Below, in pieces: positions 1 to 52,408 of a DNA stretch of 52,408 nucleotides. Below the pieces are notes generated by a model, which saw only the letters and a program-made list of their open reading frames with translations, was not told the origin of the DNA and made no database searches. The DNA is taken from NCBI GenBank assembly GCA_903928685.1, contig CAIYRS010000041.1:1-52408 (forward strand), written 5' to 3'. The DNA is from an uncultured Methylococcaceae bacterium. GTDB taxonomy: Bacteria > Pseudomonadota > Gammaproteobacteria > Methylococcales > Methylomonadaceae. Within the stretch, counting starts at the first letter, position 1, and each line of letters starts with the position of its first letter. The translations under genes were made by a program, and so were the position numbers.

Positions 1-126
1 AACCTGGTTGAGCGGTTATTCCAGAAGTTAAAGCATTTCAGGCGTGTGGCCACACGCTATGAACGCTTGGCAAGGAATTATCTGGCCATGCTCTGCTTGG
101 TTTCCACGGTAATATGGCTCAATTGA
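1..126 (+). CDS. IS5-family transposase, C-terminal fragment
   Basis: Frame 1 is open from the window edge to a TGA at 124-126 and encodes 41 residues beginning NLVERLFQKLKHFRRVATRY and ending in VIWLN. This is the typical end of IS5-family (IS427-like group) DDE transposases: the last catalytic Glu sits in NLVER, followed by the K/R-rich FRRVATRYERLARNY helix. The start lies outside the window, so it cannot be said whether the full transposase is intact. I could not define the right terminal inverted repeat in the sequence after the stop. Confidence 0.85.
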   Translation, partial: NLVERLFQKLKHFRRVATRYERLARNYLAMLCLVSTVIWLN

Positions 127-317
127 GAACACCCCCTAGTTGTGTTGCATATTTGAGGTTCAGTTTAAAAAGCGTACTTATATAAAGCTCTTTCGCTTTT
201 GCGCGATGAGCTAATTTTTTACTTACACATGAAATTAGCACGATCTTTTTGTTCATGATTCCTCTTCCTTACTTTAACTAATTGCTACAGTTACACGAGT
301 TGTGCAGATAGATGACA

Positions 318-1877
318 TCAATGCCTAAAATGCCGCATCCCAGTAAACACCATCGCTATCCCATGTTCATCCGCCGCTGCGATCACTTCCGCGTCGCGCA
401 TTGATCCGCCTGGATGGATAATCGCAGTCACGCCTGCTGCTGCTGCGGCATCTATACCGTCACGGAAAGGAAAGAAAGCATCGGAGGCTAATGCTGATCC
501 TTGCACAACTAAGCCTTCATCAGCGGCTTTAATGCCCGCGATTTTTGCCGAATACACGCGGCTCATTTGGCCTGCGCCGACTCCGATGGTTTGCCCGTTT
601 TTGCAATAGACAATGGCGTTGGATTTGACGAATTTGCCGACTTTCCATGCGAATAGCATGTCTGCCATTTCTTGTTCGGTCGGGGCGCGTTGGCTGACGA
701 TTTTTAAGTCGGCGACGGTGATTTTGCCTTGGTCTTTGTCTTGCACCAGCAAACCACCTGCGACGCGTTTGAAATCTAAAGACGCGGCTTCGTGTTCTGC
801 CCACACGCCGCATTCCAACACGCGGATGTTTTGTTTGGCGGCGAGTACGGTTTTGGCGGCTTCGCTAACAACAGGCGCAATGATGACTTCCACAAATTGC
901 CGTCCGATGATTTCGGCGGCGGTGGTTTCGTCGAGTTCGCGGTTGAAGGCGATGATGCCACCGAACGCAGAAGTCGGGTCGGTTTGGTAGGCTAAGTTGT
1001 ACGCGCCTAAGTTGTCGTCGGCTTCTGCCACGCCGCAGGGGTTGGCATGTTTGACGATGACGCAGGTGGGTTTAGCGGTGAAAGCTTTCACGCATTCCAA
1101 GGCCGCATCGGCGTCGGCGATGTTGTTGTAGGATAATTCTTTACCTTGCAATTGCTTGGCGGCGGCAATAGTGCCGGACGCTGGGGCTTTTTCGCGGTAG
1201 AAGGCGGCGTTTTGGTGTGGGTTTTCGCCGTAACGCAAAGCTTGGTGGTGTTCAAATTGCAGGTTTAAGGTTTCGGGGAATTGCACATCGTTGAGGCCGC
1301 TTAAGTAGGCGGCGATTTGGGTGTCGTAGCTGGCGGTGTGGGCGAAGCATTTTACCGCTAAGTTGAAACGGGTTGCGCCGCTGAGTTGGCTGTCGCTGCC
1401 TTGCAATTCGGCAAGGATAAATCCGTAATCATCAGGATTGACTACGACGGCAACATCTGCATGGTTTTTCGCAGCGGCGCGGAGCATGGTCGGGCCGCCG
1501 ATGTCGATGTTTTCAATCGCTGTTTCAAAATCACAATCCGGTTTGGCGATGGTGGCGGCGAATGGGTACAAATTCACCACCACCATATCAATGGGTTTTA
1601 TGCCGTTTTCTGCCATGATGGCATCGTCAATACCGCGACGGCCTAAGATGCCGCCGTGGACTTTCGGATGCAGGGTTTTTACGCGTCCGTCCATCATTTC
1701 CGGGAAGCCTGTGTAGTCGGAGACTTCGGTGGCGGGGATGTTGTTTTCCGTCAGGGTTTTGTAAGTGCCGCCTGTGGACAGGATTTCGATGTTTAAGTCA
1801 GTTAATGCGCGGCAAAAATCGACAATACCGGATTTATCGGAAACGCTGATGAGCGCCCGAGTGATTTTTTTGTTCAT
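318..1877 (-). CDS. purH: Bifunctional AICAR transformylase / IMP cyclohydrolase PurH
   Basis: PurH catalyses the last two steps of de novo IMP synthesis: formylation of AICAR with 10-formyl-THF, then ring closure to IMP, in the cytoplasm. The 519-residue protein is of normal length. It has an N-terminal MGS-like cyclohydrolase domain (about residues 1-145, starting [11 protein letters not shown] and containing [13 protein letters not shown]) and a C-terminal transformylase domain carrying the [10 protein letters not shown] motif (Lys-His pair) and KSNAIVYCK. The start MNKK at 1877 is the family-typical one. It is the last gene of the minus-strand block, 150 bp after fis; transcription from the dusB-fis side is possible but not shown. 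Confidence 0.98.
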
Positions 1878-2027
1878 GGTTACCTTGGTAAGGAAAGTTT
1901 GGGTGGGGGTACAGCTTAGTCGCCGTGGTTGGCGGTATTATAAACGGGGATGGCTGTTGCTAGCCATTGGTGTATCGTTGCGCTGCCGATGGTGTTTGCA
2001 CCATAAAAAGGTCGGCAAGCGCGAGGT

Positions 2028-2327
2028 TTATGACAAACCGTATTGTTCCATCTTTTTTCGCAACGTACTGCGGCTTAAGCCTAACAATTTGGCTGTTTTG
2101 GTTTGGTTGTGTCCTGAATGCGCGAGCGCCGCTTCTAATAAAGGTTTTTCGACTTCACTAATCACTAAGGCGTGCAGGTTTACCGCGTCGTGATCGCTAA
2201 GCTGGGAAAAATACGCGTCTATGCTTTGTTTAACGTAAACGGAAAAAGGGATAGCGGCTTTTAAGGTGTTTTCTGTTGAATAGCTTTCTATGCCAATTGC
2301 TTCAGCGGGATGTTCGGATGCTTCCAT
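2028..2327 (-). CDS. fis: Nucleoid-associated protein Fis
   Basis: Fis is a small homodimeric DNA-bending protein that shapes the nucleoid and activates rRNA and other promoters. The 99-residue product has the Fis fold: a variable N-terminus, a central dimerisation helix region (VNLHALVISEVEKPLLEAAL) and the C-terminal helix-turn-helix NQTKTAKLLGLSRSTLRKKM. It sits 7 bp downstream of dusB on the same strand, the classical dusB-fis operon of gammaproteobacteria. The N-terminal 30 residues differ from the enterobacterial protein, as usual outside the enterics. Confidence 0.95.
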   Translation of the reverse strand: MEASEHPAEAIGIESYSTENTLKAAIPFSVYVKQSIDAYFSQLSDHDAVNLHALVISEVEKPLLEAALAHSGHNQTKTAKLLGLSRSTLRKKMEQYGLS

Positions 2328-2334
2328 AATGTCT

Positions 2335-3303
2335 TTAGGATAAAAGATTAAAGGCGGAGTTTATCAGCGCGATTTGCTCTGATGGTTGTTGGGCTTGGTT
2401 GATGGTATTTAAGGTGTCGCGGGGGATTGCGCTAAGATGCTTGCAGTACCAACCGATGTGCTTTCGAGCCATTCTAACACCGATTTCGTTACCATAGAAA
2501 CTGTGAAGTGCGTCAAGATGTTGAATTAAAGTTTGGTGTATTTCATTGACATTTGGTTTTGTAGGTGCTTGTCCATGCAGAAAAAAATCGTTGATTTCTT
2601 TAAATAACCACGGATTGCCTTGTGCGGCCCGACCGATCATTAATGCGTCTGCGCCTGTCAATTCTAAAACCGACTTGGCTTTTTCGGGTGAGTCGATGTC
2701 GCCATTGGCGATAATGGGGATGCTAACATTTTCCTTCACCTGCTTAATGGTTTCGTACTCGGCTTGGCCTTCAAATTTACAGGCGCGGGTACGACCATGA
2801 ATAGTCAGTGCGGCAATGCCTGCTTGCTGGGCAATTTGTGCGATGCGGACGGCGTTGCGTTGGTCTTTATCCCAGCCTGTGCGGATTTTTAAGGTGACTG
2901 GAATATCCACGGCATTAACGACAGCATCTAAGATATTTTTTACCAAGGCTTCATTTTTTAACAGCGCCGAGCCAGCGGCAACCGAGCAGACTTTTTTTGC
3001 CGGGCAGCCCATGTTGATGTCGATAATATTTGCGCCTTGTTCGGCGTTGTAGCGCGCGGCTTCTGCCATTTGTTGCGGGTCAGTGCCTAAGATTTGTACC
3101 GAGCGTATGCCCGTTTCACCATGATGGTTGGCTTTTAGTTGGGTTTTATGGTGTTGGCGTAAGGCTGGGTTGGCGGCGACCATTTCCGATACCGCTAAGC
3201 CTGCGCCGAATTGTTTGCAGAGATTGCGGAACGGGCGGTCGCTGATGCCAGCCATTGGAGCTAACACTAAATTATTGCTTAGTTTGTAAGGGCCGATTTG
3301 CAT
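2335..3303 (-). CDS. dusB: tRNA-dihydrouridine synthase DusB
   Basis: DusB is an FMN-dependent enzyme that reduces uridine to dihydrouridine in tRNA. The protein starts MQIGPYKLSNNLVLAPMAG and carries the catalytic Cys in INMGCPAKKV, plus the TLKIRTGW, TIHGRTR and NGDI segments of the TIM barrel. An upstream in-frame ATG at 3390 would add 29 poorly conserved residues. The start at 3303 gives 322 residues, matching the family, so I chose it. It is the first gene of the dusB-fis operon. Two REPIN-like repeats lie upstream of it. Confidence 0.96.
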   Translation of the reverse strand: MQIGPYKLSNNLVLAPMAGISDRPFRNLCKQFGAGLAVSEMVAANPALRQHHKTQLKANHHGETGIRSVQILGTDPQQMAEAARYNAEQGANIIDINMGCPAKKVCSVAAGSALLKNEALVKNILDAVVNAVDIPVTLKIRTGWDKDQRNAVRIAQIAQQAGIAALTIHGRTRACKFEGQAEYETIKQVKENVSIPIIANGDIDSPEKAKSVLELTGADALMIGRAAQGNPWLFKEINDFFLHGQAPTKPNVNEIHQTLIQHLDALHSFYGNEIGVRMARKHIGWYCKHLSAIPRDTLNTINQAQQPSEQIALINSAFNLLS

Positions 3304-3361
3304 GGTGTGGTGTTTTGTTGCTGGGTTTTGTACGGACAGTTTTTGTCCTTGGTTACGCAGT

Positions 3362-3453
3362 ATTGTAGGGCGCATAAGCGGCAGCGTCATGCGCCAGATG
3401 GTTGAAATCCAACATGCGGTGCAATACGGCTATCGCCTATTGCACCCTACAAT
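3362..3453. repeat. REPIN-like inverted repeat, GCAATA...TATTGC family
   Basis: Two REP-like arms face each other, opening with TTGTAGGGCGCA and closing with TGCACCCTACAA. The right arm is itself an imperfect hairpin (GGTGCAATAC...TATTGCACC around GGCTATCGCC). The same arm recurs at 42680-42714 with near identity. It lies in the 343-bp gap between dusB and the Cys-rich membrane gene. Confidence 0.75.
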
Positions 3454-3507
3454 AGGTGTTTTACGGGTTGTGCTTAGTCAATGATATTTATCAGGTTAAT
3501 TTATGCC

Positions 3508-3590
3508 TGTAGGGGCGGACGGCTGTCCGCCTTTTTTAGACCCCGTATCAAATCCAGTCGCGAAAAGGCGAGCAGCCGCTCGCCCCTACG
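3508..3590. repeat. REPIN-like inverted repeat, GGCGGACGGCTGTCCGCC family
   Basis: The left arm TGTAGGGGCGGACGG-CTGTCCGCC and the right arm GGCGAGCAGCCGCTCGCCCCTACG form two facing hairpins. The outer GTAGGGGCG/CGCCCCTAC ends are complementary. It is a different sequence family from the neighbour at 3362 but has the same GTAGG...CCTAC architecture. Confidence 0.75.
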
Positions 3591-3646
3591 AAAATAATAC
3601 CGACAAGGCCAAAGCAACATTAGCTTTGGCATCGCTCACTGTTAAA

Positions 3647-4183
3647 TCAAGACTCAGATTGCTTATCGTTGTCTTCATTCCAAATTGGGTTGTTGAGGTC
3701 GCGTTCATCCAACTTGGCTGCATCTTCTGGGTAAATATGCCAGAAAGATTTATCAATCGGGGCGTTGTTGTAGGTTTCTTTTTTATCGTGACCAAACGGG
3801 CACCACCAGTTTTCTACAATTTTCACTAAATAGGCATGCCATTCAAATAAGGCGACGCTGTACGGGCAATACCATGAGCAGTTGGCAACCCAAAACCATT
3901 TGTATTTTGATAACGCAGCACGAAACGAGGGTTTCATGGTGATTTGGTTTTGGTAGTTGTAACGGTAGCTGGCGCGGTCGGGGATGTAATCACCCCAAGT
4001 TTTTAGATTTTTTGCACCCACGAATAGCAGGTGATAGTAAGTCAGATAGGCGCTTAGTATCACGAAGGGCAGGGTAAGTATGGGGATGTAGACCAGAATC
4101 ATGCCGATGGCGCGTTTCCAGACAGGTGTTTGATTATGGTTTTTACCAATTTCTACGCGGGTGCAGTTTTCACAAGCTTTCAT
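3647..4183 (-). CDS. Cys-rich membrane protein of unknown function
   Basis: I do not recognise a characterised family. The 178-residue product begins MKACENCTRVEIG, a CxxC pair at residues 4 and 7. A strongly hydrophobic stretch follows at about residues 24-58 (one long or two short membrane segments). A Trp/Tyr/Cys-rich region then carries NCSWYCPYS and NWWCPFGHDKK, and the tail is acidic. The paired Cys motifs on both sides of the membrane segment suggest metal or redox binding. The gene starts inside the stop of the small metal-binding gene at 4180-4371 (ATGA overlap), so the two are translationally coupled and probably act together. Function is inferred only from this context. Confidence 0.8.
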   Translation of the reverse strand: MKACENCTRVEIGKNHNQTPVWKRAIGMILVYIPILTLPFVILSAYLTYYHLLFVGAKNLKTWGDYIPDRASYRYNYQNQITMKPSFRAALSKYKWFWVANCSWYCPYSVALFEWHAYLVKIVENWWCPFGHDKKETYNNAPIDKSFWHIYPEDAAKLDERDLNNPIWNEDNDKQSES

Positions 4184-4371
4184 TTTTTATTATCCTCGCT
4201 GTTAAGTGGTGGTTCGGTTGTGGTTGGTAAGCGGCCTAGCAATTCATAAATGCTGAGACAACCTGCACAGCAAAATTCTTCTAGGCCTTTTGGGGTGGTT
4301 AAATTAAATCCAGCAATTTCAACCGACTGTCCGCAGAGGGCGCAGGGCTTGGTTGGGCGGGTTTTGGACAT
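4180..4371 (-). CDS. Small metal-binding protein, cation-ATPase N-terminal-domain type
   Basis: This is a 63-residue protein with CALCGQSVE near the start and EEFCCAGCLSIYELL in the middle. The CxxCG ... CCxGC pattern is the one found in the N-terminal metal-binding domain of heavy-metal P-type ATPases (PF12156-like), here as a stand-alone protein without an ATPase. It is the first gene of a two-gene unit and overlaps the Cys-rich membrane gene by four bases. Only 14 bp separate its start codon from the repeat element at 4386, so its promoter must lie in or beyond that repeat. Confidence 0.8.
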   Translation of the reverse strand: MSKTRPTKPCALCGQSVEIAGFNLTTPKGLEEFCCAGCLSIYELLGRLPTTTEPPLNSEDNKK

Positions 4372-4385
4372 AAGCGGTTGTCATA

Positions 4386-4716
4386 TTAATAGCTGATGTT
4401 GTGCAGGAGTTTTCTGCAATTTAAAAATACAAATGATGAGTCGCTATCGCGACAGTTTTCTAATCGGGTTCTCGCACCCGAAGGCGAGCTACTTTCTTTT
4501 GCGCCGCCAAAAGCAAGTAGCCAAAGAAAAGGCGGCCCGATTGCCGCTCATGTCTTGCGCTCCTCGCATTTGTCGGGGGACGGCAGAATGGGCTTCCTGC
4601 CCATCTGCCGCCGTGCGGCATCCCTGCCGCACCCCTAACGGGCTATTCCCGACAAATACTGCGGTGCTCGACGCGGCAAACGGGAGAAAAGCGCGTTACT
4701 GCGTAACGTTGGTTTA
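4386..4716. repeat. MITE-like structured repeat, copy 1
   Basis: This is a non-coding element of about 330 bp, closely matched by the copy at 7709-8090. The left end reads TTAATAGCTGATGTTGTGCAG. The right end CTGCGTAACGTTGGTTTA is its approximate inverse complement, so the element has terminal inverted repeats. The interior holds nested hairpins: an outer stem 4568-4577/4648-4657 (ATTTGTCGGG/CCCGACAAAT), and inside it 4581-4593/4599-4610 and 4613-4620/4625-4632. No transposase is encoded. Open frames inside it are by-products of the repeat. Confidence 0.8.
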
Positions 4717-4827
4717 GGAATCGCTGAACTAATTGATTCCGATCATACTTCGACAAGCTCAGGCCGAACGGAATCAATTAGTTACCGTTCGGCCTGAGCT
4801 TGTCGAAGGCTTTATTCAGCGATTCCT
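4716..4827. repeat. Nested REP hairpin with CTTCGACAAGCTCAGG arms
   Basis: The inner arms 4748-4771 and 4785-4808 are fully complementary (CTTCGACAAGCTCAGG... and its mirror CCTGAGCTTGTCGAAG). The outer arms 4716-4728 and 4815-4827 (AGGAATCGCTGAA/TTCAGCGATTCCT) are also perfect. The element directly abuts the rlmI stop codon and the right end of repeat copy 1. It could terminate rlmI transcription, though there is no clear U-tract. A decayed right arm appears at 49731-49760. Confidence 0.8.
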
Positions 4828-6024
4828 TTATAAACTAGGCGAAACCGAGCAGAAAAAGGTTTTTAGGTATTCGGTTTCCGGTATCGCGGGATCAATGGGG
4901 TGGTCTGGCCCTTGTCCGCCGCTGGCAAAAAATGTCAGATGGCGGTCTATATGCCGTCCTGATGAGCGCAAAATCTCATGTAGGTTGTCGCGGCTGAGGT
5001 GAAAAGAGCAAGATGCAGACACCAAGATGCCATTTTTTGCCAAAACCTGCAAGGCTAAATGATTCAGTCGCCGATAGGCTTCGTAACCTTGTTTGAAGTC
5101 TTTTTTGCGTTTGATTAACGCCGGTGGATCCAGAATGATGAGGTCAAATTGTTGGTTGTCTAAACGCGCTTGTTTAAGGTATTCAAAGACATCGCTGCGG
5201 ATGAATTGGCAGTTATCGGCAACGCCGTTGAGTTGCGCGTTGCTTTGCGCTAAGGCCACTGCCGATTCTGACGCGTCCACACCGATGACTTCGCTAGCGC
5301 CTGCTTTGGCTGCCGGAATGCTCCAGCCACCCGCGTAGCAGAATAAATCCAATACCCGCAAATTGTTTGCCATGCTTGCCGCCAAAGCACGGCTGTTGCG
5401 GTGGTCGTAAAACCAGCCAGTTTTTTGTCCGTCCAGAATGTCGATGCTAAACAAGGTGTTGTTTTCTTCGATGACCAATTTTTCTGGCAAGCTGCCATAG
5501 GCGGTTTCTGATTCTAAGCTTAGGCCTTCCAATTGCCGTTGGCTATTGTCATTTTTTAAGATAATCGCTTGCGGGGCGAATAACTCAACTAAAGCATCTA
5601 GCAACGCGGCTTTGCGTACTTCCATGCCTGCGGTGGTGATTTGTACCGATAGCACATCGCCAAAGCGGTCTATCACTAAGCCCGGCAAGCCGTCGCTTTC
5701 GCCGAATACCAAGCGGTAATAGGGTTTGCTGAAACATTTTTCCCGCAACGCCAGCGCAGCACTCAGGCGTTCTTTAAAAAAATTAACGCCGCATTTGAGG
5801 TTGGCTTTCCGTGACAGCAAGCGCGCGCAGACCAAGGTTTGCGGGTTGATATAGGCGGTGCCTAGGGCTTTGCCGTCGATGCTGTGGATTTGCACTAAAT
5901 CACCGGGGGCAAATTGGTCTAAAGGCGATTTGTTGGTATCGACTTCGTTGCTGAATACCCAGAGATGGCCTCTTTTCAGGCGTTGGTCTTCGTTTTTCTT
6001 TAAAAATAAAATGGGGTGTGCCAT
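4828..6024 (-). CDS. rlmI: 23S rRNA (cytosine-5-)-methyltransferase, RlmI family
   Basis: This is a class I SAM-dependent methyltransferase of the RlmI/YccW family, which makes m5C1962 in 23S rRNA. An N-terminal PUA-like domain (RLKRGHLWVFSNEVD) is followed by a central domain and a Rossmann methyltransferase with the SAM loop VLDLFCYAGGWSIPAAKAG, the motif DLIILDPPALIK and the catalytic-Cys segment LVSASCSFHLS. I chose the start MAHPILFLKK at 6024. A longer frame to 6078 adds 18 unconserved residues that run into the upstream gene's coding end. With this start the ATG lies 1 bp beyond that gene's stop, so the genes are tightly coupled. Confidence 0.93.
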   Translation of the reverse strand: MAHPILFLKKNEDQRLKRGHLWVFSNEVDTNKSPLDQFAPGDLVQIHSIDGKALGTAYINPQTLVCARLLSRKANLKCGVNFFKERLSAALALREKCFSKPYYRLVFGESDGLPGLVIDRFGDVLSVQITTAGMEVRKAALLDALVELFAPQAIILKNDNSQRQLEGLSLESETAYGSLPEKLVIEENNTLFSIDILDGQKTGWFYDHRNSRALAASMANNLRVLDLFCYAGGWSIPAAKAGASEVIGVDASESAVALAQSNAQLNGVADNCQFIRSDVFEYLKQARLDNQQFDLIILDPPALIKRKKDFKQGYEAYRRLNHLALQVLAKNGILVSASCSFHLSRDNLHEILRSSGRHIDRHLTFFASGGQGPDHPIDPAIPETEYLKTFFCSVSPSL

Positions 6025-6025
6025 A

Positions 6026-6703
6026 TCAATAGCTAAGCTCAAGGTGATAGCCGCCAATTGGGGTGCTGGTGGCGGCAAGTTGTAAGGTGATGTCTAAAGT
6101 GGCGGCTGGGCTGAAGACGGCGGTGTTTGGGTTATGTAAGTAATCACTGGGTTTAAAAATGCGGTAAGTGAAGGTGTTGCCGCTGAAATCCAGTAAGGCC
6201 AGTTTAATTTTTGGGCAAGCTTGGATAAAAGCCGCTTCATTGACAATCGTGACTTTCAGGCGGTATTGGCTAGGGTTGATTGCCGTAAAGCTGCTTTGTA
6301 CCACGGTCAGTTCGTCAAGGTTTTGGTATGTCGGTAGCTGGCAATGCAGAAAACGGCAAAGCTTTTGCAAACGTGGACGCAGCTGTAGATTTTGGCTGAG
6401 GCGATAACTTTCAAAGTACAGGCCTTGGCTAATTAATAAGGCGATGCCGAGGTAAACGCCTGTTCGCCAATGCCGTGATGGCTTAGCGGCGGTTTGCTCC
6501 CAAGGTAACGCTTGTCCTGGATCTAAGGTTTCTGCCAGCAAAAACGGTTGCGGCGTGGGCAAATCGGGGTGGTGTTCGCTGAGCCGTTCTAAGGCATCAA
6601 AGTGGTATTGACATGCAGTGCAGTAGGCAATGCCCCGGCTTTCCCTTAGTTGCGTTACGGTCAGCGGCTGCGCTTGTTGGCAGTTGGGGCATTGCGTATA
6701 CAT
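6026..6703 (-). CDS. Zinc-ribbon DUF3426 membrane protein
   Basis: From the start MYTQCPNCQQ the protein has an N-terminal zinc ribbon (CPNC...YCTACQYHFD, MJ0042/zinc_ribbon_5 type), a linker, a single membrane segment (TGVYLGIALLISQGLYF) and a C-terminal DUF3426 domain predicted to lie in the periplasm. Such proteins commonly sit next to prmA; their biochemical role is not established. A longer frame to 6763 would add 20 residues overlapping prmA, so the 6703 start (225 residues), 1 bp past the prmA stop, is preferred. Spacing indicates a prmA-this gene-rlmI operon. Confidence 0.87.
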   Translation of the reverse strand: MYTQCPNCQQAQPLTVTQLRESRGIAYCTACQYHFDALERLSEHHPDLPTPQPFLLAETLDPGQALPWEQTAAKPSRHWRTGVYLGIALLISQGLYFESYRLSQNLQLRPRLQKLCRFLHCQLPTYQNLDELTVVQSSFTAINPSQYRLKVTIVNEAAFIQACPKIKLALLDFSGNTFTYRIFKPSDYLHNPNTAVFSPAATLDITLQLAATSTPIGGYHLELSY

Positions 6704-6704
6704 A

Positions 6705-7586
6705 TCAAGTTTTGCGGCGGCCTGATAGGCGCATCCAGTCTTCTTGTTGGCGGGGCGGGTCAAACTCGATGTGTTGTTGGTAAGCGGCCATCACGGCGTC
6801 GGTTTGTTCTGCGAGGATGCCGGATAACACCAGTTGCCCGTTTGCCACCACCAGCGCGGTAATCGCTGGCGATAGTTCTATCAAGGGTTTGGCGAGGATG
6901 TTGGCAAGTACCACATCCGCTTGTTGTGGCTGGAATTGTTCTGGCAGATAGCAGCTGATTTTATCGAGGACGTTGTTTTTTATGGCGTTATCTTGGGTGG
7001 CGGTCAGGGCTTGCGGGTCGATGTCGATGGCGTGGGCGGTTTTTGCGCCTAATAGCAAGGCGGCAATCGCTAATATGCCGGAGCCACAGCCGTAATCAAT
7101 CACGGTTTTGCCGTGTAAGTCTTGGCTTGCCAGCCATTCCAAGCACAAGGCGGTGGTCGGGTGTGTGCCTGTGCCAAAAGCTAGGCCGGGGTCTAAGGTG
7201 AGGCAGACGGTATCCGGCTCGATTTGTTCTTGGCCTGTAGGGCATACCCAGAGTTTGTCGGCAAATTTCATGGGTTGGTAAAATTCCATCCATGCCCGTT
7301 CCCACGCTTGATCTTCAATGGCTTGGTAATCCCAGGCCAGTAGGTCTTGGTGAGGGTATAGCCCGTAAACTTGGGTTTTTAGGGTTTCTGGGTCAGCGTC
7401 CAATTCATATAAGGCGATGACTTGGGTGTGTGTCCAAATTTTGGTTTCACCAATGGCGGGTTCGTACACGGGTTCGTCTTCGGCATCCATGTAAGTGACC
7501 GACACCGCGCCTTGGCTGTCGAAAAAATCGGCAAGTTGCGGGGCGAGTTGTTCGTTAGTGGTGACGGTGATTTGGTGCCAAGGCAT
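6705..7586 (-). CDS. prmA: Ribosomal protein L11 methyltransferase PrmA
   Basis: PrmA trimethylates ribosomal protein L11. The start MPWHQITVTTNEQLAPQL gives 293 residues, the same length as the E. coli enzyme; an upstream ATG at 7646 would add 20 non-conserved residues. An N-terminal L11-recognition domain is followed by a SAM-binding domain with VIDYGCGSGILAIAALLLGA, and the DPGLAFGTGTHPTT motif is present. In many gammaproteobacteria prmA follows accC directly. Here a hairpin and a 380-bp repeat element separate them, so it may need its own promoter. Confidence 0.97.
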   Translation of the reverse strand: MPWHQITVTTNEQLAPQLADFFDSQGAVSVTYMDAEDEPVYEPAIGETKIWTHTQVIALYELDADPETLKTQVYGLYPHQDLLAWDYQAIEDQAWERAWMEFYQPMKFADKLWVCPTGQEQIEPDTVCLTLDPGLAFGTGTHPTTALCLEWLASQDLHGKTVIDYGCGSGILAIAALLLGAKTAHAIDIDPQALTATQDNAIKNNVLDKISCYLPEQFQPQQADVVLANILAKPLIELSPAITALVVANGQLVLSGILAEQTDAVMAAYQQHIEFDPPRQQEDWMRLSGRRKT

Positions 7587-7641
7587 AGGCGGATAAGTCC
7601 AGAAAGCGATTGGGTTGGGGGGGAAGCCATAGTTATTAATG

Positions 7642-7681
7642 GACACAGGCCGGAAACCTTATCGGTTATCCGGCCTGTGTC
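7642..7681. terminator. GC-rich hairpin upstream of prmA
   Basis: A perfect 13-bp stem (GACACAGGCCGGA/TCCGGCCTGTGTC) with a 14-nt loop lies about 55 bp upstream of the prmA start. No U-run follows it on the minus strand; on the plus strand GTTTTTAG follows. It may be a terminator of transcription from the repeat side or an mRNA leader structure. The role is uncertain. Confidence 0.4.
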
Positions 7682-7708
7682 GGTACTTGCGTTTTTAGAA
7701 AGCTTGGA

Positions 7709-8090
7709 TTAATAACTGATGTTACGCAGATATTTCCTGCGATATAAAAACAAATAATAATGAGTCGCTATCGCGACAGTTTTGCTAATCGGGTTCTCGC
7801 ACCCGAAGGCGAGCTACTTTCTTTTGCGCCGCCTCGGCAACTGCTCCTGCGTTGCTCTACCTCCTGCATCCATGCAGTCGAAAAGCAAGTAGCCAAAGAA
7901 AAGGCGGCCCGGTTACCGCTCATGTCTTGCGCTCCTCGCATTTGTCGGGGGACGGCAGAATGGGCTTCCTGCCCATCTGCCGCCGTGCGGCATCCATGCC
8001 GCACCCCTTCGGGCTGTTCCCGACAAATACTCCGGTGCTCGACGCGGTAAACGGGAGAAAAGCGCGTTACTGCGTAACGTCAGTTAATAA
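7709..8090. repeat. MITE-like structured repeat, copy 2
   Basis: The left end TTAATAACTGATGTTACGCAG and the right end CTGCGTAACGTCAGTTAATAA are inverse complements apart from three positions, a clear terminal inverted repeat. The interior matches copy 1 at 4386-4716 except for point changes and a 47-bp insertion at 7834-7880. Differences such as ATCCCT to ATCCAT and CCCTAACGGG to CCCTTCGGG fall in hairpin loops, leaving the stems intact. The right end overlaps the last codons of accC, so the element sits exactly between accC and prmA. Confidence 0.85.
7834..7880. repeat. 47-bp module inserted in repeat copy 2
   Basis: This stretch is absent from repeat copy 1, where GCGCCGCC runs straight into AAAAGC. 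It is present in reverse complement, with a 2-base difference in length and otherwise near identity, at 15138-15185 inside an unrelated inverted repeat. It contains the short palindrome CTGCATCCATGCAG. Confidence 0.8.
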
Positions 8091-9427
8091 ATGCCCAGCT
8101 TTTTTTCCAAATAATGGATGTTTTGTCCACCTGCGGCAAAGGCGCTATCGCTCATGATGTCTTGTTGTAGCGGGATATTGGTTTTAATGCCATCAATGAT
8201 GATTTCACTTAACGCGGTATTCATTCTGGCAATTGCGCCGTCGCGGGTTTCGCCGTGGGCGATCAATTTACCGATCATGGAATCATAATACGGTGGTACG
8301 CGGTAACCGTTGTAAATATGGGTTTCGCAACGGATGCCTGGGCCGCCTGGCATGTGGAATTGGTTGATGACGCCAGGGCAAGGCATGAAGGTTTTTGGGT
8401 CTTCGGCATTTAAGCGGCATTCAATGGCATGGCCTTGAATTTTCACTTGATCTTGAGTGATGGATAACGGCTCGCCAGCGGCAATGCGTAATTGCTCTTT
8501 AACGATGTCAAAACCAGTAACCATTTCGGTAACCGGATGCTCAACCTGTACGCGGGTGTTCATTTCTATGAAATAAAACTCGCCTCTTTCATATAAGAAC
8601 TCAAACGTGCCTGCACCCAAATAGCCAATGTCTACACAGGCTTTAGCGCAACGTTCACCGATGAGTTTGCGTTGTTCTTCAGTGATGCCTGGTGCTGGTG
8701 CTTCTTCCACAACTTTTTGGTGACGGCGTTGCATAGAGCAATCGCGTTCGCCCAAGTGGATAGCGTTACCGTGCGAATCCGCCATGACTTGGAATTCAAT
8801 ATGCCGTGGGTTTTCTAAGAACTTTTCCATGTACACGGTGGAATTGCCAAACGCGCTGCCTGCTTCGGCTTTAGTCATGGCAATGGCATTGATTAACGCC
8901 GCTTCGGTATGCACTGTACGCATACCACGTCCACCGCCGCCGCCAGCGGCTTTAATGATGACCGGATAGCCAATTTCTTGTGCCAGTTTGAGGTTGGCTT
9001 TCGGGTCGTCAGACAGTGGGTCGTTGTTGCCCGGTACACAAGGGATGCCAGCGGCAATCATGGCGTTTTTGGCAGAAATCTTGTCACCCATGATGCGGAT
9101 GGTTTCTGCATTAGGGCCAATAAACACAAAACCGCTTTGTTTGACTTTTTCGGCGAAGTCGGCGTTTTCCGATAAAAATCCGTAGCCTGGATGGATGGCT
9201 TCGGCATCGGTGACTTCGGCTGCGCTGATAATGGCAGGGATGTTCAGGTAACTGTCGGTGGAAGACGCAGGCCCTATGCACACGGATTCATCCGCAAGGC
9301 GAACGTGTTTGAGGTCGCGGTCTGCCTCTGAATGTACGGCAACTACTTTAACGCCCAATTCCCGGCAGGCGCGCAAGATGCGTAAGGCAATTTCGCCACG
9401 ATTGGCGATAACTATTTTGTCGAACAT
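8084..9427 (-). CDS. accC: Acetyl-CoA carboxylase biotin carboxylase subunit AccC
   Basis: AccC carries out ATP-dependent carboxylation of biotin on AccB, the first half-reaction of acetyl-CoA carboxylase. The 447-residue length is standard. It starts [25 protein letters not shown] and has the ATP-grasp domain with the Gly-rich loop [11 protein letters not shown], the [20 protein letters not shown] segment and the [12 protein letters not shown] active-site segment. It lies 20 bp after accB on the same strand. Its stop codon lies inside the terminal repeat of the element at 7709-8090. Confidence 0.98.
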
Positions 9428-9447
9428 AAATCCCTCGTTACTTCAAA

Positions 9448-9894
9448 TTATTCAATGACGAATAAAGGCTGTCCGTATTCAACTGGTTCGGCATTACCCA
9501 CCAAAATTTTGGTGACAGTACCGGATTTGTCGGCTTCGATTTGGTTGAGGATTTTCATGGCTTCAATAATGCACAGAGTTTCCCCGGATTGTACCGATTG
9601 GCCGACATCAACAAAGGCTTTCGATTCAGGGGTGGCTGAGCGGTAAAAAGTGCCAACCATAGGCGATTTGACGATATGGCCTGTGATAACGTCTTCAGCA
9701 GGGGCAGCGCTGGCAGCGGCAATAGCGGGTGCAGCGGCGGCTGGCGCGACAGGGGCTGGCGCGGCATAGGCAACGGGCGCACTGCTGCCATAACGGCTGA
9801 TGCGGATATATTCTTCGCCTTCTTGGACTTCAATCTCGGCGATTCCCGATTCTTCGACGATGTCGATCAGTTTTTTTATTTTTCTAATATCCAT
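9448..9894 (-). CDS. accB: Acetyl-CoA carboxylase biotin carboxyl carrier protein AccB
   Basis: AccB carries the biotin that AccC carboxylates. The 148-residue protein has an N-terminal region starting [17 protein letters not shown], a flexible Ala/Pro linker (about residues 40-70) and a C-terminal biotinyl domain. The biotinylated Lys lies in [15 protein letters not shown]; the residue after Lys is Ile rather than the commoner Met or Leu, a conservative change. It forms an operon with aroQ (3 bp upstream) and accC. Confidence 0.97.
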
Positions 9895-9897
9895 AGT

Positions 9898-10344
9898 TTA
9901 TGGTCTCACTGTTAATAACTGATGGGCGGCCTGTAAGGCCAGTTGGTATCCGATTGCCCCCATTCCTGAGATTAGCCCTTGGGCAATATCCGAGAAATAC
10001 GAGTGTTTTCTAAAGGCTTCACGTGCATGGATGTTGGATAAATGCACTTCAATAAACGGTATTTTGGTAGCAAGCAGCGCATCACGGATGGCAACGCTGG
10101 TATGGGTGAATGCCGCCGGGTTAATGATAATGAAGTCGGTTTTTGCGAAATAAGCGTTGTGGATGAGGTCGACAATTTCATGTTCGGCATTGCTTTGCTG
10201 GCAGCGCAACTGGTGTCCCAATTGTGTGGCTTGCTGTTCAAGCATAGTACAAATATCAGCCAAGGTTTGGTTTCCATAGAGGCTGGGTTCGCGTAAACCG
10301 AGTAAGTTTAGGTTTGGGCCGTTGATTACCAATATTGTTGCCAT
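9898..10344 (-). CDS. aroQ: Type II 3-dehydroquinate dehydratase AroQ
   Basis: AroQ dehydrates 3-dehydroquinate to 3-dehydroshikimate, the third step of the shikimate pathway. The 148-residue length is normal. Visible motifs are [21 protein letters not shown] with the catalytic Tyr, [18 protein letters not shown], and [18 protein letters not shown] with the catalytic His. It is the first gene of the aroQ-accB-accC operon; the promoter should lie in the 169-bp divergent region shared with ubiG. Confidence 0.97.
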
Positions 10345-10513
10345 CTGTACCGATTTGGTGAGTTTGGGGGCTATAAACCGGACAATTTTACCGTTTTGTG
10401 TTGGTTTGTCTATATAAAATAATGGTGTTCATTGGACTTTGGGGAAGACGGCAAATGACGAATATCCGACTAATAGAGTAAACTATAAATTATCTAATTA
10501 AGGGTTTAGCACG

Positions 10514-11221
10514 ATGACAGTAACAGATAATGTACATTTGCATGAAATCAGCAAATTTGGCTCTATGGCAGAGCGGTGGTGGGATGAGCAAGGCGAATTT
10601 AAGACTTTGCACGATATTAATCCGCTACGCCTAGAATTCATCCAGCGCTACATCGACATTAGCGGCAAACGCATGGTTGATGTCGGTTGTGGCGGCGGTA
10701 TCTTGACCGAAGCGCTAGCTAAGCACGGTGCGGAAGCTTTAGGCATCGATCTGAGTGATGATTTGGTGGACATTGCCGATTTGCATGGTTTGGAAACAGG
10801 CAGTAATGCGAACTATCAAAAAATCAGTGCCGAAGCCTTGGCGGAAGCGCAGCCAGCGGCGTTCGACCACGTTACTTGTATGGAAATGTTGGAACATGTC
10901 CCTGATCCGGCTTCTATTATTGAAGCTTGCGCTACGTTGGTAAAACCCGGTGGCATGGTATTTTTTTCTACTCTCAATCGTCAGCCTAAGGCATATTTAT
11001 TAGCCATTTTGGCGGCTGAACATCTCTTACAAATGTTGCCGAAAGGCACACACGATTACAAAACCTTCATCAAGCCGTCGGAACTCAGCCAGTCGGCACG
11101 TTTGGCGGGCTTGCAACTGCAAGGCATGGTCGGCATTGAATACAATCCATTCAACAAACGTTTCAGCCTCGGCAAAGATATTGGCGTCAACTACATTGCC
11201 GCCTTCAAACGGCCTGAATGA
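10514..11221 (+). CDS. ubiG: Ubiquinone biosynthesis O-methyltransferase UbiG
   Basis: UbiG performs both O-methylations of ubiquinone biosynthesis. The protein of 235 residues has the N-terminal EISKFGSMAERWWDEQGEFKTLH signature, the SAM-binding loop VDVGCGGGILTEALAKHG and the motif MEMLEHVPDP. AGGG lies about 9 bases upstream of the ATG. The stop overlaps the start of the HAD phosphatase gene, forming the ubiG-mupP-yciK arrangement known from pseudomonads. Confidence 0.97.
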   Translation: MTVTDNVHLHEISKFGSMAERWWDEQGEFKTLHDINPLRLEFIQRYIDISGKRMVDVGCGGGILTEALAKHGAEALGIDLSDDLVDIADLHGLETGSNANYQKISAEALAEAQPAAFDHVTCMEMLEHVPDPASIIEACATLVKPGGMVFFSTLNRQPKAYLLAILAAEHLLQMLPKGTHDYKTFIKPSELSQSARLAGLQLQGMVGIEYNPFNKRFSLGKDIGVNYIAAFKRPE

Positions 11222-11901
11222 TGCTTATGGATTTTAAGCTTAGCTGCGTATTGTTTGATTTGGATGGCACGTTGGTAGATACCGCGCCAGATTTGATCGC
11301 TTGTTTTAACCAAGCCTTACAGCTACACCAGTTGCCTACGGTTGAGGCCGCCTCAGTAAAACCGTACATTTCTTTTGGCGCGATGGCGATGATTAAAGCC
11401 AAAGTCGGTGAGCAATTGGCAGAGCAGCAGCAAGCCGAATTGTTAGAAACCATGCTGGATCTTTACCAAAACAATATCGCCGTCCATAGCGTATTTTTTG
11501 ATGGCATTGCCGATACCTTGGCGATGATTGAAGCCGCAGGATTGAAATGGGGCGTGGTCACCAACAAGCGCGAACGCTTCACCAAACCGTTGATGCAGGC
11601 TTTGCAATTGACCGACCGCGCCGCCTGCATAATCAGCGGCGATACCACCGCCAATCCTAAGCCGCATCCTGAGCCAATGCTCACCGCTTGCCAACATGCA
11701 GGCGTTCAACCAGAACAGTGTGTTTACATTGGTGATGCCAGCCATGACATTATTGCTGGCAAGGCCGCGCAGATGAAAACCTTAGCAGCGGTTTACGGTT
11801 ATTTAAAACCCACCGATACCCCGGAAACCTGGGGCGCAGATGCCTTAATCGCGTCTCCCCAACAATTATCAGCATGGATTCAATCAGCGTTATGCCGTTA
11901 A
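11218..11901 (+). CDS. mupP: HAD phosphatase, probable N-acetylmuramate 6-phosphate phosphatase
   Basis: This is a 227-residue HAD-superfamily hydrolase (Gph/PGP-like) with motif I VLFDLDGTLVDTAPDL, motif II VVTNK, the conserved Lys in ANPKPHPEP and motif IV YIGDASHDIIAG. Sequence alone would allow phosphoglycolate phosphatase. The position between ubiG and a yciK-type SDR is the one occupied by MupP in Pseudomonas, which dephosphorylates MurNAc-6-P for cell-wall recycling, and nagZ of the same pathway lies 4 kb downstream. The start may be 11218 (overlapping the ubiG stop) or the third Met at 11227. Confidence 0.75.
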   Translation: MMLMDFKLSCVLFDLDGTLVDTAPDLIACFNQALQLHQLPTVEAASVKPYISFGAMAMIKAKVGEQLAEQQQAELLETMLDLYQNNIAVHSVFFDGIADTLAMIEAAGLKWGVVTNKRERFTKPLMQALQLTDRAACIISGDTTANPKPHPEPMLTACQHAGVQPEQCVYIGDASHDIIAGKAAQMKTLAAVYGYLKPTDTPETWGADALIASPQQLSAWIQSALCR

Positions 11902-12620
11902 CAGAACAAGTCATTTTAATCACTGGCGCAGGTGGCGGTCTCGGCGGCACAGCGGCGTTGGCATTGGCAGGGCAGGGCGCAAAAATTATTTTGTTGGACA
12001 ACAGCATCGCCAAGCTAGAAAAAACTTACGACAGCATTGTTGCCGCTAACGCCCCTGAGCCGATCATGTACCCTTTTGATTTGGCCGGTGCAAGTGAAGC
12101 TGATTATCAAGAATTGGCTGACCGCGTTGCCGACAAATATGGTGCATTGCAGGGATTGCTACATTCAGCCGTAGAATTCGCCGCATTTACCCCGATGGCG
12201 ATGGTAAAAACCAAAGATTGGGGACATAGCTTAAACGTCAATCTCAATGCGCCGTTTTTACTCACACGCGTGCTGTTGCCGTTATTGCAAAAAAGCCCTC
12301 ATGCGTCGGTTGTGTTCACCTCGGATTCCTCCGCACGGCTCGCCCCTGCGTATTCTGCTGCTTATGGCGTCGCCAAAATCGCTTTAGAAGGCTTTGCCAA
12401 AATTTTGGCGGAAGAATTGGAAGGCGAGCAAAAAGTCAGGGTAAATACCCTTATCCCAGGACCAGTCGATTCTCCGCTACGTAAACGCGCTTATCCGGCG
12501 GAAGATAAAAGCCAGTTGCCACTGATGGCTTCTTTAGCGCCGGTCTACTTATACTTATTTGGCGCACAAAGTCTTGGCGTAACAGGCCAAACCATTGATG
12601 CCCGTACTTTCCACTTGTAA
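11874..12620 (+). CDS. YciK-family short-chain dehydrogenase
   Basis: This is an SDR oxidoreductase with the NAD(P)-binding TGAGGGLGGTAALAL motif near the N-terminus, the catalytic Ser at SDSSAR and the YxxxK motif in AYGVAKIAL. The 248 residues and the gene position after ubiG-mupP match YciK proteins, whose substrate is unknown. The frame overlaps the end of mupP; a second ATG at 11892 would shorten the overlap to 10 bases and gives MPLTEQVILITG, also plausible. Confidence 0.87.
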   Translation: MDSISVMPLTEQVILITGAGGGLGGTAALALAGQGAKIILLDNSIAKLEKTYDSIVAANAPEPIMYPFDLAGASEADYQELADRVADKYGALQGLLHSAVEFAAFTPMAMVKTKDWGHSLNVNLNAPFLLTRVLLPLLQKSPHASVVFTSDSSARLAPAYSAAYGVAKIALEGFAKILAEELEGEQKVRVNTLIPGPVDSPLRKRAYPAEDKSQLPLMASLAPVYLYLFGAQSLGVTGQTIDARTFHL

Positions 12621-12630
12621 ATAAACGCTT

Positions 12631-13179
12631 ATGTCTGAACGAGAAACTGTAGTTTTAACCCGCGATGTCACTATCGTCACCATTCCTGATGGCACTACCA
12701 GCAGCCTAGATAAAGGCGAGGAAGTCACCATCCACCAAGCTTTGGGCGATAACTACACGGTTATTACCCAATACGGGCATATGGTGCGGATTGCAGGTGT
12801 CGATGCCGATGCTTTAGGTAAGGAAATCATGCAATTGCAAACCTTATCAGCAGAAACCGATGCCGACGCGGTGGAGAAAAATTGCTGGGAAGTGATGAAA
12901 ACAGTCTATGACCCAGAAATCCCCGTAAATATTGTCGATTTAGGATTAGTGTACTATTGTTTAGTCTCAGCGATGGATGATGGCAAGCACCTAGTGCGGG
13001 TAATGATGACCTTAACCGCACCAGGCTGTGGTATGGGGCCAGTTATTCAAGGCGATGTGGAATCCAAAATCCGGGCTTTACCAGGTGTCGGCATAGCGAA
13101 TGTTGAAGTGGTATTAGATCCGCCTTGGTCCCGCGATATGATGTCGGAAGTGGCAAAGTTGCAATTGGGTATGTATTGA
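12631..13179 (+). CDS. sufT: Fe-S cluster assembly protein SufT (MIP18/DUF59 family)
   Basis: This is a 182-residue protein whose C-terminal two-thirds is a MIP18/PaaD-like domain (NCWEVMKTVYDPEIPVNIVDLGLVYY, LTAPGCGMGPVIQGDVESKI, VVLDPPWSRDMMSE). The N-terminal extension is typical of SufT, an auxiliary factor in Fe-S protein maturation. It usually lies in a suf operon; here it stands alone, 10 bp after the yciK-type gene, so it is probably the last gene of the ubiG operon. Confidence 0.85.
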   Translation: MSERETVVLTRDVTIVTIPDGTTSSLDKGEEVTIHQALGDNYTVITQYGHMVRIAGVDADALGKEIMQLQTLSAETDADAVEKNCWEVMKTVYDPEIPVNIVDLGLVYYCLVSAMDDGKHLVRVMMTLTAPGCGMGPVIQGDVESKIRALPGVGIANVEVVLDPPWSRDMMSEVAKLQLGMY

Positions 13180-13275
13180 TAGCGAATTGCCGCTTTCCTA
13201 AGCATCTGTTTTTATGAGAATTAAAAATCCGCTTAGTATAGCGACTACCTTAACTATCAATAAAAGAACTTGGCA

Positions 13276-15033
13276 ATGTCGTCATCTGATCTGCAAGCTG
13301 AATTACATAGAATTCTAAACGACAAATTGCTGACGCCATTTTTTCAGCCGATTGTGTCGCTACGTCTTGAAAGCATTATTGGCTATGAAGCCTTAATCCG
13401 GGGCCCGGCAGACAGCCCGTTGTACAGCCCAGGCGTGCTATTCAATGTCGCCGAGCGGCTTAATTTAAGCACCGATTTAGAACTGCTTTGCCGCGAACTC
13501 ACCATTGCCAGCTTTGCCGAGCGAAAACTTAAGGAAAAGTTGTTTATCAATATCAATCCGGCAGTTTTATTGCAGCCGGATTTTAAAAAAGGCCAAACCA
13601 TCAAGCTATTGCAGCAATACCAGCTTGATCCTTCCCAAGTTGTCATTGAACTGACCGAGCATTACCCGTCTGACGATTACCATTTTATGCAAGTTGCCAT
13701 GCAGCATTACCGCACCATGGGCTTCCAAATTGCCATCGACGATTTAGGCTGTGGTTATTCCGGATTGCGTTTGTGGTCAGAATTGCTGCCCGATTTTGTC
13801 AAGATAGACAAGCACTTCATCAACGGCATCGACAAAGACCCGGTAAAGCATAACTTCGTTAAATCCATCCAAACCATTGCTAGCTCACTGAATTGCACCA
13901 TGATTGCCGAAGGTGTAGAAACCGAAGGCGAGTTTAAAGCCGTGGCAAAACTGGGCATAAGCCACGCCCAAGGCTATTATTTTGCCAAACCTGCCGCCAC
14001 GCCTTTAGCTGAAATTGCGCCTAACTTATTCATCAAAGAAAACCATAATCCCCAGCTGAGCATTGGTGTAAAAAACGCCAGCGACATTGCCAAATATATT
14101 CCACCAGTGCCGTCATCCACCTCCGTGCAAGCGGTGTTTGATGTTTTTCAGCAAAATATGGCCTTGAATTTTCTGCCATTAGTTGATGATGGCATCCCCA
14201 ATGGCTTGGTTTTTCGGGAACGCTTCATCACCATGTTGTTTAGCAATCGCTATGGTTTGGATTTGTTCGGGAAAAAAGCCGTGCAAGCCTTTTTCCCTAG
14301 CCAGCCATTATTAGTAGCCCATGATGAAGCCATCCAGTCGGTCAGCCAAAAACTGGTTGCTATTACCTCAAACAACCCGGCGTTTATTGTTACCCGTGAC
14401 GATTTATATGTCGGCGTGGCGACACTGTTGGATTTGTTGGCAGAAATCACCGAGCAACAAATCCAATATGCCAAATACGCCAATCCGCTGACCTTATTGC
14501 CCGGCAGTGTGCCTATCAATAACTTTATGAACAAGTTGCTGGAAGCAGGGCAGGCGTTTTGCGTCGGTTATTTTGATTTGGATAACTTCAAGCCATTTAA
14601 CGATGTCTACGGCTATAGCGCAGGTGATGACATCATCAAGCTGTTGGCGAATACCATCACCCAAAAAGTACCTGCGGATAAGGCCATGATTGGGCATATC
14701 GGCGGCGATGATTTTATTGTGGTATTCACTTGCTCTGATTGGTCTGGTTATTGTGAAAGCATCTTAAAAGTCTTTGCCGAAAACGTATTGCTGTTTTACC
14801 GCACGGAAGATTTACAAGCTGGCGGTATCGTTGCCGAAAACCGCAATGGTGACAGTTGTTTCTTCCCCATTATTAGCGTGTCTGTCGGGCTGGTGGATGA
14901 ATCGCTCACCAACCTGTGTAAAAGCCATGTGGAAATCGCCGATTTAGCAGCGGATGCTAAGAAACAAGCGAAAAAATCTACGGGTAATAGCCTGTTTGTT
15001 AACAAGCGCAAGCCAGATAGTAAGTGTTATTGA
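13276..15033 (+). CDS. EAL-CBS-GGDEF cyclic-di-GMP enzyme
   Basis: This is a 585-residue soluble protein. An N-terminal EAL domain (about 1-250) keeps the catalytic set: YEALIRG, ININPAVL, VIELTEHYP, IDDLGCGYSGL, VKIDKHF, IAEGVETEGE. A CBS-pair region (about 275-400) and a C-terminal GGDEF domain follow, with FDLDNFKPFNDVYGYSAGDD and IGGDDFIVVF, i.e. GGDDF in place of GGDEF. The intact EAL predicts c-di-GMP phosphodiesterase activity; GGDDF may be active or a GTP-binding regulatory domain. An upstream in-frame TTG at 13270 is less likely as start than the ATG at 13276. There is no membrane segment, so input is presumably via the CBS domains. Confidence 0.9.
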   Translation: MSSSDLQAELHRILNDKLLTPFFQPIVSLRLESIIGYEALIRGPADSPLYSPGVLFNVAERLNLSTDLELLCRELTIASFAERKLKEKLFININPAVLLQPDFKKGQTIKLLQQYQLDPSQVVIELTEHYPSDDYHFMQVAMQHYRTMGFQIAIDDLGCGYSGLRLWSELLPDFVKIDKHFINGIDKDPVKHNFVKSIQTIASSLNCTMIAEGVETEGEFKAVAKLGISHAQGYYFAKPAATPLAEIAPNLFIKENHNPQLSIGVKNASDIAKYIPPVPSSTSVQAVFDVFQQNMALNFLPLVDDGIPNGLVFRERFITMLFSNRYGLDLFGKKAVQAFFPSQPLLVAHDEAIQSVSQKLVAITSNNPAFIVTRDDLYVGVATLLDLLAEITEQQIQYAKYANPLTLLPGSVPINNFMNKLLEAGQAFCVGYFDLDNFKPFNDVYGYSAGDDIIKLLANTITQKVPADKAMIGHIGGDDFIVVFTCSDWSGYCESILKVFAENVLLFYRTEDLQAGGIVAENRNGDSCFFPIISVSVGLVDESLTNLCKSHVEIADLAADAKKQAKKSTGNSLFVNKRKPDSKCY

Positions 15034-15076
15034 TAGGATTGTGTTGGAATGGGTTTTTATAGTTCCCACGCTCAGG

Positions 15077-15257
15077 CGTCACTGCCATTAAGTTAAGGAA
15101 AAAATTATACAGTACAAAGACTTAAACCGTTCGTGCTCGACTGCATGGATGCAGGAGGTAGAGCAACGCATGGAGCAGTTGCCGAGAGCTTGTCGAAGCA
15201 TGAATGGTTTAAGTCTTTGTACTGTATAATTTTTTCCTTAACTTAATGGCAGTGACG
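15077..15257. repeat. 52-bp perfect inverted repeat with embedded module
   Basis: Arms 15077-15128 and 15206-15257 are complementary over all 52 positions (outer end CGTCACTGCC, inner end GACTTAAACC), spaced by 77 bp. The spacer carries the module at 15138-15185 and the fragment GAGCTTGTCGAAG, matching the REP arm at 4796-4808. The outer arm sequence has a diverged solo relative at about 49917-49950. It occupies the 436-bp gap between the EAL-CBS-GGDEF gene and nagZ, where I see no coding sequence. Confidence 0.85.
15138..15185. repeat. Second copy of the 47-bp module (inverted)
   Basis: Reverse complement of 7834-7880, beginning CGACTGCATGGATGCAGGAG and ending GAGCAGTTGCCGA, differing by two extra bases (TG). 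It is located in the loop of the long inverted repeat. Confidence 0.8.
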
Positions 15258-15469
15258 CTCCGGCGTACCCTCTGGGGCATAAATGGGAGTTCATCATCCA
15301 ATGCTCCAGCGTTGTTTGCCGGTGAAAGGAAACGCCGGAACGTATGAACAATAGTCAATCTTTATAAGCTATTACCCCCAGCAACTCGCCCCAGCATGTT
15401 CAATCCCTAGCAAATTGTGTAATATCCCTCCACCTGTAACCGCTTCCCCTTGGCATTTCCCAAAACACT

Positions 15470-16489
15470 ATGAGCAACCCTTATCCTATTGGCCCCGTTA
15501 TGTTGGACGTGGCGGGCCTGACGCTGACTGACCATGAGCGCGAAGTCATCAATCATCCCAACACGGGCGCGGTAATTTTATTCGCCCGTAACTACCAAGA
15601 CCCAGAACAAGTCAGCGCTCTGATCGCCGACATCCGCGCCGCCCGTAACGGCGCTATCTTGATTGCTGTAGACCAAGAAGGTGGCAGGGTGCAGCGCTTC
15701 CAAAATGGCTTCACCCGTCTGCCGCCTGCCGCCGCGTTTGCCCAAGCACCCGAATTGGCGGAACAAGCTGGTTGGCTGATGGCAACGGAATTATTAGCAG
15801 TAGGCGTGGATTTCAGTTTTGCGCCCGTGTTGGATATTGATTGCGGTGTCAGTGAAATTATCGGCAACCGCGCATTTTCCACCGATGCCGCCTTGGCTAC
15901 CGAGCTTTCCCGTGCGTTCAGAAACGGCATGAAAGCCGCAGGTATGGCAGCAACTGGCAAGCATTTTCCGGGACACGGTGCGGTCGCTTTAGATTCCCAT
16001 CTCACCCTGCCTGTTGATGACCGCGATTTGGACAGCATCCGCGCCAAAGATTTACTGCCATTTAAAACCCTGATTGCCGACGGCTTAGAAGGCATCATGC
16101 CCGCGCATGTGCTTTATCCACAAGTTGATCCTAATCCAGCGGGTTTTTCGCCGTTTTGGATACAGCAAATTTTGCGGCAAGAACTGCAATTTAACGGCAC
16201 AGTTTTCAGTGATGACTTAAGCATGGAAGGCGCGGCTTCAGTGGGTGATTTCCCTGAACGCGCTAGGCTGGCGCAACACGCGGGCTGCGATATGATTTTG
16301 GTTTGCAATAATCCAGTGGCGGCGGAACAAGTATTGGCGGCCTTACCGATTAGCCCCGACTCACTCCGCGAACAACGCCTCAACGCCATGCAAGGCCAAG
16401 CGGCATTAAACCGCGAGCAACTGATGGCAACCCCGCAATGGCAGCAAACCGCCGCCCGCATTACTGAGTTTGTGCAAAACTATGCTTAA
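15470..16489 (+). CDS. nagZ: Beta-N-acetylhexosaminidase NagZ
   Basis: NagZ is a family 3 glycoside hydrolase that removes GlcNAc from GlcNAc-anhydroMurNAc muropeptides in the cytoplasm during cell-wall recycling. The 339-residue protein has VDQEGGRVQRF, the GKHFPGHG segment with the general acid/base His, and the nucleophile Asp in VFSDDLSMEGA. The next gene starts inside its 3' end (8-base overlap), giving a nagZ-hpt-mtiP operon as in Pseudomonas. Confidence 0.96.
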   Translation: MSNPYPIGPVMLDVAGLTLTDHEREVINHPNTGAVILFARNYQDPEQVSALIADIRAARNGAILIAVDQEGGRVQRFQNGFTRLPPAAAFAQAPELAEQAGWLMATELLAVGVDFSFAPVLDIDCGVSEIIGNRAFSTDAALATELSRAFRNGMKAAGMAATGKHFPGHGAVALDSHLTLPVDDRDLDSIRAKDLLPFKTLIADGLEGIMPAHVLYPQVDPNPAGFSPFWIQQILRQELQFNGTVFSDDLSMEGAASVGDFPERARLAQHAGCDMILVCNNPVAAEQVLAALPISPDSLREQRLNAMQGQAALNREQLMATPQWQQTAARITEFVQNYA

Positions 16490-17039
16490 TGAAATCAACC
16501 AAGTTTTAGCCACTGCCGAATTACTGTGCAGCGAACAACAAGTAGAAGCCGCTTTAGATAACATGGCGGTAGCCATCAACACGCAATTGGCAGACAGCAA
16601 CCCGTTGGTGTTGTGCGTGATGAACGGCGGCATCGTCGCCGCAGGCAAATTGCTCACCCGCTTGACCATGCCCTTGACTATCGATGCCATCAACGCCAGC
16701 CGTTACCACAACCAAACCACAGGTGGCATTATCCGTTGGCTATTAAAACCCAGCCAGCCTTTAGCAGGCCGTACCGTACTCATTGTTGATGATGTTTTAG
16801 ATGCAGGCATCACGCTTGCTGCCATCCACCAATTTTGTGTCGATGAAGGTGCAGCAGCGGTTTACAGCGCGGTGCTAGTAGAAAAAATCTTAGCCGTGGA
16901 TAAACCTATCGCTGCCGATTTTGTTGGCTTGCAAGTGGCAGACCGATACATTTTTGGCTATGGCATGGATTACAAAGGCTATTTACGCAACGCTGCGGGC
17001 ATTTATGCCTGTACGTTAAATGAAAATTCAGAGGTATAA
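16482..17039 (+). CDS. Hypoxanthine-guanine phosphoribosyltransferase
   Basis: This is a purine salvage enzyme converting hypoxanthine or guanine plus PRPP to nucleotides. The PRPP-binding signature VLIVDDVLDAGITL is intact, with VMNGGIVAAGKLL early and a YIFGYGMDYKGYLRN C-terminal segment. The start MLNEINQ at 16482 overlaps the nagZ stop by 8 bases; a start at 16470 would add four residues. It lies between nagZ and a methylthioinosine phosphorylase, whose product is hypoxanthine, so the neighbouring enzyme supplies its substrate. Confidence 0.93.
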   Translation: MLNEINQVLATAELLCSEQQVEAALDNMAVAINTQLADSNPLVLCVMNGGIVAAGKLLTRLTMPLTIDAINASRYHNQTTGGIIRWLLKPSQPLAGRTVLIVDDVLDAGITLAAIHQFCVDEGAAAVYSAVLVEKILAVDKPIAADFVGLQVADRYIFGYGMDYKGYLRNAAGIYACTLNENSEV

Positions 17040-17042
17040 ACA

Positions 17043-17783
17043 ATGACCAAACTGGCAATAATCGGCGGTACAGGCTTAACGCAACTCAGCAATCTCAATT
17101 CACTCAGCCACAAACAAGTAGAAACGCCTTACGGTATGCCGTCAGCAGCGTTCGTCACTGGTGAATTCAACGGCAAAGAAGTGGTTTTCCTAGCCCGCCA
17201 CGGCAATCCGCATAGCATTGCACCGCATAAAATCAACTATCGCGCCAATATTTGGGGCTTAAAACAATTGGGTGTGGAGCAGATTATCGCCGTCGCCGCT
17301 GTCGGAGGCATTACCACCGCCATGCAACCCGCGCACATCGCCATACCCGATCAAGTTTTGGATTACAGCTACGGACGCGAACACACTTTTTTTGCCGATG
17401 GCAAATTGCCGTTAACGCACGTTGATTTCACTTGGCCGTATACCCCCGCCTTGCGCCAACGATTGCTGGCAGCGGCAGCGCAAGTTGGCATCAGTATCAC
17501 CCCAACTGGCACTTACGGTTGCACCCAAGGGCCGCGCTTGGAAAGCATTGCCGAAATTAAACGTATGGAGCAAGACGGCTGTGATGTCGTCGGCATGACA
17601 GGGATGCCAGAAGCGGCTTTGGCGCGTGAGCTAGGTATCGAGTATGCCGCTATCGCCGTCATTGCTAACTGGGCAGCAGGCAAGAGTGATGGTGAAATCA
17701 CTATGGCGGAAATTGAAGCCAATTTGCATCTCGGCATGGCGAATACCGCGACTTTGTTGAAGGCGTTTATTGAGTTGGCGTAA
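17043..17783 (+). CDS. S-methyl-5'-thioinosine phosphorylase (MTAP family)
   Basis: This is a 246-residue purine nucleoside phosphorylase of the PNP/MTAP superfamily: IIGGTGL phosphate loop, FLARHGNPHSIAPHKINYRAN, YGCTQGPRLES and VGMTGMPEAALARELG. The CTQGPRLES form, rather than the EGPRF of true MTA phosphorylases, and the nagZ-hpt neighbourhood match the Pseudomonas 5'-methylthioinosine phosphorylase. That enzyme yields hypoxanthine and 5-methylthioribose-1-P for methionine and purine salvage. MTA phosphorylase remains an alternative. It is the last gene of the operon, 3 bp after hpt and 18 bp from convergent corA. Confidence 0.85.
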   Translation: MTKLAIIGGTGLTQLSNLNSLSHKQVETPYGMPSAAFVTGEFNGKEVVFLARHGNPHSIAPHKINYRANIWGLKQLGVEQIIAVAAVGGITTAMQPAHIAIPDQVLDYSYGREHTFFADGKLPLTHVDFTWPYTPALRQRLLAAAAQVGISITPTGTYGCTQGPRLESIAEIKRMEQDGCDVVGMTGMPEAALARELGIEYAAIAVIANWAAGKSDGEITMAEIEANLHLGMANTATLLKAFIELA

Positions 17784-17801
17784 AGGTTGCCGCTTAAAAA
17801 C

Positions 17802-18752
17802 TTATAACCAGCCTTTACGCTTAAAAATCCAATACGGCGCAATTCCTGATAACACCATCAACAGCAACGCGCCGGGATAACCCATCTGCATATTCAGCTC
17901 CGGCATAAACTGAAAATTCATGCCGTAAATGCTGGCGACCAAGGTTGGTGGCAAAAACACCACCGCCGCAATCGAAAAAATCTTAATGATTTTATTTTGG
18001 GCAATATTGATAAAGCCCTGAGTGGAATCCATCAAAAAGTTGATTTTGTCGAACAGAAACGTGGTGTGGGTCATCAAGGTATCCACGTCTCGCATGATTT
18101 CCCGGGCGATTTCCTGCAATTCTGGTTGGTGGCGCAAATGCCGTTGTAAAAACGCAATCGAGCGTTGGGTATCCATCAGACATAAACGGATTTTACCGTT
18201 ACTGTCTTCCAATTTGGCAAGCTGGTCGATAGCATTTTCCAAATCCGAATCAATTTCTTCCAGCACCAAATAGCTGACATCTTCCAATTTCCGGTGGATG
18301 TCTTCCAGATTATCTGCCAGGTTTTCGACTTTTTGCTCAAAAATGGTGACCAGCAATTCTTGCGGCGAATGCGCTTCCACCTGTCCGCGCCGCGCCCGCA
18401 TCCGCAATAAACGGAAATCCGCCAACGCGCCTTCCCGCAAAGTAATCAAACGCTCTTTTTGCAAAATAAACGCCACCGTCACGGTATGGTGACGGCCTTC
18501 ACTTTGCGCTAGGAATAAAGACCGCACATGCACGCCGATAGGATCAGCAAAATAGCGCGCTGAGGATTCAATTTCTTCGACATCGTCGGACTCAGGCAAA
18601 TCAATCCGTAAAAAGGCTTGTAAATCGTCCCGTTCAAGATCGCTAGGATCATGGGCATCAATCCACGCGGCATGATCCGCCTGTTTAAAAGGATCGCCCA
18701 GTATGCTTTGTTCTTTCAGCATACCGTTGTCAAAATTGAATAATCTCAGCAT
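17802..18752 (-). CDS. corA: CorA-family magnesium/divalent cation transporter
   Basis: This is a 316-residue CorA-type channel with a large cytoplasmic N-terminal domain, a long coiled stalk helix (about 140-250) and two C-terminal membrane helices. The signature YGMNFQFMPE lies between them and a basic KRKGWL tail ends the protein. A ZntB-type exporter is less likely because GMN is followed by a standard MPEL loop. The gene faces mtiP and is divergent from recA. Confidence 0.92.
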   Translation of the reverse strand: MLRLFNFDNGMLKEQSILGDPFKQADHAAWIDAHDPSDLERDDLQAFLRIDLPESDDVEEIESSARYFADPIGVHVRSLFLAQSEGRHHTVTVAFILQKERLITLREGALADFRLLRMRARRGQVEAHSPQELLVTIFEQKVENLADNLEDIHRKLEDVSYLVLEEIDSDLENAIDQLAKLEDSNGKIRLCLMDTQRSIAFLQRHLRHQPELQEIAREIMRDVDTLMTHTTFLFDKINFLMDSTQGFINIAQNKIIKIFSIAAVVFLPPTLVASIYGMNFQFMPELNMQMGYPGALLLMVLSGIAPYWIFKRKGWL

Positions 18753-19167
18753 TTGCTTGTTCCGCTGTGTTTTGGTCGGATAGCGCCGACCATCATTAGT
18801 TGCGCATAGCTGGCTATGATAGCGGTTATCGGGGCTGTTAAAAACTTTCTAAAAGCCATCAAAGGTTTTTAACACTAGCGATAGTGGCGTGCTTAGCTTT
18901 TGGAGTAAAAAACATGTTTTTTATTCCTAGAAGCTTGAAAGCCAAAAGCCCGTTACCGTTCGTGTTTTTTCGTGTTTTTTCGTGTAGTTCGTGGACAAAA
19001 TTCTCAGTTACTTAAATCACATTAACGGACTTCGGCTTAGCCAATGCCGCAGCAAATCAACACTACCGGAAGCAAAGTCCGTATGTAATAATAAACGGCT
19101 TTGATTTTTCGATATTTCTTCTTCCACATTACCGCCTCAACAGGCGTTACGCACATAGGCAAACACA
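18753..19167. other. corA-recA divergent intergenic region
   Basis: This 415-bp region holds an inverted repeat at 18837-18873 (GTTAAAAAC/GTTTTTAAC), the AAACATGTTT palindrome at 18902-18927 and two direct 10-bp copies of CGTGTTTTTT at 18961-18980 followed by a third CGTGT. I see no gene, and no clear CTG-N10-CAG LexA box upstream of recA. Confidence 0.6.
18902..18927. repeat. AAACATGTTT palindrome, copy 1
   Basis: GGAGTAAAAAACAT followed by its near mirror ATGTTTTTTATTCC, centred on ACATGT with one G/T-type mismatch. It belongs to the same dispersed family as 42823, 42922, 46102 and 52044. Confidence 0.75.
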
Positions 19168-20220
19168 ATGGATGAGAACAAAAAAAAGGCGTTAGGCGCG
19201 GCTTTATTGCAGATAGAAAAGCAGTTCGGCAAAGGCTCGGTGATGCGTATGGGCGATGTATCTGCATCACGCGATATTGATGTGGTTTCCACAGGCTCAC
19301 TCGGTTTAGATATTGCCTTGGGTTGTGGTGGTTTGCCGCGCGGTCGGGTCGTGGAAATCTACGGGCCAGAATCCTCCGGCAAAACCACGCTGACTTTGCA
19401 AGTGATTGCCGAAATGCAAAAACTTGGTGGCACCGCCGCTTTTGTCGATGCTGAACATGCGTTGGATCCTGGCTATGCAGAAAAGCTGGGCGTTAATGTT
19501 GATGATCTGTTGGTTTCCCAGCCCGATACAGGCGAGCAAGCCTTAGAAATCACCGACATGCTGGTGCGTTCCGGCGCGGTTGATATTGTGGTGATAGACT
19601 CGGTTGCCGCATTGACCCCAAAAGCTGAAATTGAAGGCGATATGGGCGATTCACACATGGGTTTACAAGCCCGTTTGATGTCGCAAGCTTTGCGTAAACT
19701 CACCGCCAATATCAAACGCTCCAATACCCTCGTTATTTTCATCAACCAAATCCGCATGAAAATCGGCGTGATGTTTGGTAGCCCTGAAACCACCACAGGC
19801 GGTAACGCGCTGAAATTTTATGCCTCAGTCCGTTTAGACATCCGTCGTATTGGCTCGGTTAAAAGAGGCGAAGAAGTTATCGGTAACGAAACGCGGGTAA
19901 AAGTGGTTAAAAACAAAGTCGCACCGCCATTTAAAGAAGCCGAGTTTGAAATTTTATACGGCGAAGGCGTCTCGTTTACTGGCGAATTGGTTGATTTAGG
20001 CGTTAAGTACGGCTTCATCCAAAAATCCGGTTCTTGGTATGCCTATGGCGATGAAAAAATCGGTCAAGGCAAAGAAAATGCCCGCTTGTTTTTGAAAGAA
20101 CACCCTGAAAAAGCCAAAGATGTGGAAATGAAAATCAGGGAAGTGGCGTTAGTAAAGCCCAAAAGCAAAGCCGAATTGGAGCAAGTAGAAGCGCAAGAAC
20201 CCGATTTTGAAGACGAATAA
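19168..20220 (+). CDS. recA: Recombinase RecA
   Basis: RecA drives homologous strand exchange and stimulates LexA self-cleavage in the SOS response. The 350-residue protein has the Walker A loop [29 protein letters not shown], the [15 protein letters not shown] segment and an acidic C-terminal tail ending EPDFEDE. recX follows 11 bp after its stop. No canonical SOS box was seen in the upstream 415 bp. Confidence 0.99.
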
Positions 20221-20231
20221 CCCGGATTGCT

Positions 20232-20711
20232 ATGGAAGCGGCAATAGCCAAACAAATAGAAAACCATTGTTTGCTGCTATTGGCGCGTAGGGAACACAGC
20301 CGATTGGAATTGTTGGATAAATTGGCGTTAAAAGGCTTTAGCCGCGAGGCCAGTTTAGCGGTTATCGAACAACTAACCGCACAAGGCTGGCAATGCGATA
20401 GCCGTTATGCGGAAAGCTATGCGCGGCATCGTATCAATCGCGGCTTTGGCCCGATTGCTATTGCTTATGAACTCAACCGCAACGGCATAACCAACGTTGA
20501 TCTCGAGCAGGTAGCCCAATCGGTGGCAGGCAGTTGGCAAACCGTTCTGGCGGATGTCTACCAAAAAAAATATCATGATGACCCACCCGCTGATGCCAAT
20601 GATTGGGCAAAGCGTAGCCGTTTTTTATGGCAACGTGGCTTTCCTTCTGGCATGGTGAATACGTTTTTGGTTGGCTTGCATGGCAGAAAATTTGGGTCTG
20701 GTAAAAAGTAA
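20232..20711 (+). CDS. recX: RecA regulator RecX
   Basis: RecX binds RecA filaments and limits recombinase activity. The 159-residue protein is made of three-helix RecX repeats: LLARREHSRLELLDKLALKGF, then LTAQGWQCDSRYAESYARHRINRGFGPIAIAYELNRNGI, and a C-terminal repeat with RSRFLWQRGFP. It lies directly after recA, the family-typical location, and shares its transcript. Confidence 0.95.
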   Translation: MEAAIAKQIENHCLLLLARREHSRLELLDKLALKGFSREASLAVIEQLTAQGWQCDSRYAESYARHRINRGFGPIAIAYELNRNGITNVDLEQVAQSVAGSWQTVLADVYQKKYHDDPPADANDWAKRSRFLWQRGFPSGMVNTFLVGLHGRKFGSGKK

Positions 20712-20772
20712 ACCGATGCGACGGGCATCAATCATCATTAAAAATTCTTTAAGTTTCCGTGAATAATCAATT

Positions 20773-23382
20773 ATGAAAACAATGACTAGCGCACAACTAC
20801 GCGCCGCCTTCCTCGATTTTTTCCGTCAACGTGGACACAGCATCCAGCCATCCAGCTCGCTAGTGCCAGGCAATGACCCGACTTTGCTGTTCACCAACGC
20901 AGGCATGGTGCAGTTTAAGGACGTATTCTTAGGCCGCGAACACAAACCGTTTACCACCGCTGCGACTAGCCAACGCTGTGTGCGTGCAGGCGGCAAGCAC
21001 AACGACTTGGAAAATGTCGGTTACACGGCAAGGCATCACACGTTTTTTGAAATGCTCGGCAATTTCAGTTTTGGTGATTATTTCAAAAAAGAAGCCATTG
21101 AGTACGCGTGGGAATTTCTCACCAAAGAAATGGAAATCCCCGTCGAAAAACTGTGGGTCACGGTCTACGCGGAAGACCACGAAGCCGAAGCGATTTGGCT
21201 AAACCACGTCGGTGTTGATCCCAACCGTTTCTCGCGCATCGCCACCAAAGACAATTTTTGGTCGATGGGCGATGTCGGCCCTTGCGGCCCATGTACCGAA
21301 ATTTTTTACGACCACGGCGAAAATATTTTCGGCGGCCCTCCAGGCAGCCCAGATGAAGATGGCGACCGTTATATCGAAATTTGGAATCTCGTATTCATGC
21401 AGTACGACCGTTCCGCTGACGGCACTATGACACCGTTACCAAAACCATCCGTCGATACGGGCATGGGATTGGAGCGTATCTCGGCAATCTTGCAAGGCGT
21501 ACATAGCAATTACGAAATCGACTTGTTCCAAAAACTGCTGACTGCCGCAGCGGCCTTGGCGAAAACCGACGATTTAACCAATAGCTCTTTGCGCGTTATC
21601 GCCGACCATATCCGTTCTTGCGCGTTCTTGGTAGCCGATGGCGTGATGCCATCCAACGAAGGCCGTGGCTATGTTTTGCGCCGCATCATCCGTCGTGCGA
21701 TTCGTCACGGCTACCGCTTAGGCATTTTGGATATTTTCTTCTACAAACTGGTCGCGCCTTTAGTTGAAGAAATGGGCGCGGCGTATCCTGAACTTGCCGC
21801 TGCACAAGAGCAAGTTGAACGCATCCTGAAAAAAGAAGAAGAGCGTTTCGCCGAAACCTTAGGGCAGGGCATGAAAATCCTTGAAGCCTGCGTCGCCAAA
21901 CTGGAAGGCACGGTCATTCCCGGCGAAACTGTGTTCCAGCTTTACGATACCTACGGTTTCCCTGTTGATTTGACCGCCGATTTTGCCCGCGAAAACAATT
22001 TGACGGTTGATTACGACGGCTTTGAAACCGCGATGGCGGCACAACGTGACCGCGCCCGTTCTGCCAGCAGCTTCGGTGCCGATTACGACCAAGACATCAA
22101 ACTCGACAGCCAAACCGAATTCACAGGCTACGACAACTTGGATGACCAAGTGCATATCGTCGCTTTGTTTAAACTAGGCCAGCCTGTTGATACCTTGGAT
22201 GAAGGCGACGAAGGCGTGGTGGTTTTGGATAAAACCCCATTCTACGGCGAATCCGGCGGACAAATCGGCGACTGCGGCGAATTGAAAACCGACGGGGGCG
22301 TATTTGCGGTAGCCGACACCCAAAAACAAGGCGGTACGCTGTTCCTGCATAAAGGTAAAGTCGTCTCCGGCGAATTAAAAGTCGGGGACTTGTGCAACGC
22401 CAAAGTCAGTGCCGAAGAGCGCAAAGCCACCGAACTCAACCATTCCGCCACGCATTTATTACACGCCGCCTTACGCCAAACCTTGGGCGATCACGTCGCG
22501 CAAAAAGGCTCGTTGGTCAATCCTGAACGTTTACGTTTCGACTTCTCGCATTTTGAACCCGTCACACCGGAACAAATCGCCGTTTTAGAAAAACTGGTGA
22601 ACGAACAAATCCGCTTGAACCAGCCCGTGTCCGCCGAAATCATGGCAAAAGACGATGCGGTCAAAGCAGGCGCAATGGCTTTGTTCGGCGAAAAATACGG
22701 CGACGAAGTGCGGGTATTAAAAATCGGTGCATTCTCCACCGAACTCTGCGGTGGCACTCATGTTGAACGCGCAGGCGACATCGGTTGCTTCAAAATCATC
22801 AGCGAAACCGGCGTAGCCGCAGGTGTGCGCCGTATCGAAGCCGTCACGGGCGCGGGTTGTATGGCTTGGTTGGGCGAGCGCGAACAAGTGCTGAACACCA
22901 TCGCCGGATTGCTGAAAAGCGCACCCGACAAAGCCGCAGAAAAAGTCGAACAATTATTGGCAAAAAGCCGCGATTTAGAAAAACAACTCGAACGCCTCAA
23001 CGCCAAACTCGCCAGCTCGCAAGGTGATGATCTAGTCAACCAAGCCGTCGAAGTGTCTGGCACGAAAGTATTAGCCGTCAAACTCGAAGGCATAGAAGCC
23101 AAAGCCCTACGCGACCTCGCCGACCAATTGAAAAACAAACTCGGCAGCGCGGTAGTGGTATTGGCAGTCGTCGAAGGCGACAAAGTCAGCTTGGTTGCTG
23201 GCGTGAGTAAAGACCGGATGGGACAAGTGAAAGCAGGCGATTTGGTCAATTTCGTTGCCCAACAAGTCGGCGGCAAAGGCGGTGGAAGACCGGATATGGC
23301 AATGGCTGGGGGGAATGATGCTAGTGGCTTGGGTGCGGCTTTGGGTGGGGTTTTGGGTTGGGTGCAGGAGAAATTGGCTTAA
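20773..23382 (+). CDS. alaS: Alanyl-tRNA synthetase AlaS
   Basis: AlaS charges tRNA-Ala. The 869-residue protein has the class II catalytic core ([46 protein letters not shown]), the editing domain with [12 protein letters not shown] and the zinc-binding [13 protein letters not shown], and the Gly-rich C-terminal domain ([15 protein letters not shown]). The start may be the first Met or Met4 ([10 protein letters not shown]). It lies 61 bp after recX, so possibly part of the recA operon. Confidence 0.99.
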
Positions 23383-23438
23383 CACAATGTATTTTCTAAA
23401 GCTTGATAATGGCAGATAACTATTGATGCGTAATTTAT

Positions 23439-24998
23439 ATGGCAATTGAAATTATCTCAGGTGAAGACGTTTGGTCAACGCTGGTAAAAAAAAACAAATA
23501 CCAACGTTGGCCTAATCGCCAAATGCCGGAACGCTTGTATCCAATCGCAACGCCTTGTACTCAAGCTAATTTTAAAATCCATAGGAATGAAAAGATATTC
23601 TGTATAGGCTCCTGTTTCGCACAAGAAATCAGTGAAACTTTGCATCGGCAGGATTTTAATGTGTTATCGCTGTTTCAAGATTTGCCCAAATCACCTAATC
23701 GGAACAAAACGGATGCAAGTATATTTCACAAATATAATGTTGCATCCATTTACAATGAGTTGGCATGGGCGTTAAATCCGGCTACACCTTACCATCACGA
23801 GAATGCCTTAATTGAAGTGTCTAATCAGTTGTGGCAGGATTACCAACTTATGGGGCCAGACTACAGTGATGACGAAAGCTTTGCTAAGCTATTTCGAGAG
23901 GCATTTAATCAAGCTTTTAAAAGAGTTAAAGAAGCTGATGTAGTTATTTTAACTTTAGGGTTAAGTGAGGTTTGGTTCGATAAACACACGCAACTCTATT
24001 TGAACAGAACAGCTTCGCCTGAAACGGTGCGTTGCTATCCTGGGCGCTTTGAATTACATGTGTTTGATTATGGGCAAACCTTAAGTTATTTGGAAGAAAC
24101 CTATCAATTATTAGCCACTTACCTAAAGCCAAGTTTTCGCTTGCTCATCACTGTTTCTCCTATTCCGTTATCGGTCACTTTTCGCCAACAAGATGTCTTG
24201 ACTGCCAGTGCTTATTCTAAAGCGGTATTGAGGGCGGCCGTAGAACAGTTTTTATGTAATAAAGCAAACGTTAATTATTTCCCTAGCTACGAATTTGTCG
24301 TCCTAAGCAATCCGGCAGTTGTTTGGCGCGAAGATGATTTTCGTCATGTAAACAGCCAGTTTGTTGATTATATTATGGCTAATGTCATGGCCCAATTTAC
24401 TGATACGACTAATGACACTGAAGATTCGCGCGTGTTATTAAAAGTAAAATCATTGTATTACGGTAATTTTATTAAAGAGGCTAAAAATTTAATTAGACCG
24501 CTGCTGGCTAAGCACAAAACCGATAAAGAGTTATGGCTGTTTTGGGGAATGCTTCAACTACGCTTGCAGGGTAGCTATAAAAATCATCTATTTAAAGCAC
24601 TAATTCATTTAAAAACTTATCAGGATTTAAGTGTTATCCAGCATATTCAATTTCTGTTTCGTGTTTATAAAAAGAGAAGACACAAGGCTTTTGTAGGTAA
24701 TTTAGAATCATGGGATGGCGATTCTATAATTGGTTGGGCATGTTGCTTGGATGTAAAGAAACCTATTAGTGTTACGCTATTAATCAATAATCAAAAAATA
24801 ATGACCGTATTAGCCAATGAGCCTCGTACAGATGTAGCTGCTGTCTATAGCAAAATTTATTTAAAGAGCGGTTTTCTCATTAAATTAGATAGGGATATTA
24901 GCGATAATCAACCGATACACGTTATTTTTACAGATACAGGGAAAAATTTGCCTGGTAGTCCTATTTATCTCACAACAGCTAAAAAAGAAACCATGTGA
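23439..24998 (+). CDS. GSCFA-domain protein
   Basis: This is a 519-residue protein with the family signature CIGSCFAQEI at about residue 56 and downstream GSCFA-domain blocks (ASIYNELAWALNP, VVILTLGLSEVWFD, LLITVSPIPLSVTF). GSCFA domains resemble SGNH/GDSL hydrolases, and in several genomes they accompany polysaccharide or glycosyl-modification genes; the substrate here is unknown. The C-terminal 200 residues look like a helical repeat (FIKEAKNLIRPLLAKH...) followed by a beta-rich domain (WDGDSIIGWACCLD). The gene is visibly more AT-rich than alaS, with AT-rich codon choice, suggesting recent acquisition. Confidence 0.85.
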   Translation: MAIEIISGEDVWSTLVKKNKYQRWPNRQMPERLYPIATPCTQANFKIHRNEKIFCIGSCFAQEISETLHRQDFNVLSLFQDLPKSPNRNKTDASIFHKYNVASIYNELAWALNPATPYHHENALIEVSNQLWQDYQLMGPDYSDDESFAKLFREAFNQAFKRVKEADVVILTLGLSEVWFDKHTQLYLNRTASPETVRCYPGRFELHVFDYGQTLSYLEETYQLLATYLKPSFRLLITVSPIPLSVTFRQQDVLTASAYSKAVLRAAVEQFLCNKANVNYFPSYEFVVLSNPAVVWREDDFRHVNSQFVDYIMANVMAQFTDTTNDTEDSRVLLKVKSLYYGNFIKEAKNLIRPLLAKHKTDKELWLFWGMLQLRLQGSYKNHLFKALIHLKTYQDLSVIQHIQFLFRVYKKRRHKAFVGNLESWDGDSIIGWACCLDVKKPISVTLLINNQKIMTVLANEPRTDVAAVYSKIYLKSGFLIKLDRDISDNQPIHVIFTDTGKNLPGSPIYLTTAKKETM

Positions 24999-25119
24999 TT
25001 TTTTATAAATTAATAAGTGACAGTATTGATAGTATTGGCTTCCGCACCAAAGAATGGATGTAAATATTAATTTCGAAGATGATAATTAAGGCAATAAACC
25101 CAAGACCACTAATTCTCCG

Positions 25120-26298
25120 TTAAACAAACTGCCCCGCGCACCACGCTGATGACCACGCCCATTGGAAGTTGTAGCCGCCCAGCCAGCCTGTTACATCCAC
25201 CACTTCCCCAATAAAATACAGCCCCGGCACTTTTTTGCTTGCCATGGTTTTTGATGATAATTCCTCGCAATCGACCCCGCCTGCGGTGACTTCGGCGGTG
25301 CGGTAGCCTTCGGTGCCGTTGGGTTTGATTGCCCATTGTTGGATTTGCTTGGCGACTTGTTCAAAATGTGGGTCTGAGCAATCGGCGATGGATTTGTTTA
25401 GTAAGCTTTCTTCCAGCAAACACGCCAATAAACGTTTGGGTAAATAGCTTTCCAACACGGTTTTTACGGTGTTTTTTAGTTTTTGTTGGCGCTTGTTTTT
25501 TAGTTCTGCCAACACATTCGTATCGGGCAACAAATCAATCACGATGGCTTCGCCGGGTTGCCAGTAAGATGAGATTTGCAAAATAACCGGGCCGCTTAAA
25601 CCGCGATGGGTGAACAGTAAGTTTTCCTTAAACGTCTGCCGGGCGCTGCTGACCACGCAGGGCAGGGCGATGCCGGATAAGGGTGAGAAGCGGTCTTTAT
25701 CGTGTGGTTGCAAGGTAAACGGCACTAAACCCGCCCGGGTTGGGATGATGTTAAGGCCGAATTGTTCGGCAATTTGGTAGCCGAATGGCGTAGCGCCCAT
25801 TTTCGGGATCGACAAACCGCCTGTGGCAATCACTAAGGATTGGCAACTGAACTGGCCTGCGCCGCTGTTGACGATAAAACCGCCTTGCTGCTGTTGGATG
25901 CGGTTGATAGGCGTATCCAGCCGGATGCTTATTCCCGCCGCCGCGCATTCTGTCAATAACATGGTGAGAATGTCTTTGGCGCTGTTATCACAAAATAACT
26001 GCCCGTGTTCGCGCTCATGGAAGGGGATTTGGTAACGCCCGACCATCGCCAAAAAATCCCATTGGCTAAAGCGGCTTAAGGCGGATTTACAAAAATGCGG
26101 GTTGTTGGAGATGAAATTTTCCGGCTCAACCGAGTAATTGGTGAAATTACAGCGACCGCCGCCAGACATCAGGATTTTTTTTCCGGCTTTATTGGCATGA
26201 TCCAACACCAGCACCCGCCGTCCGCGTTTGCCCGCTTCTATGGCACACATTAAGCCCGACGCGCCCGCGCCGATAATGATTACATCGGTTTCAAACAT
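25120..26298 (-). CDS. HI0933/YhiN-family flavoprotein
   Basis: This is a 392-residue FAD-dependent protein with the N-terminal dinucleotide loop DVIIIGAGASGLMCAIEAGKRG, a second signature GGGRCNFTNYS, the central FTHRGLSGPVILQIS and the C-terminal FAD-binding GLYFIGEVVDVTGWLGGYNFQWAWSSA. The family (BaiN/RdsA-like) is annotated as NAD(P)/FAD-dependent oxidoreductase; the physiological substrate is not settled. It is convergent with the GSCFA gene. Confidence 0.92.
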   Translation of the reverse strand: MFETDVIIIGAGASGLMCAIEAGKRGRRVLVLDHANKAGKKILMSGGGRCNFTNYSVEPENFISNNPHFCKSALSRFSQWDFLAMVGRYQIPFHEREHGQLFCDNSAKDILTMLLTECAAAGISIRLDTPINRIQQQQGGFIVNSGAGQFSCQSLVIATGGLSIPKMGATPFGYQIAEQFGLNIIPTRAGLVPFTLQPHDKDRFSPLSGIALPCVVSSARQTFKENLLFTHRGLSGPVILQISSYWQPGEAIVIDLLPDTNVLAELKNKRQQKLKNTVKTVLESYLPKRLLACLLEESLLNKSIADCSDPHFEQVAKQIQQWAIKPNGTEGYRTAEVTAGGVDCEELSSKTMASKKVPGLYFIGEVVDVTGWLGGYNFQWAWSSAWCAGQFV

Positions 26299-26459
26299 AC
26301 AATTTCAGGTCAAAAACTTTAAACTATACAGCAAATAAGCAATTTGTATTCCCGTCTTGCTTCACCTATCCCGATAAGCTAGTATTTCAACTTTGCTGCG
26401 TTAGCAAATGGTACGCAAGCACCTCAAATCCCACGACACTAACCCACATTCTGGAAACT

Positions 26460-27107
26460 ATGGCAATGTTAAGAAAGGCTACAATTTTACTCCCCGCCCT
26501 GTTGGCTGCCACGCTAAGCGGCTGCGCTGGCTACCGTCAATACGAAGTTAAAGATGCGGATTTGATTCAAGTCAGCTACGACGCCGTCGCAGAATTAAAC
26601 AGCCGCCTGAACCGTAAAATCCCTAAAAACAGCTTGATTGTCGTCAGCACCTTGTTGAATGTCGATAACCTCAACAAAACCTCGGCATTTGGGCGCATCG
26701 TTTCCGATCAAATCGCCTCGGCTTTCCATAAAGACGGACACCAGATTGTCGGCATGGAATTACCGATTGATTTGTTTATTATGAAAGAAGACGGCACTTT
26801 GCAATTGACGCCTGAAACCAAAAAAGAGTTGAAACGTTATCAAGCGGGTGTTTTAGTCGGTGGTGTTTACGCGCCAGGCAAAAAGAACACTTATGTATCG
26901 TTACGCATCATCGATTTGGCAACCAAAACCGTTATTTCCTCGGCTGATTTTTCCGTACCCATGGGGCCAGATGCCAAATTCTTGACCGCCTCTAAAGAAG
27001 TCGGCTCGACAGCTTCAGCAGAAGCAACTGCCGAACCGCAAGAGCAAGCCGCAGTGGAAACTGAAAAGCCTGTAGAAGCCAAACCTGCAAAAACAGGAAT
27101 TGAATAA
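26460..27107 (+). CDS. FlgO-like outer-membrane lipoprotein
   Basis: The 215-residue product has a lipoprotein signal ending in the lipobox LSGC (Cys22) and then a FlgO-type domain (DLIQVSYDAVAELNSRL, VVSTLLNVDNLNKTSAFGRIVSDQIASAFHKDG, GVLVGGVYAPGKKNTYVSLRIIDLATKTVISS). The C-terminal tail is Ala/Glu/Pro-rich and probably disordered. FlgO proteins support flagellar outer-membrane structures in Vibrio, but no flagellar genes are nearby, so a more general role is possible. Start ATG at 26460; the ATG two codons later is equally usable. Confidence 0.82.
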   Translation: MAMLRKATILLPALLAATLSGCAGYRQYEVKDADLIQVSYDAVAELNSRLNRKIPKNSLIVVSTLLNVDNLNKTSAFGRIVSDQIASAFHKDGHQIVGMELPIDLFIMKEDGTLQLTPETKKELKRYQAGVLVGGVYAPGKKNTYVSLRIIDLATKTVISSADFSVPMGPDAKFLTASKEVGSTASAEATAEPQEQAAVETEKPVEAKPAKTGIE

Positions 27108-28594
<1,487 letters not shown>

Positions 28595-29332
28595 GCGTAA
28601 CGGCTATGGCAATATAAACGGGATTTTGAATTGTAAATGGTCGTAAGGGCTTTTTATGCCTGATTTGTGAAAATGGCGCTAATTTCTATTAAAGGCTGAA
28701 TTGGAACTCACTGAAATGGTTTAAGCTACTCGTTTGTATTAGTTCAGCGAATGAAAACAGAACAGAGAGGCGTCTTGCTATAGGAGATGACAGAGCCTAA
28801 CTTGGCTTCGTTGGTGGGATTCTAAATATTGGGGGATTTGGAGTCATGGGCATTACGGTACACATGTTAAATTATTTGCCAAATTCCTTCAGTCTTGCTG
28901 TTTTTTGCCGTTTTTCATTAATCAATTCAAACTAGAATTGTTAAGCATAGATTGTTAGCAGTGCTAATTAATAGGCTTTTTGCTTTTTAAGAATTTGCTG
29001 GATGGTATCACTGTGTAAATGAACAAATTCTTAGATGGGTTTTTGTCATATTAATTCATTTCGGTATTTTTGTCACATATTTCATGGCAATAAATGAGGA
29101 TGCTTCTGTCTGTGTGTTCTAAATTGTCGGATTTTGCGATTGCAATCCAAATAGCTCGCACATATTTAAAAAAATTAGGGTTTGATTAAGGTTTTGATGA
29201 TATTCAAAATAGCTAAAAATATTTTTGGGTTTATTAGGATAAGAAAATATTTGTAGCCACTGTCGCCTTAGTCGGAAAAGTCTTAAGTATCGGATTTAGC
29301 CAGCAAATTTAATAATTTAAAGTAGGGACTTC
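28595..29332. other. Long AT-rich intergenic region before the signalling locus
   Basis: 738 bp with no open frame of substance and no RNA gene I recognise. Composition is clearly more AT-rich than the neighbours from about 28900. The length is enough for an extended regulatory region or a small RNA, but I see no specific element. Confidence 0.5.
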
Positions 29333-29941
29333 ATGTCTGAAGATACAGAGCAAACAACAGATTTTTTGTCCACGCGTAAAGCGGCGGTCATCTTAGGTGT
29401 GGCCTTGTCGACGATACAGTTGTGGGTAGAAACAGGGGTTTTGCCAGCTTGGAAAACAGTAGGCGGCCATCGGCGCATCCCGCGTGCGGCTGTTGAAGAA
29501 ATGGCCAACAAACAAAAGTTAATATCCGCTGCGCCAGTATCTGCAAAGCAAGTTAACATCGCTAAAATCCTGGTGGTGGAAGATGATGCAGTGCAATTGG
29601 AAGTTTATCGCCACAACTTTGCTGAGTGGGATTTGCCTTTTGAGCTGTTAACTGCCAGCGATGGCTTTGATGGTTTGATGGCGATAGGCCGTGAAAGCCC
29701 GGATTTAATCATCACGGATCTGCGGATGCCGGGTATGGATGGTTTTCGTATGATTCGCCATTTGCGTGGCAAAATTTTTGTTAACGATTCCGATATTATT
29801 GTTGTCACCGCCTTAGAGGCTTCAGAGATGGAAGCGGCAAGAGCCTTGTTGCCGGGTATTCCTATTTTTTCCAAACCAGTGCCATTTATTGCCCTCCGAT
29901 TATTAATAGAAAACAAGCTTGATAAACTGCAAAAACATTAA
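29333..29941 (+). CDS. HTH-REC regulator (excisionase-type DNA-binding domain + receiver)
   Basis: This is a 202-residue protein with an N-terminal MerR/excisionase-type helix-turn-helix (FLSTRKAAVILGVALSTIQL through GGHRRIPRAAVEEM, residues 11-57) and a C-terminal receiver domain (residues 77-200). The receiver has the acidic pocket E83/D84/D85, phospho-acceptor D129 in IITDLRMPGMDG and K181 in FSKPVP. The domain order is the reverse of normal response regulators. It lies 4 bp before the multi-domain HPt/EAL gene, so the two form an operon and probably exchange phosphate. The DNA target is unknown. Confidence 0.9.
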   Translation: MSEDTEQTTDFLSTRKAAVILGVALSTIQLWVETGVLPAWKTVGGHRRIPRAAVEEMANKQKLISAAPVSAKQVNIAKILVVEDDAVQLEVYRHNFAEWDLPFELLTASDGFDGLMAIGRESPDLIITDLRMPGMDGFRMIRHLRGKIFVNDSDIIVVTALEASEMEAARALLPGIPIFSKPVPFIALRLLIENKLDKLQKH

Positions 29942-29945
29942 CAGT

Positions 29946-32579
29946 ATGGAAAGCGTTACCGCAGATATTTTCAATGATATTGCGATCGGTATAAGCCTTG
30001 AGGTCATTGCTGAAGCCCTAAACGCCCATGCGGTTGTTGCTGTTACTTCTTTAGATGGCAATATTATTCATGTCAATCAACTGTTTTGTCAGCTCAGCGG
30101 CTATAGCGAAGCTGAGTTACGCAGACAAAACCATCGCCTTATCAATTCAGGCCACGACCATGCGGATTTTTTTGCCGATTTGTGGCAGGTTGTTTCAATC
30201 GGCAATATTTGGCGCGGTGAAATTCAAAACCGCGCCAAAAATGGCAGCGTTTATTGGATGAAATCCACAGTTGTGCCTATTATTGATAGCAACGGCTATC
30301 CGGAAAAATATCTCACCATCAGTACCGACATCACCCAGCAAAAAAACCAGTATTTCAGCGAAAACCAACAGCGGCGTTTTTCCAACTTATTTAGGCAGGT
30401 CTTGCAAGGGCATTTAATTGATGATGATTTGGTTTACTCCAGTAGCCAGTTGTTATCCGGTTTAATGCAGTTGTGTAGCAGTCAATTTGGTTTTATTGGT
30501 CGATTATTGTCTAACGCTAATAGTGATGCCTGCCTTGAAATGCTCGCCATTGAAGATAAAGCTTGGGATGATGCCACAAACAAAAATTATCAACAGCAAT
30601 TGACCCAAGGTTTGCAACTGTTACGTTTACATAGCCTTTATGGTGATGTGATCGTTTATGGGAATGAGGTTGTGGATAATAATTGTATTCACGATAACAG
30701 GGGTTGTGGCTTTACTGAGGATGTCATCATCGCCCACAAATTGCTCGGAATACCCATTTATTTCGGCAAAAAACTATTGGGCGTGGTGGGTTTGGCCAAT
30801 AAGCCTGAAGGCTACGACGCGTCTTCATTAGAATTTATGAGGCCTTTTGTAGAAACCTGTGGGTATTTGTTATCGTCGTCAGAAAGTAAATGTATGGATT
30901 ACGCATCTAATTTGGTTATCTCGGATAAATATAAAGCTGTTCAAGAGCAGGTGAAATCGCCACCGCCTTTGGTTGCATCATCGCCAACAACAACCGTAAA
31001 TGGCTACCGTATTTTGGTTGCCGAAGATAACCCTGCCAATCAAGCTGTTTTAAAAATTCAGTTACAGGTGTTAGGCATGGAAGCCGATATAGTCAGTAAT
31101 GGCTTGGAAGCACAGCAGGCTTGGAAAAACCAAAACTACCATTTGTTGTTAACGGATTTAAATATGCCAGTGATGGATGGCGTAGCCTTGGCGAACAGTA
31201 TTCGCCTGCATGAACAGGGCGATACGCACCGTTTGCCAATTATTGCCATTTCTGCAAATTCTGAAAATGACTATGAAGCTGGTTTTTTTAAAAAATCTGG
31301 CATTGATGATATTTTGGTTAAACCCATTGAGTTGGATAAGCTCCGGCAAATTTTAGACAAGTGGCTGCCCAAAAAAACTGGGCTGCCCATAGCCGAAGAG
31401 ACTTTGATCGACGTATCTGCCAATGATGCCATCAGTCATTTGCCGATATTGGATTGCAGCGTACTTGTTGCCATTACAGGGGTTTTACCTTTAGAACAAA
31501 TCCAGCATTTAGTGCGTTTATTTATCGATACCGCGCAAACTACTTTAACGGATTGCCAACAACACCTGCAAAACCAAGATACCCACGCGTTAGCATTGGC
31601 AATGCACAAACTCAAGTCATCCGCGCAAACCATGGGCGCTATACAGTTTACTGAACAGGCAAAAATCTTAGAACAGCAAGCCAAAGCCGGATTTAGCCCA
31701 TCGTTGCAGGTATCGTTGGCGGGTTTGTTTAAGTCTTTGGAAGCGGTTATTGACGCTGCCTTTCGCTTGCAAGCCGATACTGTCGCCACAAGTCACCAAG
31801 AACAAGATAAACCCAAAAATGCCCAACAATTATCGCCGGAAGCGATTTTGGCAGGGCTACGTAATAATGAATTCGAAATGTATTTTCAACCGAGGGTTGA
31901 TGCCCAAACTTTGCAGCCAGTGGTGATTGAGGCGCTAGCCAGATGGCATCATCAAGGTGAGATAAAATCTGCGGATGCGTTTATTTTTGCGGCTGAATCC
32001 TATGGATTAATCAACCAACTTTCCGAAGTGTTGTTTATTAAAGCCTTTGTTGCGGGCGCAAGGCTGGGTGATTGGGGTTTTGATTTACCGATTTCCATCA
32101 ACTTGCCATTGCATTGGTTAACCAATAGCCATTTGTTCGACTTTATACAGTCCAGCCTTTATGCCACAGGATTTAACGCGGAAAAAATCATATTAACCAT
32201 CGATGAAAGTACTTTTGTTGCTAATTTAGCAACGGCGTTACCAAAATTGCAGGAATATCAACAACGCGGGTTCAGAGTGGCAATCAACCATTTCAGCGCC
32301 AGCGCTTTGCTTATAGAACAACTGCCGCCGAATGTGATTGCTGAATTAAAAATGGATAAGCAGATGTTGTTGCAATTAGCCACGCATAAAGCAAAATTTG
32401 AATCGGTGTTGGCGACAATAAAAAACCAACAATGCCAACTGATAGCAAAAGGCATTGAAACCGAAGCGGAACTGCTTTGGGCGAAATCTTTAGGGGTTGA
32501 TTTCTTACAAGGCTGGGTTATCGCCGAGCCAATGTTAGCTGATGCGTTAATGGAATGGTTGGAAGCAAAAATCTATTGA
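29946..32579 (+). CDS. PAS-GAF-REC-HPt-EAL signalling protein without a kinase domain
   Basis: This is an 877-residue soluble protein. The order is: PAS/PAC (about 20-140: VTSLDGNIIHVNQLFCQLSG); a GAF-type sensor (about 160-310); a receiver (about 354-475, phospho-acceptor D404 in LLTDLNMPVMDG, Lys in LVKPIE); an HPt domain with H554 in MHKLKSSAQTMG; and an EAL domain (about 640-877). The EAL motif IEALARW is present but the catalytic Asp pair is replaced by Asn781-His782 (VAINHFSAS), and the LTIDES segment lacks the usual ELTES Glu, so phosphodiesterase activity is unlikely. There is no HisKA or HATPase domain. A start at 29919 would overlap the HTH-REC gene; 29946 is preferred. Confidence 0.9.
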   Translation: MESVTADIFNDIAIGISLEVIAEALNAHAVVAVTSLDGNIIHVNQLFCQLSGYSEAELRRQNHRLINSGHDHADFFADLWQVVSIGNIWRGEIQNRAKNGSVYWMKSTVVPIIDSNGYPEKYLTISTDITQQKNQYFSENQQRRFSNLFRQVLQGHLIDDDLVYSSSQLLSGLMQLCSSQFGFIGRLLSNANSDACLEMLAIEDKAWDDATNKNYQQQLTQGLQLLRLHSLYGDVIVYGNEVVDNNCIHDNRGCGFTEDVIIAHKLLGIPIYFGKKLLGVVGLANKPEGYDASSLEFMRPFVETCGYLLSSSESKCMDYASNLVISDKYKAVQEQVKSPPPLVASSPTTTVNGYRILVAEDNPANQAVLKIQLQVLGMEADIVSNGLEAQQAWKNQNYHLLLTDLNMPVMDGVALANSIRLHEQGDTHRLPIIAISANSENDYEAGFFKKSGIDDILVKPIELDKLRQILDKWLPKKTGLPIAEETLIDVSANDAISHLPILDCSVLVAITGVLPLEQIQHLVRLFIDTAQTTLTDCQQHLQNQDTHALALAMHKLKSSAQTMGAIQFTEQAKILEQQAKAGFSPSLQVSLAGLFKSLEAVIDAAFRLQADTVATSHQEQDKPKNAQQLSPEAILAGLRNNEFEMYFQPRVDAQTLQPVVIEALARWHHQGEIKSADAFIFAAESYGLINQLSEVLFIKAFVAGARLGDWGFDLPISINLPLHWLTNSHLFDFIQSSLYATGFNAEKIILTIDESTFVANLATALPKLQEYQQRGFRVAINHFSASALLIEQLPPNVIAELKMDKQMLLQLATHKAKFESVLATIKNQQCQLIAKGIETEAELLWAKSLGVDFLQGWVIAEPMLADALMEWLEAKIY

Positions 32580-32653
32580 TTGGCGCGGCGTTTGCCCTGA
32601 TTTCATCTTGAGTTTCGCTGGTAGTAAGCAGAAAATCATTTTTAGCCAAGTAC

Positions 32654-35140
32654 TTAGTGTTCAATTTGGCTGCATTGTAAATGGCTATGGATGACTTCAA
32701 GCAATTCTTCAACATCAAACGGCTTGGTCAAATACGCGCTAAAGCCTGCATTTAAGCCTGCGGCAATAATATTGGGCATGGCAGCCGCGCTGACCGCAAT
32801 AACCGGAATTAAAGCACTTTGTGGATTGTTTTTGATGATCGCTAAGGCTTCCAAGCCACTCAACCCCGGTAAATTGGAATCCATTAACACCAAATTAACC
32901 CGGCTAGTTCGGATGATTTTTAAACCTGCCTCAGCCGTTTCGGCAATCACCAATTCCAGATTTTTTTGGGTGCGGAAAACTTGCTTCATAACATTAATAT
33001 TCAATAAGCTGTCTTCAATATACAAAACCCGACCGTGCACTAGGCAATCGTTTTGCGAACATGCCAGCTTCTTTTTAAGATTTTGTTGTGCCATTGGCGG
33101 CTCGTAAAAGGTGCTTTGGCGGCTGGTACTGCGCGGCAAGTTAATCCAAAAGCGCGAGCCTTTCCCTAAGCTGCTTTCATAATCAATACTGCCATTCATG
33201 GCTTCCACCAATTGCTTGCTAATTACCAAGCCTATCCCTGTGCCTTCAATCGTCGATTTTTCTGCCGACAAGCGTTTGAATGGTTTAAAAACTTCTGGGC
33301 GGTAATATTCTGATATACCCATGCCCGTGTCAGCGACGATGATACGCACCATATTGTCGGCAATAACCGAGCTGATAATGATTTCACCGCCTTGTCGGTT
33401 GTATTTAATGGCATTGGAGACCAAATTAAGCAGAATTTGCCTCACTCTTGCGGTGTCTGCGTAAATAGAATAATTTTTGCTATGCTCGTAGTTGATCGCA
33501 ATTTGTCTTTCTAGCGCCATGCCAGAGGAGAGCGATATAACTTCTTCGATGATGTTTTCAATTTTGATATTTTCCAGCTTTAAATTAATTTTGCCGTTTT
33601 CAATACGTACCAAATCTAAGATTTCATTAATTAAGCTCAATAAATGATGGCCGCTATTAAAAATATGGGTCACCGCGCTTTTTTGATCGGTAGTTAATGG
33701 TGAGAGTTGCCCCATCTCCAGCAATTGGGCGAAACCGATAATGGCATTTAACGGTGTACGCAACTCATGGCTCATGCTGGCGAGAAATTCTGATTTAGCT
33801 TGGTTAGCCAATTCCGCTTCCAATTTGGCTTCTTGTAAAGCTTGTTTGGCGAGTTGTTGGTCGGTGATTTCTACCGCCATACATACATAAATAGGGCTTT
33901 CGGTATTGGGGATGGCAAAAATACTGGAAGATAAGGTGATTAATTGCTGGTTTTCGTGGCGGCATTGGCTGGTTTCTTTGGTAATTACGGCATCATTTAC
34001 GCGGATGGATTTGAAAATTTCCTGCAAACGTTGCTTTTCTTTGGGCGTATTCATCAATTCATCGACAGTTTTGCCCAATGCTTCTGTGCGCCGCCAACCG
34101 AGTATCTGTTCTGAGGCGTTATTCCAATAGAGCACCCGCGTGTCTTCGTCATACCATTGCACCGCTACGTTGGGGGTGTTTTCTAAGGTAGCTGTTAACT
34201 GTTGTTCGGCGCGTTTACGCTCGGTTATGTCTTTAAGTAAGCCATGCCAAAGTATATCGTTATTGGCTAGCCGTTCTGGCTTGGCGGTATATTCAACCCA
34301 GATAATGTGCTTTTCTGGATGAATAATCCGAAAAACCGCATGGGCGGCATTCATGGTTTGTTTGGATTCTTCGATGGAATTCCAAACGGTGCTTAAATCT
34401 TCTGGATGGAGTTTACTGAATAATATGGCCGCGTTGGTTTTGACGGCTTCTGGGTCTACGCCGAAATAGTTTTTTAAGGCTTCGCTGGCATAGGGCATGC
34501 TGGTAGCGCCGTTGCTGTGCAAGACAAACTGGTAAAAAAAACCAGGCATCTCCGCCATAATTTTGCGCTGTTGTTCGGCAAAGCCATTATCCGCGTTGAT
34601 TTCTCGCTGTAAACGGCAACTGAGATAGGCGACAAACAGGGAAACACTAATAAATTGCCAGAATAGTTTTAACCAAAAACTAGCGGGATAAGGATGGTCG
34701 ATAAAATTTATGGGCAATGCCGACCATTGTTGGCTTGCGGCAATAGCAATCAGGCTGCTACAGAGCATATTGCCGATGATTAACATGAGCGCAGTACGTC
34801 TGTTTAGAAACACCAAGGCGGCAATGATAAACAGCATATCAAGCAAGCCAACCAGTGTTGTCGGCCCTAAGTACACCAGCCCAATGAGGCAAGATAACCA
34901 AATCAGGGATAACAATATGCCTGTCTTAATGGTGTATGAGATTTTTTTTCGGGCCAACCAGGCCGGAAAGCAAGTTAAAAATAAAGCGCTTTGTATGTCT
35001 ATGTTGCGCCAATCAGAGGATGTTACAAACGAAAACCAGTCTATTAGGTTAGGTATGCTGATTACGGCTAGAAAAAGTAGCGTATTGTTAAGTAAATGCT
35101 CGCGTATGTTGGAAAAGTTTAGGGATTGTAATCGGTGCAT
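32654..35140 (-). CDS. Membrane hybrid histidine kinase (PAS-PAS-HisKA-HATPase-REC)
   Basis: This is an 828-residue protein. The N-terminal ~180 residues hold about five or six membrane segments ([79 protein letters not shown]). Two PAS domains follow, then HisKA with H458 in [11 protein letters not shown], an ATPase domain with [10 protein letters not shown] and TGMGIS, and a C-terminal receiver with D754 ([10 protein letters not shown]). It is convergent with, and 74 bp from, the PAS-GAF-REC-HPt-EAL gene. It is a natural phosphodonor for that protein's HPt and the HTH-REC regulator, though this is inferred from context. Confidence 0.9.
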
Positions 35141-35634
35141 TTTGTTATTGGTTGTATTGCTTTTTGGGGCATTGTCGGCGGCTTATAAAAAGGTTGTTGA
35201 TTTTAAGTTATTTAAACGAGAAAAAATGCAGATGCCAATAAAAAACAGTTTTTTTTGGATGGTTTTTATGGCTTGAGGATGAATTGTTGGCTGATTGTGT
35301 TCAAACTACGATACGTCATTTAACGTATGTTAAAAACAACACCATCGTTCAGTTTACTGAATTGGGTAGCAGGGAGAAACAGTTTGAATTGTAAAAACAG
35401 GTAAAGCTGGTTGTTTACCGTTTTTATAGGGAGGTTGATGGCTTATAAGAACTAAGTTCGAGAGCTGTTAAATCAGGCCTAAAAGCATTAGGATCGCGGT
35501 CAACTGCGTTAGCTGGGATGTTGCAAATTAGAGGGGAAGGCCGTCAATTTAAAGGCCACTCAATAATGATTGGCGGTTTTAATATTTAAGAGGGGGGCGG
35601 CATCCAAAAAATACATTTTGGATGCCGCGAGTGC
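35141..35634. other. Intergenic region between hybrid kinase start and rne end
   Basis: 494 bp upstream of the hybrid kinase and downstream of rne. It should hold the kinase promoter. I see no gene, only the rne-proximal hairpin at 35597-35628. Confidence 0.5.
35597..35628 (-). terminator. Hairpin after rne
   Basis: GCGGCATCCAAAA and its mirror TTTTGGATGCCGC form a 13-bp stem with a 6-nt loop, starting 6 bp after the rne stop. The A/T ends of the stem resemble an intrinsic terminator although no long U-run follows. Confidence 0.65.
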
Positions 35635-38124
35635 TTAGTTGTTTTCGGTATCTTGCGGTGGTCGTGGGGTCGACTGGGCTTCCTGCACTGGCGCAGGTTG
35701 CGGGCGGTTTTCCACTGGAGCAACAATTATCGGTGCAACCTCAGCCGCTGGGCGGTGTACTGGTTGTGGAGCCGATTCTGCTGGTGCAGCGACTGGTTGC
35801 GGTTTGGCTATTTGGATAGCTTCAACCACGGGTTTAGCTTCGATAACGGCGGCAGGTGTTGCTGTTACTACTACAGGCTGCGATTGCGGAGCACTGGCTT
35901 CGTTGCTGCGGTTGTCATGGTCACGATCACGGTCATGGTGGTCGGCAGATCTTTCCGGTTGCGTGTAGTTGTCGGCATCCATGGGTTCTGCGTTGTTTTC
36001 TGTGCCATTTTCCGGCTTTTTGTAATTGGGGTTACGAGGTCTGCGACGGTTTGGTCCGCGTCTGGAATTGCCACGGCGCGGATTTTGTCTGTTGCCATCT
36101 TCATTTGTGGCATCGGCATTGTCGTTTGCATCTAACGCTGCATTTTGTGGTGTTGCTGATGCGGCGGTTTCCGTATTTTCAACACGCGGCAAGTTGGGTC
36201 TGACGTTGCGGGTTGAGACTTTAACTGGCTGTTGTGGCGCTTGCTGTGGGCTGTTGCCGTTGTCCGCTGCCGTGGTTTCGGTTGTCGCTGCCGCAGCTTG
36301 GTTGTTGTTGCGGTTTTGGTTACGGTTACGGTTGCGGCGGTTGTTGCGGCTTTTAAAAGGCTTAGGATTTTCGCTAACGGTTGGGGCTGCGCTGGTTTCG
36401 ATGACCGCAGGTTTTTCGTCAGCTTCGGTTGTTGCGCCATCGGTGTTGATGCTGCTGACCAATTTGTGCCAGAAACGTTTAATCAGGCTAGCCGCTTCGT
36501 TTTTGTGCTGTATCGGTTCTGGCATGTCATGCAAGAATTCTTTCACCACAGGGCGTTCAGATTTCGGCTTCACTTGTTGGGCAAAGCTTGGCAGGGCAAT
36601 TTCTTCGGCTTTAATTTGTTGATAGCTGGTGCGTTCTTCGTTGCCGCCATCTTTTTCTTTAATGCGCTCAATGTCGTAAGCAGGTGTTTCCAGATGTTTG
36701 CTTGGCAAAATGACTATGCCGACTTTTAAGCGGCTTTCGATTTGTTCAATGGCAGAGCGTTTTTCGTTCAGCAAGAAGGTGGCGGATTCAATCGGCAAAT
36801 GCGCGATGACTTTTTCCGTGCCTTTTTTCATGGCTTCTTCTTCGATAATCCGCATCACCGATAAAGCCACTGATTCCACATTACGGATAGTGCCTTGGCC
36901 TTTACAGCGCGGGCAGGGCAGTTGCGTGGAATCGCCTAGCGATGGGCGCATCCGTTGCCGCGACATTTCCAGCAAGCCAAAGCGCGAGATACGGCTGGTT
37001 TGGATGCGGGCGCGGTCTAGTTTTAAGGCATCACGCAAGTGGTTTTCAACAGTGCGTTGGTTTTTGTTGGACATCATGTCAATGAAGTCGATAACGAACA
37101 AGCCGCCCAAATCTCGCAGACGCAATTGCCGGGCAATTTCATCAACCGCTTCCACGTTGGTGTTGAGTGCGGTTTCTTCAATGTCATTACCTTTGGTGGC
37201 GCGTGCCGAGTTAATGTCGATGGAGGTTAGCGCTTCGGTATGGTCGATGACGATGGAGCCGCCGGATGGCAAGGACACTTCGCGGTTGTAGGCGATCTCA
37301 ATTTGCGATTCGATTTGGTAGCGGTTAAACAGCGGCACGGAGTCTTGATACAGTTTTGCCTTGGGCAAGAAATGCGGCATGACTTGTTTGAGGAAGTTTT
37401 GTACCAGTCCGAAGGATTCTTCGTTGTCGATGAGGATTTCGTCGATGTCGCCACGCAAGTGGTCACGCAGGGCGCGGATGATGACGTTGCTTTCTTGGAA
37501 GACTAAAAATGGCGCTTGTTGTTCGGATGATGAGCGTTCTATGGCTTCCCAGAGTTGCATCAGATAGTTTAAATCCCACTGCAATTCTTCGGCGTTTTTA
37601 CCACAACCGGCGGTGCGGACAATCAATCCCATGTTTTCTGGGATTTCTAAGGAAGCCATGACTTCCCGTAATTCTGAGCGGGTTTCGCCTTCGATACGGC
37701 GGGATATGCCGCCTGCTTTGGGGTTGTTGGGCATCAGCACTAAGTAAGTGCCCGCCAAGCTGATGTAGGTGGTTAATGCCGCGCCTTTATTGCCGCGTTC
37801 TTCTTTTTCAATCTGTACGACGATTTCTTGGCCTTCTTTAATCAGGTCTTTAATGCCTAATTTGCGGCCTTCTTCGTTGTTGTGGTTATTGCGGTAAGCG
37901 GGGGAGATTTCTTTGAAGGGTAAAAAACCGTGTTTTTCAGCGCCGTAATTTATGAAGGCGGCTTCTAAACTGGGTTCTACGCGGGTGATTATGCCTTTGT
38001 AGATATTGGATTTTTTTTGTTCTTTCGAGGGAACTTCAATGTCAAAATCATAGAGTTTTTGACCATCTACCAAAGCAACCCGCAGTTCTTCCGCCTGCGT
38101 GGCGTTGATAAGCATTCTTTTCAT
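35635..38124 (-). CDS. rne: Ribonuclease E
   Basis: RNase E is the endonuclease that starts mRNA decay and processes rRNA and tRNA, and it scaffolds the degradosome at the membrane. The N-terminal half begins [21 protein letters not shown] and has the S1 domain (about 37-120), the DNase-like catalytic segment with the metal Asp residues in [12 protein letters not shown] and FVIDFIDM, and the Zn-link CPRCKGQG. The C-terminal 330 residues are a low-complexity scaffold with Arg-rich RNA-binding stretches ([31 protein letters not shown]) and an Ala/Pro/Val tail. At 829 residues it is shorter than the E. coli protein because the scaffold is shorter. A 600-bp leader separates it from divergent rluC. 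Confidence 0.97.
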
Positions 38125-38736
38125 TTTGTATCCTTGTAGTGTCCTGCTCCGTGGCCAGATTTGTAATCAGACTGGTCTAGCGATTTTGCAATGTCAGATA
38201 AAACGCCCTGCGTATGGCTGGGGTTTTATCACCGTAACTGTGCGTGTGTTGTCATCAGTCTCGTACTTCGCAGTGAAAGCCAACAAAAAGGTTGGGCAAA
38301 CAAGTCACTGACATCAGTCTTACTGGTAGTCTGCTGTAAACAGGAGTTAAAAATCGTGCGTCGAGGGTCGAACGATGAACCCAATAATCTTGCGTAGCCT
38401 AAAAGTAAGGCAATCGCTATGTAATCTTGTATAGTTAATGCCCATGACAGCCACGGTCTGGTTAAAGACAGGCGATAGGTGGGCAAGGAAAGCTGTAAAG
38501 GTTTGGCCTGTTTTGGTTAAGGCCGTGTGCTGGCGTTTTTGTTTAGCGGCTATTAACAGCTTTGCAGAAGCGGCCAAACGATAACGGTTTACAGCGTCGT
38601 AAGGCTTGAGCTGGGTTTTCTTTGAGGAAAAATGCCAAGCCTAGTATGTTTTTTAAAAAAACCCGTCTAATATAGCAACCTTATCGAATTACATCAATTT
38701 TAAAGAATAAATCCTTGCAGGATACTGTGGTAATCA
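38125..38736. other. rne-rluC divergent region with probable rne leader
   Basis: 612 bp between the divergent rne and rluC starts. In enterobacteria this region carries a long structured rne 5' leader used for autoregulation by RNase E. Here a hairpin at 38197-38230 is evident near rne. Sequence homology to the known leader cannot be judged by eye. No gene seen. Confidence 0.5.
38197..38230 (-). promoter_or_regulatory. Stem-loop in the rne leader
   Basis: GATAAAAC (38197-38204) pairs with GTTTTATC (38223-38230), extended by CCC/GGG across a one-base bulge. It lies about 73-106 bases upstream of the rne start codon. A role in rne autoregulation is inferred from the E. coli precedent only. Confidence 0.4.
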
Positions 38737-39696
38737 ATGAGCATAGCAGAACAAAGTATTTCGCCTAGTGTACAACTGGTGGAAATTACTGAAGATAACA
38801 ACGATCAACGCTTGGATAATTTCTTAATTACCCGTCTTAAAGGGGTGCCTAAAAGCCGAATTTACCGCATTGTCCGCAAAGGCGAAGTGCGGGTCAATAA
38901 AGGCAGGGTAGATGTAAACTATCGTTTAGTAGCTGGCGATATAGTCAGGATTCCCCCAGTCAGAGTGGCTGAGCGGACACCGGAATCATTTATACCACAA
39001 AACTTTAAAAATCTCTTGCTACAAGGCGTTTTGTATGAAGATGACGGCTTCATTATCCTTAATAAACCCGCAGGTTTTGCCGTCCATGGTGGTAGCGGCA
39101 TAAATGCGGGGATTATTGAAGGCCTGCGCTTAGTCCGCCCCGAAGCGCATTTTTTGGAATTGGTGCATCGGTTGGATAAAGACACCTCCGGTTGCTTATT
39201 GATAGCCAAAAAGCGCAGCGCCTTAAAGCTGCTGCATGAATTGTTCCGTGAAGACCAAATACAAAAAACCTACCTAGCCTTACTGGCAGGGCAATGGGTC
39301 AGAAAAAAACTGGTGGTGGATGCGCCTTTATTAAAGAATGTCAGCCAAGGCGGCGAGCGCATGGTGGTCATCAGCAAAGCGGGCAAATCCGCAGAAACCC
39401 TGTTCCGGCGTTTGACCTTATACGCCGAAGCCACCTTAGTTGAAGCCTCGCCAAAAACCGGACGCACCCACCAAATCCGCGTCCATGCCGCCAGCTTAGG
39501 CCATCCCATCGTTGGCGATGACCGCTACGGCGCAGATGAAACCAACAAACATTTTAAAAGCAAAGGCTATAACCGCATGTTTTTACATGCCGCCACTTTA
39601 AAATTCATACACCCCGTCACCAACACCTTAATAACCGTTTCCGCCCCTTTACCTCAACACTTAAACGATTTGTTACATCATGAAAAACAAGTTTGA
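38737..39696 (+). CDS. rluC: 23S rRNA pseudouridine synthase RluC
   Basis: RluC makes pseudouridines 955, 2504 and 2580 in 23S rRNA. The 319-residue protein has an N-terminal S4 domain (QRLDNFLITRLKGVPKSRIYRIVRKGEVRVNKGR) and the RluA-type catalytic domain with HRLDKDTSGCLLIAKK (catalytic Asp) and ASPKTGRTHQIRVHAASLGHPI. The position divergent from rne and its length favour RluC over RluD. The next gene starts within its last 17 bases. Confidence 0.95.
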   Translation: MSIAEQSISPSVQLVEITEDNNDQRLDNFLITRLKGVPKSRIYRIVRKGEVRVNKGRVDVNYRLVAGDIVRIPPVRVAERTPESFIPQNFKNLLLQGVLYEDDGFIILNKPAGFAVHGGSGINAGIIEGLRLVRPEAHFLELVHRLDKDTSGCLLIAKKRSALKLLHELFREDQIQKTYLALLAGQWVRKKLVVDAPLLKNVSQGGERMVVISKAGKSAETLFRRLTLYAEATLVEASPKTGRTHQIRVHAASLGHPIVGDDRYGADETNKHFKSKGYNRMFLHAATLKFIHPVTNTLITVSAPLPQHLNDLLHHEKQV

Positions 39697-40327
39697 TTTA
39701 ATTATTTTTGATTGGGATGGCACGCTAATCGACTCCATCGATTGGATTGCCCGTTGTTTAAAAAAAGCTGGCGAATTATGCGGCTTGGCAGAACCGGAAC
39801 ATCAAGCTGCCAAAGACGTCATTGGCCTGAGCATCGATAAAGCCATGCACGCCTTATTTCCAGACACCGATGCCGACATCCAAAAACAGCTAATCAGCCA
39901 TTACAGCCGCGAATATTTCTCCAAAGAAATCAGCCGCGACGACTTATTTACAGGCGTTTATGACATGCTGCTGCAATTGAAAGCCGATGGCTACCAACTC
40001 GCCGTAGCCACGGGCAAAACCCGTGCAGGTCTGGACGAAGCCTTGGCAGGCACAGGCACAGCCGACTTATTTTGCGCCACCCGTTGCGCCGATGAAACCG
40101 CCTCCAAGCCCGACCCGCGTATGCTCAATGAAATTATTGCCCATACGGGTGTCTGCAAATCGCGTAGCTTGATGGTCGGGGATTCCATCCATGATTTGCA
40201 AATGGCCTTAAATGCCGAGATTGCTTCGGTAGCGGTTTCCTGTGGCGCACACACAGAAAGCTTTTTACAGCCCTACCGCCCATTGCTGTGTTTAGAACAG
40301 CCCGCCCGCTTATTGGAATTTATTTAG
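39680..40327 (+). CDS. HAD-family phosphatase
   Basis: This is a 215-residue HAD hydrolase, subclass IA: motif I LIIFDWDGTLIDSIDW, motif II AVATGKTRAGL, Lys in ASKPDPRML and motif IV MVGDSIHDLQMALNA. A rluC-HAD-sppA order is conserved in Pseudomonas, where the substrate is not firmly known. It overlaps rluC by 17 bases, indicating translational coupling. Confidence 0.92.
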   Translation: MKNKFDLIIFDWDGTLIDSIDWIARCLKKAGELCGLAEPEHQAAKDVIGLSIDKAMHALFPDTDADIQKQLISHYSREYFSKEISRDDLFTGVYDMLLQLKADGYQLAVATGKTRAGLDEALAGTGTADLFCATRCADETASKPDPRMLNEIIAHTGVCKSRSLMVGDSIHDLQMALNAEIASVAVSCGAHTESFLQPYRPLLCLEQPARLLEFI

Positions 40328-40413
40328 CCGCCCGACGTCTGAAACGTGTTGTAAAAGCGCCCTGCGTTTTTCGTGGCAAGCTTATCCCCCTCAATTAACC
40401 AACCGAAACCATC

Positions 40414-41388
40414 ATGGAAAATCAGCAAGAACCTGTTAAAACCGAAGCCAGTACACCATCCACTTGGGAGCGCGACGTTTTAGAAAAGCTCGCCTTTGCC
40501 GCCATCGATGAGCAAAAACGCACCCGCCGTTGGAACATCTTTTTTAAATCATTGTTATGCGTGTACTTGCTGGTGATAGGCGGCATCGCCTTATATCCCA
40601 GCATAAAAGTCAGTATGCAAGCCACAGGCAACAAACACACAGCAGTAATTAATATTGTCGGCATGATTGCCGAAGACAAATTAGCCAATGCCGCCGACAT
40701 TATCGATAGCCTGCGCGAAGCCGCCAAAGACCCAAACACCAAAGGCATCATCCTGCACGCCAACTCCCCCGGCGGCAGCCCAGTACAATCCGCATACGTT
40801 TACGACGAAATCCGTAACATCAAAAAAGCCCACAAAGATTTGCCGATATACGCCGTGGTCGGCGATTTGTGTGCCTCCGGTTGCTATTACATCGTCTCTG
40901 CCAGCGACAAAATTTTCGTCAACCCCGCCAGCTTGATTGGCTCCATTGGCGTATTAATGGACGGCTTCGGTTTTGTCGATGCCATGCAAAAACTCGGTGT
41001 CGAACGCCGTTTGCTCACCGCTGGCGCACACAAAGCCATGCTTGACCCGTTTTCACCGCCAAAAGAAGACGAAACCCAGTATATAAAATCCTTGCTGGCA
41101 CAAGTACACCAACAATTTATCAACGCCGTAAAAGCAGGGCGTGGTGACAGGTTAAAAGAAACCCCAGACATGTTCTCCGGCCTCGTGTGGACAGGTGAAG
41201 AAGGCTTAAAAAATGGCCTTGCTGATGAAGTTGGCACGGATGATTCCGTTGCCAAAGACTTAATCGGCGCAGAAAAACAAGTCGATTTTACCCACCAAGA
41301 AAAATTGCTAGATCGCATTGCTGGCAAATTAGGTGCGTCCTTTGGACAAGCCATCAGCAGCATGGCGCAAGCCCCATCCTTACGCTAA
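40414..41388 (+). CDS. sppA: S49-family signal peptide peptidase (SppA/SohB-like)
   Basis: This is a 324-residue single-domain S49 peptidase that degrades cleaved signal peptides in the inner membrane. One N-terminal membrane helix (about 46-62) is followed by the peptidase domain: ILHANSPGGSPVQSA, catalytic Ser155 in CASGCYYIVSA and catalytic Lys207 in GAHKAMLDPF. The length equals half of the E. coli tandem-domain SppA, as usual outside the enterics. It follows the HAD gene by 86 bp and precedes the response regulator by 15 bp. Confidence 0.92.
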   Translation: MENQQEPVKTEASTPSTWERDVLEKLAFAAIDEQKRTRRWNIFFKSLLCVYLLVIGGIALYPSIKVSMQATGNKHTAVINIVGMIAEDKLANAADIIDSLREAAKDPNTKGIILHANSPGGSPVQSAYVYDEIRNIKKAHKDLPIYAVVGDLCASGCYYIVSASDKIFVNPASLIGSIGVLMDGFGFVDAMQKLGVERRLLTAGAHKAMLDPFSPPKEDETQYIKSLLAQVHQQFINAVKAGRGDRLKETPDMFSGLVWTGEEGLKNGLADEVGTDDSVAKDLIGAEKQVDFTHQEKLLDRIAGKLGASFGQAISSMAQAPSLR

Positions 41389-41403
41389 GTACAGGAGAAA
41401 GCC

Positions 41404-42078
41404 ATGCGAATCTTAGTGGTTGAAGACGAGACCATACTTGCCGAACAAATCCACGACTTTCTCGCGGGCAAAGGCTTTGCCGTCGATACCGCCCACAACG
41501 GTAGCGATGGCTTGTACATGGGCAAAGAATACCCGCTGGACGCGGCAATTATTGATATAGGCTTGCCCGATTTTTCCGGCATTGAATTGATAAAACGCCT
41601 GCGTAAAGAAAAAGTCACCGTGCCAATTTTGGTGCTGACCGCCAGAAGCCGCTGGCAAGATAAAGTCGAAGGCCTAGAAGCAGGCGCGGACGATTACCTG
41701 GTAAAACCGTTCCATTACGAAGAATTACTGGCGCGGCTCAACGCCCTGATCCGCCGCTCCGCAGGCCAAGCGCATCCAGTACTCAGCCACGACAATATCG
41801 AACTCGACACCGTTGCCCAAGAAGTGTTTGTCTCTGGTGAAAAACTCGATCTGACCGCGTATGAATACAAAGTCTTGGAATATCTGCTACTACGCAAAGG
41901 CGAGTTAATTTCCAAATCAGTATTAACCGCGCATATTTACGATGAAGATTTTGACCGCGACAGCAACGTGATTGAAGTATTCATCGGGCGGCTACGCAAA
42001 AAACTCGACCCCGACGGCAGCCGCAAACCCATAGAAACCTTACGCGGGCGCGGCTACCGGATTCCGGCTTCTTCTTGA
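41404..42078 (+). CDS. OmpR/PhoP-family response regulator
   Basis: This 224-residue regulator has a receiver domain (1-120, phospho-acceptor D51 in AIIDIGLPD, Lys in LVKPFHYEEL) and a winged-helix output domain (ELDTVAQEVFVSGEKLDLTAYEYKVLEYLL ... DRDSNVIEVFIGRLRKKL ... LRGRGYRI). It resembles PhoP/QseB. The cognate kinase gene lies 900 bp further on, after a toxin-antitoxin pair. AGGAGA precedes the ATG with ideal spacing. Confidence 0.94.
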   Translation: MRILVVEDETILAEQIHDFLAGKGFAVDTAHNGSDGLYMGKEYPLDAAIIDIGLPDFSGIELIKRLRKEKVTVPILVLTARSRWQDKVEGLEAGADDYLVKPFHYEELLARLNALIRRSAGQAHPVLSHDNIELDTVAQEVFVSGEKLDLTAYEYKVLEYLLLRKGELISKSVLTAHIYDEDFDRDSNVIEVFIGRLRKKLDPDGSRKPIETLRGRGYRIPASS

Positions 42079-42133
42079 ATTTTCTTTGCTGAACAGTAGT
42101 TTGTTTTAATGGTTTCGCTCGTGGCGTTTGCGG

Positions 42134-42421
42134 ATGATTAAGTTTGAATGGGATGATAAAAAAGCCAAGATTAATCAGAAAAAACACGGTGTTTCTTTTG
42201 ATGAGGCCAAATCTGTTTTTTATGACGAATTTGCCATTCAATTTTATGATGATGGGCATTCTGAAGAAGAACACCGATTTTTAATGTTGGGCTTTAGTTG
42301 TGAATCCAGATTGCTGCTTGTCTGCCACTGTGAGCGCGAATCAGGCAATATCATAAGAATAATATCAGCGCGAAAAGCAACCAAACGAGAATGTTTCCAC
42401 TATCAAGGTAAGATGCCATGA
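42134..42421 (+). CDS. brnT: BrnT-family toxin
   Basis: This is a 95-residue protein of the BrnT family (RelE-fold RNase toxin): MIKFEWDDKKAKINQKKHGVSF, DEAKSVFYDEFAI, and the C-terminal IIRIISARKATKRECFHY. The toxin gene comes first and overlaps the antitoxin by four bases (ATGA), the standard brnTA order. A TTG two codons earlier is a less likely start. The pair interrupts a two-component operon, suggesting insertion. Confidence 0.92.
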   Translation: MIKFEWDDKKAKINQKKHGVSFDEAKSVFYDEFAIQFYDDGHSEEEHRFLMLGFSCESRLLLVCHCERESGNIIRIISARKATKRECFHYQGKMP

Positions 42422-42660
42422 AAGCAGAATATGACCTTTCCAAAATGAAATCTCGAAAAAATCCATATGCTGCCAAGCTTAAAAAATCGGTCACTATCCG
42501 CCTAGGTGATGACGTTGTTGGCTATTTCAAAGAAATGTCTGAAGGCACGGGTGTTCCTTACCAAAGCCTTATTAATTTATATCTTCGGGATTGTGTCCAA
42601 CAGCATCGGACAATTGATATTTCATGGCAATCAACAAAGGCAGATACTAAGGCCGTTTAA
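42418..42660 (+). CDS. brnA: BrnA-family antitoxin
   Basis: This is an 80-residue protein with a basic N-terminal region (MKSRKNPYAAKLKKSVTIRLGDDVVGYFKEMSEGTGVPYQSLINLYLRDC) typical of BrnA, whose ribbon-helix-helix domain binds DNA and autoregulates the brnTA promoter. It starts inside the brnT stop codon. No operator could be identified in the 55-bp gap before brnT. Confidence 0.88.
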   Translation: MKAEYDLSKMKSRKNPYAAKLKKSVTIRLGDDVVGYFKEMSEGTGVPYQSLINLYLRDCVQQHRTIDISWQSTKADTKAV

Positions 42661-42679
42661 GTTGAGTCCAGCGTAACAG

Positions 42680-42898
42680 TTGTAGGGTGCAATAGGCGAT
42701 AGCCGTATTGCACCGCATGTTGGATTTCAAACATGCGGCGTATTACGCTATCGAGGCTGTGAAAATATTCGAAAAACGCCCTAATGAAATTTTGTAACAC
42801 TTTGATTTTTATGCAGGCGGCTGGAGTAAAAAAACATGTTTTTTACTCCAAAACCGAATACTTTTACAGCCTCTATCGCTAATACACCTTACGATACT
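42680..42898. repeat. Composite REPIN with nested inverted repeat
   Basis: The left REP arm (TTGTAGGGTGCAATAGGCG...) is nearly identical to the right arm of the 3362-3453 element. The segment 42737-42772 (CGCTATCGAGGCTGTG...TATTCG) reappears inverted at 42853-42886 (CGAATAC...CAGCCTCTATCGC) and leads into a decayed right REP end (ACACCTTACGATAC). The palindrome at 42823 sits in the loop. Confidence 0.65.
42823..42849. repeat. AAACATGTTT palindrome, copy 2
   Basis: GGAGTAAAAAAACATG and mirror TTTTTTACTCC, perfect apart from one extra A. Same core and outer GGAGT/ACTCC ends as the other copies. Confidence 0.75.
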
Positions 42899-42921
42899 TA
42901 ATTACCTTTCCAACGTACATA

Positions 42922-42951
42922 TAGGAGTCCAAAACATGTTTTGGACTCCTA
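42922..42951. repeat. AAACATGTTT palindrome, copy 3
   Basis: A perfect 30-bp palindrome: TAGGAGTCCAAAACA followed by its exact inverse complement. It lies 27 bp upstream of the sensor kinase start codon. Confidence 0.85.
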
Positions 42952-42978
42952 AGCTACTAAATAACCTCATCCCCAACC

Positions 42979-44322
42979 ATGAACACCAAATCCCTCAGTT
43001 TCCGATTATTGCTTGCCGAAGGCTTGGTGTTATCGGTGTTTTTCGTATTGGTTGCCGTCGTCCTTGAGCAAGGCTTTCGCGAAACTGCCGAAAACGCCTT
43101 GCAGGAACGCCTGCAAATCCAAGCGTATTCATTATTGTCGGTCACCGAATTTAATAATGGTGGCGATTTGATTATGCCCAGCAACCTGCATGACCCCCGG
43201 TTTTTAAATCCCGGTTCTGGCCTGTATGGCTTCATCCAGCAAGGCGGCAAAAAAATCTTATGGCGCTCGCCTTCCGCTATCGGTTTAGATGTCTCCAGAC
43301 CGCCACAACTCGCCCCCGGCGCATCGGTGTTTTTTTTCGATAACAGCGGACGTTATGTGCTGCATTATGCGGCGACCAGAAAAGACCCAGCGGGCATGGC
43401 GCGGGATTACTTATTCACCGTCGAAGAAGACGCGCAAATTGTCAGCAACCAAATCCAGAGTTTGCAAAATACCTTACGGATTTGGCTGATTGTTATTGCC
43501 TTCACCTTGGTTGCCATCCAATTCACCTTGCTGCGTTGGAGCTTAAAACCGCTACGCAAAATCGTCCACGATTTGGAAGCGGTAGAAGAAGGCAGAAAAA
43601 GCCATTTAGATGGCTCGTATCCAACGGAATTACACGGTTTGGCAGGCAACTTAAATGCCTTTATCAGCATTGAGCGGGCGCATCTGGAACGCTACCGCAA
43701 CAATCTTGCCGACTTGGCGCACAGCCTGAAAACCCCGTTGGCGATTTTGCGCGGCTGCGTGGAATCCTTCAACGAAAACAAACAAACCGTGCAAGAACAA
43801 ATTTCTAGGATGAATGAAATTGTTGAATACCAATTGCAACGCGCCGCCGCCAAAGGCGAGCACAAAACCATCAAAACCGCCGATTTGTCGGCGATTATCA
43901 ACAAAATAACCGCCTCGCTCAGCAAGGTTTATGTCGATAAAAACATCATTTTCCATGTCGAGATTCCCGAAAGCTGCCCGGTTTTTTGCGAAGAAGGCGA
44001 TTTGTACGAAATCGTCGGCAACCTCATGGATAACGCCTGCAAATGGTGTAAGCAACATGTAAAAGTCACCATCGCCCTCAACCAACGCAAAGCCAGACGC
44101 AATTTTTCGGTATTGTTAGAAATTACCGACGACGGCCCCGGCATTCCAGTCGGCAAATTTAACGAAATTTTGAAACGCGGCGTACGTGCGGATGAAAATA
44201 TCCACGGACACGGCATCGGCATGACCATCGTCTACGAACTGATCGAACTGATGAACGGTAAACTGGAAGGCGGTAAAAGCACGGTATTGGGCGGTATGCG
44301 CTGGAGCATTTATCTACCATGA
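42979..44322 (+). CDS. PhoQ-like sensor histidine kinase
   Basis: This is a 447-residue kinase with membrane helix 1 (about 13-30), a periplasmic sensor of about 130 residues, helix 2 (about 165-183), a HAMP-like linker, HisKA with H248 in DLAHSLKTPLAILRG, and an ATPase domain with NLMDNACKWC, DDGPGIP and HGIGMTIVYEL. The HSLKTPLA form is typical of PhoQ-type kinases. It should pair with the response regulator at 41404 despite the intervening brnTA genes and repeats. The PfkB gene starts within its stop codon. Confidence 0.92.
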   Translation: MNTKSLSFRLLLAEGLVLSVFFVLVAVVLEQGFRETAENALQERLQIQAYSLLSVTEFNNGGDLIMPSNLHDPRFLNPGSGLYGFIQQGGKKILWRSPSAIGLDVSRPPQLAPGASVFFFDNSGRYVLHYAATRKDPAGMARDYLFTVEEDAQIVSNQIQSLQNTLRIWLIVIAFTLVAIQFTLLRWSLKPLRKIVHDLEAVEEGRKSHLDGSYPTELHGLAGNLNAFISIERAHLERYRNNLADLAHSLKTPLAILRGCVESFNENKQTVQEQISRMNEIVEYQLQRAAAKGEHKTIKTADLSAIINKITASLSKVYVDKNIIFHVEIPESCPVFCEEGDLYEIVGNLMDNACKWCKQHVKVTIALNQRKARRNFSVLLEITDDGPGIPVGKFNEILKRGVRADENIHGHGIGMTIVYELIELMNGKLEGGKSTVLGGMRWSIYLP

Positions 44323-45248
44323 AACCTTGCCAGCTTTTTGTTTTGGGCAGTTATGTGCAAGCCCAATGTTTATTGCTAGAGCGTTTGCCGACGGAAGGGG
44401 AATCCTTGGCGGCAACCGGACTCATCAGCGAACATGGCGGCAAAGGCCTGAATGTCGCCATCGCCGCTAAGCGCTTAGGCGCACAAGTAGAAACCCTGAT
44501 TGGATTAGGCGAAGACCCGGCAGCAGAAAACCTACGGCAATTTTTTCAGCAGCAAGGTTTAAGCACGCAGGGATTAGTCAGCACCGGCCCGCAATCTGGC
44601 TACGGCGTTGGCTTCATTGCCGCCGACGGCAGCAACTTTTTAGCGATTTATCCTGGCGCGAATGCCTTAGTGACCGCCGCGCACGTCGATGCCGCTTATG
44701 CCGCATTAGCCGCCGCCGATATGGTCTGCGCCCAATTTGAAATCGCCGAAGCCGCCATCGTGCAAGCATTCCAACACGCCCGCGCCTTAGCCATCCCCAC
44801 TTGTTTAAATCCCTCGCCCTGGCATACGCCCAGTGAAGAATTGCTGGCAGTGACTGATATTGTCATCGTCAATGCCAGCGAAGCCGCGTTATTACTGGCG
44901 CAGCCGCCGTTAGGCAATGATGTTGAAGCTTGGCTAGCGTGTTTGCCAACCGTTGCGTGGCAAGGCCAATTGCTGGTGATTACCTTGGCAGACCAAGGCT
45001 GCGTGGCTTGGCATAACGGCGAAGTTTGCTATCAACCAGCGTTCACCATCACCGCCCAAGATGCCACCGGAGCAGGCGATGCCTTCACCGCCGCGTTAGC
45101 TGTCGCCTTAGCAACAGGCAAAAGCCTTGCCGAAGCCTTAGTTTTAGCCGCAGCCTGTGGCGCATGGGTCGCCGCTCGGCTAGGGGTTTTGCAAGCGCTG
45201 CCGAATGCTGAGGAAATTCTAGCGTTTATAAATACTTACAGTAATTGA
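44319..45248 (+). CDS. PfkB/ribokinase-family sugar kinase
   Basis: This 309-residue kinase has the PfkB N-terminal signature HGGKGLNVAIAAKRLGA and the C-terminal ATP/anion-hole motif DATGAGDAFTAALA with the catalytic base Asp. It resembles ribokinase, but the substrate cannot be fixed by eye and no sugar catabolic genes are nearby. It overlaps the sensor kinase by four bases (ATGA), so it is co-translated with it. Confidence 0.88.
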   Translation: MKPCQLFVLGSYVQAQCLLLERLPTEGESLAATGLISEHGGKGLNVAIAAKRLGAQVETLIGLGEDPAAENLRQFFQQQGLSTQGLVSTGPQSGYGVGFIAADGSNFLAIYPGANALVTAAHVDAAYAALAAADMVCAQFEIAEAAIVQAFQHARALAIPTCLNPSPWHTPSEELLAVTDIVIVNASEAALLLAQPPLGNDVEAWLACLPTVAWQGQLLVITLADQGCVAWHNGEVCYQPAFTITAQDATGAGDAFTAALAVALATGKSLAEALVLAAACGAWVAARLGVLQALPNAEEILAFINTYSN

Positions 45249-45662
45249 TGGTGATGTGCTTATGCCACCCCGTTGGGCTTTGTAAACAAGATGCGCTGAA
45301 CTCAAAGGCATAAAAGATACAAAGCGCTTCTGTAGGTTTTTTAGGCACTTGATTCGCCTCCTTTAAGTAGCGTGGCTTAGCCATAATAAACCTAACAGTT
45401 TTTATAAGTAGTGTATTTATAGTGATTGCATAACCGTTTCATAAATTTTTGCGGCAAATCAGCAAAACTTGCTTTCGCTACTGGAACGCTATCACAAAGC
45501 ATTTTAGTATCTGACTAAAGGACAATTGCCTGATTAATTGTTTTCCGTTTGCTAAGTGAAGTTGGCGTTGGTAAGCTACTTTGACGATGCACAGGATAGG
45601 TTACTGCAACTATTTGATTAACCTAACATTTTAATTTAATGACAGATTTTGTTTTACCGATA

Positions 45663-45681
45663 TTGTAAACGCCGTTTACAA
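45663..45681 (+). promoter_or_regulatory. Operator-like perfect palindrome
   Basis: TTGTAAACG-C-CGTTTACAA is a perfect 9+1+9 palindrome ending 20 bases before the start codon at 45702. The shape fits a dimeric repressor or activator site; the cognate protein is unknown. Confidence 0.5.
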
Positions 45682-45686
45682 AAGTT

Positions 45687-45700
45687 TAAGGAGCTCCTTA
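45687..45700 (+). promoter_or_regulatory. Self-complementary ribosome-binding site
   Basis: TAAGGAGCTCCTTA is a perfect 14-base palindrome containing the full Shine-Dalgarno AAGGAG, ending one base before ATG. The site can pair with itself (5-bp stem, AGCT loop), which could lower or tune translation. Confidence 0.6.
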
Positions 45701-45701
45701 T

Positions 45702-46082
45702 ATGCCTTGGAACGCAACCGTGCATCCCGAAATGCCCATTATCATCGCCAGTTATTCAGGCACTGTGCTTGCCCCTGAGCTGGTAGATGCCTTTAACGCC
45801 ATAGTAAAACTCGCTCACCAGCATAAAGTTTACAAGGTACTTGGTGATTGCAGCGAGCTTGCCGCTGGCGGACATTCCTTGGTTGATCTGTACTTTCTCG
45901 CTAGTGTTTTAGAAGCCAACGCCATTGCCCGGCAATTAAAAGAGGCGGTGCTGTTGCCGACATTGCCTGATTCCGTCAGCAATGTCCGCTATTGGGAAGA
46001 CACTTGCCGCGCCCGTGGTTTAAATATCCGGCTTTTTGACGATCAACAATCCGCTGTGGCTTGGTTGTTGGCGGATGATTAA
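45702..46082 (+). CDS. Small soluble protein, possible SpoIIAA/STAS-like
   Basis: This is a 126-residue protein without membrane segments or signal. The alternating pattern IIIASYSGTVLAPELVDAFNAIVKLAHQH ... KVLGDCSEL ... VAWLLADD resembles STAS/SpoIIAA-like domains, which form small alpha/beta regulators. I consider the match suggestive only. It is monocistronic, with its own palindromic upstream region, and converges on dnaE across a palindrome. Confidence 0.7.
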   Translation: MPWNATVHPEMPIIIASYSGTVLAPELVDAFNAIVKLAHQHKVYKVLGDCSELAAGGHSLVDLYFLASVLEANAIARQLKEAVLLPTLPDSVSNVRYWEDTCRARGLNIRLFDDQQSAVAWLLADD

Positions 46083-46101
46083 AGACTGAGTACGAAATTA
46101 A

Positions 46102-46126
46102 GAATCCAAAACATGTTTTGGACGCC
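46102..46126. repeat. AAACATGTTT palindrome, copy 4
   Basis: GAATCCAAAACATG and mirror TTTTGGACGCC, imperfect at the outer ends. It lies in the 53-bp gap between two convergent genes, where it could act as a bidirectional terminator. Confidence 0.75.
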
Positions 46127-46135
46127 TGCATATCC

Positions 46136-49100
46136 TTAACGGTACTTCACCACCGCCGACGCTATCCCCGGCAAATGCTTTAAACGCACCATTAATTCTT
46201 CGCTGGGATGTACCCGCCAGCTGTCACCTAGCCGCAACACCGCTTTTGCCGAACTTGCCAGATAAGCCATATCCACTGGGCAAGCCCCGCCTTGATAGGG
46301 CTGCAACACCGCCAACAAACGCTCAGGCAATACCGCTGCCGCCTGCGGATTACTTGCCGCATCCCAAACCAGTTCTATGCCACGGGCAAAAGCGCCGCGT
46401 GCTTGGGTGATGTCCAAAACTTTATCGACATTCAGGCGCAAGTTGCCGGAAAAGCTGTCCAGCCCTAACGAACCTTCAACAATCAATAATTTGTCGCGCA
46501 CGAACAAATCGCGGCTCTGTTCAAACAATTCGCCAAACACCACGCATTCCAAACGGTCGCTACGGTCATCTAAAACCACCGAAGCGATGGTTTTGCCGTT
46601 TTTGGTTTGGCGGATGCGGATGTCAATCACCAAGCCTGCCACCCGCGCGTTAAGGTTGCCACGGGTGCGATCCATGGTTTCTTTTAAGGCCGACAATTTG
46701 CCGTTGGTAAATTGCCGCAGTTCGGCTTCGTATTGGCTGATGGGGTGTCCGGTAAGATATAAGCCGAGAATGGATTTTTCCGCATCCAAGCGTTCGCTTT
46801 CTGACCACGGCTCCACGCGGTTGCTATAAGCCTCGCTGCCTTCAGTGGCGCTGACGGCATCATCAATGGCGAGGCCAAATAAATCATTTTGTCCGGTTTG
46901 GGCATTTTTGCCGTGTTGTTCGGCAACTTTTAATGCCGTTGGCAATTCTGCCAGATGGCTGGCGCGGCAGGGGTTAATGCTATCGAACGCGCCCGCTTTA
47001 ATTAAAGCTTCCAGTACCCGCCGATTAACTTTCCGCAAATCCACGCGTTTGCATAAATCGTACAGCCCGGTGTAAAAACCGTTCTGATTGCGTTCGTTGA
47101 TAATGACATCTTCCACCGCCGACTCGCCCACGCCTTTAATCGCGCCCAAACCGTAGACGATTTCGCCTTGGTCGTTGACGGTAAATTTATGCTCAGAAAG
47201 GTTGATGTCCGGCGGGCGAATGGTTAATTTCATTTCCCGGCATTCTTCAATCAACACCACCACTTTATCGGTGTTATCCATATCCGACGACAACACCGCC
47301 GCCATAAATGCCGCCGGATAATGCGCTTTCAGCCACGCGGTTTGGTAAGCCACTAAAGCGTAAGCGGCAGAATGCGATTTGTTGAAACCGTAGCCAGCAA
47401 ACTTTTCCATCAAATCGAAAATATAGGTGGCGATAGCTTCGTCGATGTTATTGGCAACCGAGCCTTCGGTAAAGGTCGCCCGTTGCTTAGCCATTTCTTC
47501 CGGCTTTTTCTTACCCATCGCCCGCCGCAACATATCGGCGCCGCCCAAGGTGTATTGCCCCATTTCCCTGGCGATTTGCATCACCTGCTCTTGGTACAAA
47601 ATAACGCCGTTGGTGGGTTTTAAAATCGGCTCCAGCAAGGGATGCGCGTATTCGGCTTTGGCACCGTGTTTGACTTTAATGTAATCATCCACCATGCCCG
47701 ATTCCAACGGCCCAGGACGGAACAACGCCACCAAGGCGATAATATCGTCGAAACAATCTGGCTTTAGCTTTTTTATCAGCTCCTTCATGCCGCGCGATTC
47801 CAATTGGAACACCGCCGTAGTGCGGGCATTTTTCAGCAACTCGTAGCTGGCGGCATCGTCACGTGGGATGGTGTTGATGTCCACCAGCGCTTTCCCCGCC
47901 AGCTGGTTTTTATGGTTAATGGTTTGCAAAGCCCAATCGATAATGGTCAGCGTACGCAAGCCTAAAAAGTCAAACTTCACTAAGCCGACCGCTTCCACAT
48001 CGTCTTTATCAAACTGGGTGACCAGATTGCCGCCGCCTTGTTCGCAATACAGCGGGGTAAAATCGGTCAGCTTAGTGGGCGAAATCACCACGCCGCCCGC
48101 GTGTTTGCCCGCATTCCGCGCCGTGCCTTCCAGCGACAACGCCATATCCACCAAGGCTTTTACTTCTTCTTCGTTATCGTACAACTGCTTGAGTTCGGGG
48201 CTATCCGCCAAAGCTTTGGTCAGCGTCATGCCGATTTCAAACGGGATCAGCTTGGCGAGCCTATCGACAAAACCGTAAGAAAATCCCAAAACCCGCCCGA
48301 CATCGCGGATAACCGCTTTTGCCGCCATCGAACCATAAGTGATGATCTGGGCAACGTGGTCGCGCCCATAATGTTCGGCGACGTAATTAATCACTTCATC
48401 GCGCCTGTCCATGCAAAAGTCGATGTCGAAATCCGGCATGGAAACCCGTTCGGGATTCAAAAACCGCTCAAACAGCAAATCGAATTCGATGGGATCAAGG
48501 TCGGTGATTTTTAGCGCATAAGCCACCAACGAACCCGCGCCCGAACCCCGTCCTGGGCCGACCGGAATAAGGTTGTTTTTAGCCCATTGGATAAAGTCGG
48601 CAACAATCATGAAATAACCGGGGAAGCCCATGTCGGCAATCACCCGCAGCTCGGTATTTAAGCGTTGGTAATAGGCTTCGCGGTTTTCCGCATCACTGCC
48701 TTTGCCGACTGCCGGATACACCAGAAAACGCTCTTCCAAACCTTTCAGCGCTTCTGCCGCCATCAACTCCGCTAAAGTCATGCCTGCTGGCACAGGAAAA
48801 TCTGGGAGGAAGTTTTCGCCTAAAGTCAGGCGGATATTACAGCGTTTGGCGATTTCCACTGTGTTTGCCAAGGCTTCGGGAATATCGGCAAACAAAGCTT
48901 GCATTTCTTCACTGCTGCGTAGGTATTGCTGGTCGGTGTAATCTTTTGGACGGCGCGGGTCGTCTAGCACTCGGCCTTGGTTAATGCACACCCGCACTTC
49001 GTGGGCGGCAAAATCGGTCTGTTTTAAAAAGCGCACATCGTTGGTTGCCACTACGGGTAAATCGGCGGCAATCGCCAAGTCAATCGCGGCGGCGATATAG

Positions 49101-49636
49101 CGTTCTTCCTCTGGTTTACCAACGCGCTGCAATTCCAGATAAAAACTATTCGGAAACAAATCTTGCCAATAAGCCGCCAATTGTTTTGCTAAGCCGTGGT
49201 TTTCTGCCAGCAAGGCTTTGCCAATATCGCCGTCCATCGCCCCAGATAGGGCAATCAAACCCGTGTGGTTTTGCTCCAGCCACGCGCGTTGCAACATCGG
49301 CACGCCTTGGTGCTGGCCTTCTTGATAAGCCTTAGAAATCAGTTCGGTCAGCGTGGTGTAGCCTTGTTGCTGGTTAACCAACAAGGTCAGCCGAAACGGT
49401 GTCGCGGGGTCTTCAGGATTAACAATCAGCACATCGGCACCGGCAATCGGTTTAATGCCTTGGCTAATCGCCGCTTTGTAAAATTTAACTAAGGCGAACA
49501 GATTGCAATGGTCGGTAATGGCAATGGCGGGCATGTCCATTTCCACCAAGCGTTTAGTCAGTGGTTTAATTTTGACAATGCCATCGATTAAGGAAAATTC
49601 GCTGTGTAGCCGTAAGTGGACAAAGGCGGGGGGCAT
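46136..49636 (-). CDS. dnaE: DNA polymerase III alpha subunit DnaE
   Basis: DnaE is the replicative polymerase subunit. The 1166-residue length is close to the E. coli protein. It has the N-terminal PHP domain ([19 protein letters not shown]), the polymerase palm with the catalytic Asp residues in [33 protein letters not shown], the [30 protein letters not shown] segment, the helix-hairpin-helix region and a C-terminal OB domain ([33 protein letters not shown]). It is probably monocistronic here. The end is convergent with the SpoIIAA-like gene. Confidence 0.98.
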   Translation of the reverse strand: [1166 protein letters not shown]

Positions 49637-50495
49637 ACGGGGAGAAACTCCGGTTACAAAAACAAGCGGTAAATATACGCTGATAGCGCTATTAAATCGA
49701 TGGAAACTCGGCGGGGGATTGGCTTTTTGGCTTGTTGAAGGTTTTATTCAGGATTGCTTTTGGCGCTGGCGGTGAATTCGGAATTAGCCTAGGCATTGGC
49801 GCGGTAACACACAGAATCAGCGGAATGATTTCCGTTAGGCTTACGGGATAAGAGAGTAATTAGATTGAATAACTGATGTTATGCAGTAACGAATTTTTCT
49901 CCTGTGGCTATCGTTTCCGCGCTCTGGCGTTACTGCTATTAAGATAAGAGTTTAATCATTAAAAATCAGTGTATTGCATTTTTGTAGGTCGGGTTAGCGA
50001 TAGCGTAACCCGACATTTTGATGCTGAATACGTCGGGTTACGCTATCGCTAACCCGACCTACGATTGGTACGCGCCGCATGGGAACTATCAAGCAATGCC
50101 AATCAGTTGCAGCCATGCGGCGTTGGATTTTTAGAGAAAGTGAACATAAAAATTTTGCCGCAAATTTGGGTAATGCCTGCAAGGCTTGTCCGACGGTTTT
50201 TGCGGGTTTTGGGTTTGCTGTGATGAATTTGTGATTTTTTCCTTTTAATATCAATAGTTAAAAAAGTTCGGTAAGCGGCACACAACCTGCAATAGCCTTG
50301 CTTAAGAAATTGCCGGAGCACTTGTGCTGGTCAAAAAAATTGCGGGCGAATGAACATTTAAGCCAATTAACGCGATTAACTTGGCAGAAGTGATTAGTCC
50401 GGCGAATTTGTTTTATCTGCCACTTTCAAGCTTAGCCCAATGTATCAACAGGGCAGCAAGCAGCACCGATTTTTTTATAACTTTTGAGGATACCG
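49637..50495. other. Repeat-rich region upstream of dnaE
   Basis: This 859-bp region holds repeat remnants. At 49731-49760 there is a decayed REP arm (cf. 4796-4827). At 49867-49891 there is a solo terminal repeat like those of the 4386 and 7709 elements. At 49917-49950 there is a relative of the 15077 inverted-repeat arm. At 49984-50062 there is a perfect REPIN. The dnaE promoter must lie near 49640-49720. No gene recognised. Confidence 0.6.
49984..50062. repeat. Perfect REPIN, GTAGGTCGGGTTAGCG family
   Basis: Two 31-bp arms (GTAGGTCGGGTTAGCGATAG... and exact inverse complement) are separated by 17 bp. Each arm is itself a hairpin (GGGTTA/TAACCC). This two-arm design is the REPIN form propagated by RAYT transposases; no such transposase is in the window. 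Confidence 0.9.
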
Positions 50496-51875
50496 ATGCG
50501 AAGATTTGCCCACAACTTGCGTGCTAATGTGTTATTTGCACGCCTTCAGCGATTGCCTTTGCCAACTTTGTTAGTCGGCGGGTTGTTATTTTCAGTGACT
50601 CTGTTTTCCAGTTTTGATGCAGCGGCTGTGCCCAGCTTTTCCCGGCAGACTGGCGCGGCGTGTAGCCAATGCCACACGCAATCATTTGGCCCAAACTTAA
50701 CGCCGTTTGGTCGGGATTTTAAGCTCACTGGGTATACTTTAAGCACGGGGACTTCTAAATTGCCGCCGATTAGCGCGATGATTACCGGTTCATTTACCCA
50801 TACCGATAAAGACCAAGACCCCGCCAATTTAGCGTCAGGTTCTAGCAAAAACAACAATTTCACTTTTGATGAAGCCTCGTTGTTTTATGCGGGACGTATT
50901 TACGACAAGGTCGGTACGTTTAGCCAATTTACTTATGACGGTTATGGCGATAGCGTCGCTTGGGACAATACCGATTTGCGTTTTGCCGATAATACCGAGT
51001 TAGCGGATACGCCGATAACGTATGGTATTTCTTTAAACAATAATCCAACCGTGCAAGATTTATGGAACACCACGCCAGCTTGGGGATTTCCGTATACAGG
51101 GTCTGGCGTGCAACCTGGCATAGCGGCAGCAGCGATCTTAGATGGTGGTTTGGGGACATCGCAAGTTGGCGGTGCGACGGCTTACGCTATGATTGATAAT
51201 CTGCTGTATCTGGAAGCTGGCGCGTATGATTCGTTTTCCAATTCCTTACAACGCGGTTTGGCTGGCGCGTTAAGTGATTCCTTCATTAAGTTGGATGGCC
51301 CTGCGCCGTATTGGCGGATGGCGTTGCAGTACAACAATAAAGGCCATTATTTTGCGGTAGGCCATTACGGCATCAGTGCAGACGTGTTGTTGCCGAATAG
51401 TTTGGGCGATACCAGCGGTGGTGCGGATCATTTTACCGATGCCGCGTTTGACGCCACTTACCAATACATGGCGAATCCAAGACACATTGTTGAGGCGAAA
51501 ACCAGTTACATTTATGAAGACCAAAACTTTGCCTCTAGCCGCAGCGGTGGCACAGGTCGTACCGGGCTTAATACCTTTAAGTTGAATGCTGCGTATACCT
51601 TTGACCAAACCTATGGGGTGACTTTTGGTTACAATCTGGTCACGGGTTCGCGTAACAGCAATGTCTATCCAGATTTGGTCTATTACAAACCGAATAGCGA
51701 ATACTTTACCGCTGAGTTGGTGTATGTGCCGTTTGGTAAAGCCAAGTCCTTATTGAATCCGTGGTTGAATATCCGCACTAGCCTGCAATACATCGGCTAT
51801 TCGCAATTTGATGGCGTAGGTACATCGGCGAATGCCAATAACACCTTTATGGTGAATGGTTGGTTGGCGTTTTAG
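50496..51875 (+). CDS. Outer-membrane beta-barrel with N-terminal c-type haem motif
   Basis: This is a 459-residue secreted protein. The signal peptide (LPTLLVGGLLFSVTLFSSFDAAA) precedes VPSFSRQTGAACSQCHTQSFGPNLTPFGRDFKLTGYT, with a single CxxCH haem site. About 390 residues of alternating beta strands then end in MVNGWLAF, with a C-terminal Phe as in outer-membrane barrels. The ATG at 50496 has GAGGA eight bases upstream; a TTG at 50484 is less likely. The arrangement suggests a haem-bearing porin that could pass electrons across the outer membrane. No other haem protein is nearby, and function is unproven. Confidence 0.85.
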   Translation: MRRFAHNLRANVLFARLQRLPLPTLLVGGLLFSVTLFSSFDAAAVPSFSRQTGAACSQCHTQSFGPNLTPFGRDFKLTGYTLSTGTSKLPPISAMITGSFTHTDKDQDPANLASGSSKNNNFTFDEASLFYAGRIYDKVGTFSQFTYDGYGDSVAWDNTDLRFADNTELADTPITYGISLNNNPTVQDLWNTTPAWGFPYTGSGVQPGIAAAAILDGGLGTSQVGGATAYAMIDNLLYLEAGAYDSFSNSLQRGLAGALSDSFIKLDGPAPYWRMALQYNNKGHYFAVGHYGISADVLLPNSLGDTSGGADHFTDAAFDATYQYMANPRHIVEAKTSYIYEDQNFASSRSGGTGRTGLNTFKLNAAYTFDQTYGVTFGYNLVTGSRNSNVYPDLVYYKPNSEYFTAELVYVPFGKAKSLLNPWLNIRTSLQYIGYSQFDGVGTSANANNTFMVNGWLAF

Positions 51876-51897
51876 GATTATTGTCCGGAGTCCAAAT

Positions 51898-51990
51898 GTA
51901 GGATGGGCTGACGTTAGGAAGCCCATCAACGTAAGCATTCCAATGATGGACTTCCAAGGTCAGCCTTTATGCCCTTGGGTGCATCCTACA
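51898..51990. repeat. REPIN-like element, GTAGGATGGGCTGACG family
   Basis: Begins TGTAGGATGGGCTGACG and ends GGGTGCATCCTACA, with an inner hairpin GATGGGCT/AGCCCATC-type in the left arm. It is 23 bp after the haem-barrel stop, so may stabilise the 3' end of that transcript. Confidence 0.7.
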
Positions 51991-52043
51991 AATATACTGA
52001 ATGCGTGACGGTGTTTGAAATCCGTTGTCGCAGGTTTTTTATT

Positions 52044-52073
52044 TAGGAGGCCAAAACATGTTTTGGACTCCTA
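52044..52073. repeat. AAACATGTTT palindrome, copy 5
   Basis: TAGGAGGCCAAAACATG and mirror TTTTGGACTCCTA; identical to copy 3 except one base in the left arm. Confidence 0.8.
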
Positions 52074-52408
52074 AATTCAGCCACTTCAACAGCGGACAGC
52101 TATTCACAATTGAACAGTTACTTGCCGTTACGTCGCCAAAGTCTTAGATTCAGCGCCATACAGCCAAGGTAAAGTCTGTATAACCTCCCCCCTATTGCCA
52201 ATTGGGCAATATCTAACTCATTTAGGAAATTTATGGCGCCAGAACGTTTTCGTCGCTTCAAAGATACATAAGCGAGTCGCTATTTTTGCGTAAAGATTTT
52301 CTGGGCGTCCTGCCCGAAAATCCGCAAAAACTACGCGACGGTTAGATTGCTTCGCAAGCCCAGGGCGTCCTGTCACAATATCGTCCCGACCCAACAAGGG
52401 GATCGGGA

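Follow-up and report, generated by a model that had tools for sequence, protein, structure and literature searches.

Two MITE copies in the window, the whole stretch of 52,408 nucleotides analysed here from an uncultured Methylococcaceae bacterium (its class we take to be Gammaproteobacteria), probably carry a divergent relative of the RNA TwoAYGGAY, for which CsrA binding has been proposed, and were probably moved by an IS701-type transposase. According to this reading, which was built by sequence comparison, an IS701-family DDE transposase from an IS with the same ends would act on the MITE in trans. The MITE would be excised and then pasted into AT-rich sites, which would create 7-bp duplications. 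The MITE body would belong to a structured module that is widespread. Read along the minus strand, its predicted order is a domain of GGA-loop hairpins under a long-range stem, followed by a pseudoknot and by one or two G+C hairpins. The U-rich loop of the pseudoknot would run along the A-U-rich helix as a third strand. The GGA hairpins may hold a protein of the CsrA/RsmA type, and the triple-helix pseudoknot would seal and protect the 3′ end of the RNA.

The sequence-only reading had placed the element at 4386–4716 and 7709–8090. Both copies are real; these limits take in the flanking 7-mers. The claim that both copies are bounded by inverted repeats holds: the ends are 13 bp long, fixed across the family and accompanied by target duplications. 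Copy 2 ends in CTGATGTTACGCA and TGCGTAACGTCAG. The ends of copy 1 are decayed, its flanks read TTAATAG versus TTTAGGA, and the target duplication is gone. The copies share four common blocks with 86–98% identity, and copy 2 is longer by 47 bases (7834–7880), which are located within a hairpin loop. With up to three mismatches allowed, the window holds five end motifs, where 0.27 would be expected. The solo end noticed earlier at 49867 resembles, by eye, a 3′ end that has diverged and lies in minus-strand orientation (49871–49902).

The sequence-only reading had proposed looking for target-site duplications and empty sites, for an autonomous transposase with the same ends and for compensatory stem changes. 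One genome contains 87 MITE cores (0 for the reversed control); end motifs number 99 (against 1), and the terminal inverted repeats of the family are 13 bp. The 7-bp duplication was tested in 30 of the 44 full copies, those with no more than two mismatches at each end; flank identity was 0.748 versus 0.499 (z 9.4). At copy 2 (7709–8090), the insertion is missing in all 13 congeneric loci whose two flanks could be read. An intact IS701-family gene between the same ends was found in two congeners. At locus L110 (genome G001), an IS of 1108 bp has exact MITE ends and an open transposase frame, which scores 362.3 bits against the IS701_2 model (NCBIfam NF049921, cut-off 250). At locus L258 (genome G027), both ends are exact and a 364-aa frame lies between them. 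The partial transposase of L111 scores 294.8 bits, the IS701 family cut-off being 250. Judged by eye, the target duplication of the partner IS is 8/8 at L277, 6/7 at L270 and L116, 4/7 at L258 and absent at L110 and L257. In the window's own genome no IS701-type transposase with these ends was detected, and the window copy had no match in plasmids and phages. From the observed ends, duplications, empty sites and partner IS, we infer mobilisation in trans.

In G007, one end adjoins a Rep_3 initiator gene, which was considered as the autonomous partner and rejected: 16 of 20 homologous loci have no end motif at up to two mismatches. Of the remaining four, L089 is the starting locus itself, the exact end at L092 opens an IS copy, and L095 and L104 hold two-mismatch matches.

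The earlier remark that the copies differ in loops while stems are kept is correct for CATCCCTG/CATCCATG and CCCTAACGGG/CCCTTCGGG. Copy 1, taken alone, folds more strongly than its dinucleotide shuffles (z −6.88 on the plus strand, −6.70 on the minus strand). Among the 42 genus copies longer than 250 bp, 3793 cells are paired, 164 are wobble or A.C and 134 are other. The compensatory changes looked for are modest in number within the genus (82 cells) and many across genera. Neither outcome that would have spoken against the sequence-only reading, freely varying ends or many copies devoid of compensatory changes, was observed. Individual copies may be decayed passengers that decay freely.

Table 1. 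Features of the two element copies and of the solo end, in window coordinates.
Feature	Position	Strand	Remark
MITE copy 1, short form, 320 bp	4393–4712	+	ends CTGATGTTGTGCA / TGCGTAACGTTGG
Hairpin GTCGC..GCGAC	4440–4453	unassigned (.)	sequence
Hairpin CGGGT..ACCCG	4465–4480	unassigned (.)	sequence
Pseudoknot module, copy 1	4488–4544	+	model R1, 74.3 bits; proposed RNA = minus strand
Stem S1, pyrimidine arm on + (GCTACTTTCTTTTG)	4488–4501	-	
S2 arm within loop (CCGC)	4504–4507	-	
Stem S1, purine arm on + (CAAAAGCAAGTAGC)	4508–4521	-	one base off consensus
Third strand CAAAGAAAA (minus: UUUUCUUUG)	4522–4530	-	mirror of purine arm
S2 partner (GCGG)	4532–4535	-	
Long-range stem, 5′ arm CCCGATTGCCGC	4536–4547	-	
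Outer stem of the earlier reading, ATTTGTCGGG	4568–4577	-	
Hairpin, loop CATCCCTG (minus: CAGGGAUG)	4613–4632	-	
Outer stem partner CCCGACAAAT	4648–4657	-	
Long-range stem, 3′ arm GCGGCAAACGGG	4673–4684	-	
Target-site duplication TTAATAA, left, copy 2	7709–7715		perfect
MITE copy 2, long form, 368 bp	7716–8083	+	consensus ends
Pseudoknot module, copy 2	7813–7916	+	split by loop insert; 54.9 bits
47-base insert of long form	7834–7880	-	extra hairpin CTGC-AUGGAU-GCAG on minus
Hairpin, loop CATCCATG	7985–8004	-	minus AUGGAU = AYGGAY form
Target-site duplication TTAATAA, right, copy 2	8084–8090		perfect; overlaps accC stop codon
Diverged solo 3′ end	49871–49902	-	judged by eye

As judged from covariation, the core of the element interior is an H-type pseudoknot, and both of its stems show compensatory changes. 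In alignment A1, 93.5% of cells are paired and covariation is 0.336, compared with 0.101 for shuffled and at most 0.103 for slid alignments; one of five measures, that of further pair types, was equalled by 41 of 500 shuffles. A1 consists of 41 segments chosen from 79 distinct ones, with near-identical rows and an odd minus-strand match of L174 excluded. The S2 analysis covered 88 units, excluding loops of more than 10 bases and loci before L039. For 33 units of loci L184–L212, which had been retrieved by model R1, a model that does not contain the S2 pairing, we counted 4.85 contiguous pairs versus 3.20 with swapped partners (maximum of 200 swaps, 3.61). For the third strand, 89 of the 93 distinct matches were scored: the mirror of the purine arm beats the direct copy in 70, ties in 18 and loses in 1, and the observed score of 672 compares with 631 under permutation (sd 4.2), where none of 2000 permutations exceeded 648. 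The third strand mirrors the purine arm, which is what a triple helix would call for; its predicted geometry is deduced from covariation. The long-range stem has 7.43 of 9 pairs versus 6.89 with swapped arms (70 loci), a small effect. All probabilities given here treat related units as independent.

It turned out that the pseudoknot core is not confined to the genus. Of the 398 genomes searched in the window's phylum, 82 contain it, as do 42 of 213 genera. A scan of genome contigs, which also found it in Selenomonadales, yielded 19 stretches; the loop of the scan pattern was one base too long, so these form a side branch and no census. Near 87 units in 66 extra-genus loci, no MITE ends were found at up to two mismatches. 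Conservation of the core in loci without these ends points to an independent function of the fold, more probably as a minus-strand RNA. In other genera the modules stand in inverted pairs, about 340–630 bp apart. This pairing is not universal: all nine of the G490 loci hold a single module by regular expression, and 4 of the 12 multi-match loci are not close convergent pairs. In plasmids, the units of L185 (Variovorax) and L193 (Aeromonas) each have one partial match; the L202 unit has no match in E. coli genomes, and the exact pattern matches four viral contigs. Among the papers listed in the literature searches, none was found to describe the module.

Two signals, the wobble bias of S1 and the one-sidedness of the GGA loops, point to the minus strand as the RNA. 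Of 202 matches listed, 96 entered the wobble count (93 of them distinct; a few that were visibly mis-parsed stayed in). S1 has A.C in 32 cases versus G.T in 7; the other domain by itself has 24 versus 18 (p 0.44), which limits the bias to S1. Among 142 hairpins of 91 units, 79 loops carry TCC and 1 carries GGA on the plus strand; a TCC loop occurs in 46 of these units and is lacking in 45. Folding energy did not tell the strands apart (49/91, p 0.11). The gene-orientation test was mixed, and is unreliable since 40 of 88 units were unscored: the frame upstream of the unit is plus for 26 units and minus for 17, and four units start 5–11 bases past a plus-strand frame. Beyond the observed covarying pairs and third strand, we propose that the minus strand would be transcribed, bound by protein and stabilised.

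TwoAYGGAY (RF01731) matches 3 of 18 related loci, all on the minus strand relative to the pseudoknot, and the other 15 have no match at E ≤ 0.5. L203 scores 50.6 and L195 45.6 (gathering threshold 43); scores of 37.3 and 31.9 were obtained at two further places. All four matches lie on the proposed RNA strand and two of them exceed the gathering score. In the window, TwoAYGGAY gave no match in copy 1 at E ≤ 10 and none in either copy at E ≤ 5. The Rfam scan of the window gave no match at gathering scores, and the matches far under the thresholds were to miRNA, lncRNA and sRNA only. On the minus strand, the loop reads AUGGAU in copy 2 and AGGGAU in copy 1; CATCCATG is the most frequent TCC loop (18 of 79).

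It is rather unlikely that the element is purely a MITE, in which an ancestral fold is inherited but idle and the stems seem kept because the copies are young. Movement needs only ends and target duplications, copy 1 and others have broken ends and stem mismatches, and 87 core matches in one genome resemble a transposition burst. However, the core is spread over 42 of 213 genera, outside the genus without these ends, and the stems covary in the tested sets (41 sequences and 88 units). For individual copies in the window, this explanation can hold. The ends and duplications can account for movement with no part played by the fold. The earlier suggestion that the folded form serves either movement or an RNA role has been sharpened, not settled, with RNA the more likely. 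We consider it unlikely, too, that the fold acts as single-stranded or supercoiled DNA (as a cruciform, as an H-DNA-like mirror repeat or as a hairpin on which a recombinase acts), in the manner of REPINs. The tract is a mirror repeat, which is the rule for H-DNA; the inverted module pairs of other genera recall REPINs, which are inverted pairs on a smaller scale; and there is no wobble asymmetry outside S1. But H-DNA has no need of the loop-tail pairing S2, the S1 wobble bias and the one-sided GGA loops speak for RNA, and among the ORFs of loci L134–L232 (mostly 1.3–8 kb) neither the L055 Y1 (RAYT-like) protein nor the IS701 protein has a relative.

The module begins right past a stop codon in several Selenomonadales loci (by eye), and this, with the four units lying 5–11 bases beyond a plus frame and the count of 26 versus 17, would suit a plus strand that works in 3′ UTRs as a terminator or an mRNA-stabilising structure. 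Such a role is improbable, as orientation is mixed, 40 of 88 units are unscorable, and the biases in wobble pairs and loops both speak for the minus strand. It is still harder to believe that the core codes for a short protein (frames of 80–101 aa): open frames do span both copies, but core variants and loop insertions break the frame, and sequence changes track pairing.

The preferred reading, a MITE with a minus-strand RNA, joins three subjects that are usually treated separately: the burst of a transposon, a family of structured RNAs and a three-strand covariation signal that is conserved and would predict a triple helix from sequence alone. With about 87 natural copies in a single genome, the element offers a system for approaching the function of TwoAYGGAY-like RNAs. 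Some of what counts as "repetitive DNA" in many bacteria may be a conserved RNA-like fold; this fold seems to be retained by evolution, with a putative function. More tentatively, and with doubt prevailing, RF01731 might be only the half so far recognised of a mobile RNA class that is larger, combines a GGA-hairpin domain with a triple-helix pseudoknot, occurs in Gammaproteobacteria and Selenomonadales, often with many copies to a genome and in inverted pairs, and here sits on an IS701-type MITE. Selfish or domesticated, it would titrate a CsrA-type regulator, with the dose set by copy number.

Several known systems resemble parts of the element. The partner transposase passes NF049921 and its 13-bp ends are identical to those of the MITE, as for an IS701 insertion sequence; partner-type target duplications are 7–8 bp where visible, whereas those of IS701 itself are shorter. 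REPINs and BIMEs are likewise inverted pairs in high copy, but the units of the module are about 240 bases long with a pseudoknot, and no RAYT-like protein was found adjoining. Triple-helix pseudoknots of the telomerase RNA or SAM-II type have a U-rich loop parallel to a purine strand, the same topology as on the minus strand here; the likeness is one of predicted topology, and the module's geometry is deduced from covariation. Like other bacterial MITEs (e.g., MITEAba12), the element is short, with inverted ends, target duplications and many copies, but the core of its body is common to other genera, where the ends were not found near it. CsrB/RsmZ-type sponges also carry GGA within hairpin loops (the RsmV match at L140 is sub-threshold, 20.4 bits versus 100), whereas the module has tens of dispersed copies in place of a single regulated gene, and its CsrA binding is putative. 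TwoAYGGAY (clan CL00106) is proposed in one report to bind CsrA (PMC4333381). It shares with the module the GGA-loop hairpins beneath a closing stem; in L203, however, the pseudoknot sits 20 bases outside the matched stretch, and the module is high-copy, stands in inverted pairs and lies inside a MITE.

The core fold of the MITE is, on strong evidence, a conserved module: a pseudoknot made of the stem S1, the loop-tail pairing S2 and a third strand. Within the class, a query of 181 interior bases, with no more than 3 candidates scored per genome, matched at least 17 of 274 genomes, the host genome included. On the plus strand, the recurring order is one or two hairpins, ACTTTCTTTTG-loop-CAAAAGAAAGTA, CAAAGAAAA and a G+C string able to pair with the loop; in many units a long-range stem enclosing a hairpin domain comes next. 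In A1, an alignment of 41 segments whose S1 and third-strand parts are biased towards structure because the segments were collected with that motif, 93.5% of pairs are standard, and the covariation score is 0.336 versus 0.101 for shuffled and at most 0.103 for slid alignments. Both-sided changes occur in 13 of its 18 pairs, including all four S2 pairs. The weak measure is the count of further pair types, which 41 of 500 shuffles reached. S2 was not part of the collecting motif, and the search model R1 holds the S2 columns as sequence, not as pairs. In 33 units located by R1 in loci L184-L212, S2 has 4.85 contiguous pairs versus 3.20 with swapped tails (3.61 in the highest of 200 swaps), and 30 units have four or more. 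Compensatory stem changes, which the sequence-only reading had proposed to look for, are present across genera by both the A1 covariation and the S2 swap test.

The tract that follows S1 is a mirror image of this stem's purine arm, and a change in the arm is accompanied by a change in the tract (arm/tract AAAAGAAA/AAAGAAAA, AAAGAAAA/AAAAGAAA, AAGAGAAA/AAAGAGAA and AGAAGAAA/AAAGAAGA). Of 89 units, 70 fit the mirror better than a direct copy, 18 fit both equally well and one fits the mirror worse. The summed mirror match is 672 versus 631 in permutations (sd 4.2; the highest of 2000 permutations reached 648). Read on the minus strand, the module runs S2 arm, UUUUCUUU, S1 pyrimidine arm, loop, S1 purine arm. 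We infer that, on this strand, the third strand and the purine arm would have parallel orientation, U lying over A-U pairs and C over G-C pairs, as in the major-groove triples of pseudoknots.

Judging from the sequence, the core fold probably acts as a minus-strand RNA. Across 93 units, A.C (G.U on the minus strand) outnumbers G.T in S1 by 32 to 7, which favours this strand. Folds computed without wobble gave A.C 49 versus G.T 18 (31 units versus 8; p 2e-4, though such strand-test probabilities are too small, since units sharing a genome or pair are not independent), and shuffled sequence gave 13 versus 13. In the plus-strand reading, TCC stands in 79 of 142 hairpin loops and GGA in 1, whereas the 71 loops of shuffled sequence give 10 and 4; a TCC loop is present in 46 of 91 units. 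All four matches to TwoAYGGAY (Rfam RF01731) lie on the minus strand. Outside S1, A.C and G.T showed no strand preference (24 versus 18, p 0.44), and folding energy by strand was neutral (p 0.11).

The module also occurs outside the MITE. At E <=0.001, with strict filters and at most the best 14 candidates per genome, R1 found it in at least 82 of 398 genomes and at least 42 of 213 genera of the phylum, the host genome included; a single family from outside the class contributes many weak matches. Among the named records that carry the core are Selenomonadales, Desulfuromonadales, Hydrogenophaga and a Gammaproteobacteria MAG. The MITE end motif was absent near 87 units (66 loci outside the genus) at up to two mismatches, and at three mismatches it lay near 13 of the 87, versus 10 for the reversed control. 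Inverted module pairs are frequent in other genera (8 of 12 loci with multiple matches). Many neighbouring R1 matches in the phylum scan are also inverted, and 11 such pairs were retrieved; the pattern search used on these pairs showed one module in each of nine loci of genome G490. The MITE carries one module. By eye, the inverted pairs L228 and L229 of genome G636 have TTTTCTTT in the left arm and TTTCTCTT or TTTCTTTT in the right; these arms are of different tract type, so the pair lacks one long perfect palindrome. The pair L230 of the same genome has TTTTCTTT in both arms.

The MITE part of the interpretation is almost certain, and it is ordinary. The window does hold two copies of one element, as the sequence-only reading had claimed.

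Positions of the two MITE copies on the forward strand
Feature	Position	Location
MITE copy 1	4393-4712	window
MITE copy 2	7716-8083	window

In the host genome (3.38 Mb in 117 contigs), BLAST found at least 47 stretches matching the element, partly fragments of a single copy (40 of 162 candidates scored). The core AAGTANCCAAAGAAAAGGCGGCCC occurs there 87 times at up to two mismatches (75 exact; reversed control 0), and the end CTGATGTTACGCA 99 times at up to one mismatch (control 1). Many copies lie close to contig ends, as repeats that break assemblies are expected to do. The element is bounded by CTGATGTTACGCA and TGCGTAACGTCAG in 44 full copies from the host genome and relatives, and its right part was matched in 9 of the 21 genomes that make up the relatives set, host included. 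In relatives, elements of 92-94 bp (L078, L079, L072, L070, L082) have the same 13-bp ends, some mismatched, and a different, partly palindromic body. An inverted repeat with 24-nt perfect arms, CTTCGACAAGCTCAGGCCGAACGG, lies immediately past copy 1 (window 4748-4808), and by eye a GTCGGGTTAGCGATAGCGTAACCCGAC-type inverted repeat (49984-50062) adjoins the window's solo end.

In 30 of the 44 full copies, those with no more than two mismatches per end, 7-base flanks agree at 0.748 of positions versus 0.499 with swapped flanks (z 9.4); z is 2.4 at 8 bp and not above 0.5 at other lengths from 3 to 12. By eye, the duplicated sequence is approximately TTANTAA. The proposed check for target-site duplications thus came out positive for the family and for copy 2, which is flanked by a perfect TTAATAA pair, and negative for copy 1, in whose flanks none was found. 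Sites without an insertion, also proposed as a check, were found: copy 2 lies in the prmA-accC gap, and none of the 13 congeneric loci in which this gap could be read (L234-L246) contains the core. End-like motifs in L239 and L244 lie elsewhere, outside this gap.

An autonomous transposase with the same ends, likewise proposed as a check, turned up in congeners. Via solo ends in relatives we reached a 1108-bp insertion sequence in genome G001 (L110:1497-2604), whose two 13-bp ends are exact and which has a single open frame. The encoded protein scores 362.3 bits with NCBIfam IS701_2, above the cut-off of 250, and also passes Pfam DDE_5 and DDE_Tnp_1. In genome G027, a single contig, one copy (L258) has two exact ends and a frame of 364 aa, and there are further copies. 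This transposase type was matched in 13 of 20 genomes of the genus at E <=1e-10; G009, G012 and G021 gave solely distant matches (29-42% identity) among the matches listed, and a search of the host genome gave no match. By eye, duplications flanking the insertion sequence itself are mixed (8/8 in L277, 6/7 in L270 and L116, 4/7 in L258, none in L110). Because the ends are shared, the L110-type transposase would be what mobilises the MITE. A solo end of the host genome lies roughly 1.7 kb from L055:597-1169, whose protein presumably resembles a REP-associated (Y1) transposase. Rep_3 plasmid initiator genes were seen in L069:2757-3872 and other loci of genome G007 (8 matching stretches, some being pieces of one gene).

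The two copies in the window may be decayed passengers, since the pseudoknot loop of copy 2 is split by 47 bases (7834-7880) carrying an additional AUGGAU hairpin and copy 1 has one mismatch in S1. By eye, the 47-base insert is similar to the hairpin stretch CGACTGCATGGATGCAGGAGGTAGAGC.ACGCAGGA in L214 and L216 of G490, from another family. It is possible that the insert is a movable GGA-hairpin cassette.

The Rfam scan of the window gave nothing at gathering scores. TwoAYGGAY had no match around both window copies at E <=5, in copy 1 at E <=10, or in 15 of 18 related loci at E <=0.5. Its threshold of 43 was passed by two of these 18 loci, L203 (50.6 bits) and L195 (45.6); a second place in L195 (37.3) and one in L190 (31.9) are below it. 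PMC2864571 describes the TwoAYGGAY motif as probably an RNA, with sources in human gut, gammaproteobacteria and Clostridiales, and RF01731 appears in PMC11701678 among the families given improved structures. CsrA binding is proposed for TwoAYGGAY in PMC4333381, and this idea is consistent with the commonest hairpin loops of the module, CA-N-GGAUG on the minus strand. CsrA binding by a module RNA is a lead. As the window copies have no match, we do not call them members of TwoAYGGAY. Our reading is that the module would work like TwoAYGGAY and is probably kin to that family.
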